DNA of 64,000 bases from Armatimonadota bacterium (GTDB taxonomy: Bacteria; Armatimonadota; HRBIN16): positions 248,001-312,000 of the forward strand of contig BPGU01000003.1 in the NCBI GenBank assembly GCA_026003195.1. The letters are read 5' to 3'. The position numbers and the translations under genes were made by a program. This document shows, piece after piece, positions 1 through 64,000 of the stretch; within the stretch, counting starts at the first letter, position 1, and every line of letters begins with the position of its first letter. Under the pieces are notes generated by a model, which was not told the DNA's origin, did no database searches, and saw nothing but the letters and a program-made list of their open reading frames with translations.

Positions 1-131
1 GTGTAGCGGGTGTCAGAAGCGATATCTGCCCAGCGGGTACTCATCAGTCTTTGTAAGGTTTCGCCCCACGCACGTTCGTGCGGTGAGTCCACCAGCACGC
101 CGTCGATGTCGAATATCGCCGCCTCCGTCAT
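1..131 (-). CDS. HAD-superfamily hydrolase, N-terminal part (cut by window edge)
   Basis: The first 43 residues of a HAD phosphatase/phosphomutase are visible; the rest lies outside the window. The reading begins MTEAAIFDIDGVLVDS, where D8 and D10 form HAD motif I (nucleophile Asp and acid/base Asp), and the G-V-L-V-D-S continuation is typical of the beta-phosphoglucomutase/phosphoglycolate phosphatase subgroup. The ATG overlaps the TGA of the upstream URO-D-like gene (ATGA), so the two are probably translated from one message. Substrate cannot be told from this fragment; a sugar phosphate is likely given the family. Confidence 0.85.
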   Translation of the reverse strand, partial: MTEAAIFDIDGVLVDSPHERAWGETLQRLMSTRWADIASDTRY

Positions 132-1222
132 ACGCTGCGTACTCCATACTTCTCGGCGGCGTCGAAGTAAACCTTCACACCCTCCGGTGGCAGGTCCCAT
201 GTCAGATGGTTGCCCACGCAGAAGAAGTAGCCGGGCATGTGGCGACCGACCTCTGCCATCTCGCGCACCATTGCTTCGATAGCCTCACGGTCATTGCTCA
301 GGATCACGCGGTTGTCACCGCCTCCCAGCAACACCTTGTCGGGATGCTTGCGGGCGAAGGCTCTCCAGTCGGTGTAGGTCTCGCAGAAGATGCCGTCCGC
401 TCCACATGCCAGCACGTCATCCGCCACGAGGTCCACATTGCCATCGGAGACGAAGAATATCTTCTTGCCCGACGCCTTCAGGTAACCCCAGAACTCTTCG
501 TAGTAGGGGTAGATATTCTCACGCAGCCACTTTGGTGAAAAGACCGGCCCCTGCCGATGACAGATGTCGTCGTGGCTGGAGAAGACCTGCACATCCGTCT
601 TCGCCCACGCGCGGAACACCTTGCGTGAGATTTCAGCAAAGTCGCGCAACAGGCGTTTTGCCTCCTGCGGGTAGCACATTGCCACCTCCAGCCACAGCTC
701 CCAGCCAAAGGTCAGAAGCGGCCACATGAACATCGTGTTATAGAAGTGCCCAATCTCCAGACAGAGGTCACTGTTGGCAGCGCGGTCGCGGTCTACCTGC
801 TGCTGAAAACGCTTCGCCAGTTCCTCTTCCGACGGCGAGAGGTCTATGCCAATGGGATCCATCTCGCGGTAATCGCAGTGTTCCAGAGGCTGATAGCGCA
901 GCACATCTTCTATGGACTTGAAGCGATGTCCCCAGTCCCAGTGCCAGGTATGGTCCCATCCCCAGCGCACGGTCTTGCGCCCTTCTGCGTCCTCATAGAC
1001 GACACCATCCGGTGGACGGGGCACAGGAGTATCCTCGGCAGGCAGCGTATACAGGTCAATGGCATAGCGCTCCACCAGTGCCTTCTGCGCCAGACGCGGA
1101 TGCTGCCACGGGTCGATGCCAGTGATGTACTCGATAGCGTCCGGGCAGGAGATGATCTCCCAGTGCGGGATGCGATCGGTCATCTCGCCCTGAAACGCTT
1201 TCAATGCACGTTCACGTTTCAT
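128..1222 (-). CDS. Uroporphyrinogen decarboxylase (URO-D) domain protein, probably corrinoid methyltransferase-like
   Basis: 364 residues. The fold is recognised from the overall pattern of the URO-D/MtaA family (COG0407), with the N-terminal segment MKRERALKAF and the core F-F-V-S-D-G-N-V-D around the middle. In Armatimonadota and Planctomycetes such proteins are usually paralogs of methylcobamide:CoM methyltransferases and not heme enzymes; no other heme gene is nearby, so a heme role is unlikely. I chose the ATG at 1222 over the ATG at 1231 because AAGAGGG then lies about nine bases upstream. The gene sits just downstream of a long inverted repeat whose 3' arm contains this ribosome site. 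It overlaps the following HAD gene by ATGA. Confidence 0.75.
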   Translation of the reverse strand: MKRERALKAFQGEMTDRIPHWEIISCPDAIEYITGIDPWQHPRLAQKALVERYAIDLYTLPAEDTPVPRPPDGVVYEDAEGRKTVRWGWDHTWHWDWGHRFKSIEDVLRYQPLEHCDYREMDPIGIDLSPSEEELAKRFQQQVDRDRAANSDLCLEIGHFYNTMFMWPLLTFGWELWLEVAMCYPQEAKRLLRDFAEISRKVFRAWAKTDVQVFSSHDDICHRQGPVFSPKWLRENIYPYYEEFWGYLKASGKKIFFVSDGNVDLVADDVLACGADGIFCETYTDWRAFARKHPDKVLLGGGDNRVILSNDREAIEAMVREMAEVGRHMPGYFFCVGNHLTWDLPPEGVKVYFDAAEKYGVRSV

Positions 1223-1231
1223 GGTGCACAT

Positions 1232-1283
1232 GCCCTCTTACAGGTTACTTGCTTCCACCGATTATTGTAACCTGTAAAAGGGC
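1232..1283. promoter_or_regulatory. 17-bp inverted repeat with 18-bp spacer between URO-D-like gene and cca
   Basis: GCCCTCTTACAGGTTAC at 1232-1248 and GTAACCTGTAAAAGGGC at 1267-1283 are inverted copies with one mismatch. It lies immediately upstream of the URO-D-like start on the minus strand. In that mRNA the 3' arm carries the AAGAGGG ribosome site, so pairing would hide it. Alternatively the repeat is a DNA operator: a possible minus-strand -10 (TACAAT) falls between the arms, which favours an operator. The two readings cannot be separated by eye. Confidence 0.6.
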
Positions 1284-1413
1284 AATCTGCCAGAGGGGGA
1301 AAGCGCAAGGAAGAAGTATTTTCGTTCTCAGGAGAACACCGAGAGGGTATGCAGGCACCGGCTGGTTGCGGTGCACATGGACGTCCGCAGCAAAAGCGTG
1401 GTACACTCAACGT

Positions 1414-2790
1414 GTGAATCCACTACTGCTTGCTATCGACAAACTGCGTCAGGCTACACGCGGCACCATCTGGGAAGGCCGCCTGTATCTGGTAGGGGGC
1501 GTGGTGCGCGATGAGCTGCTCGGTCGTCCGCTCCCGCCCGATGTGGACATCGTGACCGAGCAGAACGCGCTGGAACTGGCGCACTGGCTCTGTGCGCAGG
1601 GCGTGGCCGACCACCTGCCTGTGACCTACCCGCGTTTCGGCACGGCGATGGTGCATATCGATGGTGTGCCGTTCGAACTGGTCACCGCACGGCGCGAGAG
1701 CTACTCCGCCCACAGCCGCAAGCCGGTGCAGGTACAACCCGCCACTCTCCGTGAAGACGCCTTCCGTCGCGATTTCACGGTGAACACCCTCATGCGCAAT
1801 CTGCACACCGGCGAACTGCTGGACCTGACCGGCATGGGGCTGAACGACCTGCAGGCGAGACTGCTGCGCACTCCGCTGGACCCGATGCTCACTTTTGAGG
1901 AGGACCCCCTGCGCGCCATGCGGGCGGTGCGTTTTGCTGCGCAGCTGGACTTCGAAATCGAGCCGAACACCCTTGAAGCGGTTCGGAAGACCGCTTATCG
2001 CCTGCAGATTATCAGTATGGAGCGCATCCGCGATGAGTTTACCAAGCTCCTGCAGGCTCCCCATGCGGTCAAGGGACTGCGGTTGCTGCTGGAGACCGGC
2101 TTGCTGGAGCAGTTCGCCCCCGAGCTGGCGAGAATGCAGGGTGTGGCACAGAATCAGTACCATCTCTACGATGTGTGGGAACACACGCTGAAGGTGATAG
2201 AGAATCTGCCTCCTGACGCCTCACTCGTGCTTCGGCTGGCGGCGTTGCTGCACGACGTGGGCAAACCATCTACCCGCATCGAGGACGAAAAAGGGGTGCA
2301 CTTCTACGGGCATCAGAACGTGGGGGCACAGATAGCAGCGTATCTGCTCCGGCGGCTGCGCTACAGCAACGATATCGTGGAGCCGGTGGTGCAGCTTGTG
2401 CGCCTGCACATGCGCCCGGGGGAGTATGACTACTCGTGGAGCGACGCCGCCGTGCGCCGGCTGATTCGCGACGCTAACGGACTGCTCCACGAGCTGTTAA
2501 CCCTCGTGCGGGCGGACATCGCTGCGAGCAATCTTGCCTTCCCGAAGGCAGATATCGATGCCCTGGAACAACGCATCCGGGTACTCACTTCCCGCGAGGA
2601 CGTGCAGCGGCTGGATAGCCCCCTGAGTGGGAGCGAGATTATGCAGATTCTCCACATTCCTCCGGGCAAGCAGGTGGGCGAATGCAAAGCCTTTCTGCTC
2701 AACGAGGTCATAGAGGGCAGGCTCGCGCCGGGCGACAAAGAGGGAGCCAAACGGCTACTGATAGAGCGGTTCGGTCAGCCCCGGCAATGA
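1414..2790 (+). CDS. cca: CCA tRNA nucleotidyltransferase / poly(A) polymerase family, with HD domain
   Basis: 458 residues. It adds or repairs the 3' CCA of tRNAs. The class II nucleotidyltransferase head is clear: LVGGVVRD near residues 26-33 and the metal-binding D-V-D-I-V near 43-47, followed by the E-D-P-L-R-A-M-R-A-V-R-F-A segment typical of the family. A C-terminal HD phosphohydrolase domain follows, with H280-D281 in LLHDVGKP. The reading frame is open further upstream, but that extension is not protein-like; the GTG at 1414 fits the family start. A TACACT hexamer at 1402-1407 places a predicted transcription start almost on the GTG, so the mRNA may be leaderless. Whether it is a full CCA enzyme, an A-adding or a CC-adding enzyme cannot be told from motifs alone. 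Confidence 0.88.
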   Translation: MNPLLLAIDKLRQATRGTIWEGRLYLVGGVVRDELLGRPLPPDVDIVTEQNALELAHWLCAQGVADHLPVTYPRFGTAMVHIDGVPFELVTARRESYSAHSRKPVQVQPATLREDAFRRDFTVNTLMRNLHTGELLDLTGMGLNDLQARLLRTPLDPMLTFEEDPLRAMRAVRFAAQLDFEIEPNTLEAVRKTAYRLQIISMERIRDEFTKLLQAPHAVKGLRLLLETGLLEQFAPELARMQGVAQNQYHLYDVWEHTLKVIENLPPDASLVLRLAALLHDVGKPSTRIEDEKGVHFYGHQNVGAQIAAYLLRRLRYSNDIVEPVVQLVRLHMRPGEYDYSWSDAAVRRLIRDANGLLHELLTLVRADIAASNLAFPKADIDALEQRIRVLTSREDVQRLDSPLSGSEIMQILHIPPGKQVGECKAFLLNEVIEGRLAPGDKEGAKRLLIERFGQPRQ

Positions 2791-2824
2791 CGCCCTTCTC
2801 CAACACGCATTGCCCTTGTCCTTC

Positions 2825-3743
2825 TCACGCCCACATCAGGCGCTGAGCGATCAGCAGTGCCCCCTCCACCGGCGAATACATCGGCGGCTGGACTCCACCC
2901 CGCCAGTATGGCAAACGTTCTACCAGCTGCCGATGGAACCGCTGAAGCACAGAGGGAGACTTCCAGACACCGCCGACAGTGCACACGGGAAAATCCTCCG
3001 GCAGATGCAGATGCTCCACCAGATGAAGCACTAGATCGGCAAGATGCTCGGCAGCATGGAACAGAATATTCTGCGCTGAAGCATCTCCCTGCTCTGCTGC
3101 TTCGGTGACCAGAGGAGCGAGCTCCGCCAGCAGGGACTGCGGGTTTTGGGTGCGATAGAGCGCGCTCAGCCACTCGCCCGCATCGGAAGTACCCAGCGTC
3201 TCCGAAAGCATGTCGGTCAGTCGGGTCTGTTCGCCCCAGCCCTCTTTCGCCGCGAGCACCGCGCGGATGGCTTCGCGTCCTACCCAGAAACCGCTTCCTT
3301 CATCGCCCAGCAGGTATCCCCATCCCCCCGCGCGCATGAGCTTGCCCTCGCGGTCGCGGCCACAGGCAATGGAGCCGGTACCCCGCGATGACGAGCACCC
3401 CGGGATTGCCTCCGGTAGCCCCCTCCAGTGCAATCGCGTAGTCTGCCAGCACGAGAACCCTGGCGCCAGGGAGCATCTGTTGCAGCAGATGCTCCAACAG
3501 CGCGCGACGGTCTGGCAGGGTATACCCTGCCGCTCCCACGCACACCACGTGCACCGTCTCACGGTTCACGCTTGCCCGGCGGAGCAGGTCTTCCAGGATC
3601 TCCTGCCACGTGCCGGGAGGCTTGCTGGCGATGTTCATCCCCTGTCCCTGAACGTGTGCCAGCACATGTCCGTCCGGTTGTGCCCACAGCAGGTCGGTCT
3701 TGGTACCACCCGCGTCTATCGCCAAAAGAGTAGAGGAAATCAC
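2825..3743 (-). pseudogene. BadF/BadG-type ATPase, N-acetylglucosamine kinase-like, single-base frameshift
   Basis: The N-terminal half reads MISSTLLAIDAGGTKTD from a GTG at 3743 (phosphate-1 motif D-A-G-G-T-K-T of the ASKHA sugar kinase fold), and the C-terminal half continues in another frame with GTGSIACGRDREG, GGWGYLLGDEGSG and TVGGVW. The frames meet at four C (3381-3384; G on the coding strand). Removing one base there joins V-L-V-I-A-G to T-G-S-I-A, which is exactly the family sequence. The combined product would be about 305 residues, normal for BadF/BcrA-type GlcNAc kinases. The rest of the gene looks intact, so this is either a very recent mutation or a sequencing error. A good promoter precedes it. 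Confidence 0.85.
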
Positions 3744-3777
3744 GTTTCGTTACCTGCACCTTATGCTGTGCGCTACT

Positions 3778-3806
3778 ATGATAGTGCAAAAAGCAAACTG
3801 TGACAA
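3778..3806 (-). promoter_or_regulatory. Sigma-70-type promoter of the BadF-type kinase gene
   Basis: On the minus strand TTGTCA (3801-3806), 17 bases, TATCAT (3778-3783). The start codon is 35 bases downstream of the -10. Confidence 0.55.
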
Positions 3807-4018
3807 GCGGCAATCGGCGAACGAACCGGGTCACCTGAGGGTGTTCGAAAAATTGCGTAGCCCCCACACCCGAGTACCTGTCCACGAATGCGCTCGCCAC
3901 ACCCCCTCAAACACCCGCTCACTCCGATACCGCTCCCCCCAACACCCCCACGCCTCCGTAAACACCCGCTGCCACGCACCGTCTCATTTCTCGAACGCTC
4001 TCACGGATGTCCGGACGC
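3807..4018. other. Intergenic region with strong G bias on the minus strand
   Basis: No gene recognised. Between about 3860 and 3985 the minus strand is rich in runs of three to six G and repeats the string AGCGGGTGTTT twice (3919-3929 and 3960-3970 on the plus strand as its complement). Short open frames cross it but have low-complexity Gly/Arg or Trp/Arg composition and no start signals. It may be a decayed gene end or a structured region; no clear terminator was found. Confidence 0.4.
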
Positions 4019-6655
4019 TTACCTTTCCCCCTGGCAGAAGCGTATCTCCTTTCTCTTTCCGTCCCGCGTTCTGCGGCAGAAGAGCAGGTCTACATCCGTC
4101 TCTAAACCCGTTTCGGGCTGGAGGGCACGCCCGTGCTGGAGGAAGCTGGCACCTCTCTTCAGAGGGTTCTCCACGTCCATCACGATGACGACGTCCTGGA
4201 TTCCGTTCGCATGGGTCACTTCCACTGCCACATGATTCTCACCGTACAGCTCTCCCCCGTGTGTTTGCAGAGGCAGCCGGCGCACCGCTGCCACCGGGCA
4301 GGTGTTGCCTTCGAAAGGAACCAGCACGGCGACGAAGGTAGATGCCAGTGGCGCAGAGCCTTTGCGACGCACCATCAGGCGGGGGATCCATCCTTCCTCC
4401 GTGCCGCTGAAGCCCGATACGGAAACCCATCCCTCGCACAGGAAAGACTCGGCATCTGGGGTGAGGTCTATACAGCGCAGAGTCACCTGCTTGCCTCTGG
4501 GCAGATAACCAAAGCGATCCTCCACACGCCAGTTGACTTGCAGAGGTGCTTGTGTCATTGAGGGGACGATGCGCATGAACTGACGCATGAGGGTTGCTGA
4601 GTGCTCCGGCGGTGTGGTCACAGAAGAGAGTGCACCGTTCGCCTCCGCTTTACCAAAGTAGCCGTGCAGGAACCTGTCGTGTACACTGCCACCCGCGACG
4701 CGGAAGATGTCCAGCACGTAGAAGTCTTTGGGCGAGATGTCGACGAGTATCACCGTACGTTCATATTGAGGGATGCCGTACACTTCAGGAGCCGAAGCAC
4801 GAACCGCATACACAGGTTCTTGCACGCACCACAGGGTGTGTTTGCCTGCTCCCGCACTCTGCGTTTTACCGTCGACGACAACGGTGTTGTGTGACTGGCT
4901 ACAGTAATACCAGCGCACCTGTGGCGAGAACCAGCCGCCATACTGAACAGGTGGATAGCCGAAATCGGGCATCAGGTCCAGCCCGAAAGCGAACATTCCC
5001 AGGTTCAGGGCGTCCTCGTGCCCATGGCTACCGCCCGCATCGTAATCCAGCCATATTGTGCGATGCCGCTCCCCCTTGCCCGATCGCAGAATCGCCAGAT
5101 GCCACTGGCTCTTGTGGACGCTCGTCTGGCGAAACTCTGCGCCATGCCTGGCAACAACCTGACGCACACGCCGCTGGAAGTCCGCGGGGTTGTCCGCAAA
5201 GAGGTCGTGTGGCAGCCCCTCCAGCTTGCGCCCATTGCCCCGATAGAGTAGCCTGACAAGGTCCACATCGCCTGTGAGATCATAGAGCCTCCAGAAGAAG
5301 GTGAACATGGAGGGAGTAAACACCGGGTCGGAAGAGAAAACGCCGCTCCCTGTGGCTGGAAGTTTCAGGAAGGAGACGCCGGCGTATTCGCTCACCTGCC
5401 GAGCCACCACGCCTGTGTCGCCGATGAGAGGGTAGTACTGTTCCGACACCCAGGTGTCCAGATGGAAGCGGAAGGTATCGCGTAGCGGAAACTGTTGCAC
5501 CGCCCGGCGCAGGAAGCCCGAATCGGCACGGTCAAAGGCGGCTACCAGCTCGCCCGTCGCGCGCACCGCGAACGCAGAATAGTTGGCAACGCCTTTCTCT
5601 CCCGTCACGCCATCCACTGCTGTGGCTTTCTGAAGGGTTTCATGGAGCAGGTTTTGTATGGTCTCGCGATGACGCTCGTCACCCTGCACCGCCAGCAATA
5701 CCGCCTTCGCGAAGGGCGTACGGGGAAAGTTGCTGGCAATCTTGTGTTCGTTGTGCAGGGGGTCTACCAGTAGACCCTGCTCGATATTACGGTGAATATC
5801 GGCGAAGGTAGTTTTGGGGTTGGGCAACTGGTGTTGCTCCGCTTTTTCCGCAAGGAACCGCACCAGTTCTTTATCCACACGCAGGGCGTCAAAAACCGCA
5901 TCGTATGCCATTGCCAGCAGGCGGGTCTCCTCACAGGCGTCATGCCAGGTAGAGACGTAACCGTCGGTGCGCACCGTTTCGTACACCACCGCCTGAGTCT
6001 TATGGTCGAACTGGGGATAAAGGTCTGCTACACGATCAAGCAGGATGCCCGCTTTGCGTGCATATACAGGGTCGCCTGTAACTATGTACGCCGCGGCGAG
6101 GTTTTGTATCCCGGAGAGCACCAGCCCTTTCCACTGTCCATACACTAGGTACGCGCCGATGAATCGCCACCGATTTTCGCCATCCACATACCCCTCGCCG
6201 TCGTCCACGCCGAAGCGATGCAACGGGTCTTTGGGGTCTGGGTGCTGGGCGTGGAAGAGCAGGGAGCGGTCTGCCCGATGGGGGTCAAAGATGCCGCGCT
6301 CATCCAGTCCAGAGCGGTAGTAGGCTTCAAAGTCGTTTGTGGGGAACAGCATTTTGCAGTGCGGGCATTGTACCTTCCAGGGGTTTTTCAGCGGGTCTAT
6401 CAACCAGTTGTACATGGGAACCGGCTGTTTGCATGCCGGGCAGTATCCACTGGACCACACATGCCAGGCTCGGGTTATGGTGGGACCGAACATCAAGCTC
6501 CAGAGGGTGTCGTCGCTCATCCGTCGCCAGGGTTCGGCGGCTTCCACCAGACGTCGAGCGGTTTCCTTCGCCCAGGCATAGCGGCTGATGTTCGCGCGTG
6601 CCCTGCGACGCAGAGACTCCGGGAAGAAAGTACTCCTCTCCTTAGGGATGTCCAT
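4019..6655 (-). CDS. Heparinase II/III family protein
   Basis: 878 residues. Expected to be a polysaccharide lyase-like protein with an N-terminal alpha/alpha toroid and a C-terminal beta-sandwich (heparinase II/III-like). An early zinc-ribbon-like pair is visible: C72-P-A-C75 and C97-P-H-C100. The long helical middle contains A-A-A-Y-I-V-T-G-D repeats typical of the toroid, and the segment W-L-D-Y-D-A-G-G-S-H-G-H-E-D-A-L matches the start of the heparinase II/III domain, with the G-G-S-H-G-H pair of His likely catalytic. A good Shine-Dalgarno (GAGGG) precedes the ATG. No signal peptide is seen, so it may act in the cytoplasm or be exported by another route. Substrate is unknown; uronic acid-containing glycans are typical for the family. 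Confidence 0.8.
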   Translation of the reverse strand: MDIPKERSTFFPESLRRRARANISRYAWAKETARRLVEAAEPWRRMSDDTLWSLMFGPTITRAWHVWSSGYCPACKQPVPMYNWLIDPLKNPWKVQCPHCKMLFPTNDFEAYYRSGLDERGIFDPHRADRSLLFHAQHPDPKDPLHRFGVDDGEGYVDGENRWRFIGAYLVYGQWKGLVLSGIQNLAAAYIVTGDPVYARKAGILLDRVADLYPQFDHKTQAVVYETVRTDGYVSTWHDACEETRLLAMAYDAVFDALRVDKELVRFLAEKAEQHQLPNPKTTFADIHRNIEQGLLVDPLHNEHKIASNFPRTPFAKAVLLAVQGDERHRETIQNLLHETLQKATAVDGVTGEKGVANYSAFAVRATGELVAAFDRADSGFLRRAVQQFPLRDTFRFHLDTWVSEQYYPLIGDTGVVARQVSEYAGVSFLKLPATGSGVFSSDPVFTPSMFTFFWRLYDLTGDVDLVRLLYRGNGRKLEGLPHDLFADNPADFQRRVRQVVARHGAEFRQTSVHKSQWHLAILRSGKGERHRTIWLDYDAGGSHGHEDALNLGMFAFGLDLMPDFGYPPVQYGGWFSPQVRWYYCSQSHNTVVVDGKTQSAGAGKHTLWCVQEPVYAVRASAPEVYGIPQYERTVILVDISPKDFYVLDIFRVAGGSVHDRFLHGYFGKAEANGALSSVTTPPEHSATLMRQFMRIVPSMTQAPLQVNWRVEDRFGYLPRGKQVTLRCIDLTPDAESFLCEGWVSVSGFSGTEEGWIPRLMVRRKGSAPLASTFVAVLVPFEGNTCPVAAVRRLPLQTHGGELYGENHVAVEVTHANGIQDVVIVMDVENPLKRGASFLQHGRALQPETGLETDVDLLFCRRTRDGKRKEIRFCQGER

Positions 6656-6790
6656 GTGTTGTAACCCTCACGCCAGGTGTTTGCACCACTTTCGCCAGAC
6701 ATGGTGTTTGTCCTGCCTTTGGGTAGAAGCAGATGCCGGTGCAGGAGTGCGCCCTGCATCCGGCGCAAAAGAGTCAGGGAGGATTGCCCG

Positions 6791-7726
6791 ATGTGTGTGG
6801 AGGAGCGACGGTTCGATGTGCTGGGGCTGGGCGTGCTGGCAGTGGATGAACTGCTGTACGTCGAGCACTATCCGCCCCCTGATACCAAAACGCCCGTGCT
6901 GCACCGCGAGAGACAGGCGGGTGGGCTCACGGGCACTGCCCTCGTCGCTGCGGCGCGCCTGGGGGCAAGGTGTGCCTATGCGGGCATGCTGGGGCACGAT
7001 GAGTTGTCTCAGTTCGTGGTGGACACCTTTCGTCGGGAGGGGGTTGACCTGACTCATGTGGTGTGGCGCGATGATGCCCAGCCGGTGCATTCGTTCATCC
7101 TTGTAGATACCACGGCGCATACCCGGAATATCTTCTTCTTATGTGGAGCCAAAACCGGCGCCGCTCCGGATGCGCCCCCCGCCGAGGTGATTCGCAGCAC
7201 AAGGGTGCTCTTTGCCGACCATCACGGGCTGCCCGGCATGGTGCGGGCAGCGCTCATTGCCTCTGAAGCGGGTATACCCATCGTCGCCGATATAGAGCGT
7301 GCGGAAGGAGAAGGGTTCATGGAGTTGATGGAACTCACCACGCACCTGATTGTTTCTCGGCATTTCGCGGAGCAGTTTGCTCCTGGTACACCAGTTGCAG
7401 AGGCAGCGAAGCGCATCCGCCATGGTCCTGCACAGACAGTGGTGGTCACCTGTGGCGCGGAGGGATGCTGGTATCTGGGGGAGGGTATTGAAGAGCCTGT
7501 GCATCAGCCAGCCTACCGGGTGCCGGTGGTGGATACCACCGGCTGTGGGGATGTGTTTCACGGCGCGTATGCTGCCGCGCTGGCGCGTGGTCTCTCTCTA
7601 TCAGAGCGCATCCGCATCGCATCGGCGACCGCCGCGCTCAAGGCGATGCACTACGGTGGTCAGGCCGGTATCCCCAACTGGGAGACAGTGATAGAGTTCA
7701 TCCGTAGCAGGGAAGAGATGCAGTGA
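6791..7726 (+). CDS. PfkB family carbohydrate kinase
   Basis: 311 residues. Ribokinase-fold sugar or nucleoside kinase. The C-terminal PfkB signature reads DTTGCGD at 248-254, with D254 as the catalytic base; the usual Ala of the D-T-x-G-A-G-D motif is Cys here. The N-terminal segment V-L-G-L-G-V-L-A-V-D-E-L is typical of strand 1. Start at ATG 6791 is supported by GGGAGG seven bases upstream; the open frame continues upstream without protein-like sequence. It is divergent from the heparinase gene and may phosphorylate a released sugar, but this is inference only. Confidence 0.85.
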   Translation: MCVEERRFDVLGLGVLAVDELLYVEHYPPPDTKTPVLHRERQAGGLTGTALVAAARLGARCAYAGMLGHDELSQFVVDTFRREGVDLTHVVWRDDAQPVHSFILVDTTAHTRNIFFLCGAKTGAAPDAPPAEVIRSTRVLFADHHGLPGMVRAALIASEAGIPIVADIERAEGEGFMELMELTTHLIVSRHFAEQFAPGTPVAEAAKRIRHGPAQTVVVTCGAEGCWYLGEGIEEPVHQPAYRVPVVDTTGCGDVFHGAYAAALARGLSLSERIRIASATAALKAMHYGGQAGIPNWETVIEFIRSREEMQ

Positions 7727-7789
7727 GGTAAAATGAATCTGGTAGGCAAGTAACCTATCGCTGTTCATCTGCGTCTTAACCAGTGGAAA

Positions 7790-7811
7790 CCTCTATCGCG
7801 CGCGACAGAGG
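7790..7811 (+). promoter_or_regulatory. 22-bp near-perfect palindrome at the ribosome site of the STN/Gly-rich gene
   Basis: CCTCTATCGCG (7790-7800) is followed directly by CGCGACAGAGG (7801-7811), one mismatch. The right arm runs into the AGAGGAGGTGA ribosome site (about 7806-7816). It could be an operator or a hairpin that limits ribosome access. Confidence 0.45.
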
Positions 7812-7822
7812 AGGTGAGGCAA

Positions 7823-8614
7823 ATGCGGATGAGGTGGCTGTGGGTTCTGGCGTTACTGGCGCTCGTTCTGGGCACAGTCAGCCCAGTATACAGTCAGCAG
7901 GGAGGCGGTGAGTCGCCTCGCATCACGCTGAATCTGGAGTCCGCCAGCATTGCCGACGCTCTGAAGTTGCTGTTCCGCTCCGTGGGCTACAACTACACGC
8001 TGGACGAGTCGGTGGTCGGCGGTTATGTCACCGTCTCGTTGAAAGACGTGACCTTCGAGACGGCATTACGCACCATTTTGCGCTCCGCCAACCCGCCCTT
8101 GACCTACCGTGTAGACGGCGGCGTGTATATCATCACGCCGAAAGTGGAAACGTACGAGACCACGACTACCGAGACCGCGGTTGAGGAACAGCCTCAGCCT
8201 CAGGTGCGCACCGAGAAAATCATGCTGCAGCACCTGGACTCGCTGGCTATTGCTCAGCTGCTTGGCGGAACCGCCATTGCGCTGAACCAGACCGGCTGGA
8301 CCTATAGCGGCGGTGGCTACGGTGGTTATGGCGGCTGGGGTGGCTACGGTGGCTATGGCGGTGGTTACGGCGGCTACGGCGGCTGGGGCGGCAGCGGCTG
8401 GGCCGGAGGAGGCTGGGGCGGCTACGGCGGCGGTTGGGGCGGTGGCTTCAACCGTGGCGGCTGGGGCGGCTACGGCGGCGGTTGGGGCGGCGGCTTCAAC
8501 CGTGGCGGTTGGGGCGGTGGCTTCAACCGTGGCGGTTGGGGTGGTGGCTTCAACCGTGGTGGCTACGGCGGTTTCAACCGTGGTGGCTGGGGCGGCGGTT
8601 GGGGAGGCTTCTAG
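7823..8614 (+). CDS. Exported STN-domain protein with Gly/Tyr/Trp- and RGG-rich tail
   Basis: 263 residues. Residues 1-25 are a signal peptide ending near S-P-V-Y-S-Q. Residues ~30-105 look like a secretin/TonB short N-terminal (STN) domain: L-N-L-E-S-A-S-I-A-D-A-L-K-L-L-F-R-S and the closing G-G-V-Y-I-I-T-P. Residues ~130-155 (K-I-M-L-Q-H-L-D-S-L-A-I-A-Q-L-L-G-G) resemble the first strand and helix of a secretin N1 repeat. Instead of a secretin pore, the last ~100 residues are Gly-rich, first GGYGGYGGW-like and then five FNRGG units. The start at ATG 7823 has an exceptionally strong ribosome site (AGGAGGTGA). A terminator follows. Likely periplasmic or surface; function unknown. Confidence 0.7.
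   Translation: MRMRWLWVLALLALVLGTVSPVYSQQGGGESPRITLNLESASIADALKLLFRSVGYNYTLDESVVGGYVTVSLKDVTFETALRTILRSANPPLTYRVDGGVYIITPKVETYETTTTETAVEEQPQPQVRTEKIMLQHLDSLAIAQLLGGTAIALNQTGWTYSGGGYGGYGGWGGYGGYGGGYGGYGGWGGSGWAGGGWGGYGGGWGGGFNRGGWGGYGGGWGGGFNRGGWGGGFNRGGWGGGFNRGGYGGFNRGGWGGGWGGF
8310..8611 (+). repeat. Coding tandem repeats for Gly-rich/FNRGG tail
   Basis: Imperfect tandem units such as GGCTTCAACCGTGGCGG recur in frame, separated by TGGGGCGG-type linkers. The near-identity at the DNA level suggests recent expansion by slippage or unequal recombination. The unit count may vary between strains and the region may be hard to assemble. Confidence 0.75.
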
Positions 8615-8689
8615 TCTGTCCTCCACGCCACAGCGGCACGGCGCCTGACGCCAGCTTCATGCCGGGTGAAATGCCCAGAACCCCGTAGA

Positions 8690-8730
8690 CGGGCACCGAA
8701 TGCGCGCGTTCGGTGCCCGTGCTGTTTTCT
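8690..8730 (+). terminator. Rho-independent terminator after the STN/Gly-rich gene
   Basis: CGGGCACCGAA (8690-8700), loop of eight, TTCGGTGCCCG (8709-8719), then GCTGTTTTCT. It lies between convergent genes and could also act on the minus strand. Confidence 0.8.
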
Positions 8731-8752
8731 CGCTCTGGAGAAGAGAGATTCT

Positions 8753-11245
8753 CTATTCTCCCACGCGCCACTCCAATATCCCCGCTGAGAACCCCTCGCG
8801 CAGCTTCACCTCCAACCGAAGAGCATGTGCCACTACCGGCTCGAACTCCACCCGGTTGAACGTATCCTTGCGCATTGGTACCGTTTGTTTCATCTGCACG
8901 GGGCGCCATTGCTGGCCGTCGTACCAGAGCAATCGCCATGACTCGGGCAGGCGGCACTGTCCCCCTACCGGTTCATCGTCAAACCAGTATACCTCGCAAT
9001 GGGAGAGCCTGCGCGGTTGCGGGAAGTTGTACTGCACCCATTCGGTGGTGCCTGTGTGGTCCCACCAGGTGAAGCGAGGGATGCTGGTGTCCGCCGAAGA
9101 GGAGGGTACCCGACCGTCGTTGAGCGCAAGCACCGTGTCCGCATGCCAGCAATGCGATGCCTCGGCGTACACCGTGCCGGTTTCCTGCCAGACTTTGGCG
9201 TCCGGTCCCTCGCCAATGTAAGGAAACGCCGATACCCTCAGTCGCGCACAGCCCATCGGAATCAGGGTGATTTCCTCTTCTGGCTCGTCCGAGCGCACCG
9301 GGGAATCCTGTACCTCACCGATGAGACCGTTCGCCTCCAGACGCCACTGTGGAATGCGCTTGCCCTTCGCCTTCAACAGCACAGGCGCATTGTCAGGAGT
9401 GAACGGCTGTTCGGCAATCTTTCCTTCCCGGCGCACCAGCTCAAAGGATTTTTGCGGCCCGTTCAGGTCTACGATCAACCCGTAGTTCCACGGCGTAGTG
9501 GGAAAGACCTCGTAGGCGGGGAACCGGTCGGTGCCTCCGTAGCGTTTCCACCTTTCGCCGATGCGCAGAGAGAAAGCAAGCGGTCCATGATGCACGGAAA
9601 GGGTGTAGTGGTTTTTGTCCCATACTTTAACAAATAGTGGCATGGGCAAGACCAGTCTGACACGGTCCTCGTTGCGCCACTCGCGCTGCAAGATGATCCA
9701 CCCTTTTGCAGGAGCCGTTACTGCCTGCCTGCGACCGTTCACCTCCACCATCGGCGTGTCGCACCACCCCGGCACACGCAGTATCAAAGGAAAACGCACG
9801 GGTTTGGGGGTGCTCAGGGTGAAAATAATCTCCTCTCCGAAGGGATAGTCCGTTTGCTCGGTGATTTCCACCGCAGTGCCATCGCCCACTTTCGCTCTCA
9901 CGCGGCTGGGTGCGTACAGCACCGCCGCCAGACCGTTGCCCGCTGTGGCCATCCACAGATGCTCCGCGAAGTAGGGCCAACCGTGCGAGACGTTATGCTG
10001 GCAGCAACGGTAGTCGTAGGGGTTGTAGGAGAGCATATCGCCGCCGTTCTGCAACATGGGTGACTTGCTCTGGCGGTCCAGCTGCACCATATTGGGCGCG
10101 GTAAGGTAATGCAAACCTTTCAGGTCGGGCGTCATGGAGGCTGGCAGCGAATTGAACGCCACTTCCTCGCAACGGTCTGCCCACTTCACCTCTCCGGTGA
10201 TTCGAGTGAGCAGCTCGTGGCTGTACATCATCTCCACCATCGAGCAGGTCTCCGCCGCCTGTCGGGGACCGGTGAATCCGGGGCGAGCGTTCTCGTCCGC
10301 GCCGAACATACCTCCCGGCACCTGCCCATAGATGCCCATCACCGTATCGTACACACGCTCGGTGGCTTTCAAGTAGCGAATGTCTCCGGTTTGCTGATAG
10401 TACTGTGCCGGTTCGCGGAAGCCCTGGCAGATATTCACGCCGTGCCAGGTGGGGATGCTGCCTACCCAGTCGGCAGTGCGTTCGTGCGTGACGCGCGCAG
10501 CATCCAGCAGCCATTTCTCACCTGTCAGGTTGTACAGCCAGTGGATAGTGTCCAGATTGTCCCCTCCGCGAATCTTCTGCCAGCTGCCCGGCAGGAACTG
10601 CTCTAGCGGGATGGTCATCTGCCAGCGAAAGTATTTGAGCATGAAAGGAATGACACGCTTGTCGCCGGTAGCTTCGTAGTGCGTGCGCAGGGCGTACAGG
10701 GCAATCATGTTGGGCCAGAGGTCTATCCCTTCCTGACCGGAGAAGTGGGGGTCTATGATGCGTCGGTTGCTCTCAGGACCGAAATATCCATCCTCGCGCT
10801 GGCTGGCGAGGATGGCGTCTATCCACTTTCTTGCTTCGGCGATGACGCGCTCGTCGCCGAGCAGGTAGCCCAGCGAAGTGAACCCCTTCAGCCAGTAGGG
10901 GAGCTCTTCCCAACCACGCTCGCCCTCGCCCCTCGGGTGTGCCCACGCGCTGCCTTCCCACTGGCACCAGGGGCTGATTTCGGTGAGGCGACCGGTGAAG
11001 CCTTCTGCCATCAGCTCCAGCTGGCGGCGCAACCACCCTTCGGGGCGGACGGAACCGGTGGGCAGCTTCACCAGCGGACTGGGCAGCAGAGGAGCGCGAT
11101 TGCCTGCGTAAAACTTGTTTGCAGGAGCAGTTGGCGGTGTTGGAACCACTTTCATCGTTGTATCCCTCGTATTGGAGATGGTTTGAGCGTGTGCAAATGC
11201 AACCAGAGATGCGATGATAGGCAGTACCCAAAGCCATGCTTTCAT
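8753..11245 (-). CDS. Glycoside hydrolase family 127 (DUF1680), beta-L-arabinofuranosidase-like, exported
   Basis: 830 residues. GH127 enzymes use a Cys nucleophile held by zinc. In the characterised enzyme HypBA1 the site is Glu338, Cys340, Cys417 and Cys418; here E332-T-C334 (AAETCSM) and C414-C415 (YRCCQH) match in kind and spacing. A signal peptide starts at ATG 11245 (MKAWLWVLPIIASLVAFAHA), with GGGAGGAAAGGA upstream; the frame extends 12 codons further but without a start signal. The C-terminal ~140 residues look like an F5/8-type carbohydrate-binding sandwich (W-R-L-L-W-Y-D-G-Q-Q-W). It should act in the periplasm or outside on arabinose-containing plant or microbial glycans; exact sugar specificity is inferred. 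Confidence 0.88.
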   Translation of the reverse strand: MKAWLWVLPIIASLVAFAHAQTISNTRDTTMKVVPTPPTAPANKFYAGNRAPLLPSPLVKLPTGSVRPEGWLRRQLELMAEGFTGRLTEISPWCQWEGSAWAHPRGEGERGWEELPYWLKGFTSLGYLLGDERVIAEARKWIDAILASQREDGYFGPESNRRIIDPHFSGQEGIDLWPNMIALYALRTHYEATGDKRVIPFMLKYFRWQMTIPLEQFLPGSWQKIRGGDNLDTIHWLYNLTGEKWLLDAARVTHERTADWVGSIPTWHGVNICQGFREPAQYYQQTGDIRYLKATERVYDTVMGIYGQVPGGMFGADENARPGFTGPRQAAETCSMVEMMYSHELLTRITGEVKWADRCEEVAFNSLPASMTPDLKGLHYLTAPNMVQLDRQSKSPMLQNGGDMLSYNPYDYRCCQHNVSHGWPYFAEHLWMATAGNGLAAVLYAPSRVRAKVGDGTAVEITEQTDYPFGEEIIFTLSTPKPVRFPLILRVPGWCDTPMVEVNGRRQAVTAPAKGWIILQREWRNEDRVRLVLPMPLFVKVWDKNHYTLSVHHGPLAFSLRIGERWKRYGGTDRFPAYEVFPTTPWNYGLIVDLNGPQKSFELVRREGKIAEQPFTPDNAPVLLKAKGKRIPQWRLEANGLIGEVQDSPVRSDEPEEEITLIPMGCARLRVSAFPYIGEGPDAKVWQETGTVYAEASHCWHADTVLALNDGRVPSSSADTSIPRFTWWDHTGTTEWVQYNFPQPRRLSHCEVYWFDDEPVGGQCRLPESWRLLWYDGQQWRPVQMKQTVPMRKDTFNRVEFEPVVAHALRLEVKLREGFSAGILEWRVGE

Positions 11246-11370
11246 TCCTTTCCTCCCAGGTTGGGCGTGCCAACATATCAAGTTTTCGGGGCGAGCCTAG
11301 AGAATGCCTGCAGGAGAGGGCAAGAGGAAGGGTAATCCATGGAAGACCGATTTCCTGCAGTAGTAGATGT

Positions 11371-12528
11371 CTACCTCCTGCAGAATGGGCACGTGCCCTG
11401 AATGGGCGACATCTGCTGCTCTATCTTCACGCCCATCGCCCGCATGTCCTGGAGAGCTTCTTGCGGGTCATACAGGTGACCGGCGAACCACAACCCCACC
11501 TTCCGCCCGTGCCCGCGCAGATACTGCAGTGCCCCCGCCACCGTGGCTATGGCAGTGAAAAGATAGGTATCCGGGTGATACAGCTGCACCACCAGGTTCT
11601 GGCGACGCCCATCTCGCCAGCCGCACGCTTCCAGACGCAGTGCCGCTCCATGTGGCGGGTTGGCGCACCAGCGCGTCGCCCAGTGCAACAGAGACGCCAT
11701 CGGTCGCACCCACAGGGCAGGCAATATCTTGCCCGTCAGGTACAGCAATGGCACCCCTACCCAATCCACGAGCCAGTTGAACCCTGCAATGTAAAACCCC
11801 GTCTCGCGCAGGGAGGGGTGCATCTCGGGGAGCGCGCGCATCTCCTCCAGCAGGAGGGGCAGGCAAGAACGCGCCCCAAAGCCAAAACCGAACTCGCTCT
11901 GGCGTACGTCCGCTAATCCCAGTCCTGACGAGAATCGCCATCCTCCGTCGCGGTACACACCGTAGCGACAGCGCATGAGTTCGCGGGTGAATTCGTACAG
12001 CGAGGGCGTTTTGGGGAAACCGCTCGGCGGGCTGATGATAGCGAACACGTTCGCTGCATCGACCTCTTCCAGCAAGCAGAAAGCGTAGCGCACCAGCAGA
12101 GCAGGCAAGCCGGGCGCAAATCCGGCATCGGTAATGAAACAACGTCGTGCTTCCTCGATGCGCTCGCGCAAGGTCTGCAACACTTGCAGCTTCGGGGTAT
12201 AGAACTGCAAGTCTAGCCAGTCGCAGCCCATCTCCAACACGGCGTGAGCCGTTGGCTCGGCGAGGCGTCCTGTCGGTGAGGCGAGCATCAGTAACCGTAC
12301 CCCATCCAGGGTACGTTTCAGGCTTTCCGGCTCGGCAGGGTGAGCATAGGTGGCGCACACCCGTTCCTGTCCCACTTGTTCGTTACACTCCCTGGCAAAC
12401 TCACGCGCACGCAGGACGTGCCTGCCCGCTATCACCAGATGCGCGTCGGTGCGCTCCAGTAGCAGGCGCACGATATGTTTGCCGGTGTTGCCGTATCCAC
12501 CCAGAACGCCTATCGTCGGCGTATCCAT
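11371..12528 (-). CDS. Saccharopine dehydrogenase-like NADP-binding protein
   Basis: 385 residues. The N-terminus is a Rossmann nucleotide-binding fold with GVLGGYGNTGKHIVRLL (G-x-G-G-x-G-x-x-G pattern) and a second strand ending V-I-A-G-R. The family (saccharopine dehydrogenase NADP-binding domain) includes lysine-pathway enzymes and many proteins of unknown substrate, often trans-acting enoyl reductases. The C-terminal half matches nothing I recognise and ends F-C-R-R. The start codon lies 19 bases inside the end of the upstream GH-A gene, so the two are coexpressed. No lysine genes are nearby, so a lysine role is not supported. Confidence 0.7.
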   Translation of the reverse strand: MDTPTIGVLGGYGNTGKHIVRLLLERTDAHLVIAGRHVLRAREFARECNEQVGQERVCATYAHPAEPESLKRTLDGVRLLMLASPTGRLAEPTAHAVLEMGCDWLDLQFYTPKLQVLQTLRERIEEARRCFITDAGFAPGLPALLVRYAFCLLEEVDAANVFAIISPPSGFPKTPSLYEFTRELMRCRYGVYRDGGWRFSSGLGLADVRQSEFGFGFGARSCLPLLLEEMRALPEMHPSLRETGFYIAGFNWLVDWVGVPLLYLTGKILPALWVRPMASLLHWATRWCANPPHGAALRLEACGWRDGRRQNLVVQLYHPDTYLFTAIATVAGALQYLRGHGRKVGLWFAGHLYDPQEALQDMRAMGVKIEQQMSPIQGTCPFCRR

Positions 12529-15500
12529 TGCACATTACCCACCACGCTTGCCAGAGATTGCACCTGCGCGGTTAAGGATGACCAGTTGCCTTTGCCGAAA
12601 TCCCCCTTGCCTATCAACAGGGCTACCCAGCCGCCATCCAGTTCTATCACCTCATTGGGCTTCAGTTCCTTTTTCACGTCCTGCCACAGGTCGGGATGCT
12701 GACCGCCTGAAGGGTCTTTCCAGAAGGTACACTTCCATTTTTCCGAATCGAAAGGCATTGCACCATAGAACAGCCCTGCCTGCGGGTGGCTCCATGCGCC
12801 TGCGTTCAGGTAGTAGTTGGGCACGCCTGAGGGTTCATCCGCCCTGCCATCATCCACCAGCTGGCTCTGGGCATAGTGATAGACCGCCTCCACGCGCAGG
12901 GGACCTCTGCTGAGATTCTGCAAGCGGCGCATTCGCACCAGCAACAGGGGATGGGGCAGGTCCTCACGTATCTCCATTTCCCACCCCACGCGGTAGCTTT
13001 GAGGACGCTCCTGCTGTGTCGCATACACTCCCGTCTGCTGATTGACCTCCGTAATGGCGGAACCATCCTGATGCACCAGCCAGCCGCGTAAGTAATTCCC
13101 AAAGGGCGTGCTCACCAGCTGGATACCCTCATGGCGGTTCGGCGGCACCCACTGCATCTGCGCCAGTGCCTGCTGTACCAGCACGGTATAGCTGCCGATG
13201 CGATGTCCCTGCCACCGAATGGTGCGTACAGGCGCGCGCTCATCGCCAAACTGCAGTTCGAACACTCCTCTGACGAGGCGGAAGTCCGGGGCAAGGGGAG
13301 TGCCGGACACCTTGCGTTCTGTGCGAGAGGGCAGAAAGAGAAGAAGACCGCTCCACACTTTGGCGGGCGGAAGGGCTTTCAGGTTTATCCATACTCTCTG
13401 CCGATGCAGAGGCTCGATGTAAAACTGCACTGGCTTGCCGTCCGCACCGATGCAACGCCATTCGCCAGATATTCTCTGCGCCATGGGGTGCTCGGGCAAG
13501 TCGATTCCGACCCATCCGCTCCATGCCTCTCTGCCGGTATGGAACAGGTTCACCTGCCAGGCGAGTGCAGCGCTCGCAGGGAGGTTCCATCGCTTCCGGG
13601 CAAACACCGGGGCAGAGGAAGCGGGCGGCTGCGGGCTTTTTTGCCAGTAGCGGGTGGATTCGGCGTGAAGAGCATAGACCTTCGCCTGCAATTCTGTAGC
13701 AGTTTGCACCAGATTCTTGTATGGTTCTCCGCGCTCGTTGACCAGACCGTAGTTGCTGTCTTCGGGGAAAGTGCTACTGATACCCAGCGCAGGCTCATCC
13801 ACCCACATGAAGAAGTTCGAACCCACCATGAACGGCAGCCGGAAGAGTGCGCTCTGGAAGATGCGGAAGCATTCTGCCCGTTGTTGCTGGGTGTCCACAC
13901 GCATTCCCGCACCGTGTTTACAGGGCAAACCACTGTCCAGCGCGGGGAAGCTCCATTCGGTAATCATCAGCGGTCGCTTCGATTGAAGGTGGTATTCGCG
14001 CAAACGCTCCTCCCAGTCCAGCACACGCCCTGCTCGCAGGTCGATACGCGGGTAGGTATTGATGCTGACCACGTCGCAGTACTTCCCCGCGATGTCCAGA
14101 ATGGGCGGAGCCTCGCCCGCGAACCGACAGCCTAAAATCAGGTGGTTTGGGTCGTGTTTGCGGATGGCTTCGGCACAGGTACGGAAATACAGCTCTGCTG
14201 CGAGGCGGGTGAAGGCAATTCCATCCTCCTCCGCTGCCTTCGTGCGGATGGATGGCGGCTGCTCGCTGTGCGCAATGTCGTCGAAATCGTTTATCTGGAC
14301 TTCCCACGCGCGGTTGAAGCGCCGTACGTCATCCTGATAACGCTCCCTGAGCAGCTGCGCCAGCGCAACGCGCGATTCATGCCCGGGCGGTCGCTTGAGC
14401 GCCTCCAGAGCCAGTCCCCATTGCCTGTACTCCTTCCCGAACCACTCCAGCTCGTTATCCAGAAAGTAGCCTATCAGCCAGGGGTCCTCGCGAAGCGGGG
14501 TGCATCGCTGATAAGCTATCCAGTCGCACCACTGTTGCCAGCGCGGTGAGAAAACGTTGGGGAAGCCCGTCCAGTTCGTCTGTCTCACCAGATCATCGAT
14601 GGAAGCATAGCCCTGTCCCATGCCCAGGATATTCTCTATGTAGGGTAATCCCTGATAGCGCAGATACTGCGAGTGGTTGGCAGCGAGGATGTTGAAGTTC
14701 CAGCTCTTCAGTCGCTGGATGGTCTCTTTCGCCCAGGCTTCTTCTGTGCCGTGCAGCTTCTTCATATTTTCATGGTAAGGGGCATAGCCCAGCTTCTCGC
14801 ACCAGTGCACGAAATAGCTGGTGTGGTCGGTGCCCAGTGCGAAGAACAGCCTGCCTTCAGGATCTATGAACCACCAGGCACCATCTACCTGCTGTACGCG
14901 GAAAAAGCCCGTCGGTTCGGCGACCTTTTTGCCTGCGCGTTGCACGCGGTAGGGGGGTATCCGCTTCGGTTCGGGTTGGGGAGGTTCTACGAGCACCAGG
15001 TTGCGCGTTTCTACCTGCGAAAAAGTGGCGTCGAACGCGCTGCAAGCCAGTCCCGGATAGCCCGCTCGTACCGCTTTGGGGTTGTCCAGCAGCCACTCAT
15101 AATACCAGCACAAAGTACCTCCATCGTACACCTCACCACGGATAGACTGCGCGTCCCACACCAGTCGCAAGCGGTAGGGCTTTGCGTACTCCCAGCTCCA
15201 GTTGGGGAGGCTGAAACTCTCTTTCACGGTGAGGCGGGTATCCGGCTCGTTGCCAGCCAGCCACACGCCCGCGTACATCTCGTGCAGCTCCGCGCTGTGG
15301 CGATACTGCAGGTTTTCAGGCGCCTCCACCAGATTCAGCCGCCAGAAGTGACGGTCGTCCTGCCACAGAGCGATTCCCACCGTTTTCCACTGGTTGGGGC
15401 TGTTTACGGCGCGGTGCACCACGACGGTTGCGCTCAGCTCGCCCTGTTGAGAAAAACTGTCCTGCAGCAACAGAGCGCCTTGAGGCATGTCGGCACGTAC

Positions 15501-15560
15501 GGTGCCATCAGGCTGTATCGTCCAGCCAAAGGGTACGATCTGCCAGCGGTTTTGGGACAT
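12510..15560 (-). CDS. Large clan GH-A glycoside hydrolase (beta-galactosidase/agarase-like)
   Basis: 1016 residues. The central TIM barrel carries the two-glutamate pattern of clan GH-A: acid/base in D-N369-E370-L-E-W and nucleophile in I-T-E535-W. N-terminal ~200 residues look like a beta-sandwich (laminin-G/concanavalin-like, with D-S-F-S-Q-Q-G-E-L-S). The C-terminal ~350 residues form further beta-rich modules. The start at ATG 15560 has GAGGTG nine bases upstream, better than the upstream in-frame start at 15638. No signal peptide is evident. Substrate cannot be assigned; the family neighbours include agarases and GH42-type galactosidases. It overlaps the next gene by 19 bases. Confidence 0.75.
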   Translation of the reverse strand: MSQNRWQIVPFGWTIQPDGTVRADMPQGALLLQDSFSQQGELSATVVVHRAVNSPNQWKTVGIALWQDDRHFWRLNLVEAPENLQYRHSAELHEMYAGVWLAGNEPDTRLTVKESFSLPNWSWEYAKPYRLRLVWDAQSIRGEVYDGGTLCWYYEWLLDNPKAVRAGYPGLACSAFDATFSQVETRNLVLVEPPQPEPKRIPPYRVQRAGKKVAEPTGFFRVQQVDGAWWFIDPEGRLFFALGTDHTSYFVHWCEKLGYAPYHENMKKLHGTEEAWAKETIQRLKSWNFNILAANHSQYLRYQGLPYIENILGMGQGYASIDDLVRQTNWTGFPNVFSPRWQQWCDWIAYQRCTPLREDPWLIGYFLDNELEWFGKEYRQWGLALEALKRPPGHESRVALAQLLRERYQDDVRRFNRAWEVQINDFDDIAHSEQPPSIRTKAAEEDGIAFTRLAAELYFRTCAEAIRKHDPNHLILGCRFAGEAPPILDIAGKYCDVVSINTYPRIDLRAGRVLDWEERLREYHLQSKRPLMITEWSFPALDSGLPCKHGAGMRVDTQQQRAECFRIFQSALFRLPFMVGSNFFMWVDEPALGISSTFPEDSNYGLVNERGEPYKNLVQTATELQAKVYALHAESTRYWQKSPQPPASSAPVFARKRWNLPASAALAWQVNLFHTGREAWSGWVGIDLPEHPMAQRISGEWRCIGADGKPVQFYIEPLHRQRVWINLKALPPAKVWSGLLLFLPSRTERKVSGTPLAPDFRLVRGVFELQFGDERAPVRTIRWQGHRIGSYTVLVQQALAQMQWVPPNRHEGIQLVSTPFGNYLRGWLVHQDGSAITEVNQQTGVYATQQERPQSYRVGWEMEIREDLPHPLLLVRMRRLQNLSRGPLRVEAVYHYAQSQLVDDGRADEPSGVPNYYLNAGAWSHPQAGLFYGAMPFDSEKWKCTFWKDPSGGQHPDLWQDVKKELKPNEVIELDGGWVALLIGKGDFGKGNWSSLTAQVQSLASVVGNVQWIRRR

Positions 15561-15835
15561 CGCACAAGCACCTCGGTGACGAGAGATATTCCACACCAGC
15601 TTGTTTCTGCGCTCCGTAAAGTCATTCCTTTGCAGCAAGCGTTTGCTCTCAGAGATAAAGTAAATCTACCTGCTCATTCATGCTAAAAGGAAAACCACAG
15701 GCGACCAGAAAACCGACAAATTTGCTTCTTGGCTTTGTCAAAGTTGAAACATCGGGCGTGGGGGCTCATCTAATATCATGGAGACCCAAAAGGGGTAGAC
15801 CATCTCAGTGCTAAGTAGAGAGAAGGTATCGAGCC
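15561..15835. other. Divergent intergenic region with a possible ECF-type promoter
   Basis: This region separates the minus-strand GH-A gene from the plus-strand anti-sigma gene. On the plus strand TGAAAC (15745-15750) is followed 16 bases later by CATCTAA, which loosely resembles ECF sigma promoters (GAAC then GTC). A TAATAT at 15771 could serve a housekeeping promoter, but its -35 is poorly placed. Nothing coding is seen. Confidence 0.3.
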
Positions 15836-16717
15836 ATGGCAGGATGTGTAGAGTGGTGGACGGCGTTATCGGCTTATGTGGATGGAGCTCTTCCACCGGA
15901 CGAGCGCGAGCAGGTGGAAGCACATCTGCAGCAGTGTGCAGGATGCTGTGAGACGGTAGTCCATCTGCAGTCGTTGCGACGGATGGTCAGCCTTTTGCCC
16001 CAGCAGGAGCCTCCGCCGATGCTGAAGGCGCGCATTCTATCGGCAACGGTGGATCAGCCTACATGGACAGAGCGACTGGCGATGAACTGGCGGCAGATGG
16101 TCTGGCGAGCCTCGCTGGCAACCGCTGCTGTACTGGTAGCATTGCTGGCATGGCAATGGGCTCCCAGGCAGGTGCCGCAGATGGTGAGCACTCTCGTGTC
16201 TGGTAACACGCAGAACCGGACACCCTCTACGCCTCAGCAACTTGCCAAGTCTTCATCTTCCGAAAAACCAAACAGAGTAGCGTCGCTGAGCAAGACGCCG
16301 CGTCCGGTGCAACGTGTGGTATCCCAGCGACCAGTATCTGTCCGGAAACCGTCGCCGGTGAAAAAAGAGGTACCATGGTCTGTTGTGACTCGCGCGCCGA
16401 TTTCCCATGCTCCTGCTCCTTCCGATGCGTTGCAGGGTGAGCCGGTGCTGGAAGAGGACGTCCCTCACATGGACGTCAACAGCCCGCCTGCGGGTTCGGG
16501 CGAGCTGGTTGCCGAACAGCCGGAAGAGACGGAGGGCAGCAAAACCGTCGCGACGCGCTTCACTCTTCCGGCAGAAGTGGTGCCCTCTCAAATGCAGGGG
16601 CTGGAATCTTTGCGGGAGCAAATCCGCCTTCGAGGTGCGGAACAACTCAAAGGGCAGATAGAGCGTAAAATCGAGCGGAAGCAGGTAGAAGTGGACGTCA
16701 TCAAAGTGCGATTCTGA
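15836..16717 (+). CDS. Anti-sigma factor-like membrane protein with zinc-finger (zf-HC2) domain
   Basis: 293 residues. The N-terminal anti-sigma zinc-binding motif H30-x3-C34-x2-C37 is clear (HLQQCAGC), within a Y-V-D-G-A-L-P-P-D-E-R context typical of ZAS/zf-HC2 domains. A single membrane helix follows at about residues 91-108 (A-S-L-A-T-A-A-V-L-V-A-L-L-A-W). The periplasmic part is Pro/Ser/Lys-rich, then charged near the end. No sigma factor gene is adjacent, so its partner would be elsewhere, possibly one of the two sigma genes further along. Its stop overlaps the start of the next gene (TGATG), so the large envelope protein downstream is translationally coupled to it. Confidence 0.78.
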   Translation: MAGCVEWWTALSAYVDGALPPDEREQVEAHLQQCAGCCETVVHLQSLRRMVSLLPQQEPPPMLKARILSATVDQPTWTERLAMNWRQMVWRASLATAAVLVALLAWQWAPRQVPQMVSTLVSGNTQNRTPSTPQQLAKSSSSEKPNRVASLSKTPRPVQRVVSQRPVSVRKPSPVKKEVPWSVVTRAPISHAPAPSDALQGEPVLEEDVPHMDVNSPPAGSGELVAEQPEETEGSKTVATRFTLPAEVVPSQMQGLESLREQIRLRGAEQLKGQIERKIERKQVEVDVIKVRF

Positions 16718-19700
16718 TGCGGTTATCGGTTCGTGACATATTCTTCACTGTGGTTGCCTTCGCAGCCGTCGCGACTGCGTGGGGACAGGAGAGCACGCCC
16801 GCAACGATACCCCTCGCAGAAGGGCGTATTACTGCTTCCAAGTCACCATCCAGCGGTTCTCAGGCTGGACAGGCGAACGCCGACCTGCTGCGTGGCAACG
16901 GCACGCGAGCGGGATACCTGCTGCGCTACGGCAACATCGTGCCGGAAAGCGAGCGTGTGATGGTAGATGCTCGCACCCTGCAACGCAACCAGGACTATAC
17001 TATCGACTATACGACCGGCACCCTCTTCTTCACCGAACCGGTGCGCACCTCGCAGACGATACGGGTGTATTATCGCTACGTGCCCGGAGCCAGCGAACAG
17101 CGTGGATTGCTCCAGGCGCCGGCGATGAGGCTGCAGTTCGGGCAGAGCCAGCTGAACATGATGTACAGCTCCAGCGCGTTCTTGCGTCGCGAGGATGGTA
17201 CGACCTTGCAGACCGATACCTACGGCATGCAGACGCGCCTGAACCTGAACAGTAACAGTGCGGTGGAAGGCTTGCTGTTCTTCTCCTCGCAGCGGGCGGT
17301 GCAGGCGGTAGCAGACCCCACCCTGCAGCCGGGTGCCCCTGCGCGTCCGAACACACAGGTCGCCGCCGGCTCCGACCGGCTCATCCTGCAGAACCTGAAC
17401 TGGAGCGTGGGCGGATTGCAGCTGCGTGGTCTGTACCAGGATGTGGGGCAGAGATTTGCAGGATTCGCTGCCCTGCGCGAACAGAAAGCCGCGCCGGACC
17501 AGCTGCTGGGCTGGCTGGAGAAAGAGCGGGGAATGCGCCGGATGAGCTACGGACTGGGCTACGTAGCTGGCGGCATGAATCTGCAGACCGACATCAGCCG
17601 CGTCACCGATGGCAAGGGCGAGATACGGCAGGCGCAGTACAGTGTGCAGACCAGGCAGATGGAGCTGCGCTTCAGCGAAACCAAAGTGGACCCCCGTTTC
17701 CAGCGCTTTAACGACCTGCGTGAGGACCAGCGGGCGCAATGGGCGAAGGAGCGCGGATTGACCCGCGACACGCTGTCCGCCCTGTTCCGACTGAGCGGCA
17801 ACTCCCAGCTGGGTGTGGAGCGTCAGCGCATTCTGGATTCGGGCAGCAGCATCGAACTGACCAACTACGCACTGCAAACCGCCGGTTTGAAGCTCACCTA
17901 CAGCACACAGGAGATAGACAAAGATTTTACCCGCTTCAACGACCTCGCCGAAGCGCAGCGGGCGCAGTGGGCGAAGGAGCGAGGCTGGACGCGCTCTTTC
18001 TTGAGAGCGGAGCTGCCTCCGTTCAAAGGCACGAACCTGCCTACGCTGTTCATGCAACAGACCATCCGCACCGAGACGGGTAACCTGAACTTCCGTCAGA
18101 TATCGCTGAACACGCAGACGGTGCAGGCGAACTACACTCGACACGGCACCGACCCCGGCTTTGCCATCGCCAACCTGACGCCGGAGGAGATCAACCAAAT
18201 AGCTTTGCTGGCACGTCAGCAGTTAGACCCCAACGCGAACGCCGTCACCGACAACGACAGGAAGCAGGTTCTGCGCGAAGCAGGGTTGCAACGGGAAACT
18301 CTGCGGGTGAACATGACCGCTGCTGCGAATACACAGGTCAGCGTGGTGAAAACCACGGTGGAAGACGCCAGTGGTGATGTGAGGCGCACGCAGGTCGCTT
18401 ACACCAGCCCGAAGTTCGAGGTGGCTTACCAGCAGCAAAGTATCAGCGACGGCTTCAGCCGATTGGGAGACCTTACCGACGCCGAGCGCAAGCTGTACGC
18501 AGGCGAGACCGGCATCGAGCGAAGACTGGTCAGCACGCGCTTTGCGCTGGACAAGGACGTTTCGCTGAGCGCACTGTTTGGCAATATCCGCGATTCTCAG
18601 GGATCGGTCATCCGGCAGTCCTACGCCCTGCGCACGCCGCGGTTGTCGCTATCCGCCAACCTGAAGCAGGTAGACCCCACTTTTTCGCGGATTGGCGACC
18701 TGACCGAGAACGACCGCAACGACCTGGGCGGTTTGCTCGGATTCAAGTACTTCGACCTGTCGGCGCAGTGGCAGGTGAGCAAAACGTTGTGGTTTGAGGG
18801 CTTCTGGATAGATTCACACAACGCGCAGGTGCAACAGATGCACCGGCGGCAGAGGCTCTACTTCCAGTACCAGCCGCAGGCGAGCACGCGCATCACCCAC
18901 CTGAACGACCGCACCAATCGCGACGGCTCGACAGAGGTGCTGCATCGCCAGTGGCGGGAAACTACTACCATCGACCACGTCCTGGGCAAAGGATTGAAGT
19001 TCTCGGCATATCGTGACCGGGTGGAGGAAGAGGGCGTGCTTCTGCAACCCACCACCAGCTTCACGAACTTCTGGCGTGTGGAATCCGATAAAAGCCGACC
19101 GATATGGTTTGTGGTAGAGCAGAAGCACCTGCGCCGCACCGACGGCTACTACGATCTGGCGGATACCGTGCAGGTGCAAACGCCCGTCTCCCGAAGCGCT
19201 ATCATGCAGTTCACGGAGCAGAGGTTCGGACGCAGTGACCGCCCCTCGGAACTGATACGTACGGTCGCTTCCCAATGGCTACTACGCAAGGACCTGACCT
19301 TTGCCATGAGCCTGTCGCGGCGCACGACCAGCGCGGATACCGGAAGCCTCCTGAAGAGTTTCGCGTTGTCGGGACCGGTGTTGAACTTCGTGAACGTCAC
19401 AGGCAAATACGATGAGCTGCGTGTGGACCGCGCCAACACCAAAGCGCAGAGCGAGATAGCCTTCTCCTCGTTGAAGCCGTTCAGCGCGCTGGGCTTGACG
19501 AATATCCAGTTTACTGGTGCATACGCCGCGCTGGCGGACAGGGCGAGCTGGCAAAAAGAGACACGCAGCGGGCGTCTCACCGCCAACCTGGGCAAGCACA
19601 GCCTGCTGGCGGAGTATACTTCCGCTTTCATCCCCCAGGCAGTCGACAGACTGGTGATGCGCACCTACCAGTTCACCGTCGCCCCGATGAGCAACTTCAA

Positions 19701-20208
19701 AGGGGAAGTGTACTACCGCACCATCGAACAGCCCAACATGGAAACCTGGCACGTCAGGCGGTACACCCTGGACTGGCAATGGAATCCCAACACCTCGCTC
19801 AGCCACCAGTTCCTGACCCTGCCCGAGCAGGGCAACAACCGTGTGCAACCGGTCGGGCTGAGTGTATGGAAGTTGAGCAATCGCCTGAACGCTCGCCAGA
19901 TGCTCAACGGCGAGTACCGCATCGAAACCGACTACGCCAAACGGCAGATTATCCGCCGGGCACTGCTGAGCGTTGCAGGCAAACTCTCTGCCCTCTCCAG
20001 CGGCGAGGTGGGCTACAGTCTGGACTCGGTCAACTATCAGGGGAATAAGGGAACAGCACATTCCTTCCACCTGCGCTACGGCTGGCAGCTGGACGATGAC
20101 CATTTCCTCAACCTGAGCCTGCGCTTGACCAACTACCAGCACCGCGTGCCGGACGGTCTTTCGCGCAATGAGCTGGCAGGCGCCCTCGAGTACAAGACGC
20201 GATTCTGA
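16717..20208 (+). CDS. Large exported envelope protein with ~76-residue repeats (predicted outer-membrane barrel-like)
   Basis: 1163 residues with a signal peptide (residues 1-23, ending A-W-G-Q). Near residue 75-115 the segment ERVMVDARTLQRNQDYTIDY followed by T-G-T-L-F-F resembles the SprA-type periplasmic module. The rest is built of alternating beta-strands (Y/F/R-rich alternation) and short helices. Units recur with a helix such as RFNDLREDQRAQWAKERG: they begin near residues 245, 329, 405, 481, 580 and 656, about 76 apart. The C-terminal third keeps alternating hydrophobic strands and ends L-E-Y-K-T-R-F, an aromatic C-terminus as in many outer-membrane barrels. It is coupled by TGATG to the anti-sigma gene. 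Function unknown; an outer-membrane channel or structural barrel is the best guess. Confidence 0.65.
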   Translation: MRLSVRDIFFTVVAFAAVATAWGQESTPATIPLAEGRITASKSPSSGSQAGQANADLLRGNGTRAGYLLRYGNIVPESERVMVDARTLQRNQDYTIDYTTGTLFFTEPVRTSQTIRVYYRYVPGASEQRGLLQAPAMRLQFGQSQLNMMYSSSAFLRREDGTTLQTDTYGMQTRLNLNSNSAVEGLLFFSSQRAVQAVADPTLQPGAPARPNTQVAAGSDRLILQNLNWSVGGLQLRGLYQDVGQRFAGFAALREQKAAPDQLLGWLEKERGMRRMSYGLGYVAGGMNLQTDISRVTDGKGEIRQAQYSVQTRQMELRFSETKVDPRFQRFNDLREDQRAQWAKERGLTRDTLSALFRLSGNSQLGVERQRILDSGSSIELTNYALQTAGLKLTYSTQEIDKDFTRFNDLAEAQRAQWAKERGWTRSFLRAELPPFKGTNLPTLFMQQTIRTETGNLNFRQISLNTQTVQANYTRHGTDPGFAIANLTPEEINQIALLARQQLDPNANAVTDNDRKQVLREAGLQRETLRVNMTAAANTQVSVVKTTVEDASGDVRRTQVAYTSPKFEVAYQQQSISDGFSRLGDLTDAERKLYAGETGIERRLVSTRFALDKDVSLSALFGNIRDSQGSVIRQSYALRTPRLSLSANLKQVDPTFSRIGDLTENDRNDLGGLLGFKYFDLSAQWQVSKTLWFEGFWIDSHNAQVQQMHRRQRLYFQYQPQASTRITHLNDRTNRDGSTEVLHRQWRETTTIDHVLGKGLKFSAYRDRVEEEGVLLQPTTSFTNFWRVESDKSRPIWFVVEQKHLRRTDGYYDLADTVQVQTPVSRSAIMQFTEQRFGRSDRPSELIRTVASQWLLRKDLTFAMSLSRRTTSADTGSLLKSFALSGPVLNFVNVTGKYDELRVDRANTKAQSEIAFSSLKPFSALGLTNIQFTGAYAALADRASWQKETRSGRLTANLGKHSLLAEYTSAFIPQAVDRLVMRTYQFTVAPMSNFKGEVYYRTIEQPNMETWHVRRYTLDWQWNPNTSLSHQFLTLPEQGNNRVQPVGLSVWKLSNRLNARQMLNGEYRIETDYAKRQIIRRALLSVAGKLSALSSGEVGYSLDSVNYQGNKGTAHSFHLRYGWQLDDDHFLNLSLRLTNYQHRVPDGLSRNELAGALEYKTRF

Positions 20209-20257
20209 CCGGTCAAGCGCCCATCCCGCTCACTCGTTTCTCTACCGCACACAAACA

Positions 20258-20266
20258 TGATATAAT
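20258..20266 (+). promoter_or_regulatory. Extended -10 promoter of the aldolase gene
   Basis: TGATATAAT at 20258-20266 is a consensus extended -10. The -35 position (TTCTCT) is poor, as is common with extended -10 elements. It implies a leader of about 115 nt before the ATG at 20390; the leader has a small hairpin (TCTGG...CCAGA) but no riboswitch I recognise. Confidence 0.65.
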
Positions 20267-20389
20267 ACACATGTTAGAGAAAAGGCTCTAAGGCGTCTGG
20301 GTTGCTCCAGATACAGGAGTAACCGAAGTCGCTGGCGAATAGACCACCAGGTAGTGTCAGCTGCCAGGGAGGAAGAAGGAGACCGAACG

Positions 20390-21352
20390 ATGATTGTTCC
20401 AACCCGCATTCTGTTCGAGCACGCATACGGTAAGTATGCGCTCGGCGCGTACAACATCAATAACCTCGAGCAGGCAATGGGGCTGTTCCGGGGTAACATG
20501 GAGTCGCAAGCGCCGTTCATCATCCAGATCAGCAAAGGCGCGCGCTCTTACACTGATAAACGGATGCTCGAAGCGATTATCCGCACGGCGGAGCAGATAT
20601 GGCCAGACGCGCTGTTTGCGGTGCATCTGGACCATGGCGATGAGCAGACATGCTATGACTGCATCGAGAGCGGGTTCTACTCGTCGGTGATGATCGACGG
20701 CTCGCACCTGCCCTTCGAGGAGAACATCGCGGTGACGAAGCGCGTGGTCGAGGCGGCTCACGCCAAAGGCATTAGCGTGGAGGCGGAGCTGGGTATGCTG
20801 GGTGGCGTGGAGGAGCATATTTCGGTAGACGAGAAGGATGCCCGCCTGACCGATCCGGCTGAGGCAGAGGAGTTCGTGAAGCGCACAGGCTGTGATAGTC
20901 TGGCGGTGGCTATTGGCACCAGTCACGGCGCGTACAAGTTCAGCGGTTCCCAGCGTATCCATCTGGACCGCGTGGAGGCGATCCAGAAGCGTCTGCCCGG
21001 CTTCCCGCTGGTCATGCACGGCTCGTCGTCGGTGCCGCAGGACGAGGTCGAGCGCATCAACGCCGCAGGCGGCTGCCTGAAGGGCACCAAGGGCGTAGAC
21101 CCTTCGCAGTATCTGCCTGCAGCCAAGCTCGGTGTGTGTAAGATTAACATCGACACGGATGGACGTCTCGTCTGGTGCCGCGTGCATCGCGAGTTCTTCC
21201 GTGACCACTGTGATAAGTTTGACCTGCGTGAGCCTGGCAAAATCTTCATGGCGGAATACGCCAAGTTCATTGCCAGCCGCAACGAACTGCTTGGCTCGGC
21301 GGGACAGCTCGAGTCTGCTCGCGAGTATGCGAAGAAAGCGCTGGCAAAGTAG
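20390..21352 (+). CDS. Class II fructose-bisphosphate aldolase family protein
   Basis: 320 residues. Zinc-dependent aldolase of glycolysis/gluconeogenesis or of a related ketose bisphosphate. Key family segments are A-Y-N-I-N-N at the N-terminus, the zinc/catalytic block H-L-D-H-G-D, S-V-M-I-D-G-S-H-L-P-F, the E-A-E-L-G loop, H-G-A-Y-K-F with a zinc His, and H-G-S-S-S-V-P followed by K-I-N-I-D-T-D. Start at ATG 20390 is supported by AAGGAG eight bases upstream; an in-frame upstream GTG lacks this. The family also contains tagatose-bisphosphate aldolase, so the exact substrate is not certain. A strong hairpin follows the gene. Confidence 0.9.
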   Translation: MIVPTRILFEHAYGKYALGAYNINNLEQAMGLFRGNMESQAPFIIQISKGARSYTDKRMLEAIIRTAEQIWPDALFAVHLDHGDEQTCYDCIESGFYSSVMIDGSHLPFEENIAVTKRVVEAAHAKGISVEAELGMLGGVEEHISVDEKDARLTDPAEAEEFVKRTGCDSLAVAIGTSHGAYKFSGSQRIHLDRVEAIQKRLPGFPLVMHGSSSVPQDEVERINAAGGCLKGTKGVDPSQYLPAAKLGVCKINIDTDGRLVWCRVHREFFRDHCDKFDLREPGKIFMAEYAKFIASRNELLGSAGQLESAREYAKKALAK

Positions 21353-21417
21353 CCTGCGCCGTTGCGAACCCTGACCGCAGGCTTCTGTCTGTGGTAGAGA
21401 CGACATTGTAGTCTATG

Positions 21418-21451
21418 CCAAAGGCGGCAACACTCCTGTTGCCGCCTTTGG
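21418..21451 (+). terminator. 15-bp perfect hairpin between aldolase and citrate synthase genes
   Basis: CCAAAGGCGGCAACA (21418-21432), loop CTCC, TGTTGCCGCCTTTGG (21437-21451). No long T-run follows, only ATTCTCTC. It ends twelve bases before the AGGAGAT ribosome site of the citrate synthase gene, so it may be a terminator, an attenuator or an mRNA-processing hairpin. Confidence 0.65.
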
Positions 21452-21475
21452 GATTCTCTCAGGAGATGTGTTGCC

Positions 21476-22615
21476 ATGATTGAGAAAAAAGAGGAACAGA
21501 CGGTGAATGTGGGTCTGCAGGACATTATCGCCAACGAGTCCAGCATCTGTTTTATCGACGGACAGAAGGGCAGACTGCTCTACCGGGGCTATGATGCGAT
21601 CGAGCTCGCCGAAAAGTCCACCTTCGAAGAGGTCGCCTATCTGCTGTGGTACGGCAGACTGCCCGGCAGGGTGGAGTTCGAGGTGTTTCTCGATAGCTTC
21701 ACCGGCAGCATGGAATTGCCTATCGAAACGGTGATGATACTGCGCATGTTCCCCAGGACCGCGACCCCAATGGAGATGCTGCGCACATCGGTATCTTCCC
21801 TGGGGCACTGGGACCCGGATAGCGGTAACACCCGGTTAGATGCCTGCCTGCGTAAAGCGATTCGCCTGACCGAACGTATTCCTCAGCTGGTCACTGCGCA
21901 CCAGCGGTTACGTCAGGGGCTGGAGCCCGTCCATCCCGTGCCCGGCAAGAGCATTGCCTACAACTTCCTCTACACTTTGCACGGAGAGGAACCGCCCGAA
22001 GAGTGGGTACGTGCCTTTGACGTGTCTCTCATCCTGCACGCAGACCATGAGTTAAACGCCTCTACCTTTGCGGCGCGCGTCGTTGCCTCTACGATGTCGG
22101 ACATGTACTCCGCGGTGACCAGCGCTATTGGCGCATTGAAGGGACCCCTGCACGGCGGAGCCAATGAGCAGGTGATGAAGATGCTCCTTGAAATCGGCGA
22201 GCCGGGCAAAGCGGAAGCCTGGGTGAAGAACGCACTGGCAAATAAGGTGAAGGTGCCGGGCTTTGGACATCGTGTGTACCGCACCGATGATCCTCGCGCG
22301 GTCATCCTGCGTCGATATGCGGAGCAGCTTACCCGAGGCACCCTGCACGAGTGGCTCTACCAGACCTGTGTCGAGGTGGAGCGTGTCATGCGGGAGAACA
22401 GCAAGGTCTACCCGAACGTGGACCTCTATTCGGGCATCTGCTATCATGCGATGAACATCCCTCTCGAACTGTTCACGCCCATTTTCGCCATGAGCCGTGT
22501 GGTGGGCTGGACGGCGCATATTCTGGAACAGTGGGCGAACAACCGGTTGATACGCCCTCGCGCCAGGTATGTCGGACCCGATGGACTATCCTACGTGTCC
22601 ATCGATCAGCGATAA
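21476..22615 (+). CDS. gltA: Citrate synthase
   Basis: 379 residues, the length of the short (Gram-positive/archaeal type) citrate synthases. It condenses acetyl-CoA with oxaloacetate at the entry of the TCA cycle. Catalytic segments are visible: D-H-E-L-N-A-S-T-F-A-A-R with a catalytic His, the G-P-L-H-G-G-A-N substrate His block, and the G-F-G-H-R-V-Y signature, with the catalytic Asp region near N-V-D-L-Y-S-G. AGGAGAT lies upstream of the ATG. Methylcitrate synthase is the main alternative; no prp genes are nearby, so citrate synthase is preferred. Confidence 0.92.
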   Translation: MIEKKEEQTVNVGLQDIIANESSICFIDGQKGRLLYRGYDAIELAEKSTFEEVAYLLWYGRLPGRVEFEVFLDSFTGSMELPIETVMILRMFPRTATPMEMLRTSVSSLGHWDPDSGNTRLDACLRKAIRLTERIPQLVTAHQRLRQGLEPVHPVPGKSIAYNFLYTLHGEEPPEEWVRAFDVSLILHADHELNASTFAARVVASTMSDMYSAVTSAIGALKGPLHGGANEQVMKMLLEIGEPGKAEAWVKNALANKVKVPGFGHRVYRTDDPRAVILRRYAEQLTRGTLHEWLYQTCVEVERVMRENSKVYPNVDLYSGICYHAMNIPLELFTPIFAMSRVVGWTAHILEQWANNRLIRPRARYVGPDGLSYVSIDQR

Positions 22616-22638
22616 GCGCATACCGGCGACCGTGTGGG

Positions 22639-22700
22639 GGGCACGACGAACGTGCCCTCTCCTATGTGTGCATGAGGGGCGGAAGGAACCTTCGCCCCCC
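22639..22700 (+). terminator. Two tandem hairpins after citrate synthase
   Basis: GGGCACG (22639-22645) pairs with CGTGCCC (22651-22657). A second stem pairs GGGGCG/AAGG (22676-22686, one bulged G) with CCTTCGCCCC (22689-22698). Neither has a clean T-run. The second ends 18 bases before the next start codon. Confidence 0.45.
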
Positions 22701-22717
22701 AGCATGAACAGAATAGC

Positions 22718-24601
22718 GTGAGTGTTCAATGGCTGGGTATATGGATAGGCTTGTTTCTTCTGCTCACGCCCGCTGCGGCACAACGGGTGGTCATCCTCTG
22801 CTTGCAGTCTGAGGATGTGCCTTTGTGGATCCGCCACACAGCGAACATGCCCGGCGCACAGGCGCTGGTGCTGAGCCGGGTTGCTTCCTCCCCCCGACAG
22901 CGTCCTGCGGCTCTCTCGCTCGAGCGATGGGAGCGCAGCGCGTATTTGACCCTGAACGCAGGGGTGCGCACTCTCGCTCCCGATAGCCTGTCGGCAAACG
23001 GCATCGAAAGGCTCCAGCAGCTGGTGCACACAAACCGTTCTTGGGGCTATCCGGTAGTGATCGGTTTGCTCCCGGAGGAACTGATGGCGCGGGGAGTGCA
23101 ACTCCGCTATTTGACCCTCCGCCGCGACTCGCCCATGTTGCTGGCTGGTGCGCCGTTTCCCGAACCGGATACACGGATTGTTTCCGACTGGACACGTCTG
23201 CTCCAGGTAGCCCGGTTCGTTTTGCAAGGGCATTCCCGCCTGATGTTGTGGATAGATGCCAGTCCCGTCACACCGCAACAGGTAGAGGAGCTGGTCAGGC
23301 AGTTGCAGGTGGACCTCACCCAGCCCACGGATACCCTGTACCTGCTCTCTCCGATACCCTCCCGGCGCGAAGTGAGCAGAGGTTCGCGGTTGGGATGGGT
23401 AATGCGTTTGGGGAGAAATGGGGAAGGCTTGCTGGCGACGAACTCCACCCGCCTGCCTGGCTTGGTGACCCTGCCCGACCTCACCGCAACATGGCTGGCT
23501 CACTTTGGAGGCGCACCGCCCCCCAGCGTCGTGGGTTCGCCGGCACAGGTGTTTCCCGACGAGCAGCACGCGCAGGCAATACAGCGGTTGTATCACTCGC
23601 TCATGAGACAAGTATGGTGGAACCGCACTGTGGGCGCTCTCCCCACGTTCCAGGCTGGTGCGCTTGCCATAGCGGGGGTGTTGTGGCTCACTCAGCGCAG
23701 AACGGGCAGGATATTACGCCTGTTGTTACTTTTCCCCTGCCTGTTGCCGGTGCTGGGGGTGTCACTGGTGCCCGTGCTGATCTGCTTTCCGCTGGGAGGC
23801 ATCTCTGTGGGGGACAGGGTGGGCATCTGGGCGCTGTGTATGGCGGGGTTGTTGGGCGTGCTTTCAGCCTTCCCTTTGCGCCAATCCTTACGTGTGCTGG
23901 CGACGTTGCTGATGATCTTTGTCGCGGTGGACTTACTCCGCGGAGGCAACCTCTTACGGTGGAGCGGTTTCGGCTACGTTTTGCAGGAGGGCGCGCGCTT
24001 CTACGGCGTAGGCAACGAGATGGCAGGTAGTGTATTTGGGGCGCAAAGCGGGTTTCTGGTCGCGGAAAGCGCGGGATGGAGTCTGCTGCGCTGGTTGCTC
24101 ACCGCTCTGGCACTGGGCGCCCCCTCGTGGGGGGCAAACGTCGGGGCGATGCTCTCCGCTCTCAGTGTGGCGTTCAGTCAGGCATTTCTTTCTCGCCGAA
24201 TGCGACTGGCAACGGTAGCGGCTGCAGGCGTGGTTCTGGTCGCAGTGGTGCTCTGGGATACTCTGTCTCCGTCTCCCAGCCATCTGGGCAGGGCGCTTCA
24301 GCATGCCCCCACATTGCTCACCACCATAGGGCGCAAGCTGCAGATGAACGTCAGCCTGCTGGTGAGCAGTGCGTGGACTCCTTTACTGCTGGCTGGATTG
24401 GCGGGCTTGAAGGGCGCACCTGTGCCCGTATGGGCAGGTGCTCTTGCGTTGCTGGTGCTGAACGATTCGGGCGTCGTGGCGGCTGCGGCGATGCTGGTAT
24501 GGTGGTGGGCGTGGCGGGCAGCGCAACAGGAGGCAGAGGTGAGCCTACAACCCCGTCGGATGGTCGAAGAAGCGGTGCTCCAGACCGAACATCCTGCGTA
24601 G
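22718..24601 (+). CDS. Multi-pass membrane protein with N-terminal exported domain, paralog of the gene at 25290-27089
   Basis: 627 residues. A signal peptide or first helix (residues 1-22) precedes an extracytoplasmic domain of about 290 residues; its late segment L-V-T-L-P-D-L-T-A-T-W-L-A-H-F resembles the end of alkaline-phosphatase-superfamily domains. About eight membrane helices follow. Conserved motifs shared with the paralog are R-F-Y-G-V-G-N-E, A-P-S-W-G-A-N-V-G, D-T-L-S-P-S-P-S-H-L-G and N-D-S-G-V-V-A-A-A. The GTG at 22718 is the likely start, though its ribosome site is weak. The 3' end overlaps the convergent NIF3 gene by 57 bases. Function unknown; an AlkP-like membrane-bound transferase or hydrolase is possible. 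Confidence 0.65.
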   Translation: MSVQWLGIWIGLFLLLTPAAAQRVVILCLQSEDVPLWIRHTANMPGAQALVLSRVASSPRQRPAALSLERWERSAYLTLNAGVRTLAPDSLSANGIERLQQLVHTNRSWGYPVVIGLLPEELMARGVQLRYLTLRRDSPMLLAGAPFPEPDTRIVSDWTRLLQVARFVLQGHSRLMLWIDASPVTPQQVEELVRQLQVDLTQPTDTLYLLSPIPSRREVSRGSRLGWVMRLGRNGEGLLATNSTRLPGLVTLPDLTATWLAHFGGAPPPSVVGSPAQVFPDEQHAQAIQRLYHSLMRQVWWNRTVGALPTFQAGALAIAGVLWLTQRRTGRILRLLLLFPCLLPVLGVSLVPVLICFPLGGISVGDRVGIWALCMAGLLGVLSAFPLRQSLRVLATLLMIFVAVDLLRGGNLLRWSGFGYVLQEGARFYGVGNEMAGSVFGAQSGFLVAESAGWSLLRWLLTALALGAPSWGANVGAMLSALSVAFSQAFLSRRMRLATVAAAGVVLVAVVLWDTLSPSPSHLGRALQHAPTLLTTIGRKLQMNVSLLVSSAWTPLLLAGLAGLKGAPVPVWAGALALLVLNDSGVVAAAAMLVWWWAWRAAQQEAEVSLQPRRMVEEAVLQTEHPA

Positions 24602-25306
24602 GTGTTCTCCCAGCGCGCGTACGCCCAGTGTCTCGGTGGCGTAGTGTCCCGCGTACAGCAGGTTGATACCCAGCTCCTCCGCATCCAGGTAGGTATGATG
24701 TGCGCCTTCGCCTGTCAGGAGCGTATCTATGCCCTGCTGGTATGCCTCGGTGAGGATGCGTGTCTGCCCTGCGCCGCCGGTGATAATGCCAATGCGCCGT
24801 GTCACGTCTCCACCAAAGGGCATGACTCTCACCTGGGTGCGCAGACCCGTCTCCACACGCGAAACCAGCTCAGCGAGAGGCAGATTCGCTTCACACACCA
24901 CGCCAACTGGTGTGCCCTGATAATCGCCGAACCGCCCGGACGGCTCGAACCCCAGTGCTCGCGCTAGCAGAGCATTGTTGCCCACCTCAGGATGCACATC
25001 CAGCGGCAGATGCACCGCATAGAGGCTGATCCCCTCGCGCAACAGGGGCTGCAGACGTCTCCGAAAACGTCCCACAATCGGCTGTAAGCCGTTCCAGAAC
25101 AAACCGTGATGCACGAGGAGCATGTCCGCGCCCCAGGTTGCCGCCTCTTCCACCGAGGCAACAGACACATCTACCGCTGTGAGCACCCGACGCACTTCCT
25201 CTTTGCCTTCCACCTGCAAGCCGTTGAAGGCGTTGGGATAATCAGGGATTTCGCGAATCGCCAGATAGTCGTCCAGGTAACCCGTCAAATCAGCGAGACG
25301 CACCAT
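24545..25306 (-). CDS. NIF3-like dinuclear metal-centre protein (GTP cyclohydrolase 1 type 2 / YbgI family)
   Basis: 253 residues, normal for the short NIF3 form. The metal-binding segments are present: L-L-V-H-H-G-L-F-W with the His pair, Y-A-V-H-L-P-L-D with His and Asp, and near the end L-Y-A-G-H-Y-A-T-E with the late His and Glu. The substrate of NIF3 proteins is not settled. The start at ATG 25306 lies 17 bases inside the end of the upstream membrane protein gene, so the order argB, membrane protein, NIF3 forms one operon. The 3' end overlaps the convergent membrane protein paralog. Confidence 0.88.
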   Translation of the reverse strand: MVRLADLTGYLDDYLAIREIPDYPNAFNGLQVEGKEEVRRVLTAVDVSVASVEEAATWGADMLLVHHGLFWNGLQPIVGRFRRRLQPLLREGISLYAVHLPLDVHPEVGNNALLARALGFEPSGRFGDYQGTPVGVVCEANLPLAELVSRVETGLRTQVRVMPFGGDVTRRIGIITGGAGQTRILTEAYQQGIDTLLTGEGAHHTYLDAEELGINLLYAGHYATETLGVRALGEHLRRMFGLEHRFFDHPTGL

Positions 25307-27089
25307 TTTTCACCTCCTGCAACCTGCTGGTCAGCACCGCTCCGACGCCGATGCCCAGTATCGCCGCCGCGGGCACAAAGCCCGAATCGTTGAACACCAA
25401 CGCTGCCCCAATGCACGCCATCCAGGGCAGGTATTCCTCTCGTCTGTCCTGCCAGAAGCCGGTGAGTATCCCTTGACGCAGTATTCGCCATAGTACCAGC
25501 CCGATTACCAGTAATACTCCCCACGTGAACGGGCTGAGCAGCACCCGTGCCATCAGCATGGCTTTGGAAGAGAGGATGTCTGCCACTGCTCCCCAACCTT
25601 CACTGCGCCAGCGCAGCCATGCTTCGCCCGCGTGCGAGGGAGATACGCTGAGACTGTCCAGCCACATCACTACCACCGCAGCGAGCAAACCGACTGTCAG
25701 CCAGCCAGCACACCGTATCCAGAGCCTCTGACTCTTCGTTTGCCTGCTTTCCCAAGCACAGCCCAGTCCAACCGCTGAGGTCAGCAAACCGCCGATGTTG
25801 GCTCCCCAGGCGGGCGCTGCCAGCACCACAGTAACGGCTGTCCAGAGGGTAGCCCTCAGCAGGGCAGGGAAGCCGTAAAGCCCCCACGCGAGCGCACAGC
25901 CCACCAGTACACCCATCAACTCGTTGCCCACACCGTAGAAGCGGATGCCTGACAGTGCGTACGCACTGTACATCGAGGACTTTACGCCGTATTGCCCACC
26001 TACAGCGTCGGCGATGATAACCAGTACACTCAGCGCGCAGGCGCGGACGTATGCCCGAAATGGCTCTTCCCACACGCCCCAGTGCGCCAGCAGCGACAGA
26101 GCCACCGCCGCCATTAACACGTTCAGCACATACTGCGCGAAGAAACTCGCAGGAAGGTACGACGCCAGCACTGTACCGACTGGCAGCGACAACAGGGCAC
26201 CGATAGCCACCGAAACGAGCAATTTCGCTCGGCGAGGTGCTTTTTGCAAGCGTATCCAGCGCAGAGCACCCCACGCTGCGACCAGTCCCCCCGTCACCTG
26301 CAGAATGCCGATCGGGATCAGCCCCTGGGCATTCCACTGGCATTTTTGCGCAAGAGCGCGCACCGCAGAAAAGGCATCCTCTTTTGCCAGCACGCGCACG
26401 GGATGTTCGCCATTCGCCGGTGGAATGCCGTGCCATTGCCGAAGCGTGGGCGCGATATCCATGTCGGCAACCAGCCCTTCCGTGCGCGTGGTGGCGGAGG
26501 TCAGGATACCCGTCGGCAGTCCGCTTCCTGCGATGACAATGGGTGCCAGCTGTATGCCGGAAAGAGGTAATCCAATCACTAGAATCCTGTCACGCTCCGG
26601 GTTCAGCGAGCCGATAGCGCGCTCCAGACCTCTGCTCACAGTGGGCAGGTCGCCACGAAACCACCATATCTGCACCTGCGCGGAGGGAGACGGAGGAGAG
26701 GGAGGAGGTGCGAGCAGAGCCTGCAGGTTTGCCCGCGGTGGCTCCAGGTGCAACTGCACCTCCACTCCCGCGCGCGTCAAGTCTTCCGTCAGCCAGCGCA
26801 GAGCGGAGTACTGTCTTCTGACCTGCGAGACATCTCGCGGTGGTGCCAAACGCCTGCCTGTCTGCAAGGTCGTGGCAAAACCTTCTGCCGCGTCCACTGC
26901 CCTGCCGGTGTTCATCAAACCCACAGCGCCATGACGCGCGAGGACATACAGTGCGCCCATTTCCCCCTGCTCGATATGCTGCCACGTGACACCCTCCACG
27001 ATGACTACCGCCGTGACTGGGCGCTGGGCAAGAACGCAGGGGGGGAATCCCAGCATCAGCAGAGCTATAGCCAGTGGGAAATACCTCAC
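25290..27089 (-). CDS. Multi-pass membrane protein with exported AlkP-superfamily-like domain, paralog of 22718-24601
   Basis: 599 residues. Signal peptide at residues 1-21 (L-M-L-G-F-P-P-C-V-L-A-Q). The exported domain begins V-T-A-V-V-I-V-E-G-V-T-W and ends with G-L-V-A-D-M-D-I-A-P-T-L-R-Q-W-H-G, a segment typical of the closing part of alkaline-phosphatase-like domains. About eight membrane helices follow, carrying R-F-Y-G-V-G-N-E, A-P-A-W-G-A-N-I-G, D-S-L-S-V-S-P-S-H-A-G and F-N-D-S-G-F-V-P-A-A-A, all shared with the paralog. Its ATG overlaps the argB stop (ATGA). The usual catalytic Thr/Ser nucleophile of the superfamily is not obvious, so the domain may not be a phosphatase. Confidence 0.68.
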   Translation of the reverse strand: MRYFPLAIALLMLGFPPCVLAQRPVTAVVIVEGVTWQHIEQGEMGALYVLARHGAVGLMNTGRAVDAAEGFATTLQTGRRLAPPRDVSQVRRQYSALRWLTEDLTRAGVEVQLHLEPPRANLQALLAPPPSPPSPSAQVQIWWFRGDLPTVSRGLERAIGSLNPERDRILVIGLPLSGIQLAPIVIAGSGLPTGILTSATTRTEGLVADMDIAPTLRQWHGIPPANGEHPVRVLAKEDAFSAVRALAQKCQWNAQGLIPIGILQVTGGLVAAWGALRWIRLQKAPRRAKLLVSVAIGALLSLPVGTVLASYLPASFFAQYVLNVLMAAVALSLLAHWGVWEEPFRAYVRACALSVLVIIADAVGGQYGVKSSMYSAYALSGIRFYGVGNELMGVLVGCALAWGLYGFPALLRATLWTAVTVVLAAPAWGANIGGLLTSAVGLGCAWESRQTKSQRLWIRCAGWLTVGLLAAVVVMWLDSLSVSPSHAGEAWLRWRSEGWGAVADILSSKAMLMARVLLSPFTWGVLLVIGLVLWRILRQGILTGFWQDRREEYLPWMACIGAALVFNDSGFVPAAAILGIGVGAVLTSRLQEVKNGASR

Positions 27090-27946
27090 GGCTTCACCAT
27101 GGTGCCCACACCGCGATCCGTGAACACTTCTATCAGAATCGCATGTGGCTGGCGTCCGTCAATGATATGTGCTCTCTGCACGCCGCCTCGCAAAGCGGTG
27201 ATACATGCTTCCAGCTTGGGCGCCATGCCGCTTTCCGCCTTGCCGTTGCGCAGCAGCTCCTCCGCCTCAGCAATGCTCATCTCCGAAATCAGCGACGCAG
27301 GGTCTTTCAGGTTGGCAAGCACCCCGGGCACGTCCGTCAGCACAATCAGCTTTTCCGCCTGCAATGCAGCAGCGATGGCTCCGGCGGCGTGGTCGGCGTT
27401 GACGTTGTAGCTCTGTCCATCCTCTCCGATAGCCACCGAGGAGATCACCGGAATGTAACCCGCTTCTGAAAGAACCTCTATCACCTCGGCGTTGACCTGC
27501 GTGACTTCGCCAACATAACCGATATCTTTGCCTTCCGGCGTGAGCTTCTTCGCCACCAGCAAGTTGCCGTCCTTACCGCTTAAGCCCACCGCTTTCCCGC
27601 CAGCGCGGTGAATCAGCGAGACAATACCTTTGTTCGTGGTGCCCGCCAGCACCATCTCCACAATCTCCATGGTCTCGGCGTCGGTGACACGCAGTCCACC
27701 TGCAAAGCGCGGCTGCAAGCCCATGCGTTGCATCACTTCGCTGACCTCTTTGCCCCCGCCGTGCACCAGAACCGGTTTGATGCCGACGGTACGCAGCAGC
27801 ACGATGTCCTGCATCACCTGCGCTTTGAGGCGCTCATCCACCATCGCCGCGCCACCATATTTGATGACGAAACACTTACCTGCGTATCGCTGCATATACG
27901 GCAGCGCCTGAACCAGCACATTTGCCTGATGAATCGCTTCCTGCAC
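27086..27946 (-). CDS. argB: Acetylglutamate kinase
   Basis: 286 residues. Phosphorylates N-acetylglutamate in arginine biosynthesis. The amino acid kinase fold is shown by F-V-I-K-Y-G-G-A-A-M near the N-terminus, V-L-V-H-G-G-G-K-E-V with the substrate-binding glycines, G-L-R-V-T-D, N-V-N-A-D-H-A-A-G-A-I-A and L-T-D-V-P-G-V-L. The start is a GTG at 27946 with GGAGGT seven bases upstream. No other arginine genes are in view, and downstream it is joined by ATGA to a membrane protein gene, an unusual partner. Confidence 0.93.
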   Translation of the reverse strand: MQEAIHQANVLVQALPYMQRYAGKCFVIKYGGAAMVDERLKAQVMQDIVLLRTVGIKPVLVHGGGKEVSEVMQRMGLQPRFAGGLRVTDAETMEIVEMVLAGTTNKGIVSLIHRAGGKAVGLSGKDGNLLVAKKLTPEGKDIGYVGEVTQVNAEVIEVLSEAGYIPVISSVAIGEDGQSYNVNADHAAGAIAAALQAEKLIVLTDVPGVLANLKDPASLISEMSIAEAEELLRNGKAESGMAPKLEACITALRGGVQRAHIIDGRQPHAILIEVFTDRGVGTMVKP

Positions 27947-28013
27947 TGTACCACCTCCATCACGCCTTCTATTGTACAGGCAGGTAGCAGGTTGTGCAAC
28001 AGATGCAAAGGCT

Positions 28014-29675
28014 CTACCGGGGAGATGCTCTCTCCACGCCCTCTCCCCAACCCATAGCTTCTCGGAAACCTTTGCCTTGCCGTTGTGGGAGGATGCGGTT
28101 GCCGGAGAGGCGCACGTTTCGGCTACTCCTCACGTATATCGCGTAGCCACCGGTGTCCAGTGTGGGGCTGTCGCAGGCGAGCTCAATGTGGTTATTGCGC
28201 AGAGTGATCCCGTCCACGCCAGCAATGAAGATAGCGGAGTTATCGGTCTGACGAATGGTGTTTGCCTCAAAGGTGACATGACGGTGAACGCCCGGCTTGG
28301 GGGGATAGGCGAAGTCTTTCAGATACGCCATCGCGCACAGCGCGCCCGGAGCCATCGCTGCCCCGTAGTTTACCCCTTCGAAGGTGCAACCGCGTACGGT
28401 GACATCGCGCGTGCCGATCGATTCGAAAAAGTGCGCCACCTCGGTCAGCACGAGAATACCTGCGCTGGTACACCCGCGGAAGCGGCAGTTCTCCATCACT
28501 GCGTCGCGCGTTTGAATCAGCATGCCCCGAGCGCGGTTGTTGCGCACCTCACAATCACTGATGCGCACACGAGGCACGCGGGTAGCGTTGCCAAACACGT
28601 CACCCTCGCGCAGGTCGGCGGGAAGTGGGGATTCAAACTCCAGCCTCTGTACACCGTCTTCCAGTAGCTCTACCCGTTTCACCGTCGCCGTGGCGTAGGG
28701 CAGCAAGTCTTCCACATGCGAAATCTCCATCACATCGCCCGGGTCCGGAGAGTCCACCATCTTCAGGTTATGGCGCGCTTGCACGGTATGTCTGTCTATC
28801 TTGCGTAACAGCGAGAGGTACAGTCCAGATTTGATGTTCACACCATCATCGCCCATGCCCTCAAACAGACATTCGGTCATACGGATAGTCCCTTTGCATC
28901 CCCCAAAGTGTGTGGCGTCGGCGGTGGTGGACATCATGCGTCCCGAGCCGGGGCGCGGAACGACCCGAAAGCGCTGCATGGTGACATTCGTACACACCTG
29001 CGCTACCCATGCCATGCCCGGTATGGTGTACACTGTCACATCTCGCACATTCACATCCTGACAGCGTGCGCACACAAAGGCGTTGTAGCTGTAAACCTGG
29101 TGGCGCAATACCACGAGCACACCCGGTTTCACCCGGGCAGCGTTATTCAGGTAAACGCGCAATACTTGCGGACGCAGCAACTCGGTGCGCACAACAGTGT
29201 GGTACTCGTCCAGTCCGTGGCGCATGGGCAGGCGAGTCTGGGCATCGTAGTCCATGTATGCTTCTACCTTCTCGCCGCCCTGGACGGGGTAATCGGAGAA
29301 TACTTCTACGTCAAAATGGTTGTCTCCCGTGGCAAGCACCTTGCCCTGTGAGAAGGGGGGACGGGCACAATCCACAACCAGGTTGGTCAACGTCAAATCA
29401 TTACACTTCTCAAACCAGAAAAGTCCCGTAATGCCATGTACCATCAGCACGGAGCCTTTGCCATCTACCGTGAGACCGTTGGTTCCGCTTACCGGGAAGA
29501 GCACCCACTGGTTGCGTAGATTACTTCCTGCGTGCACGTCGTATCGTCCTTTGGGGAAAACCAGTACCGCAGAGGCATGCCGTTTGCACTCCTCCAGTGC
29601 AGCGAGAATAGCCTGTGTATCGTCTTTGCCGTCGTCTGGAACGGCTCCGAAATCTGTAACCCGTATCTCCTTCAT
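28014..29675 (-). CDS. Right-handed beta-helix protein, GH110-like (alpha-1,3-galactosidase-like)
   Basis: 553 residues. Opens with I-R-V-T-D-F-G-A-V-P-D-D-G-K-D-D-T, the entry of pectate-lyase-3 type beta-helices, then repeats of short strands with Asn/Cys ladders. The middle segment S-T-T-A-D-A-T-H-F, then C-L-F-E-G-M-G-D-D-G-V-N, resembles the active-site stretch of GH110 alpha-1,3-galactosidases, where these acidic residues are thought to be catalytic. No signal peptide is evident. CGAGGAG lies upstream of the ATG. Assignment to GH110 is from remembered motifs and would need a profile search; a related polysaccharide lyase or epimerase is the alternative. Confidence 0.65.
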   Translation of the reverse strand: MKEIRVTDFGAVPDDGKDDTQAILAALEECKRHASAVLVFPKGRYDVHAGSNLRNQWVLFPVSGTNGLTVDGKGSVLMVHGITGLFWFEKCNDLTLTNLVVDCARPPFSQGKVLATGDNHFDVEVFSDYPVQGGEKVEAYMDYDAQTRLPMRHGLDEYHTVVRTELLRPQVLRVYLNNAARVKPGVLVVLRHQVYSYNAFVCARCQDVNVRDVTVYTIPGMAWVAQVCTNVTMQRFRVVPRPGSGRMMSTTADATHFGGCKGTIRMTECLFEGMGDDGVNIKSGLYLSLLRKIDRHTVQARHNLKMVDSPDPGDVMEISHVEDLLPYATATVKRVELLEDGVQRLEFESPLPADLREGDVFGNATRVPRVRISDCEVRNNRARGMLIQTRDAVMENCRFRGCTSAGILVLTEVAHFFESIGTRDVTVRGCTFEGVNYGAAMAPGALCAMAYLKDFAYPPKPGVHRHVTFEANTIRQTDNSAIFIAGVDGITLRNNHIELACDSPTLDTGGYAIYVRSSRNVRLSGNRILPQRQGKGFREAMGWGEGVERASPR

Positions 29676-29858
29676 GACCGTTCTCCTCGGAAGGAGGTTA
29701 TTCGAAACGTTTTTTCAAGTCAGCAAACCCCACCGGCGCAACACATCGACAACCGTAGGCTTTGGCTGTTGCCACAGCCATTCCACCTGGAGCCAGAACC
29801 CGTGCAGAACCCGGCTGTGGTACACTCCCTGCGCCAAAGGGACGGCTCTGCAGGAGGC

Positions 29859-30842
29859 TCACCCTCCCTGCGGCAGCACATACGAGGGTATCTCAACGCT
29901 CTCCAGCCGTGCGCCCATCTTGGTGACCACCTGTGCGGCGGTATATGCCGCCAGCCTGCCTGCCACGTCCAGTGAAAAACCCGCACACATCCCGTACAAC
30001 AGCCCCGCCGCGTACATGTCGCCTGCGCCGGTGGCATCCACTGCCTGCACGCGGAACGCTGGGATCTCGTACACCGTGCTTCCCTGCCGAATCAGCGCGC
30101 CGCGACTGTCCATCGTCACCACCGCCACGTCGCAATAATCCGCCAGCAGGCGCGCCGCGTGGTGGGGGTTGTCGGCGCCGCTGAGCTCCTGCGCTTCGGC
30201 AGCGTTGCCGATAAGCACGTCCACATGCTGTTCCAGCAACCGCTGGAAGTCGGGCTTGTGGCGGCGCACACAGAAGAGGTCGGACAGGCTGAACGCCACA
30301 CGCACCCCCGCTTTATTCGCTTCTCGCATCGCGTGCAGCACCGCTTGCTTCTGGGACTCGGTATCCCAGAGGTAACCTGTGATATATAGATAGCGGCTCT
30401 GGCGCAGGTCGTCGATATTCACCTCGTCCGGGCGCAGTTGCTGGCTCGCGCCCAGATAAGTGCACATGGTACGCTGCGCATCAGGGGTGAGCAGGATGAA
30501 GGAGACCCCTGTGCTCCCCTCACCGATGGCGAGGTTGGGCTTCACTCCTTTCTCGCTGAGGCTGTACCGGTACAGCGCGCCGTGTTCGTCGTCTGCTACT
30601 TTGCTGGTATAACACGCCCTGCCGCCCAGCAACGCCACACCAATCATCGTATTCGCACCCGAACCACCCGCTTCGGAGTGCACGACTCTCTCGGCAAGGT
30701 GTTCTATCAGAAAACGGCGCTGCATATCGTCTATCAGGAACATACCGCCCTTCTGCAAACCCAGTTCCCGGATAATGGTTTCGTCGACCTTCGCCTGCAC
30801 ATCTACCAGCGCGTTGCACATACCGAAAACGTCAAAACCCAT
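29859..30842 (-). CDS. PfkB family kinase, adenosine kinase-like
   Basis: 327 residues. Begins G-F-D-V-F-G-M-C-N-A-L-V-D-V, as in adenosine kinase-type PfkB proteins, with the first PfkB signature G-G-S-G-A-N-T and the C-terminal D-A-T-G-A-G-D-M-Y-A-A-G whose final Asp is the catalytic base. The start at ATG 30842 has GAGGTGG upstream. In bacteria this subgroup is often labelled adenosine kinase but also includes kinases for ribose-type sugars; the substrate is not certain. It stands alone between a GH110-like gene and a divergent Uma2 gene. Confidence 0.85.
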   Translation of the reverse strand: MGFDVFGMCNALVDVQAKVDETIIRELGLQKGGMFLIDDMQRRFLIEHLAERVVHSEAGGSGANTMIGVALLGGRACYTSKVADDEHGALYRYSLSEKGVKPNLAIGEGSTGVSFILLTPDAQRTMCTYLGASQQLRPDEVNIDDLRQSRYLYITGYLWDTESQKQAVLHAMREANKAGVRVAFSLSDLFCVRRHKPDFQRLLEQHVDVLIGNAAEAQELSGADNPHHAARLLADYCDVAVVTMDSRGALIRQGSTVYEIPAFRVQAVDATGAGDMYAAGLLYGMCAGFSLDVAGRLAAYTAAQVVTKMGARLESVEIPSYVLPQGG

Positions 30843-31056
30843 TCTCCACCTCGCTACAAAATAGTGGCGGGAATTGTGTGCTTTCTCGCTCTACCATAAT
30901 ACTCGGCAGTAGAAGCGACTTTATGTTATACCTGCCCCTGTCCGTTACCTGCTAAGGTTGCATCCCGTGAGTTACATGCTCACGCTCATCCGTTTCCTTC
31001 CCTCGTGGCTGGCAGGATGGGGTGCAGCGATAGCGCAAACGGTGCTGAGCGTACGC

Positions 31057-31062
31057 TATAAT
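31057..31062 (+). promoter_or_regulatory. Consensus -10 of the Uma2 gene
   Basis: TATAAT at 31057-31062, with no good -35 seventeen bases upstream. The predicted start point gives a leader of only about 13 nt. Confidence 0.5.
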
Positions 31063-31081
31063 AGAGGCAGAGGTGATGGCG

Positions 31082-31825
31082 ATGGCAATCGTTCAGACAA
31101 AACCGGAGGTGCATTACCCGGAGTCGGACGGTAAACCGATGGCAGAGCCTCCCGAACATCTAGAAGTGATGCTGGCTTTGATCGCTACCCTGCAGGCGTA
31201 TTTTGCGCACAGGCAGGATGTGTATGTGGCAGGCAACCAGTTCCTATACTGGATCGAGGGCAATCCAAGGCAGCGTGTGGCTCCGGATGTGTACGTGGCA
31301 TTCGGTGTGCCCAGGCGTCCCTGGCGCGCCATATGGAAGGTGTGGGAGGTGGGCAAAGCGCCTGATGTGATTATCGAGCTCACCTCGCCTTCTACGGCGG
31401 CGGAGGACCTGGGGCGAAAGTACCAACTCTATCAACGGCTGGGAGTGGGTGAATACTTGCTGATAGACGTGAAGCACGAGTACTTGAAGGAACCGCTGAA
31501 CCTGTATCGTCTGACAAACGGAGAGTATCAGCGTGTTCCGAACGAGCGTCCGTCTCCTGAAGAATGGCGCGTGCATAGCCAGTTGCTGGGTTTGACCTTC
31601 GTACTGATGCCCGGCGAAGGCAGGTATGATCTGCGTCTGTGGGAACCCCAAAAGGGGCGATGGCTGCCAAACCCCTTTGAGGCGGCGGAGCGATATGAGC
31701 TGGCACAACAGCAGCTGCACGATATGGAAAGGCGTTTTGCGCAAGAAGCTGAAGCGCGTGCCCAACTGGAACGGCGTGTGCGTGAGCTGGAAGAGGAGCT
31801 GCGCCGTCTCAAAGAGGGGAGGTAG
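31082..31825 (+). CDS. Uma2 family endonuclease-like protein (DUF820) with coiled-coil tail
   Basis: 247 residues. Uma2 proteins have a PD-(D/E)xK nuclease fold; here V-A-P-D-V-Y-V followed by D-V-I-I-E-L-T-S-P-S-T and Y-L-L-I-D supply the acidic residues. The stretch K-Y-Q-L-Y-Q-R-L-G-V-G-E-Y is a family hallmark. The last ~50 residues form a charged coiled coil with heptads (R-V-R-E-L-E-E-E-L-R-R-L-K). Start at ATG 31082 has GAGG eight bases upstream. These genes are abundant in Armatimonadota, Cyanobacteria and Deinococcota; the cell role is not known. Confidence 0.85.
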   Translation: MAIVQTKPEVHYPESDGKPMAEPPEHLEVMLALIATLQAYFAHRQDVYVAGNQFLYWIEGNPRQRVAPDVYVAFGVPRRPWRAIWKVWEVGKAPDVIIELTSPSTAAEDLGRKYQLYQRLGVGEYLLIDVKHEYLKEPLNLYRLTNGEYQRVPNERPSPEEWRVHSQLLGLTFVLMPGEGRYDLRLWEPQKGRWLPNPFEAAERYELAQQQLHDMERRFAQEAEARAQLERRVRELEEELRRLKEGR

Positions 31826-31826
31826 C

Positions 31827-32561
31827 CTACTGCAATCGCGCGAAAATGGCTTTCGCGATGCGCTTGAGGGCGGGAGGTACGTGCACCACGCTGAGGCGGT
31901 CGTACACAAAGTGCAACAGCAACAGGTAACGGTTGCGCCAGCGGTCGGCAGAGGTGTTCTGCGCCACCTTCTGCCCGAAGGTGATGGAATGCACAAAGCC
32001 CACATGGCGAAAACGGTGTGAGCGGTAGATACACTCTCGCGCCACCCGCCGGGGACCCGCCCAGCGGATGGTGTCGTGCATCAGCAGGTAGCCCCCTTCC
32101 AGCAGCTGGGGAAACCAGAGGTCAAAATCCTGACGCACCATCTCGTAGCGGTGGTCGCCGTCGATGAAGAGAAGCTCCACCGGCTGGCTGAAGCGCGCCG
32201 CTGCCTCTGCGGAGGTTGCCACCACAGGCGTGACTACCTCTTCCACCTTCGCACGGCGCAGGTTCGCGAGGAACTCCTCGTATGTCCACACTGGCTGAGC
32301 ACCTTGCCGATGTTCTGCCGAGCCGGTGTGCGGATCAATCGCCACCACCTTCGTGCCCGCGCCTGCCAGACTCCCCTTCGCCAGCCATATCGTGGACTTG
32401 CCCTTGAAGGAGCCGATTTCCACAATGACGCCCTTGCCGGTGCAAGCCCGCGCCAGCCGGTAGAGCAATTCCCCCTCTTCGACGGTGAGCCAGCCCTCTA
32501 CGCTTTCCGTGAGCGCCAGCAGCTCCTGCCGAACGTCTGGTGATACAGGCGGAAGGTTCAC
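31827..32561 (-). CDS. Class I SAM-dependent methyltransferase (Methyltransf_24 type)
   Basis: 244 residues. The SAM-binding loop is V-I-V-E-I-G-S-F-K-G-K-S-T, then V-V-A-I-D-P-H-T for motif II, and E-L-L-F-I-D-G-D-H-R-Y for motif III, all typical of the CmcI/Methyltransf_24 group, which methylate sugars, antibiotics or surface polymers. The start is a GTG at 32561 overlapping the stop of the upstream esterase gene (GTGA), so the two form an operon. Acceptor unknown. Confidence 0.85.
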   Translation of the reverse strand: MNLPPVSPDVRQELLALTESVEGWLTVEEGELLYRLARACTGKGVIVEIGSFKGKSTIWLAKGSLAGAGTKVVAIDPHTGSAEHRQGAQPVWTYEEFLANLRRAKVEEVVTPVVATSAEAAARFSQPVELLFIDGDHRYEMVRQDFDLWFPQLLEGGYLLMHDTIRWAGPRRVARECIYRSHRFRHVGFVHSITFGQKVAQNTSADRWRNRYLLLLHFVYDRLSVVHVPPALKRIAKAIFARLQ

Positions 32562-33295
32562 TCTCCCATCGCTTCCATCATGAAGGGTAACACCTGCTGG
32601 ATATGCTCATCCCAGTAGTCCCACGTGTGCGCGCCCGGAAACTCGTGGTAGACATGCGGGATACCCAGCGATTGCAAATGTGTATGGAAGGCACGGTTAT
32701 CTTCAATCAGAAAGTCGTCCACGCCACAGTCCAGCCACAGTTTGGGCAGTTGCGCCCTGTCTACCTTCTGTATCAGCGCAAAAAGGTCCTTGTCGGAGCC
32801 TTCGGGATTCTCGCCGAAGATGCGCTTGAAGTCGGGAGGCATCTCGTCCGTTATCGGTTTGTGTCCGATGGCAACTGCGCCCGACAGGCTGGCGGCAGCA
32901 ACGAAACTCTCGGGATAATGCAGGGCGAGGCTCATCGCGCCGTAACCACCCATGGAGAGCCCTGCGATGGCACGATGCTGGCGATCTCGCGCGGCAGGAA
33001 AAAGCCTCTCCGTTTGCCCTATCACGTCCTTCATGATATGGTCTTCATACGCCTCGCCGTTTACCCCGTTGGTGTACCAACCCCTGCCTCCGTCGGGCAT
33101 GACCACGATCAATGGCAAATCGCGCACATACCACTCGATGCGACTGCGCCGGAGCCAGATAGAAGCGTCGTCGGATAAACCATGCAGCAGGTAAAGCACC
33201 GGAAACGGTCCCTCGCCCTCGTCCGGCAACACCACAACCATTTCCGATGCTTTCCCCAACGACTGGCTGAAGAACCGCACTGTACACAGAGCCAT
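32558..33295 (-). CDS. Alpha/beta-hydrolase esterase (esterase D / EstA-like family)
   Basis: 245 residues. Putative esterase with the nucleophile elbow G-L-S-M-G-G-Y-G-A, an oxyanion-region Y-L-L-H-G-L-S, and the late His in G-A-H-T-W-D-Y-W, with a likely Asp in the D-D-F-L region. Such enzymes hydrolyse short acyl esters, including acetyl groups on sugars, or S-formylglutathione. The ATG at 33295 has GAGGAGG eleven bases upstream; the longer open frame upstream is not protein-like. It overlaps the following methyltransferase gene (GTGA). No signal peptide, so cytoplasmic. Confidence 0.85.
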   Translation of the reverse strand: MALCTVRFFSQSLGKASEMVVVLPDEGEGPFPVLYLLHGLSDDASIWLRRSRIEWYVRDLPLIVVMPDGGRGWYTNGVNGEAYEDHIMKDVIGQTERLFPAARDRQHRAIAGLSMGGYGAMSLALHYPESFVAAASLSGAVAIGHKPITDEMPPDFKRIFGENPEGSDKDLFALIQKVDRAQLPKLWLDCGVDDFLIEDNRAFHTHLQSLGIPHVYHEFPGAHTWDYWDEHIQQVLPFMMEAMGE

Positions 33296-33411
33296 GCAAC
33301 CAGACCTCCTCAATACTTTCCTGAGAGCATCGCCCAAAATCATCAGCGCGGAGGATGCTCCCTTACGGTTCCTTTTCACTTGCGCCCCAGGCATATCCTG
33401 CCATCTACAGT

Positions 33412-33440
33412 TTGACGTCCCGCGCCGCACAGGTTATAAT
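33412..33440 (+). promoter_or_regulatory. Consensus sigma-70 promoter of purM
   Basis: TTGACG (33412-33417), 17 bases, TATAAT (33435-33440). The purM ATG is 33 bases downstream of the -10. Confidence 0.85.
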
Positions 33441-33473
33441 GTGCCCGTAGCCATTTGCAGGGAGGCGAGACAG

Positions 33474-34511
33474 ATGCCAGAGGAACCAGTAACCTACCGA
33501 CAGGCAGGAGTGGATATCGACGCCGCCCAGACCGCTTTGCTGCGCATGAAAGATCTGATACGTGCCACCCAGACGCCGGAGGTGCTAGCGGACGTGGGCG
33601 CGTTCGGCGGGATGTTCCAGCTGGACCTCAGCCGTTACCGACAGCCGGTGCTGGTCTCCAGTATTGACGGCGTGGGCACCAAGCTGAAGGTGGCGATGAT
33701 GATGGGGCGCCATGATACCGTTGGGCACGACCTGGTGAACCACTGCGTGAACGACATCCTGGTGCAGGGAGCGCAGCCTCTCTTCTTCCTGGATTATTTC
33801 GCTACTGGCAAGCTGCAACCGGAAGTGCTGGTAGAAGTGGTGAAGGGGTTGTCGGAGGCGTGTCAGGAAGCGGGTTGTGCGCTGCTGGGTGGTGAGACCG
33901 CCGAGATGCCCGGCATGTACGCAGAGGGCGATTACGACCTCGCCGGAACGATTGTGGGCATTGTGGAGCGGGATGCGATTATCGACGGCAGTCGTGTGGA
34001 ACCCGGCGATGCGGTGATTGGGTTGGCTTCGAACGGCTTGCACACGAACGGCTACTCCCTGGCGCGCTATGTGCTGTTTGAACGGGCGGGGATGCGTGTG
34101 GACAGCTACGTGCCGGAGCTGGGCACCTCTCTGGGCGAGGAGCTGCTGCGCCCGCATCGATGTTATTTGCGTCCCATCATGGCGGCGTTGCAGCAGTTTG
34201 ACATCCACGCGATGGCACACATCACCGGCGGTGGCTTTTACGACAATATCCCGCGCGTTTTGCCCAGTGACTGTCGGGTGATTATCGACCGCCGCTCGTG
34301 GGAGGTGCCGTTCATCTTCCGGTTGATACAGGAAAAGGGCAATGTGCCCGACCCGGAGATGTTTCGCACGTTCAACATGGGCATCGGCATGGTGGTGATT
34401 GTGCCGCGCGAGCAGAGCTTGGCTCTGGTGGAGTTTCTGCAGATGCAGGGCGAAGGCGCTATGCTCATCGGTGAGGTGCAACGGGGCGGTCACGACGTGC
34501 AGGTGATGTAG
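33474..34511 (+). CDS. purM: Phosphoribosylformylglycinamidine cyclo-ligase
   Basis: 345 residues, the standard size. Fifth step of purine synthesis, closing the imidazole ring with ATP to give AIR. Family landmarks: T-Y-R-Q-A-G-V-D-I-D-A at the N-terminus, G-F-G-G-M-F-type loop (here A-F-G-G-M-F), S-S-I-D-G-V-G-T-K-L-K, N-H-C-V-N-D-I-L-V-Q-G-A, L-L-G-G-E-T-A-E-M-P and I-T-G-G-G-F-Y-D-N-I-P-R. The ATG at 33474 has GGGAGG eight bases upstream and sits just after a strong promoter; open frame before it is untranslated. No other purine genes are adjacent. Confidence 0.95.
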   Translation: MPEEPVTYRQAGVDIDAAQTALLRMKDLIRATQTPEVLADVGAFGGMFQLDLSRYRQPVLVSSIDGVGTKLKVAMMMGRHDTVGHDLVNHCVNDILVQGAQPLFFLDYFATGKLQPEVLVEVVKGLSEACQEAGCALLGGETAEMPGMYAEGDYDLAGTIVGIVERDAIIDGSRVEPGDAVIGLASNGLHTNGYSLARYVLFERAGMRVDSYVPELGTSLGEELLRPHRCYLRPIMAALQQFDIHAMAHITGGGFYDNIPRVLPSDCRVIIDRRSWEVPFIFRLIQEKGNVPDPEMFRTFNMGIGMVVIVPREQSLALVEFLQMQGEGAMLIGEVQRGGHDVQVM

Positions 34512-34569
34512 TCACTGCTGTGGCTGCGAATAGTCCACGCGTACCTCGTAGCAGGCGTGCGAAGAAGGA

Positions 34570-35493
34570 TTACTCACTCTCCTCCTGCTTGCCCAGGTCT
34601 TCCGGTGGGATGGAACGACCGACCAGTCCCGCCAGAGCGATAATGGTCAGCAGGTAGGGTAGGGAAAGCAACACCTCCGAAGGAACCCGCGTACCGAACA
34701 GCGTTTCGCCCTGTAGCCTCTGCTGCAGGGCATCCAGAAAGCCAAAGCCCAGCGCGGCGGCGGTCGCTCCCAGCGGCGTCCACCTGCCAAAGATGACTGC
34801 TGCCAGCGCGATGAAGCCCTTGCCTGCGCTCATGCCTTCGGTGAACACATTCAGCTGGCTCAGCGAAAGGTAGGTGCCCGCCAGCGCCGCCAGTGCACCG
34901 CTCCACATCACACAGTGGTATCGGGTGGTAACGACCTGAATGCCTGCCAGTCGGCTCTTGCGTGCGCTTTCGCCTGCTGCCCGCACCCTCAGTCCCCACA
35001 TCGTATGGTAGAGCAGCCCATGCAAGGCGAAAGGCAGCACCAGCATCAACATCACGAACGGGCTTTGATGGGAGAGCAATCCTCCCAGCAAGGGCACCGG
35101 CTGCAGCCACTGCAGACCCCATTCGGGCACGCCGCTGGCACCCGGCGGTTTCTCGAAAAAGCGGCGCAGCAGGAATACTGTCAGTCCGGAGGAGAACAGA
35201 TTGACCGCCATACCGCTCACCACGTGGTCGGCACGGAACCGCTGAGTCAGCAGGGCGTGCAGAAAACCCAGCAATGCGCCTGCGGACATGCCGCACAACA
35301 CACCCAGCCAGCCGTTACCCAGTGCGACCGCCGCCGCCCAGCCCACAAACGCACCCATCAGCATCTGCCCTTCGAGACCGATGTTCACCACACCGCTGCG
35401 CTCGGACAGAATGCCCCCCATTGCCGCCAGCGCAAGGGGAGTTGCCAGACGAAGCGCACTGCGAAACAGTTCGATATCGAACACTTCGCCCAT
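34570..35493 (-). CDS. ABC transporter permease, nucleoside/simple-sugar type (second permease)
   Basis: 307 residues with about eight to ten membrane helices. The segment G-G-I-L-S-E-R-S-G-V-V-N-I-G-L-E-G-Q-M-L is the hallmark of BPD_transp_2 permeases in the COG1079 group (NupQ/YufQ type), which import nucleosides or purines with a BMP-type binding protein. Its start overlaps the stop of the upstream permease by one base. It is the last gene of a five-gene minus-strand operon. Confidence 0.88.
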   Translation of the reverse strand: MGEVFDIELFRSALRLATPLALAAMGGILSERSGVVNIGLEGQMLMGAFVGWAAAVALGNGWLGVLCGMSAGALLGFLHALLTQRFRADHVVSGMAVNLFSSGLTVFLLRRFFEKPPGASGVPEWGLQWLQPVPLLGGLLSHQSPFVMLMLVLPFALHGLLYHTMWGLRVRAAGESARKSRLAGIQVVTTRYHCVMWSGALAALAGTYLSLSQLNVFTEGMSAGKGFIALAAVIFGRWTPLGATAAALGFGFLDALQQRLQGETLFGTRVPSEVLLSLPYLLTIIALAGLVGRSIPPEDLGKQEESE

Positions 35494-36512
35494 CAGCCAG
35501 CCCTCCGCCGAAAACGCACCGCTGCCAGGAAGAAGATAATCACTGCCTGCACCACGGTGGTAATCTCACGGGGCACCGCAGGAACGGTTACCGACTGCAT
35601 GTACACCGCGCCGTTCTTCATCGCCCCGAAGACAAAGGCAGCCAGCACCGCACCCAGTGGATGGTTGTTACCCAGCAGGGCGACCGCAATCCCATCGAAA
35701 CCATAGCCGGGCGAGAACTGATCATAATAGCGATGATGTACGCCCAAAACCTCTACCGCCCCTGCCAAGCCACCTATCGCCCCGCTCAGAGCCATGCTGC
35801 CCCAGATCACGCGCGAGACCCGGACACCTGCCGCTCGTGCCGCCTCGGCGTTTGCCCCCACTGCTCGCAACTCATATCCCCACACGGTGCGCCTCAGCAG
35901 ATACCACAGTACCAGCGCGGTCGCCAGCGCGAGGAGCAATCCGACGCTGAGCCTTGTGCCTTCCACCAGCACAGGAAGCCAGGCTGAAGGCAAAGCCTCT
36001 GGAGTCTGCGGTGACATAGAACGGGGGTCTTTCCATACCTTCGTGACCAGATATTGCGTGAGATAAATCGCAATGTAGTTCATCATGATGGTTGTAATCA
36101 CTTCGTGCGCGCCACGCCACGCTTTCAAGATGCCTGGTATCCAGCCCCAGATACCGCCTACCAGTGCGCCTGCCAGTAACGCCAGCGCGATATGCAGCGG
36201 CGCAGGCAAGCCCGACACCGCAAACCCCACCCACGCCGACGCCAGCGCGCCCATGAGCAGTTGCCCCTCCACGCCGATGTTGAACTGCCCTGCCAGCAGT
36301 CCCACCGCCACTGCCAGGCCGGTAAACAGTAAGGGAGTGGCGTTCAACAGGCTTTCGGGCAACGCGCCGGGTGCGGAAACCGCTCCTTCCCACCATGCTG
36401 CCAGCGCAGGCAAGGGCGGACTGCCCGAGAGCGCAATGACCACCGCTGCCACGATAACCGCTACTCCAAACACCGCAGCGGGAAGCAACAGTGCACGCCA
36501 TGCGGTTCTCAT
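35493..36512 (-). CDS. ABC transporter permease, nucleoside/simple-sugar type (first permease)
   Basis: 339 residues, COG4603 group (NupP/YufP). Membrane helices begin at once (L-L-L-P-A-A-V-F-G-V-A-V-I-V-A). Landmarks are N-A-T-P-L-L-F-T-G-L-A-V-A, F-N-I-G-V-E-G-Q-L-L-M-G and the late E-V-L-G-V-H-H-R-Y-Y loop. It heterodimerises with the permease downstream. ATG overlaps the ATPase stop (ATGA). Confidence 0.88.
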   Translation of the reverse strand: MRTAWRALLLPAAVFGVAVIVAAVVIALSGSPPLPALAAWWEGAVSAPGALPESLLNATPLLFTGLAVAVGLLAGQFNIGVEGQLLMGALASAWVGFAVSGLPAPLHIALALLAGALVGGIWGWIPGILKAWRGAHEVITTIMMNYIAIYLTQYLVTKVWKDPRSMSPQTPEALPSAWLPVLVEGTRLSVGLLLALATALVLWYLLRRTVWGYELRAVGANAEAARAAGVRVSRVIWGSMALSGAIGGLAGAVEVLGVHHRYYDQFSPGYGFDGIAVALLGNNHPLGAVLAAFVFGAMKNGAVYMQSVTVPAVPREITTVVQAVIIFFLAAVRFRRRAG

Positions 36513-38071
36513 GCGCCGCCTCCTTTCACCGCGCCGACCATCAACGCGCCAATCTCCTCACGCCGTTTGCGCTCGCCTTCCACAATGTCCACCAGGCGTC
36601 CGTCGAAAAGCACGCCCACGCGGTCGCACAGGGCGAGCAGTTCGTCTAAGTCGAAGGATACCACCAGTGCAGCAGCTCCCTGGTCACAGGCTTCGCGGAT
36701 AGCGTGGTGAACAGCCAGCGTACTGGCGGCATCCAGCCCACGGGTGGGTTGTCCGGCAATGAGCAAAGCGGGTGTTTCCATCAGCGCACGCCCGACCACT
36801 ACCTTCTGCTGATTACCTCCCGACAGGGCGGAGAAGGGCGCATCGGCAGCGGGGGCGCGCACGGCGAAACGGGAGATAATGCTCTGAGCGAACTCTTTCA
36901 TGCGCGCGAACGACAGCGAAAACGCTGACCCGAATCTGCCCTCGCGCTGGAGCCCTAACGCCGCGTTCTCCGCCACCGACCACTCCAGTATTGCCCCACG
37001 CAGGTGGCGGTCCTCTGCAATGTAGCGCACACCCTTGCGCAAGCGTACCACAGGTGGGGTATGCGTTATATCCTCATCGTTCAGCCAGATACGCCCCTGC
37101 GCAGGGGGCGTCAACCCCATTAGCGCGTCAATCAGCTCCGCTTGCCCGCTGCCGTCCACGCCAGCGATGCCAAAAACCTCGCCGGGATACACCTCAAAGG
37201 AGACCCCCTTCAACCCGGCACGGCTGCGCACCGGAGGCACCACCAGCCCTTCCACGCGCAGACGCGGTTTATCCTCCAGGCGCTTACCCAGCAACAATTC
37301 CTCTTCGGGTAACACTCCCTCCTCGCCCACGATGAGCCTTGCCAGCGTGCGAGCATCTACCTGCGGTTCCGCGCCGGGTGCCTCGCGTACCGGCATGACG
37401 GCAACCACTTCGCCTGCTCGCAACACCGTCACTTCGTCGGCGTGTTCCAGCACCTCCTGCAGCTTGTGTGTGACCAGCAGCACGGTGCGCTCTTCTTCGG
37501 TGAAGCGATGCAATAATGTGAAGAACGCCTCCGCGTCGGCAGGAGGCAAGACGGCGGTGGGCTCGTCGAAAATGAGCACGCGCGCATCGCGCAGAAGCAG
37601 TTTCAGTATCTCCACCTTCTGCTGTTGGGATACCGACAGCGTACCTGCCGGCGCGTCCCAGTCCGCCTCTAGCCCGATAACCTTTGCCAGCTCCTGTGCC
37701 CGCGCCAGCACGCGCGTTCGAGGAAGACGCGAAAGCGAAGCCCCTTCGCCGCTCAGCATCAGGTTCTCCAGCACGCTCAGACGGGGAATGAGCGCATAGT
37801 GCTGGCTGACCATGCCGACGCCCGCCAGTAGCGCTTCCGCCGGGGAACGGAAATGCACCGCCTGCCCATAGAGATACACCGTGCCGCTGTCGGGAGGAAA
37901 CACGCCGTACAGGATGTTCATCAGGGTGGTTTTGCCCGCGCCGTTTTCGCCGACGATGGCGTGGATGGTTCCCTGCCGAACGGAAAGGGTGATGTGGTTG
38001 TTCGCCTGCACCGCGCCGAAGCGCTTGCAGATGTCTTCCATGCGAACGACGATGGGTGTGTCGTGGCTCAT
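36509..38071 (-). CDS. ABC transporter ATPase with two nucleotide-binding domains, nucleoside/simple-sugar type
   Basis: 520 residues, COG3845 group (NupO/YufO). The first domain has Walker A G-E-N-G-A-G-K-T-T, the signature L-S-V-S-Q-Q-Q-K and Walker B V-L-I-F-D-E-P-T. The second domain has a degenerate Walker A (G-V-D-G-S-G-Q-A-E) and signature L-S-G-G-N-Q-Q-K, with L-L-I-A-G-Q-P-T-R-G-L-D in place of the usual Walker B, as is normal for these tandem ATPases. Start at ATG 38071 forms an ATGA overlap with the upstream oxidoreductase; the longer frame is ignored. It powers the two permeases downstream. Confidence 0.9.
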   Translation of the reverse strand: MSHDTPIVVRMEDICKRFGAVQANNHITLSVRQGTIHAIVGENGAGKTTLMNILYGVFPPDSGTVYLYGQAVHFRSPAEALLAGVGMVSQHYALIPRLSVLENLMLSGEGASLSRLPRTRVLARAQELAKVIGLEADWDAPAGTLSVSQQQKVEILKLLLRDARVLIFDEPTAVLPPADAEAFFTLLHRFTEEERTVLLVTHKLQEVLEHADEVTVLRAGEVVAVMPVREAPGAEPQVDARTLARLIVGEEGVLPEEELLLGKRLEDKPRLRVEGLVVPPVRSRAGLKGVSFEVYPGEVFGIAGVDGSGQAELIDALMGLTPPAQGRIWLNDEDITHTPPVVRLRKGVRYIAEDRHLRGAILEWSVAENAALGLQREGRFGSAFSLSFARMKEFAQSIISRFAVRAPAADAPFSALSGGNQQKVVVGRALMETPALLIAGQPTRGLDAASTLAVHHAIREACDQGAAALVVSFDLDELLALCDRVGVLFDGRLVDIVEGERKRREEIGALMVGAVKGGGA

Positions 38072-39243
38072 TCTTGCGTGTCCGGCACCATTCGGATGGC
38101 TTTGGCGATGTTGGGGTCGGTACGGCGCACCTCCTGCGCTACAGGCTTCGCCTGCGAGGTGGAGCGCAGTTCCGCAAGAAGCGCATCGTATTCCTCGGCG
38201 TCCACCGGCAGGGACACCGGTTTCTCCCTCTTCGCGGAGAGGATAACAGCGTTCGCCAGTTCCAGACTCCACAAGGCTTCCTCACCGGGGGCGATGAGCC
38301 GCTGTTCCAGCCCCATCAATACTCGTGCGAAGTTGCGGATGACCGCTTCATGACCTGCTGGTGCCTCTGGCACATCCAGCACGACGGGGTGTGTGGCGGG
38401 GAGTTCCCACATATCTTGCGTCCCCTGCATATACTGCGGGATGGGAGGCACAACGCGCGTGACCGTCACCTGCTCGCCGTGAGTGACCACCTTACCTCCC
38501 TCACCGACTATCTCGAAGTAGCGGGTAGGGGGTACCTCGTTCACATTCACATAGAGATAGCCGTGGGCGCCGTTGGCGTACTCCAGCAGGGCAAACGCCT
38601 CGTCCTCCACCTCTACCTGGTGGTAGCGGGTGCGCACCTGTGCCGTGACCCGGCTGGGCATCCCCGCCAGCCAGCAGAAGATGTCCATGTGGTGCGGTGC
38701 CTGGTTGATCAGCACGCCACCGCCTTCCGCTGCCCACGTGCCTCGCCACGCTGCCGACCGGTAATATACCTCATTACGGCACCAGGTGGCAATGGTGTGT
38801 GCGCGTAGCAGGTTGCCGACGATGCCTTCCTCCACTGCTTGCCTGGCGATTCGGAAGTGTTTTTCGGTGCGCATCTGTAGCATCGCGCCCAGCAAAAGCC
38901 CATGCTGGCGTGCGGCGTGCACCATGCGGCGACCTTCGGAGATGCTGACCGCTAGAGGCTTCTCACACAGCACATGCACACCATGCTCGAAAGCGCATTC
39001 GGCAATCTCCGCGTGCAACGGGTGCGGTGTGGCGATGAGCACGGCATCCACCAGACCGCTGCGCAGTAGTTCACGGTAATCGGTAAAGCCGGGCACGCCA
39101 AGTTGCTGGGCAACCTGCTGTGTGCGTTCTGCCGACGCGGAACAGACTGCCGCCAGCTCCGATTCCTCGATGCGCTGGATCAGGGTAGCATGAGCCACGC
39201 CCATGCCACCCACACCAATCACGCCAAAGCGCACCCGTTGCAT
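38068..39243 (-). CDS. Gfo/Idh/MocA family oxidoreductase (second copy)
   Basis: 391 residues. NAD(P)-dependent sugar or polyol dehydrogenase. The Rossmann fold starts F-G-V-I-G-V-G-G-M-G, and the catalytic Lys lies in H-V-L-C-E-K-P-L-A. It is clearly a tandem duplicate of the gene just upstream, sharing G-G-G-V-L-I/V-N-Q-A-P-H and A-N-G-A-H-G-Y-L-Y. I chose ATG 39243 because AGGTAG is better placed for it; a GTG at 39252 overlaps the upstream TAG. Translationally coupled downstream to the ABC ATPase (ATGA), so its substrate is probably what the transporter imports. Confidence 0.88.
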   Translation of the reverse strand: MQRVRFGVIGVGGMGVAHATLIQRIEESELAAVCSASAERTQQVAQQLGVPGFTDYRELLRSGLVDAVLIATPHPLHAEIAECAFEHGVHVLCEKPLAVSISEGRRMVHAARQHGLLLGAMLQMRTEKHFRIARQAVEEGIVGNLLRAHTIATWCRNEVYYRSAAWRGTWAAEGGGVLINQAPHHMDIFCWLAGMPSRVTAQVRTRYHQVEVEDEAFALLEYANGAHGYLYVNVNEVPPTRYFEIVGEGGKVVTHGEQVTVTRVVPPIPQYMQGTQDMWELPATHPVVLDVPEAPAGHEAVIRNFARVLMGLEQRLIAPGEEALWSLELANAVILSAKREKPVSLPVDAEEYDALLAELRSTSQAKPVAQEVRRTDPNIAKAIRMVPDTQE

Positions 39244-39251
39244 ACAGACCA

Positions 39252-40394
39252 CTACCTGACGATATTCGGGTCGGACACCCGTTGACCGAGCACCCTGCGC
39301 TTGGGCTGGGAGCTGGCTTTCAGCTCCCGCAACAGGGCATCATACTCGGCGCGGTCTACCGGCAGAGATACCGTCTTACCCCGCTTACTGGAGAGGATGA
39401 TGGCGCTGGCAAGTTCTACGCACCAGATGCCCTCCTCACCCGGAGACAGCAGAGGTTCACCGTACAGGATGGCTCGCGCGAAGTTGCGGGTAATCTGCGC
39501 GTGCCCGGCTGGCATGTCCTCCACGTCCACCTCCACCGGCTCCGTCTGCGGTCCCGACCACATATCGGTTGCGCTGAAGGTAAACTCGCGAATGGGCGGC
39601 ACGACTCGCCGAATGGTGACCTGCCCGTCCTGATATACGACCTTGCCCTTATCGCCGGCGATTTCGAAGCGAGTGGTTCCCGGAGCCTCGTTGGTGGTGG
39701 TATACAGGTAGCCATGCGCGCCGTTGGCGTACTCCAGCAGGGCAAACGCCTCATCTTCTACTTCGATCTCATGCAGGCGCGTACGTATGGACGCTGTCAC
39801 CTTCGCAGGCAGTCCTGCCAGCCAGCAGAACATGTCCAGCGCGTGCGGCGCCTGATTGACCAGCACTCCGCCGCCTTCGCCCACCCACGTGGCTCGCCAT
39901 TCCGCCGAGTCGTAGTACGCCTGATTGCGGTAGTAAGCCGCGACCATTTCCGTGCGCATCACGTCGCCAATCACGCCATCCTGGATCGCCTTGCGGGCGA
40001 TACGGCAGGCTCGTTCGGTGCGCATCTGGAACATGACGGCGAACACTTTCCCCGAACGCCTGGCGGCTTCTATCATACGGTCGGCTTCTACCGGGTTAAT
40101 CGCCATCGGCTTTTCGGTCAGCACGTGCAACCCCTTGCTGAAGGCGTATTCCGCCACTTCGGGATGCACCGGATGCGGGGTGGCAACAATCACCGCATCT
40201 ACCAGACCGCTCTGGATACACTCGCGGTAGTCGGTGAAGTAGGGCACGTTGTACTGCTCGCCGACACTCCTTGCTACATCTGGGTCAATGTCGGCAACTG
40301 CCGTCAACCGTACCTCTTCCACTTCCTGCGTCATCTTCGCGTGGGCGGAGCCCATGCCTCCCACGCCGATAATGCCCAAACGGACCTGATCCAT
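39252..40394 (-). CDS. Gfo/Idh/MocA family oxidoreductase (first copy)
   Basis: 380 residues and first gene of the five-gene operon. NAD(P)-binding G-I-I-G-V-G-G-M-G-S-A-H and catalytic Lys in L-T-E-K-P-M-A-I are present. The sequence parallels the downstream copy along its whole length, with the same tail pattern P-V-D-R-A-E-Y-D-A-L-L. GGGAGG precedes the ATG by nine bases. Two neighbouring oxidoreductases of this family often act in sequence (for example oxidation and epimerisation of a ring hydroxyl, as in inositol metabolism), which is a possible role here but not shown. Confidence 0.88.
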   Translation of the reverse strand: MDQVRLGIIGVGGMGSAHAKMTQEVEEVRLTAVADIDPDVARSVGEQYNVPYFTDYRECIQSGLVDAVIVATPHPVHPEVAEYAFSKGLHVLTEKPMAINPVEADRMIEAARRSGKVFAVMFQMRTERACRIARKAIQDGVIGDVMRTEMVAAYYRNQAYYDSAEWRATWVGEGGGVLVNQAPHALDMFCWLAGLPAKVTASIRTRLHEIEVEDEAFALLEYANGAHGYLYTTTNEAPGTTRFEIAGDKGKVVYQDGQVTIRRVVPPIREFTFSATDMWSGPQTEPVEVDVEDMPAGHAQITRNFARAILYGEPLLSPGEEGIWCVELASAIILSSKRGKTVSLPVDRAEYDALLRELKASSQPKRRVLGQRVSDPNIVR

Positions 40395-40498
40395 CTTCCG
40401 AACCTCCCTGATTCCACGCCTTCGTGTGCCATATTCGCTCCACTGCGGGGTTCTCCCTGCCCACGAATGAGTCGAGTATGCAGGAGGTGAACGGGAGA

Positions 40499-40795
40499 GT
40501 GAATTTCTGGGAGGCTTCTCTGGTTTTCTTTGGGATGGTGTTCTCGGTAGGCGCTTTGGCTATCTTTCTGGAGCACTTGCAGAAGACAGCGACGATCAAG
40601 GCGATGGCGAGAGGTCAGCAACACCAGGATATTCAGCGCAAGCTGGAGGAGCTCGCTCAGCAGATCGCCGAGATTCGCCAGATGCACGCAGACCACGTGC
40701 TGGGAGTAGACAGCCATATCCAGCATCTGGAATACAAGCTGTCTGCTCTGGAGAACCGGATAGAACAGATGGAACAGCAGACCCTGCACCGTTAG
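40499..40795 (+). CDS. Small single-helix membrane protein with coiled coil
   Basis: 98 residues. One membrane helix at about 5-24 (A-S-L-V-F-F-G-M-V-F-S-V-G-A-L-A-I-F) is followed by a charged coiled coil (I-Q-R-K-L-E-E-L-A-Q-Q-I-A-E-I-R, then L-E-Y-K-L-S-A-L-E-N-R-I-E-Q-M). The layout recalls PspB-type proteins, but identity is not clear. AGGAGGTGA lies upstream of the GTG at 40499; an in-frame ATG at 40478 lies upstream of that site and has a weaker signal of its own. It is divergent from the Gfo operon and convergent with the GH144-like gene. Confidence 0.65.
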   Translation: MNFWEASLVFFGMVFSVGALAIFLEHLQKTATIKAMARGQQHQDIQRKLEELAQQIAEIRQMHADHVLGVDSHIQHLEYKLSALENRIEQMEQQTLHR

Positions 40796-40800
40796 CGTTT

Positions 40801-42051
40801 TCAGGCGTTCCCCTTCCTCTCTGCCAGCTTTCGCAACGGACGCGGTTCCGGTTCCTTCGTGATGCGCAATCCCGCGCGCTGTACGCCGCGTTGTATCTCC
40901 CTGCGACGCAGGAACATCTTCCACACGCCGCCGGTACGATAGTTTTCAATCGCCAGCAGAGCCATGCCCAGGTCAATACCGATCACGTCCTTGTCCCACC
41001 AGTCACGGTCTACGTTGAAGGCGTTGCTGAAGCCATACCGCCCCCAGATTCGGGAGCGATAGCGGTCGTACATCGTCTGCATCGCGCGGAGGGATTCGCT
41101 TGGGGTGAAGATGAGGGAACCGATCGGAGCGGTAGGAGCCACCGTGCCATCCGGTTTGTCCCACATGATTATCGCTGCGTAACCACGATAGCCATCGGGC
41201 CCGTCGCAGGCGGTCAGCCCCCACACGTCCTCATCGAAGGTTTTGAATCTCTCCTTGTTGTCGATACAGAACTGTCGGTTAGCAAGGGTGGCGTTGATGG
41301 AGCTCACCCAGTAATCCCAGCCCAGCCGGTCGCGGCGTCCGCGCAGGTCAACATAATGGTGCGACATCTGGTGCATAAACAGCGGCCCGCCTGCCAGGTG
41401 CTCGTATTTGCCCTGGTAGTTCACCACCGGACGTTCCCAGAGGTCCCACATTCTTTCGGGCAGGTTCTGATGTGGTGCGCCCAGCGCGAGGATGTACAGG
41501 ATTATATGCTCGCAGTAGGAGTGCCAGCGTGACTTCAGGAAGCCCTCTTCCGGCTTCCATCCGTGCGAAAGCAGCATCTCATCGGCTTTGCTACCGCCAT
41601 CCGTGCGCATCACCTCGAAGTCTATACGGCGGTAAAAACGCTCTACCAGTCGGGCAACCTCGCCTTTAAAAAACTCCGCTGCCAGCAGTGCTCCCGCCAG
41701 AAACAGGGCGGTGTCGATGGTGGACACTTCGCAGTTCCACACGCGCTTGCCGTTGCGCCAGTCCACAAAGTGGTACAGCCAGCCGTGAAAATGGTACATT
41801 TCGTTGAGCACAAAGCGCAGCGTGGTGAGGGCTCGTTGTTCTGCCTGGCGATGTGGCAGCCAACCCCTCTGCACCCCGACCACATTGGCGGCGAGTGCGT
41901 AGCCGGTACTGGCGATGCTGGCGACGGTGTAATCGTCGGGAGTGAAGTTATGGGCGCGGTCTTTGGTGAGACCGGTTTCGGGGTGGGATTCTTCCCAGAA
42001 GAATCGCCAGGCACGTTTCTGCACTTCATACATCAGCTGCTGCGTGTTCAT
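40801..42051 (-). CDS. Glucoamylase-fold glycoside hydrolase (GH144-like)
   Basis: 416 residues. Belongs to the glycoamylase (PF10091-like) alpha/alpha-barrel group that includes GH144 and GH162 endo-beta-1,2-glucanases. Typical stretches are A-W-R-F-F-W-E-E-S-H-P-E-T-G-L-T near the N-terminus, S-T-I-D-T-A-L-F-L-A-G, M-H-Q-M-S-H-H-Y-V-D, W-G-L-T-A-C-D-G-P-D-G-Y and G-R-Y-G-F-S-N-A-F-N. No signal peptide is evident. It probably degrades a beta-glucan or sophorose-type oligosaccharide; substrate specificity is not readable. Confidence 0.8.
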   Translation of the reverse strand: MNTQQLMYEVQKRAWRFFWEESHPETGLTKDRAHNFTPDDYTVASIASTGYALAANVVGVQRGWLPHRQAEQRALTTLRFVLNEMYHFHGWLYHFVDWRNGKRVWNCEVSTIDTALFLAGALLAAEFFKGEVARLVERFYRRIDFEVMRTDGGSKADEMLLSHGWKPEEGFLKSRWHSYCEHIILYILALGAPHQNLPERMWDLWERPVVNYQGKYEHLAGGPLFMHQMSHHYVDLRGRRDRLGWDYWVSSINATLANRQFCIDNKERFKTFDEDVWGLTACDGPDGYRGYAAIIMWDKPDGTVAPTAPIGSLIFTPSESLRAMQTMYDRYRSRIWGRYGFSNAFNVDRDWWDKDVIGIDLGMALLAIENYRTGGVWKMFLRRREIQRGVQRAGLRITKEPEPRPLRKLAERKGNA

Positions 42052-42093
42052 CTCATCTCTTGAACCTTGTGATGCTTCCTGGTGTGCAAAGAA

Positions 42094-42117
42094 CGGGCAG
42101 GGGATTTCCCCTGCCCG
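42094..42117 (-). terminator. Terminator of the prepilin-like gene
   Basis: Plus-strand coordinates of an 11-bp stem: CGGGCAGGGGA (42094-42104) and TCCCCTGCCCG (42107-42117). On the minus strand it is followed by TTCTTTG. It lies just past the stop of the gene ending at 42130. Confidence 0.75.
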
Positions 42118-42129
42118 CTGAGGAGGGTG

Positions 42130-42975
42130 CTAATCCACCAGTCCTGCCGCCACGTTTTCGCGATAGGTGCGGCACATGGTATCCAGCCAGGTCAGGTCCA
42201 TGTTGCCGATAATGACGTTGCCGTTGGCGTCCTTAGCGTAGCCCCACTTGTTGGTGCCGTCGGGGTTATCGTGGGTGCACACAGCATCCCAGGTCGTCCA
42301 CTTGGCGTGCCCGTCCAGATATACGAGGTTTGCCGCCTTGTCACTGCCGCGGTGCCGTGCGCCAAAGTTCGAACCCGCTGGACCCCAGGCATTGGGTCCC
42401 TTAGTGGGGTAGAACGCCATCCACGGACCGTAGTCTACGAACACGTCCTTGATTTCACCGACGATGAGTGTGTTGGCAGGATAGGGGAAGTTGACCTCCG
42501 CGTAGTTCAGTCCATTCCACCAGTCCACGCTGCCAACGGGTGCACTGGACTTGAAGAAGGCATGGTACAGGAAGTAGCTGCGGTACGTCTTTTGGACGCC
42601 GGGCACGTACCATACCTCGTCGATCTGTCCATCGTTGTTCCAGTCCAGACCGCCGGAGTCATCGTAGGTGCGACTCAACGGATTGGTGGGGCATCGGAAA
42701 ATGTCCCAGTTTTTCATGTACGGGTTGAGCACGTGTTTCCAGCTGGCGACACATCCACCGGGCGGGCAGTATCGGCGGATGGGGAGCTGCTCGTCGTAAT
42801 CCTGCGAGTACATGCGGATGGCAAGACCAATCTGTTTCATGTTCGACAGGCAAGACGACACACGTGCGCTCTCTCGTGCCTGTGAGAACACGGGGAACAG
42901 GATCGCCGCCAGTATCGCGATAATCGCGATAACGACGAGCAGTTCGATGAGCGTGAAAGCCTTGTTGCGAGACAT
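42130..42975 (-). CDS. Prepilin-like exported protein (DUF1559 style)
   Basis: 281 residues. Class III signal: short charged leader M-S-R-N-K-A, then [16 protein letters not shown], where Phe7 and Glu11 are the methylated and conserved prepilin positions. The mature part begins [16 protein letters not shown] and carries the H-x-G-G/H-x-G-S type tail ([18 protein letters not shown]), as in the many pseudopilin-like proteins of Armatimonadota and Planctomycetes. AAGGAGG lies ten bases upstream of the ATG. It follows a small membrane protein gene and lies downstream of a LacI-type operator-like site. Confidence 0.88.
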
Positions 42976-43018
42976 TTGGAAACGACCTCCTTGTATGATG
43001 TGATAGACTGAGTGACCT

Positions 43019-43240
43019 CTATCTCGGCGCGCCAGGAGTGATCGGTGCCTGTACCGCGCCAGTGTTCTCCCAGGGAACCTGTCCGGGCAGAGCAGGTTTA
43101 CCTGCACCTGCTTGCTGCGGTGTCAGGTCGCCTCGGCGGAAACCTCCGGTCATCGCTACGTATCCCACGATGAGCAAGATGACCACTACCGCAATGACTG
43201 CAATCGCTACGGGCGGACTCACTTCCTTTTTCATGTTCAT
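43019..43240 (-). CDS. Small single-pass membrane protein preceding a prepilin-like gene
   Basis: 73 residues. The charged N-terminus ([10 protein letters not shown]) leads to a membrane helix at about 10-31 ([16 protein letters not shown]) and a Gly/Pro-rich outside part. AAGGGGGGAT precedes the ATG at 43240 with good spacing; the longer upstream frame is ignored. Similar small proteins often sit beside DUF1559-type genes. Unknown function; perhaps an accessory of the pseudopilin. Confidence 0.7.
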
Positions 43241-43261
43241 GACTATCCCCCCTTGTTTTGC

Positions 43262-43275
43262 ATTAACCGTTTCAG
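43262..43275. promoter_or_regulatory. LacI-type operator-like site upstream of small membrane protein/prepilin genes
   Basis: ATTAACCGTTTCAG contains AACCGTTT, fitting the LacI/GalR core AANCGNTT. It shares TGCATTAACCG with the site in front of the LacI-family gene next door. Confidence 0.5.
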
Positions 43276-43310
43276 CATACGGATATGGACTACCGCCCTG
43301 TGACAACGTG

Positions 43311-44345
43311 TTACGAGGAAGCAGACCCACAGGAACGGCGGATGTCCAGCACCGGCTCGAAGATGCGTGCGACCGGGTGGGGACGCTCGCCCTCTATCAG
43401 ACGCACCAGCGTTTTCACCCCTTCGCGTGCCATCTCGTAGATGGGCTGACGCACACTGGTCAGAGGTGGGTCAGTATGGTTGCACACCTCTGTGGAGTCG
43501 TAGCCGACGACCGCCACATCCTCCGGGATGCGCAGTCCCAGATCCCGCAGCACCTGCATAGCGCGTATCGCCACGTCATCGCTCCAGGCGAAGATGGCTG
43601 TGGGTCTGTGACGGGAGCGCATCAGTTCCACCAGCGGTGTGGCATCTGAGAGGGGAGCGGTCATCTCGAGAACCCATCTCTCCTCGGGCTCTATGCCTGC
43701 CTCGCGCATTGCCTGTACGTAGCCGTGCCAGCGGTCCAGCGCAGGCGCAGAGCGCGAACTTCCGCGCAGGTGCACAATCGCCCGATGCCCCAGACCCAAC
43801 AGGTGTTTGGTCGCGAGGTAGCCCCCCTGCACGTTATCGCAGTCCACCGAGTACACATCCGGGCGGCGGGCACGGGTGAAGACGACCACATGCGGGAAGC
43901 CGCTGTCTGCCAGAATGTCGGAGAGAGGGTCATCGATGTCGCGCAGCAACAGGGCACCGTCGATGCGCCCGTCCATCACTGCGTTTGCTTCATGCTCAGC
44001 GTCGTCACCGTGCGCTCCAGTGTACATCATCAGGTCGTACTGCAGATCGATGGCTTCGTGCGATGCGCCGTGCAGAAGCTCCAGAATGAAACCAGACCAC
44101 CCGCCGAAGATGGCGGCGTACTGCATGACCACACCGATGGTATGGGTGCGCCGCTGGGTCAATGCCCGGGCAACCGCATTGGGACGATAGCCCAGCTCCC
44201 GGATTGCTTCCCAGATGCGCCGGCGCGTCTCGTCGCTGATGCGCACTTTGCCCTCGCGTCCGTTCATCACGTAAGAGACCGTGACCTTGGACACGCCCGC
44301 TTTTCGCGCCACATCGGCTATGGTCACCCGTTCTCGCCTCATCAT
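43311..44345 (-). CDS. LacI-family transcriptional regulator
   Basis: 344 residues. The N-terminal helix-turn-helix is T-I-A-D-V-A-R-K-A-G-V-S-K-V-T-V-S followed by the hinge L-G-Y-R-P-N-A-V-A-R-A-L. The ligand-binding part is periplasmic-binding-protein-like (I-G-V-V-M-Q-Y-A-A, later A-I-F-A-W-S-D-D-V-A and D-V-A-V-V-G-Y-D-S-T-E). Its promoter is very good and an operator-like palindrome sits at its start, suggesting autoregulation. Another copy of the operator core lies downstream before the small membrane protein/prepilin genes. Two ATGs (44345 and 44342) are possible starts. The inducer is presumably a sugar, given the flanking glycosidases. Confidence 0.92.
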   Translation of the reverse strand: MMRRERVTIADVARKAGVSKVTVSYVMNGREGKVRISDETRRRIWEAIRELGYRPNAVARALTQRRTHTIGVVMQYAAIFGGWSGFILELLHGASHEAIDLQYDLMMYTGAHGDDAEHEANAVMDGRIDGALLLRDIDDPLSDILADSGFPHVVVFTRARRPDVYSVDCDNVQGGYLATKHLLGLGHRAIVHLRGSSRSAPALDRWHGYVQAMREAGIEPEERWVLEMTAPLSDATPLVELMRSRHRPTAIFAWSDDVAIRAMQVLRDLGLRIPEDVAVVGYDSTEVCNHTDPPLTSVRQPIYEMAREGVKTLVRLIEGERPHPVARIFEPVLDIRRSCGSASS

Positions 44346-44353
44346 TTTCACCG

Positions 44354-44365
44354 TTAATCGGTTAA
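44354..44365. promoter_or_regulatory. LacI-type palindromic operator at the regulator's own start
   Basis: TTAATCGGTTAA has the AANCGNTT core (AATCGGTT) and TTAA arms. It lies just downstream of the -10 at 44375-44380, where bound repressor would block transcription. Confidence 0.6.
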
Positions 44366-44374
44366 TGCATCTTG

Positions 44375-44403
44375 AGTATAACACATCGCACACGATTTGT
44401 CAA
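44375..44403 (-). promoter_or_regulatory. Consensus promoter of the LacI-family gene
   Basis: On the minus strand TTGACA (44398-44403), 17 bases, TATACT (44375-44380). It overlaps no coding sequence. Confidence 0.85.
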
Positions 44404-44432
44404 TAGGCGAACCGGGTGAAATACCTGTTTTT

Positions 44433-45563
44433 TCAGCGTATCCGGTACAGATGCACCTCGTACGGCTTGAAGGAGTCTTCGAATCGCCCGCGACGCACCG
44501 GGATACGCCTGCCCTCGCCCAGCACTTCGGCGATAGCGCGTTCGGGAAGCGACTGCACCGTGAACTCGGCGGTGGTGGAAGCGTTGCGCATTCCCACTGC
44601 GAACAGGTAGGTGGCTCCCCGATAGCGCTTCACCATGCCATGCACCGGCACGTTCGGCGCGGAGGATTGCACCGTCGCGCCATCCGCGACCGTCGGGCTG
44701 TTCAGCACCGGCGCGAGCTCGTGGATTTGCCGGTTGATGGCGGTGACCGCCTCCAGCATCTCGCGATCTTCCAGCAGGGCGGCTTCCACGAAGTGCGGCT
44801 CGAACTGGTGCACAAAGTAGATGATACCCTGTGAGCCGTGAATCAGTGACATCCACACCTCCGCCCGCACATGGTGCGGGGTGGGTTTGCGCTCCAGGTT
44901 GCTGATGCGGGTACATTCCAGCGCGTTCCAGAGGATTTTCTTGCCGTCGGTGGACTCGTTCCAGCGTATCCACAGGTGCAGACGCTCCAGCCCCTTCGCC
45001 ACGTACCACAGCAGCTCTTCCGAGTTGAGACCTGCCACGGGGTACACATCATACGAAATGATGTCCGCCCCCTTGACGTAGGTGAAGTAGTCGTCGGGGT
45101 GCGCGCCCGTGCCGCGTCCTACCCAGCTATCGTTGGCGACGCCCTGTCCGAGATTCAGGAGTACCGGGCGGTCAGGGTCCCTGCTCTTTATCTGGCGATA
45201 CCACTCTACCACCCGCTCAGGCGGCACCGGACCACCCCATCCCTTGCGTCCGGTAGCGGGGTCGGTCACTGGCTGGGCGTTATCGGGTTCGTCCTGGTGC
45301 ATCCAGCCGACGATGATGGGGTCTTCGCGGTGTTTTAAGCCGACGGCGTTCTGCTCGCAGATGACAGGCATCTTCGCCTCGCGCAGGGTGGAGAGCTGTT
45401 CCTCTGTTGGTCCCTGCCACAAGCCCACATAGAGGTTAAACCCTGCCTGTTTGAAGCGCGGGGCGTTACGCGGTTGCTGCAGCCACACGGCGATAGGAAA
45501 GTAAGAGGCGTCCTTCGGCGGACCGAACTTCCAGCGCGAATACACGTTTGCAGAAAGTGACAT
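44433..45563 (-). CDS. TIM-barrel glycoside hydrolase-like protein
   Basis: 376 residues. F-P-I-A-V-W-L-Q-Q-P opens the barrel, with Y-V-G-L-W-Q-G-P and V-G-W-M-H-Q-D-E-P-D-N carrying acidic residues at a likely catalytic strand, and W-N-A-L-E-C-T near the next. The C-terminal ~75 residues form a small beta domain (Y-L-F-A-V-G-M-R-N-A-S) as in many glycosidases. It resembles GH42-type or DUF4434-like barrels without a firm match. The ATG at 45563 has GGAGGAG about twelve bases upstream; the longer frame lacks signals. Lies immediately upstream of the LacI regulator, so both may serve the same sugar. Confidence 0.6.
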   Translation of the reverse strand: MSLSANVYSRWKFGPPKDASYFPIAVWLQQPRNAPRFKQAGFNLYVGLWQGPTEEQLSTLREAKMPVICEQNAVGLKHREDPIIVGWMHQDEPDNAQPVTDPATGRKGWGGPVPPERVVEWYRQIKSRDPDRPVLLNLGQGVANDSWVGRGTGAHPDDYFTYVKGADIISYDVYPVAGLNSEELLWYVAKGLERLHLWIRWNESTDGKKILWNALECTRISNLERKPTPHHVRAEVWMSLIHGSQGIIYFVHQFEPHFVEAALLEDREMLEAVTAINRQIHELAPVLNSPTVADGATVQSSAPNVPVHGMVKRYRGATYLFAVGMRNASTTAEFTVQSLPERAIAEVLGEGRRIPVRRGRFEDSFKPYEVHLYRIR

Positions 45564-45944
45564 CTTGAGCACACTCCTCCGCTGAAGCCAGTGTACGGTG
45601 CAACACCAGGCATATTCTTCCTCGTGGAGCGCAGGACTCCTGCCGAGCCTTCTTCTCCCCGCTTGCGAGGATGCAGGGTGGGGCTGTGTGTTTCGGCTCA
45701 CCCCAAGGTTCGCCCTCCAGAGGTGCAAAGCGAAAGTTCACGTTTGACAAACCGCTAAGGCTGCTCCTTTTCAGATTTCTTAAGTGTTATCCCGGCGATG
45801 GAAAATCGCGGGCAACAGGGGCACGAAACCTGCTCACGCAGGTTATCCACCTCCGAAGGGGGTTTTGTCCCTGTTGCCTGCGACTTCCAGTCGCCGGGTG
45901 GTCTATGAGAACATTGAGCCTTGACAGAGTACTCTCCGAACACA
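45564..45944. other. Intergenic region without a gene, holding a long inverted repeat
   Basis: No coding sequence is recognised. The main content is the imperfect inverted repeat at 45791-45898, listed separately. TTGACA at 45921 has no matching -10. The rest shows nothing I can name. Confidence 0.5.
45791..45898. repeat. Long imperfect inverted repeat (~40-bp arms), REP/MITE-like or RNA hairpin
   Basis: The left arm (45791-45830) and the reverse complement of the right arm (45861-45898) share CCCGGCGA, TGGAA, TCGC, GGCAACAGGG and AAACC in order, with few differences. Each arm also contains a smaller palindrome (GCGACTTCCAGTCGC in the right arm). This nested layout is like palindromic extragenic elements. 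No second copy was noticed in the window. Confidence 0.6.
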
Positions 45945-45973
45945 TTGACAATCTTGCGACGTACCTCTATAAT
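45945..45973 (+). promoter_or_regulatory. Perfect consensus sigma-70 promoter of the ECF-like sigma gene
   Basis: TTGACA (45945-45950), 17 bases, TATAAT (45968-45973), both hexamers perfect. It implies strong constitutive transcription unless repressed. Confidence 0.9.
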
Positions 45974-46015
45974 GAGCAACAATAAACGTTCTTTCACCGA
46001 CCCCTGACGGGAGCG

Positions 46016-47134
46016 ATGGGATTACTGACCATGCCTGACGGAGATGGCTGGCATACTATCTTGTGCAACTACTTCGTGCACCACGCGCTCCAGCGGGAGC
46101 AAGCCGAAGAGTGCGTGACGCAGGTGTTCCTGCGCTACAGCACCAGGTCAGATGCGCCCCCGTGGGGCAAGCACGCGCCTCCACCCCTGTTGTGGACACT
46201 GGCGCGCGATGTGCTGTGTGAGCACTTCCGCCAGCAGGCGCGAGAGAAACAACGGCTGCAGAACCTGCGGTGCGTGCTGAAGTGTGATGCAGAGACCTGC
46301 GTAGAGACGCTGGCGGTAGACGAACTGGATGCCGAACGTTTTGCAAACAACCTGCCTGAGCGTGTGCGTGAGGTGCTGCAGTTACGCTTGCAGGGATACA
46401 CCTGTGCCCAGATAGCGCAACAGATGTCGCTGTCGCCGGGCACGGTGAAGGGGTATCTGGCGGAGTTGCGGAAAAAATTTGTGAAATACTACGGTTATGA
46501 CCCAACCAAACCGCCCTGTGGCGACGGTAATATATATGGAAGTCTTTGGGGAGTGAAGGCTTCCGCATCACACCGAGAGGACGAGGCACAAAATGCGCTT
46601 GAGGAAGTTTCTGGTCTGGACGGCGGTAAGTCTGTTCGTGGCAAGCGTGTTCGCTCTGCCCCACACTCTCGCCGCGCTGGGCGTGCACGCGGGGGGGGGA
46701 CGGCTCCGGCGAGTCTGCTGCTGAATAGCGGCTGTGGGTGTGGAGGGGAACAACCTGCTTTGTTCCCAGAACTAGCGGATAACGTTAGCGAACACCGCTT
46801 GTCCCTACTCACAACACAGCTAGTACGTTCCGCTGCAGACAGTCTCCAGCCTTTGGCAGCTACCTGCATTGACGTGGACGAGGAATGCGTAAGTCAAGCG
46901 CCCCTTACACAGTATCGCTGCGTCAATGAGTGGTGGATGCCCACCTGCTTTGGTCAGTTCGAGAAGTATAAACGCTGGAAGTACCGATGGCTGTGTAGCA
47001 GCTGTTACGTGGTTCGCTGTTGTCCGTGGGCGCGCGATGGCTGTTGTACAGACCTTGAAGATCCCCCTTGCCAGGGCAACGACCCACCTTGTGCAAAGCC
47101 TACCTGCTATGAACCGGCGGTAAACTGCGGATAA
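46016..47134 (+). CDS. ECF-like sigma factor ORF running on into a Cys-rich protein frame
   Basis: As read, 372 residues. Residues 1-162 form a small sigma-70-like factor: an N-terminal region-2-like helical part (C-N-Y-F-V-H-H-A-L-Q-R-E-Q-A-E-E, then W-T-L-A-R-D-V-L-C-E-H-F), then the region-4 helix-turn-helix L-P-E-R-V-R-E-V-L-Q-L-R-L-Q-G-Y-T-C-A-Q-I-A-Q-Q-M-S. After residue ~165 the sequence is not sigma-like: it passes through the signal-peptide region of the Cys-rich gene in the wrong frame and, after nine G at 46691-46699, enters the frame of the Cys-rich protein. If the tract were ten G, this ORF would end at a TAG at about 46727. GGGAG is only two bases from the first ATG; ATG 46031 is an alternative. 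Sigma identity is fair. Confidence 0.7.
   Translation: MGLLTMPDGDGWHTILCNYFVHHALQREQAEECVTQVFLRYSTRSDAPPWGKHAPPPLLWTLARDVLCEHFRQQAREKQRLQNLRCVLKCDAETCVETLAVDELDAERFANNLPERVREVLQLRLQGYTCAQIAQQMSLSPGTVKGYLAELRKKFVKYYGYDPTKPPCGDGNIYGSLWGVKASASHREDEAQNALEEVSGLDGGKSVRGKRVRSAPHSRRAGRARGGGTAPASLLLNSGCGCGGEQPALFPELADNVSEHRLSLLTTQLVRSAADSLQPLAATCIDVDEECVSQAPLTQYRCVNEWWMPTCFGQFEKYKRWKYRWLCSSCYVVRCCPWARDGCCTDLEDPPCQGNDPPCAKPTCYEPAVNCG
46593..47134 (+). pseudogene. Exported Cys-rich protein, frame broken at a nine-G tract (possibly phase-variable)
   Basis: A separate gene begins at ATG 46593 with GAGG six bases upstream: M-R-L-R-K-F-L-V-W-T-A-V-S-L-F-V-A-S-V-F-A is a clear signal peptide. In this frame translation stops soon after the G tract (T-G-C T-G-C T-G-A). 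One extra G at 46691-46699 would join it to the downstream frame, giving about 180 residues with 16 Cys, including G-C-G-C-G-G, L-C-S-S-C, R-C-C, G-C-C and a Pro/Cys-rich C-terminus. No zinc or peptide family is recognised. The mature protein would be outside the cytoplasm, probably disulphide-bonded. Either a slipped homopolymer (phase OFF), programmed slippage, or a read error. Confidence 0.65.
46691..46699 (+). repeat. Homopolymer run of nine G inside the Cys-rich gene
   Basis: Nine consecutive G where the signal-peptide frame and the Cys-rich frame meet; ten would join them. Runs like this are prone to slippage in vivo and to miscalls. Confidence 0.9.
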
Positions 47135-47139
47135 TCTCC

Positions 47140-47170
47140 CCCCTGGTGCCGCGGAGTGCGGCACCAGGGG
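47140..47170 (+). terminator. 13-bp perfect hairpin after the Cys-rich gene
   Basis: CCCCTGGTGCCGC (47140-47152), loop GGAGT, GCGGCACCAGGGG (47158-47170). No T-run follows, so it may be a processing or attenuating hairpin between the Cys-rich gene and the membrane protein gene. Confidence 0.65.
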
Positions 47171-47189
47171 CACTGTAAAGGAGTTGTAT

Positions 47190-47741
47190 ATGCGCAGGCA
47201 ACAGAAAGCGAAAGCACAAACGATAACCCTCCTGATAGCCGCCGTGCTATCCGGCATGCTCGTTGCGGTGATAGCAAGGTTGCTGGTCGGCGTGCTGCTC
47301 GCCGCCGTGTACGCTATCGTGCCCCGTCTACTGTGGTCGCCACGCCCACCTGAAGGGGCGGTACTCGCCCCGTCCGACATTACCGCCCTGATGCTGATGC
47401 CTGTTATCTGGCTTGGTTACTTGATATGGGGTGGATTGGCGGGGGCACTGGCTTGGAAATATCGCGCCGACGAAACCGCTCGAGCCCGAAAAGTGGCAGT
47501 GCTTCTCTGCTGGGGATTATTGTTGATAAACAGTGGCTGGCTTCTGTGGCTGGTTGGCGTGCTGGTGGGACTGTCCGGCAAGTATGGACCACCGCCTGGC
47601 AACGACTGGCGCTACGCCTTGCTAGCGTTTGCGGGATTATCTGTGGAGCCCATTGTTGCCGGGTTCGCTATCCTGAAAATGCCGAAGTGGCTTCAATACC
47701 TGCACCAGCCTGTTCACGATTTTCTCAACTACGGGAGGTAA
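47190..47741 (+). CDS. Membrane protein of unknown function, four to five helices
   Basis: 183 residues. A basic start (M-R-R-Q-Q-K-A-K-A-Q) leads into helices at about 12-42, 60-85, 98-125 and 137-160. No family is recognised. AAGGAG lies six bases before ATG 47190. It sits between the Cys-rich gene and a prepilin-like gene, five bases before the latter, so the cluster is probably one transcription unit with the sigma gene upstream. Function unknown. Confidence 0.7.
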   Translation: MRRQQKAKAQTITLLIAAVLSGMLVAVIARLLVGVLLAAVYAIVPRLLWSPRPPEGAVLAPSDITALMLMPVIWLGYLIWGGLAGALAWKYRADETARARKVAVLLCWGLLLINSGWLLWLVGVLVGLSGKYGPPPGNDWRYALLAFAGLSVEPIVAGFAILKMPKWLQYLHQPVHDFLNYGR

Positions 47742-47746
47742 GACCG

Positions 47747-48403
47747 ATGCTCCGACGAGGTTTCACCCTGCTGGAGATGCTGATTGTGGTGGCAATCATC
47801 GCCCTGCTGGTGGCGTTGCTGTTGCCCGTGTTCCAGCAAGCGCGCAAGAAGTCGTACGAGCCGGTATGCACCAGCAACCTGAGGCAGTTTCACGTAGCCT
47901 TCTCGCTGTATCGTGAGGACTACGGCGAGACCGCCAAATTCCAGGCATTGCTGTTGCCCTATATCCGCGACCGACGCATCCTGCGCTGCCCGGCGGATAC
48001 CTATAAGCATGGCGCCGCTTGGTTCGGCTCAGATAAAGGTGACCGCTGGATTGAGACGAGCTATTACTACTATCGCCCGTTCACGGACATCTACCGGGAG
48101 ATTCTGGAAAAGGCTGATGCCAATCATGGCATAGCAGCCTGTGTGTTACACGGTAAGAGGCGCAGTGGCACGCAAGGACCGATTGCAGACACAGACTACG
48201 TGGGAAAGGTGTTGCGTTTACACCTGGACGGCTCCGTATCGCTTAAGCACGTGGAGCTTCTATGCTTCAAAACCACTGGTAGTCACTACCCTACGGAACA
48301 ACGCCATCCCTGGTATCTGTATACCGATATTCGCCCTATCCCCAGAGAGGTGCTGGACACTGACCCCGGCTTACGCGGAGTGGAGGTCTGGCCGTGTGAG
48401 TAG
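47747..48403 (+). CDS. Prepilin-like exported protein (second copy in the window)
   Basis: 218 residues. The class III signal reads M-L-R-R-G-F-T-L-L-E-M-L-I-V-V-A-I-I-A-L-L-V, with Phe6 and Glu10 at the conserved prepilin positions. The mature start is V-F-Q-Q-A-R-K-K-S-Y-E and C-T-S-N-L-R-Q, close to DUF1559-type pseudopilins, and later R-I-L-R-C-P-A-D-T. It is short for that family and lacks the usual H-x-G-G tail; instead L-R-L-H-L-D-G-S-V may be the equivalent. GGGAGG precedes ATG 47747. Last gene of the sigma/Cys-rich cluster. Confidence 0.82.
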   Translation: MLRRGFTLLEMLIVVAIIALLVALLLPVFQQARKKSYEPVCTSNLRQFHVAFSLYREDYGETAKFQALLLPYIRDRRILRCPADTYKHGAAWFGSDKGDRWIETSYYYYRPFTDIYREILEKADANHGIAACVLHGKRRSGTQGPIADTDYVGKVLRLHLDGSVSLKHVELLCFKTTGSHYPTEQRHPWYLYTDIRPIPREVLDTDPGLRGVEVWPCE

Positions 48404-48442
48404 TGGCTTGCAACCTGTATGAGCTTCAAGGACGGGCAGCCG

Positions 48443-49822
48443 CTAACCTGAGGGGGGGAATATCTTGTCGGGATTGCACAAGCCCTGTGGGTCAAAGGCG
48501 TCGTGCACTTTGCGCATCGCCTGCAGGTCGGTGTCATTATAAAGTAAGCGCATATAATGCGCCTTTTCCACACCGACGCCGTGCTCGCCGGTGATGCTGC
48601 CACCCATCTGGATGCACCATCGCACGATGGCGTCGTTCGCAGCGCGCACCCGACGCACCTCTTCCGGGTTCCGCTCGTCGAAAAGCACAATCGGGTGCAG
48701 ACTGCCGTCGCCCGCGTGGAAGACGTTGGCGATGCGCACACCGTGCTCCTGCCCGATTTGCATGATGCGCCGCAGTACCTGCGGCAGCTTACTGCGTGGA
48801 ACCACCGTATCCTGTGTGACGGTGCTGGGTGCCAGCCTGCCCAGCGAGCCCACCGCCTTCTTGCGCGCCGTCCACAGGCGGGTGCGTTCCTCCTCATCGC
48901 GAGCGAGGCGTATCTCCTCCACATGGTTAGCGTTGCAGATGTCCACCACGCGCTGGAGTTGTCTGTCCAGCCCCGCCTCCAATCCGTCCAGCTCGATCAC
49001 CAGCACCGCGTCCGCATCCTGCGGGAAGCCGAAACGGAACGCTGCCTCCACCGCTTGCAGGGTAGCGCGGTCAATCATCTCCATCGCCGCAGGCACGATG
49101 CCGGCCGCGATGATATCGGAGACCGTTTGGCAGGCATCCTCCAGGCGTGGGTACACCGCCAGCAGCGTGCGCCAGCTCTGGGGCAGAGGCGTGAGCTTGG
49201 CGATGACGGTGGTGAGGATGCCCAGTGTGCCCTCGCTGCCGGTGAATACGCCTACCAAGTCGTAGCCCAGCGGCTCCTCACATTTGCCGCCGAACCACGT
49301 GACCTCGCCGTCAGGCAGCACCACTTCCAGTCCGGTGATGTGGTTGACGGTCACGCCGTACTTCAGGGTGTGGGGACCGCCCGCGTTTTCCGCCACATTG
49401 CCGCCAATGGTGCTGACGCCCTGGCTGGAGGGGTCGGGCGCGTAGTGGTAGCCATGCGCCTTCACGGCTTTCGTGAGGTCCAGGTTAATCGCGCCTGCCT
49501 GTGCAGTGATGCGGCGGTTGGGGATGTCCACCTCCAGAATGCGCGTCATGCGGCTGGTGCAGATGACCACGCCACCTTTCACCGCCAGCGCGCCGCCCGA
49601 CAGTCCGGTGCCCGCTCCGCGCGGCACGAAGGGGATGCCGTACCGGTTGCACAGCTGCACCACCTGCTGTACCTGCGTGGTTTCGGTGGGGAAGACCACC
49701 GCCTGCGGCGTCGCCTTTTCCATCGTGTAGGCGTCGCACTCGTACACCAGCAGGTCCAACGGGTCGTGAAGCACCCCGTCCTCGCCCACGATACGCTTCA
49801 AGTCGTCTATAAGGGTTGCCAT
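48443..49822 (-). CDS. glcD: FAD-linked oxidase, glycolate oxidase subunit GlcD-like
   Basis: 459 residues. Flavoprotein dehydrogenase of 2-hydroxy acids such as glycolate or D-lactate. The FAD-binding part shows P-F-V-P-R-G-A-G-T-G-L-S-G-G-A, then D-P-S-S-Q-G-V-S-T-I-G-G-N-V-A-E-N-A-G-G and V-F-T-G-S-E-G-T-L-G-I. The C-terminal cap has F-H-A-G-D-G-S-L-H-P and G-S-I-T-G-E-H-G-V-G, hallmarks of the GlcD/D-lactate dehydrogenase family. Start at ATG 49822 is preferred over the upstream open frame. No glcE or glcF gene is next to it, so it may work alone or with a distant partner. Confidence 0.88.
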   Translation of the reverse strand: MATLIDDLKRIVGEDGVLHDPLDLLVYECDAYTMEKATPQAVVFPTETTQVQQVVQLCNRYGIPFVPRGAGTGLSGGALAVKGGVVICTSRMTRILEVDIPNRRITAQAGAINLDLTKAVKAHGYHYAPDPSSQGVSTIGGNVAENAGGPHTLKYGVTVNHITGLEVVLPDGEVTWFGGKCEEPLGYDLVGVFTGSEGTLGILTTVIAKLTPLPQSWRTLLAVYPRLEDACQTVSDIIAAGIVPAAMEMIDRATLQAVEAAFRFGFPQDADAVLVIELDGLEAGLDRQLQRVVDICNANHVEEIRLARDEEERTRLWTARKKAVGSLGRLAPSTVTQDTVVPRSKLPQVLRRIMQIGQEHGVRIANVFHAGDGSLHPIVLFDERNPEEVRRVRAANDAIVRWCIQMGGSITGEHGVGVEKAHYMRLLYNDTDLQAMRKVHDAFDPQGLCNPDKIFPPSG

Positions 49823-49839
49823 TTCTACTGCCAACCTCA

Positions 49840-50358
49840 CTACTGGCTTAACCGTTGCAGAGCATCCAGCGCCAGCTTTACCACTCGTTCTGACAACCAT
49901 AACGAAGAACTTCGGTGGAGATTCAACACAGCCTCCTCCGCTTCTGTAGTCCGAACGAACCCTAACGAAGCGCATGCAATCACTATGCCTAAAGAGCCAT
50001 GGACTTCTAATCCCAGTGATTCTGCAAACAGACGTGCCTCCGTATCATCTGTGAAAAACCAGTCGCACTGCATCTCTTGTGCCAGTGCAATTGCCATTGC
50101 TTCTCTCTGATGTAAATAACCTGCCTCGCCCCATTTCTGGGCTTGCGTGCTTACCTGCTGAGTCGGAACAACCGTTTCTATTCCCTCGCAAAGAGTAACC
50201 ATCTGCGCAATCTCATGCAGCTCCTGATGTATTTGAACAGGAACATACACTCGCCCCCGCAAGGTTAACCACTCCAGCCTTCCTATTTCGCTGAGGTGGA
50301 GAAGGGGTCCCGTATTGGAGACAATCACTCTCTCTTTTGTCGGAGGTTCATCGCCCAT
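49840..50358 (-). CDS. DUF3368 PIN-like toxin
   Basis: 172 residues. The N-terminal strand V-I-V-S-N-T-G-P-L-L-H-L-S-E-I-G is the DUF3368 version of the PIN-domain active-site Asp/Asn turn, and F-F-T-D-D-T-E-A-R-L-F-A supplies the acidic cluster near the middle. G-E-A-x-A-I-A-L-A equivalents (R-E-A-M-A-I-A-L-A) are also present. It overlaps the upstream RHH gene by 34 bases. PIN toxins are RNases, mostly acting on tRNA or rRNA; the target here is unknown. Confidence 0.8.
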   Translation of the reverse strand: MGDEPPTKERVIVSNTGPLLHLSEIGRLEWLTLRGRVYVPVQIHQELHEIAQMVTLCEGIETVVPTQQVSTQAQKWGEAGYLHQREAMAIALAQEMQCDWFFTDDTEARLFAESLGLEVHGSLGIVIACASLGFVRTTEAEEAVLNLHRSSSLWLSERVVKLALDALQRLSQ

Positions 50359-50534
50359 TCGATGTCCTCGGCGAGGAATCTTTCGGCGGTCTGCCATCTA
50401 TCGCTATGGAGAAACTCTCGCAGCGCTTGTCTGATAGCTTCTTCTTCGTCAACGAACCAGCCATCGCGCACGACCTGCTCCAGCGCTGCGACCAAACCGT
50501 CCGGAAGTTGCACGTGAACCGTTTTCATCCCCAT
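50325..50534 (-). CDS. Ribbon-helix-helix antitoxin
   Basis: 69 residues. The strand T-V-H-V-Q-L-P and the helices G-L-V-A-A-L-E-Q-V-V-R-D-G and E-E-E-A-I-R-Q-A-L-R-E-F-L are a CopG/Arc-type (UPF0175-like) DNA-binding fold. GGAGG lies nine bases before the ATG at 50534. Such antitoxins neutralise PIN toxins and repress their own operon. The gene overlaps the DUF3368 gene start. Confidence 0.8.
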   Translation of the reverse strand: MGMKTVHVQLPDGLVAALEQVVRDGWFVDEEEAIRQALREFLHSDRWQTAERFLAEDIEWAMNLRQKRE

Positions 50535-50558
50535 GCTCATCACCCTCCACATTGTACC

Positions 50559-52013
50559 CTACTCCACCCGCATCTCCGTATTGCCGAAGCGCAGCACATC
50601 ACCTGCCTGAATCACCCTCTGCTGCACGGGTTGACCGTTCACAAAGCTACCGTTGCGCGAACCCTCGTCGATTAGCACCCACTGATTGCCCTGTTTTTCC
50701 AGCCTCGCATGCCGACGGCTCACGGTGGGGTCGAAGTCTAGCTGCACATCGCGTCCGGGCTCTCTGCCGATGGTAAGCACGTTGCCCTGCAAGGGAAACG
50801 CTGCGCCTGTCCTCGCCCCGCTGAGGAGCACGAGCCGAGTGGGTATCCCCCCCGGCGCAGGGAGCATGGCTGCCTCGGTAGCCGATGGCAGTGCCGCAGG
50901 CGATGCGCCCGACGAAGCCGCTCCGGGCAACACGCTGCACGCGCATTGTCCGGTCACGGGGTCTTTGCGCTCGCCACAGTAGGGGCAGAGATAGTCGGGC
51001 ACAGGCGGGCGCGAGGAGGGCTGTTCTACCCGCTCCATCGCCTCCCGCACCAGCGAGCGCGTGGCTTTCTCGAAAAACTGCAGGCGCATGGAGGCAATCT
51101 GGATGGTATCGCCGTCCTTCAGCCATGCCTGTTGCACCCGCTGTCCGTTCAGCAGAGTGCCTGCGGGCGAGCCGAGGTCTTCCAGCAGGTGGCGATTCTG
51201 CTGCTTGATGATGCGGGCGTGCTGGGGCGCGATGTGCATGTCGCCGAAGAGGGGAATATCGGCGTACTCGTCCCGCCCGATGATGCACACGGGTTTATCG
51301 ACGGGATACTCCTTGCCCTCGTTGCGCCCTAAAATCACGCGAACCCACGCCGCCTTCAATGCCTCTTGCACCAGCGCGATGAAGAAACCGATACTCGCGC
51401 CCAGCACGGGAAAGCCCACCGCCCGCCCCGGGGCACCCACTTCTATCCGCTCGCCTCCAGACATGGCGAGGTACATGGGGGCGAATATCAGAGTGAATAT
51501 TTGAAAAGCCAATCCACCCAGTGCGCCCCCGATGGCGCCCCCTACCGTGCTGTGCCACCAGCGTTTGGCTGAGCCTGTCACCGCCCCCACCGCCGCGCCG
51601 ATGCCCGTGCCGAAGAACAGCCACCCCAGCGTGCGCGGCACGATGTCGGTGAGGAAACCCAGCGGCGTCGGCGCCGCTCCCGCACCGGGCGGATTGCCCA
51701 GCAGTTGGCTGAGCGTGCCATAGACGAAATTGCCCAGAAAGAGCGCCATCATCGCCCCGGGCAACCCAATCAACGCAGCGAGAAGCCCCTTTCGAATCGC
51801 CTGCCCAGGCAACCCACGTGTGAGACTATCCACCATGCCCAGCGAAAAGCCATAGCACGCGCCCAGGATGACGGACAACCAGACGGTTTGCTGCACTGCC
51901 GCTGCTGGGTCAAAAAGCGCCTTCTGGTGGTCTAGCAGTGGTTCCTGGATCAGGAAAGCCACCCCGCCTCCTACAGCACCCAGTATCAGACCCAGCAGCA
52001 GTTTACCGATCAT
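50559..52013 (-). CDS. Membrane protein with two FHA domains and a zinc ribbon
   Basis: 484 residues. The N-terminal ~230 residues contain about six membrane helices with Gly-rich faces (M-I-G-K-L-L-L-G-L-I-L-G-A-V-G-G, and G-T-G-I-G-A-A-V-G-A-V). A first FHA domain follows (C-I-I-G-R-D, then H-I-A-P-Q-H-A-R-I). A zinc ribbon C-P-Y-C-G-E-R-K-D-P-V-T-G-Q-C-A-C comes next, then a second FHA domain (L-T-I-G-R-E-P-G-R-D, S-R-R-H-A-R-L, G-S-R-N-G-S-F-V-N-G). FHA domains bind phosphothreonine, so a Ser/Thr kinase is expected elsewhere. It is the last gene of the kdsB operon. Confidence 0.85.
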   Translation of the reverse strand: MIGKLLLGLILGAVGGGVAFLIQEPLLDHQKALFDPAAAVQQTVWLSVILGACYGFSLGMVDSLTRGLPGQAIRKGLLAALIGLPGAMMALFLGNFVYGTLSQLLGNPPGAGAAPTPLGFLTDIVPRTLGWLFFGTGIGAAVGAVTGSAKRWWHSTVGGAIGGALGGLAFQIFTLIFAPMYLAMSGGERIEVGAPGRAVGFPVLGASIGFFIALVQEALKAAWVRVILGRNEGKEYPVDKPVCIIGRDEYADIPLFGDMHIAPQHARIIKQQNRHLLEDLGSPAGTLLNGQRVQQAWLKDGDTIQIASMRLQFFEKATRSLVREAMERVEQPSSRPPVPDYLCPYCGERKDPVTGQCACSVLPGAASSGASPAALPSATEAAMLPAPGGIPTRLVLLSGARTGAAFPLQGNVLTIGREPGRDVQLDFDPTVSRRHARLEKQGNQWVLIDEGSRNGSFVNGQPVQQRVIQAGDVLRFGNTEMRVE

Positions 52014-52016
52014 CGC

Positions 52017-53312
52017 CTACACTTCCCATCGGAAGAAGGTGGCGCCAATCTGTATCTCGTCGCCCGGGCGCAGGGGTTGCTCGGTGATGCGTACACCGTT
52101 CACCCAGGTGCCGTTGGAGGAGCCTTCGTCGCGAATCACCCAGCTGTCGCCCTGCTTCAGCAGACGGGCGTGGCGTCGGCTGACGGTGTTGTCGTTGCTG
52201 AGCTGGATAGTGTTCCCCACCTCGCGCCCGATGCTCGCCTCCGCGCCGGTAATCTCAAAGATGGTTCCGCCATACGTTCCGCGTGCCCCCACCAGACGGG
52301 GCGCGGTGGCAACGGCGGTCGCAGCAGGAGCAGTAGAGGTAGCCGATGCTGCGGCAGGCGTGACCGAACAGGCGCACGCTCCCGTGACCGGGTCCACCGG
52401 CTGACCACAGAAGGGACAGTGCCCTTCGGGAACCTGCACCGCTGGTTTAGCGGCTGGCTGTGCGGGCTGGGGTGTAGATGGCTGCTGTGCCACATCAATA
52501 CCCAGGCTCTTCAGAGCATCGGGCAGGCTCAACTGCTTGCGCTTCCAGATGCGATAGCCACTGTAAATCAATCCAGCCAGCACCAGCAATCCAAACAGCG
52601 TGTTCCACACCGGGAAGGGACGGCTTGCGGGCGCGGGCGCTGGTGTCGCAGGCTGTGTCTGGGAGGTCGGTGGAGGTGTTGCGGGGGCAGTATCCAGCAC
52701 CGGCGCGCCGCTGGAGATGACCATCGTCAGAGTGACCACCGGGTCGGCACGCTCGGCTTTCACCTCCGCCTCCTGCGAGGCAGTCAGGTTGTTGCCGTAG
52801 TTCACCAGCACACTCACCTTGCCCAGCTTCACCCGCTGCAGCGAGACGACGCCGTTTTGCGACGGTTCCAGCAGGGCGGTGTGGATGGTGTTGTTGGCGT
52901 CGGTGAGCATCACGAACGCCGCTGCAATGGGCTTATCCTCTGGCGTCTGCAGGCGCACCTGCACGCGCATCGCATACTGGAACTGGTCGGGCGTGATGGT
53001 CACGCTGGTGTCGTTGGGCTTCAGGGTCACCAGCGCGAGGTTGCCATACTTGGTATCGTACACGCCTACCCGCGCGCCCTCCAGCGTTTTGTCAGCGGTA
53101 TCGGCAAACCGCTTCTTCAGCGAAGCGATGTCCAGCTCCACCTTACCTCCCACGCTCTCGTTAGGCGGCAGGAACACCGTCTGCCCGTTCGCCGATTCCA
53201 GCCACACCAGGTATTTGCCCTCGCTGGGCACGTTCACTGTTACCTTATCGGGCAGCGCGTACACCAGCGTTGCGAGAATCATCAGACAGATTACCCATGC
53301 GATACGCCACAT
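52017..53312 (-). CDS. Exported/membrane protein with zinc ribbon and C-terminal FHA domain
   Basis: 431 residues. Signal peptide at 1-20, then an exterior beta-rich region with V-T-V-N-V-P-S-E-G-K-Y, one membrane helix near 210-225 (P-V-W-N-T-L-F-G-L-L-V-L-A-G-L-I-Y-S-G-Y), a zinc ribbon C-P-F-C-G-Q-P-V-D-P-V-T-G-A-C-A-C, and a C-terminal FHA domain (A-S-I-G-R-E-V-G-N, S-R-R-H-A-R-L-L, G-S-S-N-G-T-W-V-N-G). The ribbon matches that of the downstream FHA protein almost exactly. The FHA domain would lie in the cytoplasm if the helix orients N-out. Its ATG overlaps the nnr stop (TGATG). Confidence 0.85.
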   Translation of the reverse strand: MWRIAWVICLMILATLVYALPDKVTVNVPSEGKYLVWLESANGQTVFLPPNESVGGKVELDIASLKKRFADTADKTLEGARVGVYDTKYGNLALVTLKPNDTSVTITPDQFQYAMRVQVRLQTPEDKPIAAAFVMLTDANNTIHTALLEPSQNGVVSLQRVKLGKVSVLVNYGNNLTASQEAEVKAERADPVVTLTMVISSGAPVLDTAPATPPPTSQTQPATPAPAPASRPFPVWNTLFGLLVLAGLIYSGYRIWKRKQLSLPDALKSLGIDVAQQPSTPQPAQPAAKPAVQVPEGHCPFCGQPVDPVTGACACSVTPAAASATSTAPAATAVATAPRLVGARGTYGGTIFEITGAEASIGREVGNTIQLSNDNTVSRRHARLLKQGDSWVIRDEGSSNGTWVNGVRITEQPLRPGDEIQIGATFFRWEV

Positions 53313-54874
53313 CACCCTCGTTCCTCCTGACTTGAGGATTCCAACGCCCTGGGCAGGCAGCGGATGATGTCACCCGCTATCATGCCCGCCATGCCCACTT
53401 CCTGCGCGGCGAGGTCTCCCGCCAGCCCATGGAGATATACGCCTGCGGCGGCGCTGTGCTCTGCATCCAGCCCTTGCGCCAGAAGTCCTGCGATCACACC
53501 GGTCAACACGTCGCCGCTGCCTCCCGTCGCCATGCCCGCGTTGCCGGTGGGGTTCACCCAGGTTCTGCCTTCGGGCGTAGCCACCACCGTGCGCGCCCCC
53601 TTCAGCGCGACGACCGCCCCAAAACGCCGCGACGCCTGCAGCGCTACCTCCGGGCGATTCGCCTGCACTGTGGCTGTGTCGGTGTTCATCAGCCTCGCCA
53701 TCTCGCCCGGATGCGGAGTCAGCACTAGCGGCGGATGTTCCGTGGGCAGGAGGTCTGGCTCCAGCGCGAGGCAGTTCAGCGCGTCGGCATCTATGACACA
53801 AGGAACCTGCACGATGCTCAGCAGCTTGCGCAACGCCTCACGCGCGGGCGGGAGTGTACTCCATCCCGGTCCGACAGCAAGCACGCTGGCACGCTCCAGG
53901 AGCGACTCCATCGCGTCGATGGACTGCGCACCCAAACAGCCTTCGGACGCATCGGGCAGGGGATGCACCATCGCCTCGCGCAGGGTACCTGCCGCCGCTG
54001 CATAGATGCTGTGCGGAACCGCCACCGAACATAGCCCCGCGCCCACGCGCAGCGCGGCTTCCGCCGCCATCATCGGCGCGCCTGCCAGCCCCACCGAACC
54101 GCCCACCACCAGCACATGCCCGAACCGTCCTTTGTGAGCGTCCGGTGGGCGAGGGGGCAACCACTCGTGCACCTGCTCCCGCGTTATCAGACGGCGAGGG
54201 ATGTCTGCCTGTTCCACCACCATACGGGGAATGCCGATGTCGGCGACCACCACCTCCCCGGCGTACTCCGCTCCCGGATACAGGGCGAGACCGGACTTCA
54301 TCGCGCCAAAAGTGACCGTCAGCGTGGCACGGATGGCACTGCCGCACACCGCTCCCGTGTCGGCGTCGATGCCGGAAGGCACATCTACCGCTACTACCGG
54401 CACAGGGCACTCCGCGAAAAAGCGTATTGCCTCACCGATGAGACCTCGTACCTCGCCAGTGACACCGATGCCCAGCAGCGCGTCCACTACCAGATGCCAG
54501 CCCTTCGCCCACAGGGGAGGGAGGTCGTCGGCGGAGCGCAGCACCTGCAGGGGTATTCCCAACTTCTGCACGATTCGCAGGTTGGTCAGGGCGTCGCCCG
54601 ATACCTTCTCGGGGTCAGCCGCCAGCACCACCTGCACCTCTGCCCCGCGCTGCGTCAGATGGCGCGCCACCACCATGCCATCGCCGCCGTTGTTGCCCCC
54701 TCCGCACAACACCAGCACGCGTTTGCCCCGCCAGCTGCCGAACCGTCTCTCCGCATGGTGCACCACCTGCAAGCCTGCGTTCTCCATCAGCAGCAAGCCG
54801 GGGATGCCGAACTCCTCGATGGTGCGGCGGTCCATCTGACGCATCTCTTCAGCGGTCACCAGCACAGGCAACAT
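53312..54874 (-). CDS. nnrD: Bifunctional NAD(P)H-hydrate epimerase / ADP-dependent NAD(P)H-hydrate dehydratase
   Basis: 520 residues, the fused form. The epimerase half (YjeF_N) has E-M-R-Q-M-D-R-R-T, M-E-N-A-G and L-C-G-G-G-N-N-G-G-D-G-M-V-V-A-R. The dehydratase half (carbohydrate kinase-like) has V-G-G-S-V-G-L-A-G-A, A-V-G-P-G-W, L-T-P-H-P-G-E-M-A-R-L and the late T-G-G-S-G-D-V-L-T-G. It repairs hydrated NADH and NADPH. ATG 54874 is four bases from the kdsB stop, so it is the second gene of that operon. Both enzyme activities look intact. Confidence 0.92.
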   Translation of the reverse strand: MLPVLVTAEEMRQMDRRTIEEFGIPGLLLMENAGLQVVHHAERRFGSWRGKRVLVLCGGGNNGGDGMVVARHLTQRGAEVQVVLAADPEKVSGDALTNLRIVQKLGIPLQVLRSADDLPPLWAKGWHLVVDALLGIGVTGEVRGLIGEAIRFFAECPVPVVAVDVPSGIDADTGAVCGSAIRATLTVTFGAMKSGLALYPGAEYAGEVVVADIGIPRMVVEQADIPRRLITREQVHEWLPPRPPDAHKGRFGHVLVVGGSVGLAGAPMMAAEAALRVGAGLCSVAVPHSIYAAAAGTLREAMVHPLPDASEGCLGAQSIDAMESLLERASVLAVGPGWSTLPPAREALRKLLSIVQVPCVIDADALNCLALEPDLLPTEHPPLVLTPHPGEMARLMNTDTATVQANRPEVALQASRRFGAVVALKGARTVVATPEGRTWVNPTGNAGMATGGSGDVLTGVIAGLLAQGLDAEHSAAAGVYLHGLAGDLAAQEVGMAGMIAGDIIRCLPRALESSSQEERG

Positions 54875-54877
54875 CGG

Positions 54878-55621
54878 CTATCCCCCCTGACGTTGCGCGA
54901 TGATGGCTCGTACGCGGTTCAGGTCTTCTTCCGTATCCACGCCGATGGAGGTCTGCTCCACGCGCACCATGCGGATACGGTAGCCGTTCTCCAGCACACG
55001 CAGCTGCTCTAACATCTCCATCTGTTCCAGCGGAGTCGGTTCCATCGCCGCGTACTGGAGCAGGAAATCGCGCCGATAGGCGTAGATGCCCAGGTGCTTA
55101 TACGTGATGGCAGGGGCAGACGGTTCGCGCGGGTAGGGGATACGCGAGCGTGAAAAGTACAGCGCGTTGCCCATGCGGTCTACCACCACCTTCACCACCG
55201 TCGGTTTGTCCTTTTCCTCCTCGGTGGCAGGGCACATCAGGCTGCTCATCGGCAGGGAGGGGTCTTCGAGGAGCGGGCGCGCTACGGCGTCGATATTCTC
55301 CGGTGGCATCAGCGGTTCGTCGCCCTGAATGTTGACGATGATGTCGGCGGAGAGGTGTTGCGCCGCCTCCGCCAGACGCTCGGTGCCGGAACGATGGGCA
55401 GCAGAGGTCATCACCGCGATACCACCGAAGGCGCGCACTACCTCGGCAATCTCTTCATCGGGCGTGGCAACCATCACCTCGCTCAGCGTTTTCGCCTGTT
55501 TGGCGTGATGCCACACCCACCATATCATCGGTTTGCCCGCGATGTCGAGCAGGGGTTTATTCGGCAGACGCACCGCCGCCAGCCGCGCAGGAATGATGCC
55601 GACCACTTCCATCGTTTTCAT
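54878..55621 (-). CDS. kdsB: 3-deoxy-manno-octulosonate cytidylyltransferase
   Basis: 247 residues. Activates Kdo as CMP-Kdo for lipid A-core synthesis, implying a lipopolysaccharide outer membrane. Landmarks: G-I-I-P-A-R-L-A-A-V-R-L-P-N-K-P-L, then G-T-E-R-L-A-E-A, D-I-I-V-N-I-Q-G-D-E-P-L-M-P and A-L-Y-F-S-R-S-R-I-P-Y, ending G-I-Y-A-Y-R. First gene of a four-gene operon with nnr and two FHA proteins. ATG 55621 follows AGGAGG closely; a second ATG at 55612 has longer spacing. Family size and motifs are normal. Confidence 0.93.
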   Translation of the reverse strand: MKTMEVVGIIPARLAAVRLPNKPLLDIAGKPMIWWVWHHAKQAKTLSEVMVATPDEEIAEVVRAFGGIAVMTSAAHRSGTERLAEAAQHLSADIIVNIQGDEPLMPPENIDAVARPLLEDPSLPMSSLMCPATEEEKDKPTVVKVVVDRMGNALYFSRSRIPYPREPSAPAITYKHLGIYAYRRDFLLQYAAMEPTPLEQMEMLEQLRVLENGYRIRMVRVEQTSIGVDTEEDLNRVRAIIAQRQGG

Positions 55622-55704
55622 CTTCCTCCTCTCTATTTTTTAATCATTCGCCAACTCTGCGGGCAATTCCCCTGTACCCTTTCGCGCCCGACCGGGAGGG
55701 CAAC

Positions 55705-55733
55705 TTGACATTTTTTCCCGCGCTGGTTATACT
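55705..55733 (+). promoter_or_regulatory. Consensus promoter of tRNA-Leu
   Basis: TTGACA (55705-55710), 17 bases, TATACT (55728-55733). The -10 ends 17 bases before the tRNA. Confidence 0.85.
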
Positions 55734-55750
55734 CTATCTGGTGTTATCCA

Positions 55751-55835
55751 GCCGGAGTGGCGGAATGGTAGACGCGCCCGCCTCAAAAGCGGGTGCCGAA
55801 CAGGCGTGGGGGTTCGAGTCCCCCCTCCGGCACCA
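55751..55835 (+). tRNA. tRNA-Leu (anticodon CAA)
   Basis: 85 nt class II tRNA. The acceptor stem GCCGGAG (55751-55757) pairs with CTCCGGC (55825-55831), followed by discriminator A and encoded CCA. The anticodon stem CCCGC/GCGGG holds the loop CTCAAAA with anticodon CAA at 55784-55786. A long variable arm (GTGCCGAACAGGCGT region) and T-loop TTCGAGT are present. Confidence 0.95.
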
Positions 55836-55912
55836 TGGGCTAACCATCCGACTCAGGGAATCATATCGATGTTGCCCCGCGCCAACGGGGCAATTTTCTT
55901 GAGGAGCCACTC

Positions 55913-56965
55913 GTGCAACAGCCAGCCTCATTGTCCGATTGGTTCGGCAGCAAAACCCCTGCCTCGCGGGGTGAGCTGGGCGCAGAGTATGCCGCCCTGC
56001 GCGAAGGTGCGGTGGTGCTGGACATGAGCACCGTTGGCAAACTACGGGTTACCGGTGACGACCGGGTTGCCTACCTGCAGGGACAGCTCAGTCAGGACGT
56101 TTCGCCCTTGCGGCAGGCGGGAAACGGCGTGTTCTCCTGTTTGTTGAAACCGACCGGGCAGATGCTATCCGACATGGTACTGTTCTCCACAGGGGACGCC
56201 GTGCTCATCCTGACCCCACCTCAGACCCGCCGTGTAGTGCAGGAACGGCTTGCGCAGTTCGTTATCCTGGAAGATGTGGAGATTACAGACATCACCGAAG
56301 AGTACGCACTGTTGCATCTCGCCGGACCGCTCTCAGCCAGTCGGCTGGAACCTTTTTCACCGGGAGGAGTACTTCCCCTGTGGCACCACAGAACGTGTGC
56401 ATGGCGCGGAATATCGCTCACTGTGGTGCGCACGGACCGCTGCGGCGAGCAGGGCTACGACCTGCTGGTTCCTGTAGCGAGTAAGGAGGTGCTCTGGCAG
56501 GCACTGCTGGATGCAGGCGTGCAGCCGATAGGCTATGAAGCGTTCCACGTGCGGCGCGTGGAAGCAGGCATCCCCTGGTTCGGTATCGACATGGACGAGA
56601 GCACTATCCCCCTGGAAGCCGGGCTCGGCGAACGCGCCATCAGCTTCACCAAGGGCTGTTACACCGGGCAGGAGGTTATACACCGTATCTTCTCGCGTGG
56701 ACACACCAATCGTTCGCTGGTGGGTCTGCGTCTGTTCGGGGACGTTGTGCCCTCATACCGTGCTCCTATCAGCGCGAGCGATCGTCAGGATGCGGGATGG
56801 GTTACCAGTGCAGTGCGCTCGGTGGCACTGGATGCGGTAATCGCTTTGTGCCTTTTGCGCAATGAATACACCGCACCGGGCACAACGGTTTGGGTTCAGC
56901 ACGAGAGTGGCTCCTTAGAAGCGCAGGTCGTCCCGCTGCCTTTGGTGGAGACGGGCTGTGCTTGA
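55913..56965 (+). CDS. ygfZ: Folate-binding protein YgfZ (iron-sulfur cluster biogenesis)
   Basis: 350 residues. Relative of the glycine-cleavage T protein that binds folate and helps mature some iron-sulfur enzymes. The signature K-G-C-Y-T-G-Q-E-V is intact. Other segments are V-L-D-M-S-T-V-G-K-L-R-V-T-G-D-D and A-Y-L-Q-G-Q-L-S-Q-D-V. The start is a GTG at 55913 with GAGGAG six bases upstream. The end overlaps the next transporter gene by eight bases, so they share a message. It lies just after tRNA-Leu. Confidence 0.88.
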   Translation: MQQPASLSDWFGSKTPASRGELGAEYAALREGAVVLDMSTVGKLRVTGDDRVAYLQGQLSQDVSPLRQAGNGVFSCLLKPTGQMLSDMVLFSTGDAVLILTPPQTRRVVQERLAQFVILEDVEITDITEEYALLHLAGPLSASRLEPFSPGGVLPLWHHRTCAWRGISLTVVRTDRCGEQGYDLLVPVASKEVLWQALLDAGVQPIGYEAFHVRRVEAGIPWFGIDMDESTIPLEAGLGERAISFTKGCYTGQEVIHRIFSRGHTNRSLVGLRLFGDVVPSYRAPISASDRQDAGWVTSAVRSVALDAVIALCLLRNEYTAPGTTVWVQHESGSLEAQVVPLPLVETGCA

Positions 56966-57863
56966 CGCTGCGTTGTTGTTCTTCATCAACCTTCTCTGGG
57001 CGGCGGCGTACCCGATGGCGAAGTTCGCCATCAGTGGAGGAGTTCCGTCGGTGACGCTGGCGTGGGCGCGGTGGGCGATTGCTTCGCTGCTATTGCCTCT
57101 GTTTGCATGCACTGTTCTGCGAGTACCGCTGGCACTGCCTCGCTCCGACCTGTTGCGTGCGATCGCGCTGGGGGCACTAGCTTTAGGGCTGGTGCATATT
57201 CTGGTATTCGTCGGACTGAAGTACACCACTGCTGTAGATGCCACCCTGCTGCTAGCTGGGGAGCCGCTGGTGATGGCGGTGATGTCCGTTTTGCTGCTGC
57301 GTGAGGGGATGTCCAGGCGGGCAGTGTGGGGAATGGTGCTGGGCTTTGCGGGTGCCTACCTGCTCATCAATCGCGGGCTGGTACCTCCCCTGAACGACCG
57401 GGGTACCCTGATAGGCAACTTGCTGGTGGCGATGTCGGTGCTGGTGGAGGGCACGGGAACAGTGCTTTCGCGCGGGCTCACACGCCGGTACAGTGGCATC
57501 GTGGTGCTGTTCTGGGAAAGTGTGGGCGCAACGGTAGCGCTGGCGATACCGGCTTCTCTGTTCTGGGCGGGGGCACCTGCTGTTCCATCTGCTGCCGCGT
57601 TGGGAGCGGTGCTTTATCTGGGGATGGTGAACAGTGCGTTTTGCTATGCGGTGTGGTTTGTGCTGATGGAGAGGCATCATGTGGGCAATATGGGTGTGTT
57701 CATCTTCGTGCAGCCGGTGTTCGGTGCACTGATGGGCGTGCTGTGGCTCAAAGAGCCTTTCGGTGTCTACACTGCCATCGGCTCTGCGATGGTGCTGAGT
57801 GGGGTGTGGTTGACCACGCGCACCACCGTGCAGGAACGCGCGGGAGGTCACACTCCGTCGTGA
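56958..57863 (+). CDS. EamA/DMT-family transporter
   Basis: 301 residues with ten membrane helices in two EamA repeats of five. First repeat: L-L-F-F-I-N-L-L-W-A-A-A-Y-P-M-A-K and L-L-A-G-E-P-L-V-M-A-V. Second: E-G-T-G-T-V-L-S-R-G-L and F-I-F-V-Q-P-V-F-G-A-L-M-G. Drug/metabolite transporters export amino acids, nucleotides or other solutes; substrate is not readable. Start GTG 56958 overlaps ygfZ; GGTGGAG lies upstream. Ends with a hydrophilic tail. Confidence 0.85.
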   Translation: MLDAALLFFINLLWAAAYPMAKFAISGGVPSVTLAWARWAIASLLLPLFACTVLRVPLALPRSDLLRAIALGALALGLVHILVFVGLKYTTAVDATLLLAGEPLVMAVMSVLLLREGMSRRAVWGMVLGFAGAYLLINRGLVPPLNDRGTLIGNLLVAMSVLVEGTGTVLSRGLTRRYSGIVVLFWESVGATVALAIPASLFWAGAPAVPSAAALGAVLYLGMVNSAFCYAVWFVLMERHHVGNMGVFIFVQPVFGALMGVLWLKEPFGVYTAIGSAMVLSGVWLTTRTTVQERAGGHTPS

Positions 57864-57909
57864 GCAGTTTCCTCAGGAGAGACCATCCGCGCGAGTGCCA
57901 GGTGGGTCC

Positions 57910-57938
57910 TTGCATTCGGTGGACAGAGGTGCTATACT
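57910..57938 (+). promoter_or_regulatory. Sigma-70-type promoter of the membrane-anchored protein gene
   Basis: TTGCAT (57910-57915), 17 bases, TATACT (57933-57938), leading to the gene at 58002 with a leader of about 57 nt. Confidence 0.65.
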
Positions 57939-58001
57939 GAGGCAGAGGGAACTTTCCACCTGCGGATTGCGTCTGGATAGTCGGAAGGATGGTGAGATAC
58001 G

Positions 58002-58745
58002 ATGAACCGCAAAACAGCTCTCATCGGGGCAGGGGTGTTGGTAGTGCTGGTTGCTGGCATCTTGCTGGGACGTCACCTTTTCCCGATTACCCATCGCGAG
58101 GCGAGTGCACCGCCTGGGGGTAATGTGCTGTTGGCGCCTGCTCCCCAGCTTCCCAATACGAACCTGCTTCGGGCAGAAGGCGAGGCACAACCGTCTCCCC
58201 AGGAACCTCCAAAGCGTCCCCCAGATGACATCATCGATTACTTGAGGCATTTGCAGAGGGTAGAAGCACAGCGTCAGGCGATGCAGCGTGACCTGACCCC
58301 GGCGTTCAATGCCTTCGTGAACGCCGTGGCAATGCGGGCGACCATCGATGAAGAGGAGATGCAGCAACGTATGAGCGCGGTACAGCAGGCTCCGCAGGAC
58401 TACTCGCAGAAATGGGCGCAGCTCAGCCAGTTCTTTGATTCCAAACAACCACCGCCCGCCTGTCAACCGTTGCATGAAACCTACCGAAAGATGCTGGCAT
58501 CCACCATCGCGTATATGACGAAGGTGTACCTTGCTTTACAACAGGCGCAGACCGACCCCAACGCCGCGCTGCAGGCGCTGTCGCAGATGCAGGGCACCGC
58601 TTCTACCGACGTAGACACGCAGATACTTCAGGCGAACTACGAGCTGCAGCAGGTGCTGGACAAATATGACCTGCGCCACTACTTCCCGGGCTTCGTTATT
58701 CGTGGGGACGGTGGGTTGAACCTGCGCAGCATCTTTGGAGGATAA
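58002..58745 (+). CDS. Membrane-anchored periplasmic protein of unknown function
   Basis: 247 residues. One membrane helix at 6-23 (L-I-G-A-G-V-L-V-V-L-V-A-G-I-L-L-G) is followed by a Pro-rich linker (residues 40-72) and a helical domain with Glu/Gln/Arg heptads (R-H-L-Q-R-V-E-A-Q-R-Q-A-M-Q-R). No family is recognised. It has its own promoter and is followed by mutY ten bases after its stop. Role unknown. Confidence 0.65.
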   Translation: MNRKTALIGAGVLVVLVAGILLGRHLFPITHREASAPPGGNVLLAPAPQLPNTNLLRAEGEAQPSPQEPPKRPPDDIIDYLRHLQRVEAQRQAMQRDLTPAFNAFVNAVAMRATIDEEEMQQRMSAVQQAPQDYSQKWAQLSQFFDSKQPPPACQPLHETYRKMLASTIAYMTKVYLALQQAQTDPNAALQALSQMQGTASTDVDTQILQANYELQQVLDKYDLRHYFPGFVIRGDGGLNLRSIFGG

Positions 58746-58755
58746 CAGAGCGTAC

Positions 58756-59832
58756 ATGTGGACACCGGAACAACTCCACGCCATCCCACAGCTCTTGCTG
58801 GAATGGTATAAGGTGCACGCTCGCCCGATGCCCTGGCATGAAAACCCCGACCCGTATCACTTGCTGGTTGCCGCGACCATGCTTCAGCAGACGCAGGTGG
58901 AAACGGTTCTGCCTTACTTGGAACGCTTTTTGCAGAGATTCCCGACGATATGTCGACTTGCCGAAGCGGACGAAGAGGAGGTCTTGCGCTACTGGTCGGG
59001 GCTGGGCTATTACAACCGCGCTCGCAGCCTGCATCGTGCCGCGCAGCAGATATGCAGACGGCATAGCGGCGTCGTCCCCTGCAGAGTAGACGCCCTTCTG
59101 CGACTGCCTGGCATTGGAGAGTACACCGCCGGAGCGGTGGTCAGCATCGCCTGCGGCAAGCCTGAACCTGCGCTGGACTCTCACGGCTACCGTATCCTTG
59201 CCCGCCTGCTCGCTTTTGAGCAAGACATTTTGCACGCTCCCAGTCGTCGGCAGCTCGCGGAAGCCTGTCGACAAATCCTTCCCGAACATGCACCCGGCGA
59301 GTTCAACCAGGCTCTCATGGATTTGGGTGCGCTGATATGTACTGCTCGCGAGCCACGCTGTGAGAGATGTCCGCTCGCCGGAGTCTGTCGCGCTTTTCAG
59401 GAGGGACGCTCGGCAAGCCTGCCGGTACGACCTGTCCGTCGCTCTGCGGTGAAGGTACAGGACGTGTGCGTGTTGATAGAACACAACGGGTGGTGGCTGA
59501 TGGTCAAGCACGCGGAGGGACGTTTATGGCGAGGGCTGTGGGGGTTGCCCAGAGTGCGTGTGCAAGACGGGGAGTCTCTGGAGCAAGCCGCTCGACGCGC
59601 CGCAGAGAGTGTTGGGATGCAGGTGCACCTTTGCGAGCCTGCTGTGACCATCCGGCATGGGCTGATGCACTACTCCGTCACCCTGCACGCCATCCGTTGC
59701 CTCCTGCAGGAAAAGGTAGTGACGGATGACGAGACAGTGCGCTGGGTACTACCGGAGGAGGTCAGGACACTGCCCGTTCCCTCGCCGGTGCGTCGTGTCG
59801 TCGAGAGGTTCCTTCGGGCGCGGAAGGGATAA
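58756..59832 (+). CDS. mutY: A/G-specific adenine glycosylase
   Basis: 358 residues. Removes A mispaired with 8-oxoG. The N-terminal domain has M-L-Q-Q-T-Q-V-E-T-V, the helix-hairpin-helix L-P-G-I-G-E-Y-T-A-G-A, and the iron-sulfur cluster C-x6-C-x2-C-x5-C (C-T-A-R-E-P-R-C-E-R-C). A NUDIX-like C-terminal domain for 8-oxoG recognition follows. The catalytic loop, usually L-D-G-N-V, reads L-D-S-H-G here: the Asp is kept but the Asn is replaced. Start ATG 58756 is preferred over the TTG at 58735. Convergent with sigH across a hairpin. Confidence 0.9.
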   Translation: MWTPEQLHAIPQLLLEWYKVHARPMPWHENPDPYHLLVAATMLQQTQVETVLPYLERFLQRFPTICRLAEADEEEVLRYWSGLGYYNRARSLHRAAQQICRRHSGVVPCRVDALLRLPGIGEYTAGAVVSIACGKPEPALDSHGYRILARLLAFEQDILHAPSRRQLAEACRQILPEHAPGEFNQALMDLGALICTAREPRCERCPLAGVCRAFQEGRSASLPVRPVRRSAVKVQDVCVLIEHNGWWLMVKHAEGRLWRGLWGLPRVRVQDGESLEQAARRAAESVGMQVHLCEPAVTIRHGLMHYSVTLHAIRCLLQEKVVTDDETVRWVLPEEVRTLPVPSPVRRVVERFLRARKG

Positions 59833-59837
59833 ACCAA

Positions 59838-59863
59838 CCGCCGCGGGAAGCATCCCGCGGCGG
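59838..59863. terminator. 11-bp hairpin between convergent mutY and sigH-like genes
   Basis: CCGCCGCGGGA (59838-59848), loop AGCA, TCCCGCGGCGG (59853-59863). It has no T-run, but its place between two gene ends suggests bidirectional termination. Confidence 0.6.
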
Positions 59864-59870
59864 CAGTGCG

Positions 59871-60518
59871 TCACTCCTCTTCTTCGCGTGCGAGCAGGAT
59901 GCTCACCTTCCTTTTCACACGCTGCAGGGCGTTATCAATAGATTTCGGGCGGCAACCCAGCACCTTCGACATCTCGCGATAAGACATCCCCTCCAGATAG
60001 CACTCGAGCACCCGCGCTTCCAGGTTACTCAGGTGCCCATCCAGCATCTCTAGAAGGTTGCGAGGCTGGCGCTGGTCTACCACGACGGCAGCGGGATCAG
60101 CCACGCTCTCATCGGGAATGATTTCCAGCAGAGTGGAGTCGTTGTCTTCATCGTTCAGGGGGCGGTTCAGGGAGATGTACGCATTAAGCGGGGCATGCTT
60201 CTGGCGGGTCGCCATTTTCACGGCGGTGATAATCTGCCGAGTGACGCACAGTTCAGCAAAGGGTCGGAACTTGGTGAGCTTGTCCTCACGGAAGTCGCGG
60301 ATGGCTTTGAAAAGCCCAATCATCCCTTCCTGCACCACATCTTCGTGGTCGGCTCCCATGAGGAAATAGGAGCGTGCTTTGCTCTCCACCATACCGCGGT
60401 ACTTCGCAAGCAAATGTTCTGTCGCTTGCTGGCTACCGCACTTCGCATAGACGACGACCTCTTCGTCCTGCATGTTCTGGAAGCGCAGGCTTCCGTCGTC
60501 ATAGCGGGATGAAATCAT
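59871..60518 (-). CDS. SigH-like RNA polymerase sigma factor
   Basis: 215 residues, sigma-70 family of the SigH/Spo0H group. Region 2 reads H-L-L-A-K-Y-R-G-M-V-E and D-V-V-Q-E-G-M-I-G-L-F-K-A-I-R-D-F, and region 4 shows V-L-E-C-Y-L-E-G-M-S-Y-R-E-M-S-K-V-L-G, with K-S-I-D-N-A-L-Q-R-V-K as recognition helix. The ATG at 60518 has GGGAGG eight bases upstream; the longer open frame is ignored. The promoter is strong, preceded by phased A-tracts. In sporulating bacteria SigH starts sporulation; outside Firmicutes such factors have other roles. Confidence 0.88.
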   Translation of the reverse strand: MISSRYDDGSLRFQNMQDEEVVVYAKCGSQQATEHLLAKYRGMVESKARSYFLMGADHEDVVQEGMIGLFKAIRDFREDKLTKFRPFAELCVTRQIITAVKMATRQKHAPLNAYISLNRPLNDEDNDSTLLEIIPDESVADPAAVVVDQRQPRNLLEMLDGHLSNLEARVLECYLEGMSYREMSKVLGCRPKSIDNALQRVKRKVSILLAREEEE

Positions 60519-60632
60519 CCTGCTTGCCTCCCGACAGTACTGTTTTGCTTTCGTCTGGTTTGGGCTGGTGTACGGTGAAGGAAATGCCTGCAGACGCTCT
60601 GCAGAGTGTTCCCCGTACCTTTGCCTATATTC

Positions 60633-60661
60633 ACTATAAATCAACCGTCCGTGCGTGTCAA
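60633..60661 (-). promoter_or_regulatory. Consensus promoter of the SigH-like gene
   Basis: On the minus strand TTGACA (60656-60661), 17 bases, TATAGT (60633-60638). A-runs just upstream (60664-60693) look like an UP element. The leader is about 108 nt. Confidence 0.85.
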
Positions 60662-60987
60662 CAGGTTTTGAAACTTTTTTCGATTTTTTTCTCTCAAGAT
60701 GAAGCAAAGAACTGGTTCGAAAGCGATATTCTGAGCGAAAAAGGTGTCTTTGACCTGCTCAAAGCGTTCGTCGTCCATGGGTTCTGCGATGGTGTCCTTC
60801 CCGCGAGGCACACCCTCACCCCACCGGACGGTTGTCGGTGGATGCAATGGGCTCACTCCTGGTGCCTTTTTTGCTCCCGCGAACTTGAACCCGCGATAAA
60901 TTCCGTGCGTCATCATTACTGGTCACTGTAGGCGGCCAGGAAAGCAGTGGGGAAGTCCGATACGGCGGGACGTGGGAGATGCCGGTT
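60662..60987. other. Divergent intergenic region without a recognised gene
   Basis: Holds the A-tract UP-like element at 60664-60693. A minus-strand open frame at 60641-60916 crosses it and the promoter but lacks a ribosome site and family features. No promoter for the plus-strand methyltransferase gene was convincing. Confidence 0.4.
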
Positions 60988-62799
60988 ATGGTTCAAACAG
61001 GCAAGCAAACTGTAGAGAGCACATCCAGCGATACGCCACCTGCAGGGAAGGCGTTCCAGTATGCAGATGGCGCAGAGGCAATCCTGCACGACCTCTTTCA
61101 GCGTGAGGACTTCGACGAACAGCGCACCTGGATGGAATATAACTGGTGGCCGTTGTCCTATCATCTCTCTCCTGCTCGTGCCAACATCGTCAGCTGGCTG
61201 CCTGCAGTCAGGGATGGGCTGCATGTGCTGGAGGTCGGAGCCGGTTGCGGCGCAATCACTTCCTACCTGTGTCGCGTGCCTGCGATACGACGCATTGTGG
61301 CGGTGGAAGGCGCACCTCAGCGCGCCGAACTGATTCGCCTGCGTTGCAAGCAAGCTTCTCATCTGGAAGTGGTTACCGCCAACATCGAGGATTACCAGCC
61401 TGCCGAGCCGTTCGACGTCATCTTGCTAATTGGTGTGCTGGAGTACGCAGGCAGATATATTGCGCGTCCCGACGCTGCTTCCCACCTGATTCATTTGCTG
61501 TCCGACTGGCTGCGCCCAGAAGGCAGGATGGTCATCGCCATAGAAAATCCTATTGGTCATAAGTATCTGGCGGGCTACCGTGAAGATCACTATGGCGTAC
61601 CTTTCGAAAGCGTTTCCGGCTATCCCGATTACAATGGCATTCGCACCTTCGACAAGGGATTGTTGCAGAGCAAACTGAACGAGGCCGGGTTATGCCACCA
61701 GCTGTGGTTCTACCCCTTTCCCGATTACAAAATGCCCGACGTCGTTCTCTCCGAAAACAGCTTCAGCGAGCCCGGCTTCGACTGGTTGACATTGCTCAAC
61801 CTGCCCACGGTGGACTACTCCCTGCACCAGCGCCCTCTATTCAACGAGCGCGAGTTCCTGCGCATGGTGGCAAGAAACGCTCCGCCATCCGCTTTCATGA
61901 ACTCGTTTCTGGTCATCGCCTCGCGCCTGCCGATGCCGGAGGCGTGGAAGTCTATTCTGGCAGTGAAAGTGCGCAGCCAGTGTGCTCCTCCTTTCCGCCA
62001 GACCAAGTTCTTTCTGAAGCAGAACGACCACATCACGGTAGAGACCACACGCGGCGAATGGTTGAATCGCCCCGCTCCGGTGACTCTGCACAGCGACGCC
62101 AGTGAACCTTACTACCAAAACCTGAAGAACGTGGAACACCTGTTTATCGACAGCCTGTGGCATAAACGCTATGCAGAAGCCGCCTCCGCCCTGCTGCGGT
62201 GGTATGCTACCCTGCTGGCTCGAGTGGTGCCTGAAGGCTACAACAACTCTAGCGAACAGTTTACAGAGTTTTGTGTGCAGAGGCTAGGACGCGCTCTGTA
62301 CGTGCCAAACACCCAGTGGCTACTGGCAGATAGTCTGGACCTCACCCCCCGCAACTGTCTGTTGAATGAAATGACCGGTGAGGTTACGGTCATTGACCTC
62401 GAGTGGGACGTGGGTCTGTTGCTTCCTCTAGACCTGGTGGTGGATAGAGGGATGCTGTATCTGGTGCAGAAGGTGAGCGATTTCTTCGGCACCGACCTGC
62501 TCAACCGCCGCGGCGAATGGAACCTGCCACGTGCCCTGTTGAGTCGTCTGCCTCCTCAGCTGAGAAAAGGTAAGGTGGCGGATATTCATCTTTGGGAATA
62601 CTGGTTCCAGATGGCGGTGCTACGCGGTGATTTCGGCTACCACCTTTCCGAACAAGACCATCGTGCTGCCGCCATCGGCGCCAATCTGAGCCGCCGCAGC
62701 TGGTTCGCCCGCCTGTTGCGCCGACTGGGAGATGCCTCGCGCTCGCCGGGGCTGGTTGGTGCTTCCTTACGTCGCCTGCGTAAGATCACCGGGGTGTAG
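60988..62799 (+). CDS. SAM-dependent methyltransferase with kinase-like C-terminal half (WbdD-like arrangement)
   Basis: 603 residues. N-terminal methyltransferase: SAM motif V-L-E-V-G-A-G-C-G-A-I-T, then I-V-A-V-E-G-A and D-V-I-L-L-I-G-V-L-E-Y. After a linker the C-terminal part contains S-L-D-L-T-P-R-N near residue 450, followed by V-T-V-I-D-L-E-W-D, the D-x4-N and D-x-E pattern of aminoglycoside/LPS kinase folds. A methyltransferase fused to a kinase is the layout of WbdD, which caps O-antigen chains with methyl and phosphate. Start ATG 60988 gives the better ribosome spacing than 60979. Kinase function is inferred. Confidence 0.7.
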   Translation: MVQTGKQTVESTSSDTPPAGKAFQYADGAEAILHDLFQREDFDEQRTWMEYNWWPLSYHLSPARANIVSWLPAVRDGLHVLEVGAGCGAITSYLCRVPAIRRIVAVEGAPQRAELIRLRCKQASHLEVVTANIEDYQPAEPFDVILLIGVLEYAGRYIARPDAASHLIHLLSDWLRPEGRMVIAIENPIGHKYLAGYREDHYGVPFESVSGYPDYNGIRTFDKGLLQSKLNEAGLCHQLWFYPFPDYKMPDVVLSENSFSEPGFDWLTLLNLPTVDYSLHQRPLFNEREFLRMVARNAPPSAFMNSFLVIASRLPMPEAWKSILAVKVRSQCAPPFRQTKFFLKQNDHITVETTRGEWLNRPAPVTLHSDASEPYYQNLKNVEHLFIDSLWHKRYAEAASALLRWYATLLARVVPEGYNNSSEQFTEFCVQRLGRALYVPNTQWLLADSLDLTPRNCLLNEMTGEVTVIDLEWDVGLLLPLDLVVDRGMLYLVQKVSDFFGTDLLNRRGEWNLPRALLSRLPPQLRKGKVADIHLWEYWFQMAVLRGDFGYHLSEQDHRAAAIGANLSRRSWFARLLRRLGDASRSPGLVGASLRRLRKITGV

Positions 62800-62857
62800 A
62801 GGAACCCCTCTACGCACGGCGAACATATCTTCCATACCAAACACAGGAGACCTTCCC

Positions 62858-63637
62858 ATGAGTGACGTCATCCTCGCCTGCAACGTATACAGCTACGGCA
62901 GATACCGTTCGCGGGCGTTTGAGCACATGAGAGCCGTCGGTATCCGCTACGCTGAGGTCAGCATCGACAAACCCGAGGACGCTGACGAATGGCTGAGACA
63001 GATGGAACCGTTTGACCTGCGCGTTTCCAGTGTGATATGCCCCTGCGATGTCTCTTCGGACGAGGGTGCGGAGAGCTTTGCCAGCATCGCTCAAGCGGTG
63101 CAGAAGATGGGGGCAATCATCGCTTTCGTCAGCGTGCACGCAGGGGAAGTACCTCTGCCCGATGTGTACCGCCGCCTGCGACGTATGGGCGACATCGCCG
63201 GGGAACTGGGGGTAAAGGTGGCAATGGAGACGCATCCCGACCTCATCACCAACGGCGACGTGGCTTTGCAGACGATGCAGGCGGTTGCCCATCCGAATGT
63301 GGGCATTAACTTCGACACCGCCAATATCTACTACTACAACGAGGGCACGGATTCGGTGACCGAGCTGCGAAAGGTGCTTCCCCACGTCTTCAGCGTGCAT
63401 CTGAAAGATACCAACGGCAAGCCCCGCACGTGGTACTTTCCTACGTTGGGACAGGGGGTGGTGGACTTTCCGCAGATCTTCCGCCTGCTGCTGGAGCGAG
63501 GCTTCCGGGGACCCTTCACGATGGAGCTGGAGGGTATCGAGGGGGAGAACCTGACCGAAGAGCAGCAGATGGAGCGCGTGGCACAATCCTATGAGTATGT
63601 GCGCGGTATCTTGGAACGGTGGAAGCAAAACCGTTGA
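62858..63637 (+). CDS. Sugar phosphate isomerase/epimerase-like TIM barrel
   Basis: 259 residues, xylose isomerase-like AP-endonuclease-2 fold. Metal-binding residues are likely in V-S-V-H-A-G, A-M-E-T-H-P-D, N-F-D-T-A-N-I and F-S-V-H-L-K-D-T, with a final Glu in M-E-L-E-G. AGGAG precedes ATG 62858. The next methyltransferase start overlaps its end. Substrate unknown; members act on sugars such as tagatose or inosose. Neighbours are methyltransferases, so it may belong to glycan synthesis. Confidence 0.82.
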   Translation: MSDVILACNVYSYGRYRSRAFEHMRAVGIRYAEVSIDKPEDADEWLRQMEPFDLRVSSVICPCDVSSDEGAESFASIAQAVQKMGAIIAFVSVHAGEVPLPDVYRRLRRMGDIAGELGVKVAMETHPDLITNGDVALQTMQAVAHPNVGINFDTANIYYYNEGTDSVTELRKVLPHVFSVHLKDTNGKPRTWYFPTLGQGVVDFPQIFRLLLERGFRGPFTMELEGIEGENLTEEQQMERVAQSYEYVRGILERWKQNR

Positions 63638-64000
63638 CACCCTATCTGAGCTTTGACCGCGTTGCTGACGATTACGACGCGACCCGCTTCCTGCCGGAGG
63701 AGGTACGGGGGGTGGTGGTGGAGCAGATGGTCTCCACTGTTTCTCTCGCCTCTGGAGACTGGTTGCTGGATGCAGGGGTGGGCACGGGGCGTTTCGCGCT
63801 TCCGGTGGCACGGTGTGGGGTGAATGTGCTGGGGCTGGACGTATCGCTCCATATGATGCACCAGCTGCTGCAGAAACACCCCCCTGCCAACCTGCATCTG
63901 GCACAGGCAGACTTGAGGCGGATGCCCGTGCAGTCAGGCTCTGTCTCGGCGGTGCTGGTGGCGCATGTGTTACACCTGATTGCGGACTGGCGCGAGGTGC
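63619..64000 (+). CDS. SAM-dependent methyltransferase, N-terminal part (cut by window edge)
   Basis: At least 127 residues. F-D-R-V-A-D-D-Y-D-A-T-R opens a class I methyltransferase of the Methyltransf_11 type, and the SAM loop L-L-D-A-G-V-G-T-G-R-F-A-L-P-V is followed by V-L-G-L-D-V-S-L-H-M-M. Possible starts are GTG 63619 or TTG 63634, both overlapping the end of the upstream gene. The C-terminus is outside the window. Acceptor unknown. Confidence 0.8.
   Translation, partial: MEAKPLTPYLSFDRVADDYDATRFLPEEVRGVVVEQMVSTVSLASGDWLLDAGVGTGRFALPVARCGVNVLGLDVSLHMMHQLLQKHPPANLHLAQADLRRMPVQSGSVSAVLVAHVLHLIADWREV

Follow-up and report, generated by a model that had tools for sequence, protein, structure and literature searches.

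Poly-G switches acting in reading frames and in promoters are established in Neisseria (PMC5953494), with promoter tracts recognized as a class (PMC5953494). The porA gene of Neisseria is a poly-G switch of the promoter-spacer type, and most known cases of phase variation by poly-G slippage come from host-adapted bacteria. Homopolymeric tracts of prokaryotes are biased toward the 5' end of genes, as inactivation switches (PMC2831843). Finally, CorE and CorE2 are described as ECF sigma factors whose C-terminus bears a Cys-rich domain (PMC8999054).

The locus studied here lies in a 64,000-nucleotide stretch of DNA (the window; G000:C3:248001-312000) of a 4.58-Mb Armatimonadota genome in 29 contigs (G000). 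Its closest named relatives are HRbin16, Chthonomonadia bacterium Ch118 and Fimbriimonadales KatS3mg016; the genome is hence of the HRBIN16 type of Armatimonadota, which is known from hot springs. Like the poly-G genes of the Neisseria phasome (PMC5953494) and of Campylobacter (PMC6321876), it has an uninterrupted G-run in 5' coding sequence, with predicted ON/OFF states that depend on the frame, and the likeness extends to the presence of many loci per genome, to predicted surface or secreted products, and to promoter tracts. It differs from them in that the tract lies in the overlap of two genes and allows three product combinations, one of which is a fusion of a sigma factor to an exported protein, in that the organism is a hot-spring Armatimonadota, and in that switching within a population has not yet been seen. 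The likeness to porA-type spacer switches applies to sister loci of G000, whose tracts vary the -35/-10 spacing (14-18 nt) ahead of exported genes, and not to the window locus itself. In its fusion state the locus resembles CorE/CorE2, as an ECF-like sigma factor with a Cys-rich C-terminal extension and Cys residues in the linker before region 4; however, this linker (RCVLKCDAETC) is without the CXC of the CorE definition (PMC8999054), and the Cys-rich part, equipped with a separate start and signal peptide, becomes attached at one tract class only, such that the CorE-like (former ECF44) C-terminal domain is found on the sigma factor solely in the fusion class. The tracts described below are gathered at gene 5' ends like those of the prokaryotic survey, in which, however, the bias was for poly(A)/poly(T) while poly(C)/poly(G) were mostly under-represented (PMC2831843). 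In the full-text literature searched, no paper was found that joins 'phase variation' to Armatimonadetes or Armatimonadota, nor any description of an overlapping layout in which one tract gives a sigma fusion, an exported protein, or neither.

Layout of two genes across a nine-G tract

All features are on the forward strand, in window coordinates. A sigma-70-type promoter (TTGACA-17-TATAAT, 12/12 match to the consensus) occurs at 45945-45973, 5' of an ECF-like sigma ORF that extends to the tract (46016-46690, start at 46016 or 46031) and is supported by domain matches and orthologs. In the Pfam search of this ORF both Sigma70_r4_2 (39 bits, cut-off 25.7) and Sigma70_ECF (28.2 bits, cut-off 21.1) exceeded their cut-offs, which supports the assignment as an ECF sigma factor; sigma region 2 gave no separate match. 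A Shine-Dalgarno-like element, GAGAGGACGAGG, is found at 46575-46586 (homologs have a purine-rich AGGAGG-like motif 5' of the start), ahead of an ATG at 46593 that opens a second frame, +1 relative to the sigma frame and translating as MRLRKFLVWTAVSLFVASVFALPHTLAALGVHA. This start and signal peptide (46593-46690), recognized from the translation and from homologous signal peptides at 14 other loci, share the final ~100 nt of the sigma part of the ORF. The proposed switch, a tract of exactly nine G (46691-46699; 7-15 in homologs), is followed by a Cys-rich mature body with 16 Cys and a stop (46700-47134), which was delimited by alignment with in-frame homologs and had no match in a Pfam search.

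In the assembled state there is no stop between the sigma region and the Cys-rich body (ORF 46016-47134, 372 aa): at nine G the sigma frame continues through 147 codons of the body, the signal-peptide frame terminates 10 codons beyond the tract start, and the body is readable solely as a sigma extension. With ten G the signal peptide comes in frame with the body, and translation gives a putative exported protein of 180 aa. The preliminary description had claimed as much, namely that a sigma ORF is joined in frame to a 16-Cys protein across nine G, that this protein owns a ribosome site and signal peptide in another frame, and that ten G would restore an exported protein of ~180 residues; all three points held upon inspection of the sequence, its translation and the exact run count. 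As for the surroundings, a tRNA was the sole match in an Rfam search of the window. A 34-nt sequence ahead of the sigma promoter (45900-45933) has about nine further copies elsewhere in the genome, and belongs to a hairpin-rich element (about 45780-45935) without an Rfam match.

The overlap of the two genes is by itself weak evidence, because an open -1 frame is not rare by chance: across such signal peptides the probability is 0.42-0.80 each, and 0.026 for seven divergent examples if these are independent. For the same reason we rejected the overlap as proof of dual coding. The evidence for a switch rests instead on a tract that persists in homologous loci while its length changes.

Tract lengths and frame states of homologous loci

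A search of 291 genomes of the phylum, with the exported family as query, found this family in the genus of the window and in a genus of another family (g101); a weak match in G131 was left out of further consideration. Fifteen loci were retained, fourteen of which, from two Armatimonadota families, have an uninterrupted tract with n = 7-15. Among these fourteen the signal peptide and body are in frame (ON) in five: G005 copies A1 (n = 10) and A2 (n = 7), G002 (n = 7, with no sigma gene in front), G191a (n = 15) and G198 (n = 12); G197 is also ON, with an interrupted run (n = 5). Three are in the fusion state, G000 (n = 9), G006 (n = 10) and G194 (n = 11, where the contig ends shortly beyond), and a fourth, G186a (n = 9), belongs to the fusion tract class without an intact sigma factor, its sigma frame being short. 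Neither product would be formed in four (G001, n = 10; G191b, n = 10; G193, n = 9; G186b, n = 8), and in G186c (n = 11) no body is recognizable. It can be seen that all three frame states are represented with body frames still open. The close copies within the genus are G005 A1, G005 A2, G001 and G002. Wherever a sigma gene is present, it is read in the -1 frame relative to the signal peptide, without a stop before the tract. The locus is not a single-genome oddity, and the two outcomes that would have refuted the preliminary description failed to occur: tract lengths among the orthologs are 7, 8, 9, 10, 11, 12 and 15 G instead of a uniform ten, and the alignment with in-frame homologs shows that relatives keep the Cys-rich frame. 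Both copies in G005 (L068 and L069, on G005:C3) have sigma genes without the N-terminal part, region 2 being gone, and one of them adjoins a transposase-like ORF.

These lengths bear on the possibility that several products are made from a fixed sequence, by programmed frameshifting or transcriptional slippage. In its favor, OFF-state copies keep both reading frames open on either side of the tract, and frame restoration by polymerase slippage in homopolymers has been reported for Buchnera (PMC2831843). A fixed program, however, predicts a conserved length mod 3, whereas all three classes occur relative to the body, which argues against programmed frameshifting, one of the candidates in the preliminary description: the conserved slippery sequence that such a site requires would keep a constant length mod 3, which is not the case here. 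We consider this explanation unlikely, while transcriptional slippage could possibly still contribute low-level expression in every state.

Tract length diverges far more than the flanking sequence between related genomes. The 430 and 402 nt upstream of the tract in the window align to the two G005 copies with 94.5-94.7% identity and zero indels, while the tract itself changes from 9 to 10 and 7 (+1 and -2). A second locus of the same genome (locus B, G000:C3:762877) pairs a paralogous sigma gene with a different exported protein of 540 aa; it is in the fusion state in G000 (n = 8, 745-aa ORF), ON in G005 (n = 9) and in the neither state in G009 (n = 7), and the flank shared by the copies with n = 8 and 9 is 99.5% identical over 598 nt without indels. 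Since each species is represented by one genome, the length changes observed are between species or paralogs; switching within one population is inferred. A search of small contigs for strain variants of the tract loci found only an overlap between contigs C9 and C1, with equal tract length.

The nine G of the window might also be a consensus error, in which case the real tract would have ten G and the exported gene would simply be ON. Ten G are present in G005 copy A1, and contig C9 of G000 shares 13.8 kb with the beginning of C1 (L159-L161), with two one-base indels in C-runs between the two copies of this one region; because of such residual indels the window tract is possibly miscalled. 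Against this view, in the same assembly nine-G tracts are in frame in two long open frames (L035, L036) and in three distinct paralogs (L029, L050, L057), and the changes that would turn G000 loci ON go in both directions (+1 in the window locus, or locus A, and in B, L030 and L040; -1 in L042, L052, L033 and L045). OFF states are also found in the short-read and HiFi assemblies of relatives, whose length variation rests on SPAdes-named contigs and one KatS3mg MAG, which we take to be from the PacBio HiFi study of the Katase hot spring (PMC9671151). Base-call error, another candidate of the preliminary description, thus remains possible for the window assembly and fails to explain the length variation across SPAdes and HiFi assemblies; we lean slightly against it, and it would alter the state of G000 alone while leaving the switch in place.

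Selection on the body and its probable exchange

The body is under purifying selection: dN/dS is 0.25-0.43 where dS is measurable, with OFF-state copies among the comparisons, and the Cys pattern is conserved in the alignment of homologs. The G191 paralogs give 0.78 at high divergence, a value of little information. These data bear on the view that the locus is decaying, with the frame break as a dead end and the genes being lost. Consistent with decay, G003 is without the exported gene, the sigma gene of G002 is truncated, and the G005 copies have lost the sigma N-terminus. Against it stand the conserved body and Cys pattern with dN/dS well below 1, the presence of ON copies in both families, and the absence of accumulating stops in the OFF-state bodies of the homologous loci examined; we regard decay as very unlikely.

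The exported part has likely been replaced by recombination between species, with the tract, or a point close to it, as one boundary; this is our reading of near-identical flanks around a divergent body, whose synonymous divergence is far above that of the sigma part. In locus B the identity between G000 and G005 is 99-100% ahead of the tract, falls to 55-67% over the ~700 nt that start at it, and returns to 97-100% thereafter; synonymous divergence is 0.38 in the body and 0.01 in the sigma part. In locus A blastn matches end ~50 nt beyond the tract and restart after the body, with synonymous divergence saturated or 1.97 in the body and 0.11 in the sigma part. The replaced block of ~700 nt in the exported gene of locus B corresponds to L066:5384-6080 (versus L070), and one of its boundaries is at the poly-G tract. 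A profile search of solved structures with the Cys-rich body returned the KP6 toxin subunit alone (E 0.18), which we treated as chance, and structure prediction from three sequences reached a pLDDT of only 31.

Poly-G tracts of the genome and a putative three-state switch

We also considered the whole set of G≥9 tracts of G000 (24 listed, 23 distinct after removal of the contig overlap). Tracts were scored mechanically for a Shine-Dalgarno sequence and start codon, a signal-peptide-like N-terminus, and an ORF of at least 90 aa across the tract, with a length change of ±1 permitted; control G5-7 runs came from the window and 400 kb of sampled sequence, not from the whole genome. N-termini of signal-peptide ORFs were found at 12/23 tracts versus 44/696 control runs (p = 1.1e-8). 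With paralog families collapsed, 7/16 tracts pass (p = 4.5e-5), or 6/16 (p = 4.1e-4) when one doubtful case, its tract located at the start codon, is left out. The p-values are descriptive, because the test was devised after examples had been seen and was loosened once (C-runs, wider Shine-Dalgarno). Such tracts occur in RHS-repeat, dockerin and TPR families, among others, and in an amidase of G002. Only the placement of the G-runs is unusual: long runs are no commoner than in some other Armatimonadota, and their number alone was rejected as a phasome mark since other members of the phylum have more or none. In one RHS-type case (L059, G000:C3:903867-903884) an 18-G run follows the signal peptide, and the frame is short here and ~1000 aa in G005.

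A promoter-spacer family, TTGACA-C-G(n)-ACAGAG-TAGAAT, has 20 matches in six genomes of the window's genus, versus 0 for the reversed spacer pattern in the same six. In this main family the n+7 spacing is 14-18, and n is 10 versus 11 in the orthologs L062 and L104. Poly-G spacers precede exported genes at G000:C1:920376, C4:252657, C4:297892 and C4:508581, and also in G005, G001, G002 and G009. The window locus is likely one of a large number of poly-G switches in this lineage, whose targets are exported N-termini and promoter spacing, although the switching itself is inferred.

We conclude that the window locus is likely a three-state poly-G contingency (phase-variation) locus. An uninterrupted, slippable tract lies in a reading frame, and its length is more variable than its flanks, as expected of such loci; these points are shown, as are the frames, the homologs, the enrichment and the selection on the body. 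That a length change toggles an intact gene is inferred from sequence alone, all three states being defined by reading frame without expression data. Slipped-strand mispairing in replication would alter the G count. With n = 1 mod 3 (as counted at the window locus) the signal peptide would be joined to the body, which would be exported, and the sigma factor would stop about a dozen codons beyond the tract start; at n = 0 mod 3, as assembled, the sigma factor would carry the body at its C-terminus, without export; at n = 2 mod 3 both the fusion and the exported protein would be absent. What remains inferred is that replication slippage is the cause, that populations switch reversibly, that the body is exported, that the sigma factor is active, and that the fusion has any activity. 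The candidate of phase variation is supported, and so is the claim of the preliminary description that tract length switches both products jointly, with two additions: it had missed the third state and the genome-wide set to which the locus belongs.

A bolder and only possible reading would make the tract a genuine three-way switch, which sets the C-terminus of the sigma factor too. If so, an intracellular Cys-rich domain would in one phase give the sigma factor a new regulatory property, such as CorE-like sensing or self-inhibition, the domain would leave the cell in another phase, and a single slippage event would trade a form of the regulator for a surface or secreted product. The benefit of the set may be that exported proteins vary in the face of attacking phages or competitors, which is a guess from the protein families involved; such a set of switches in uncultured hot-spring bacteria would suggest a host-free form of bet-hedging, in which exported proteins are varied against phages or competitors.
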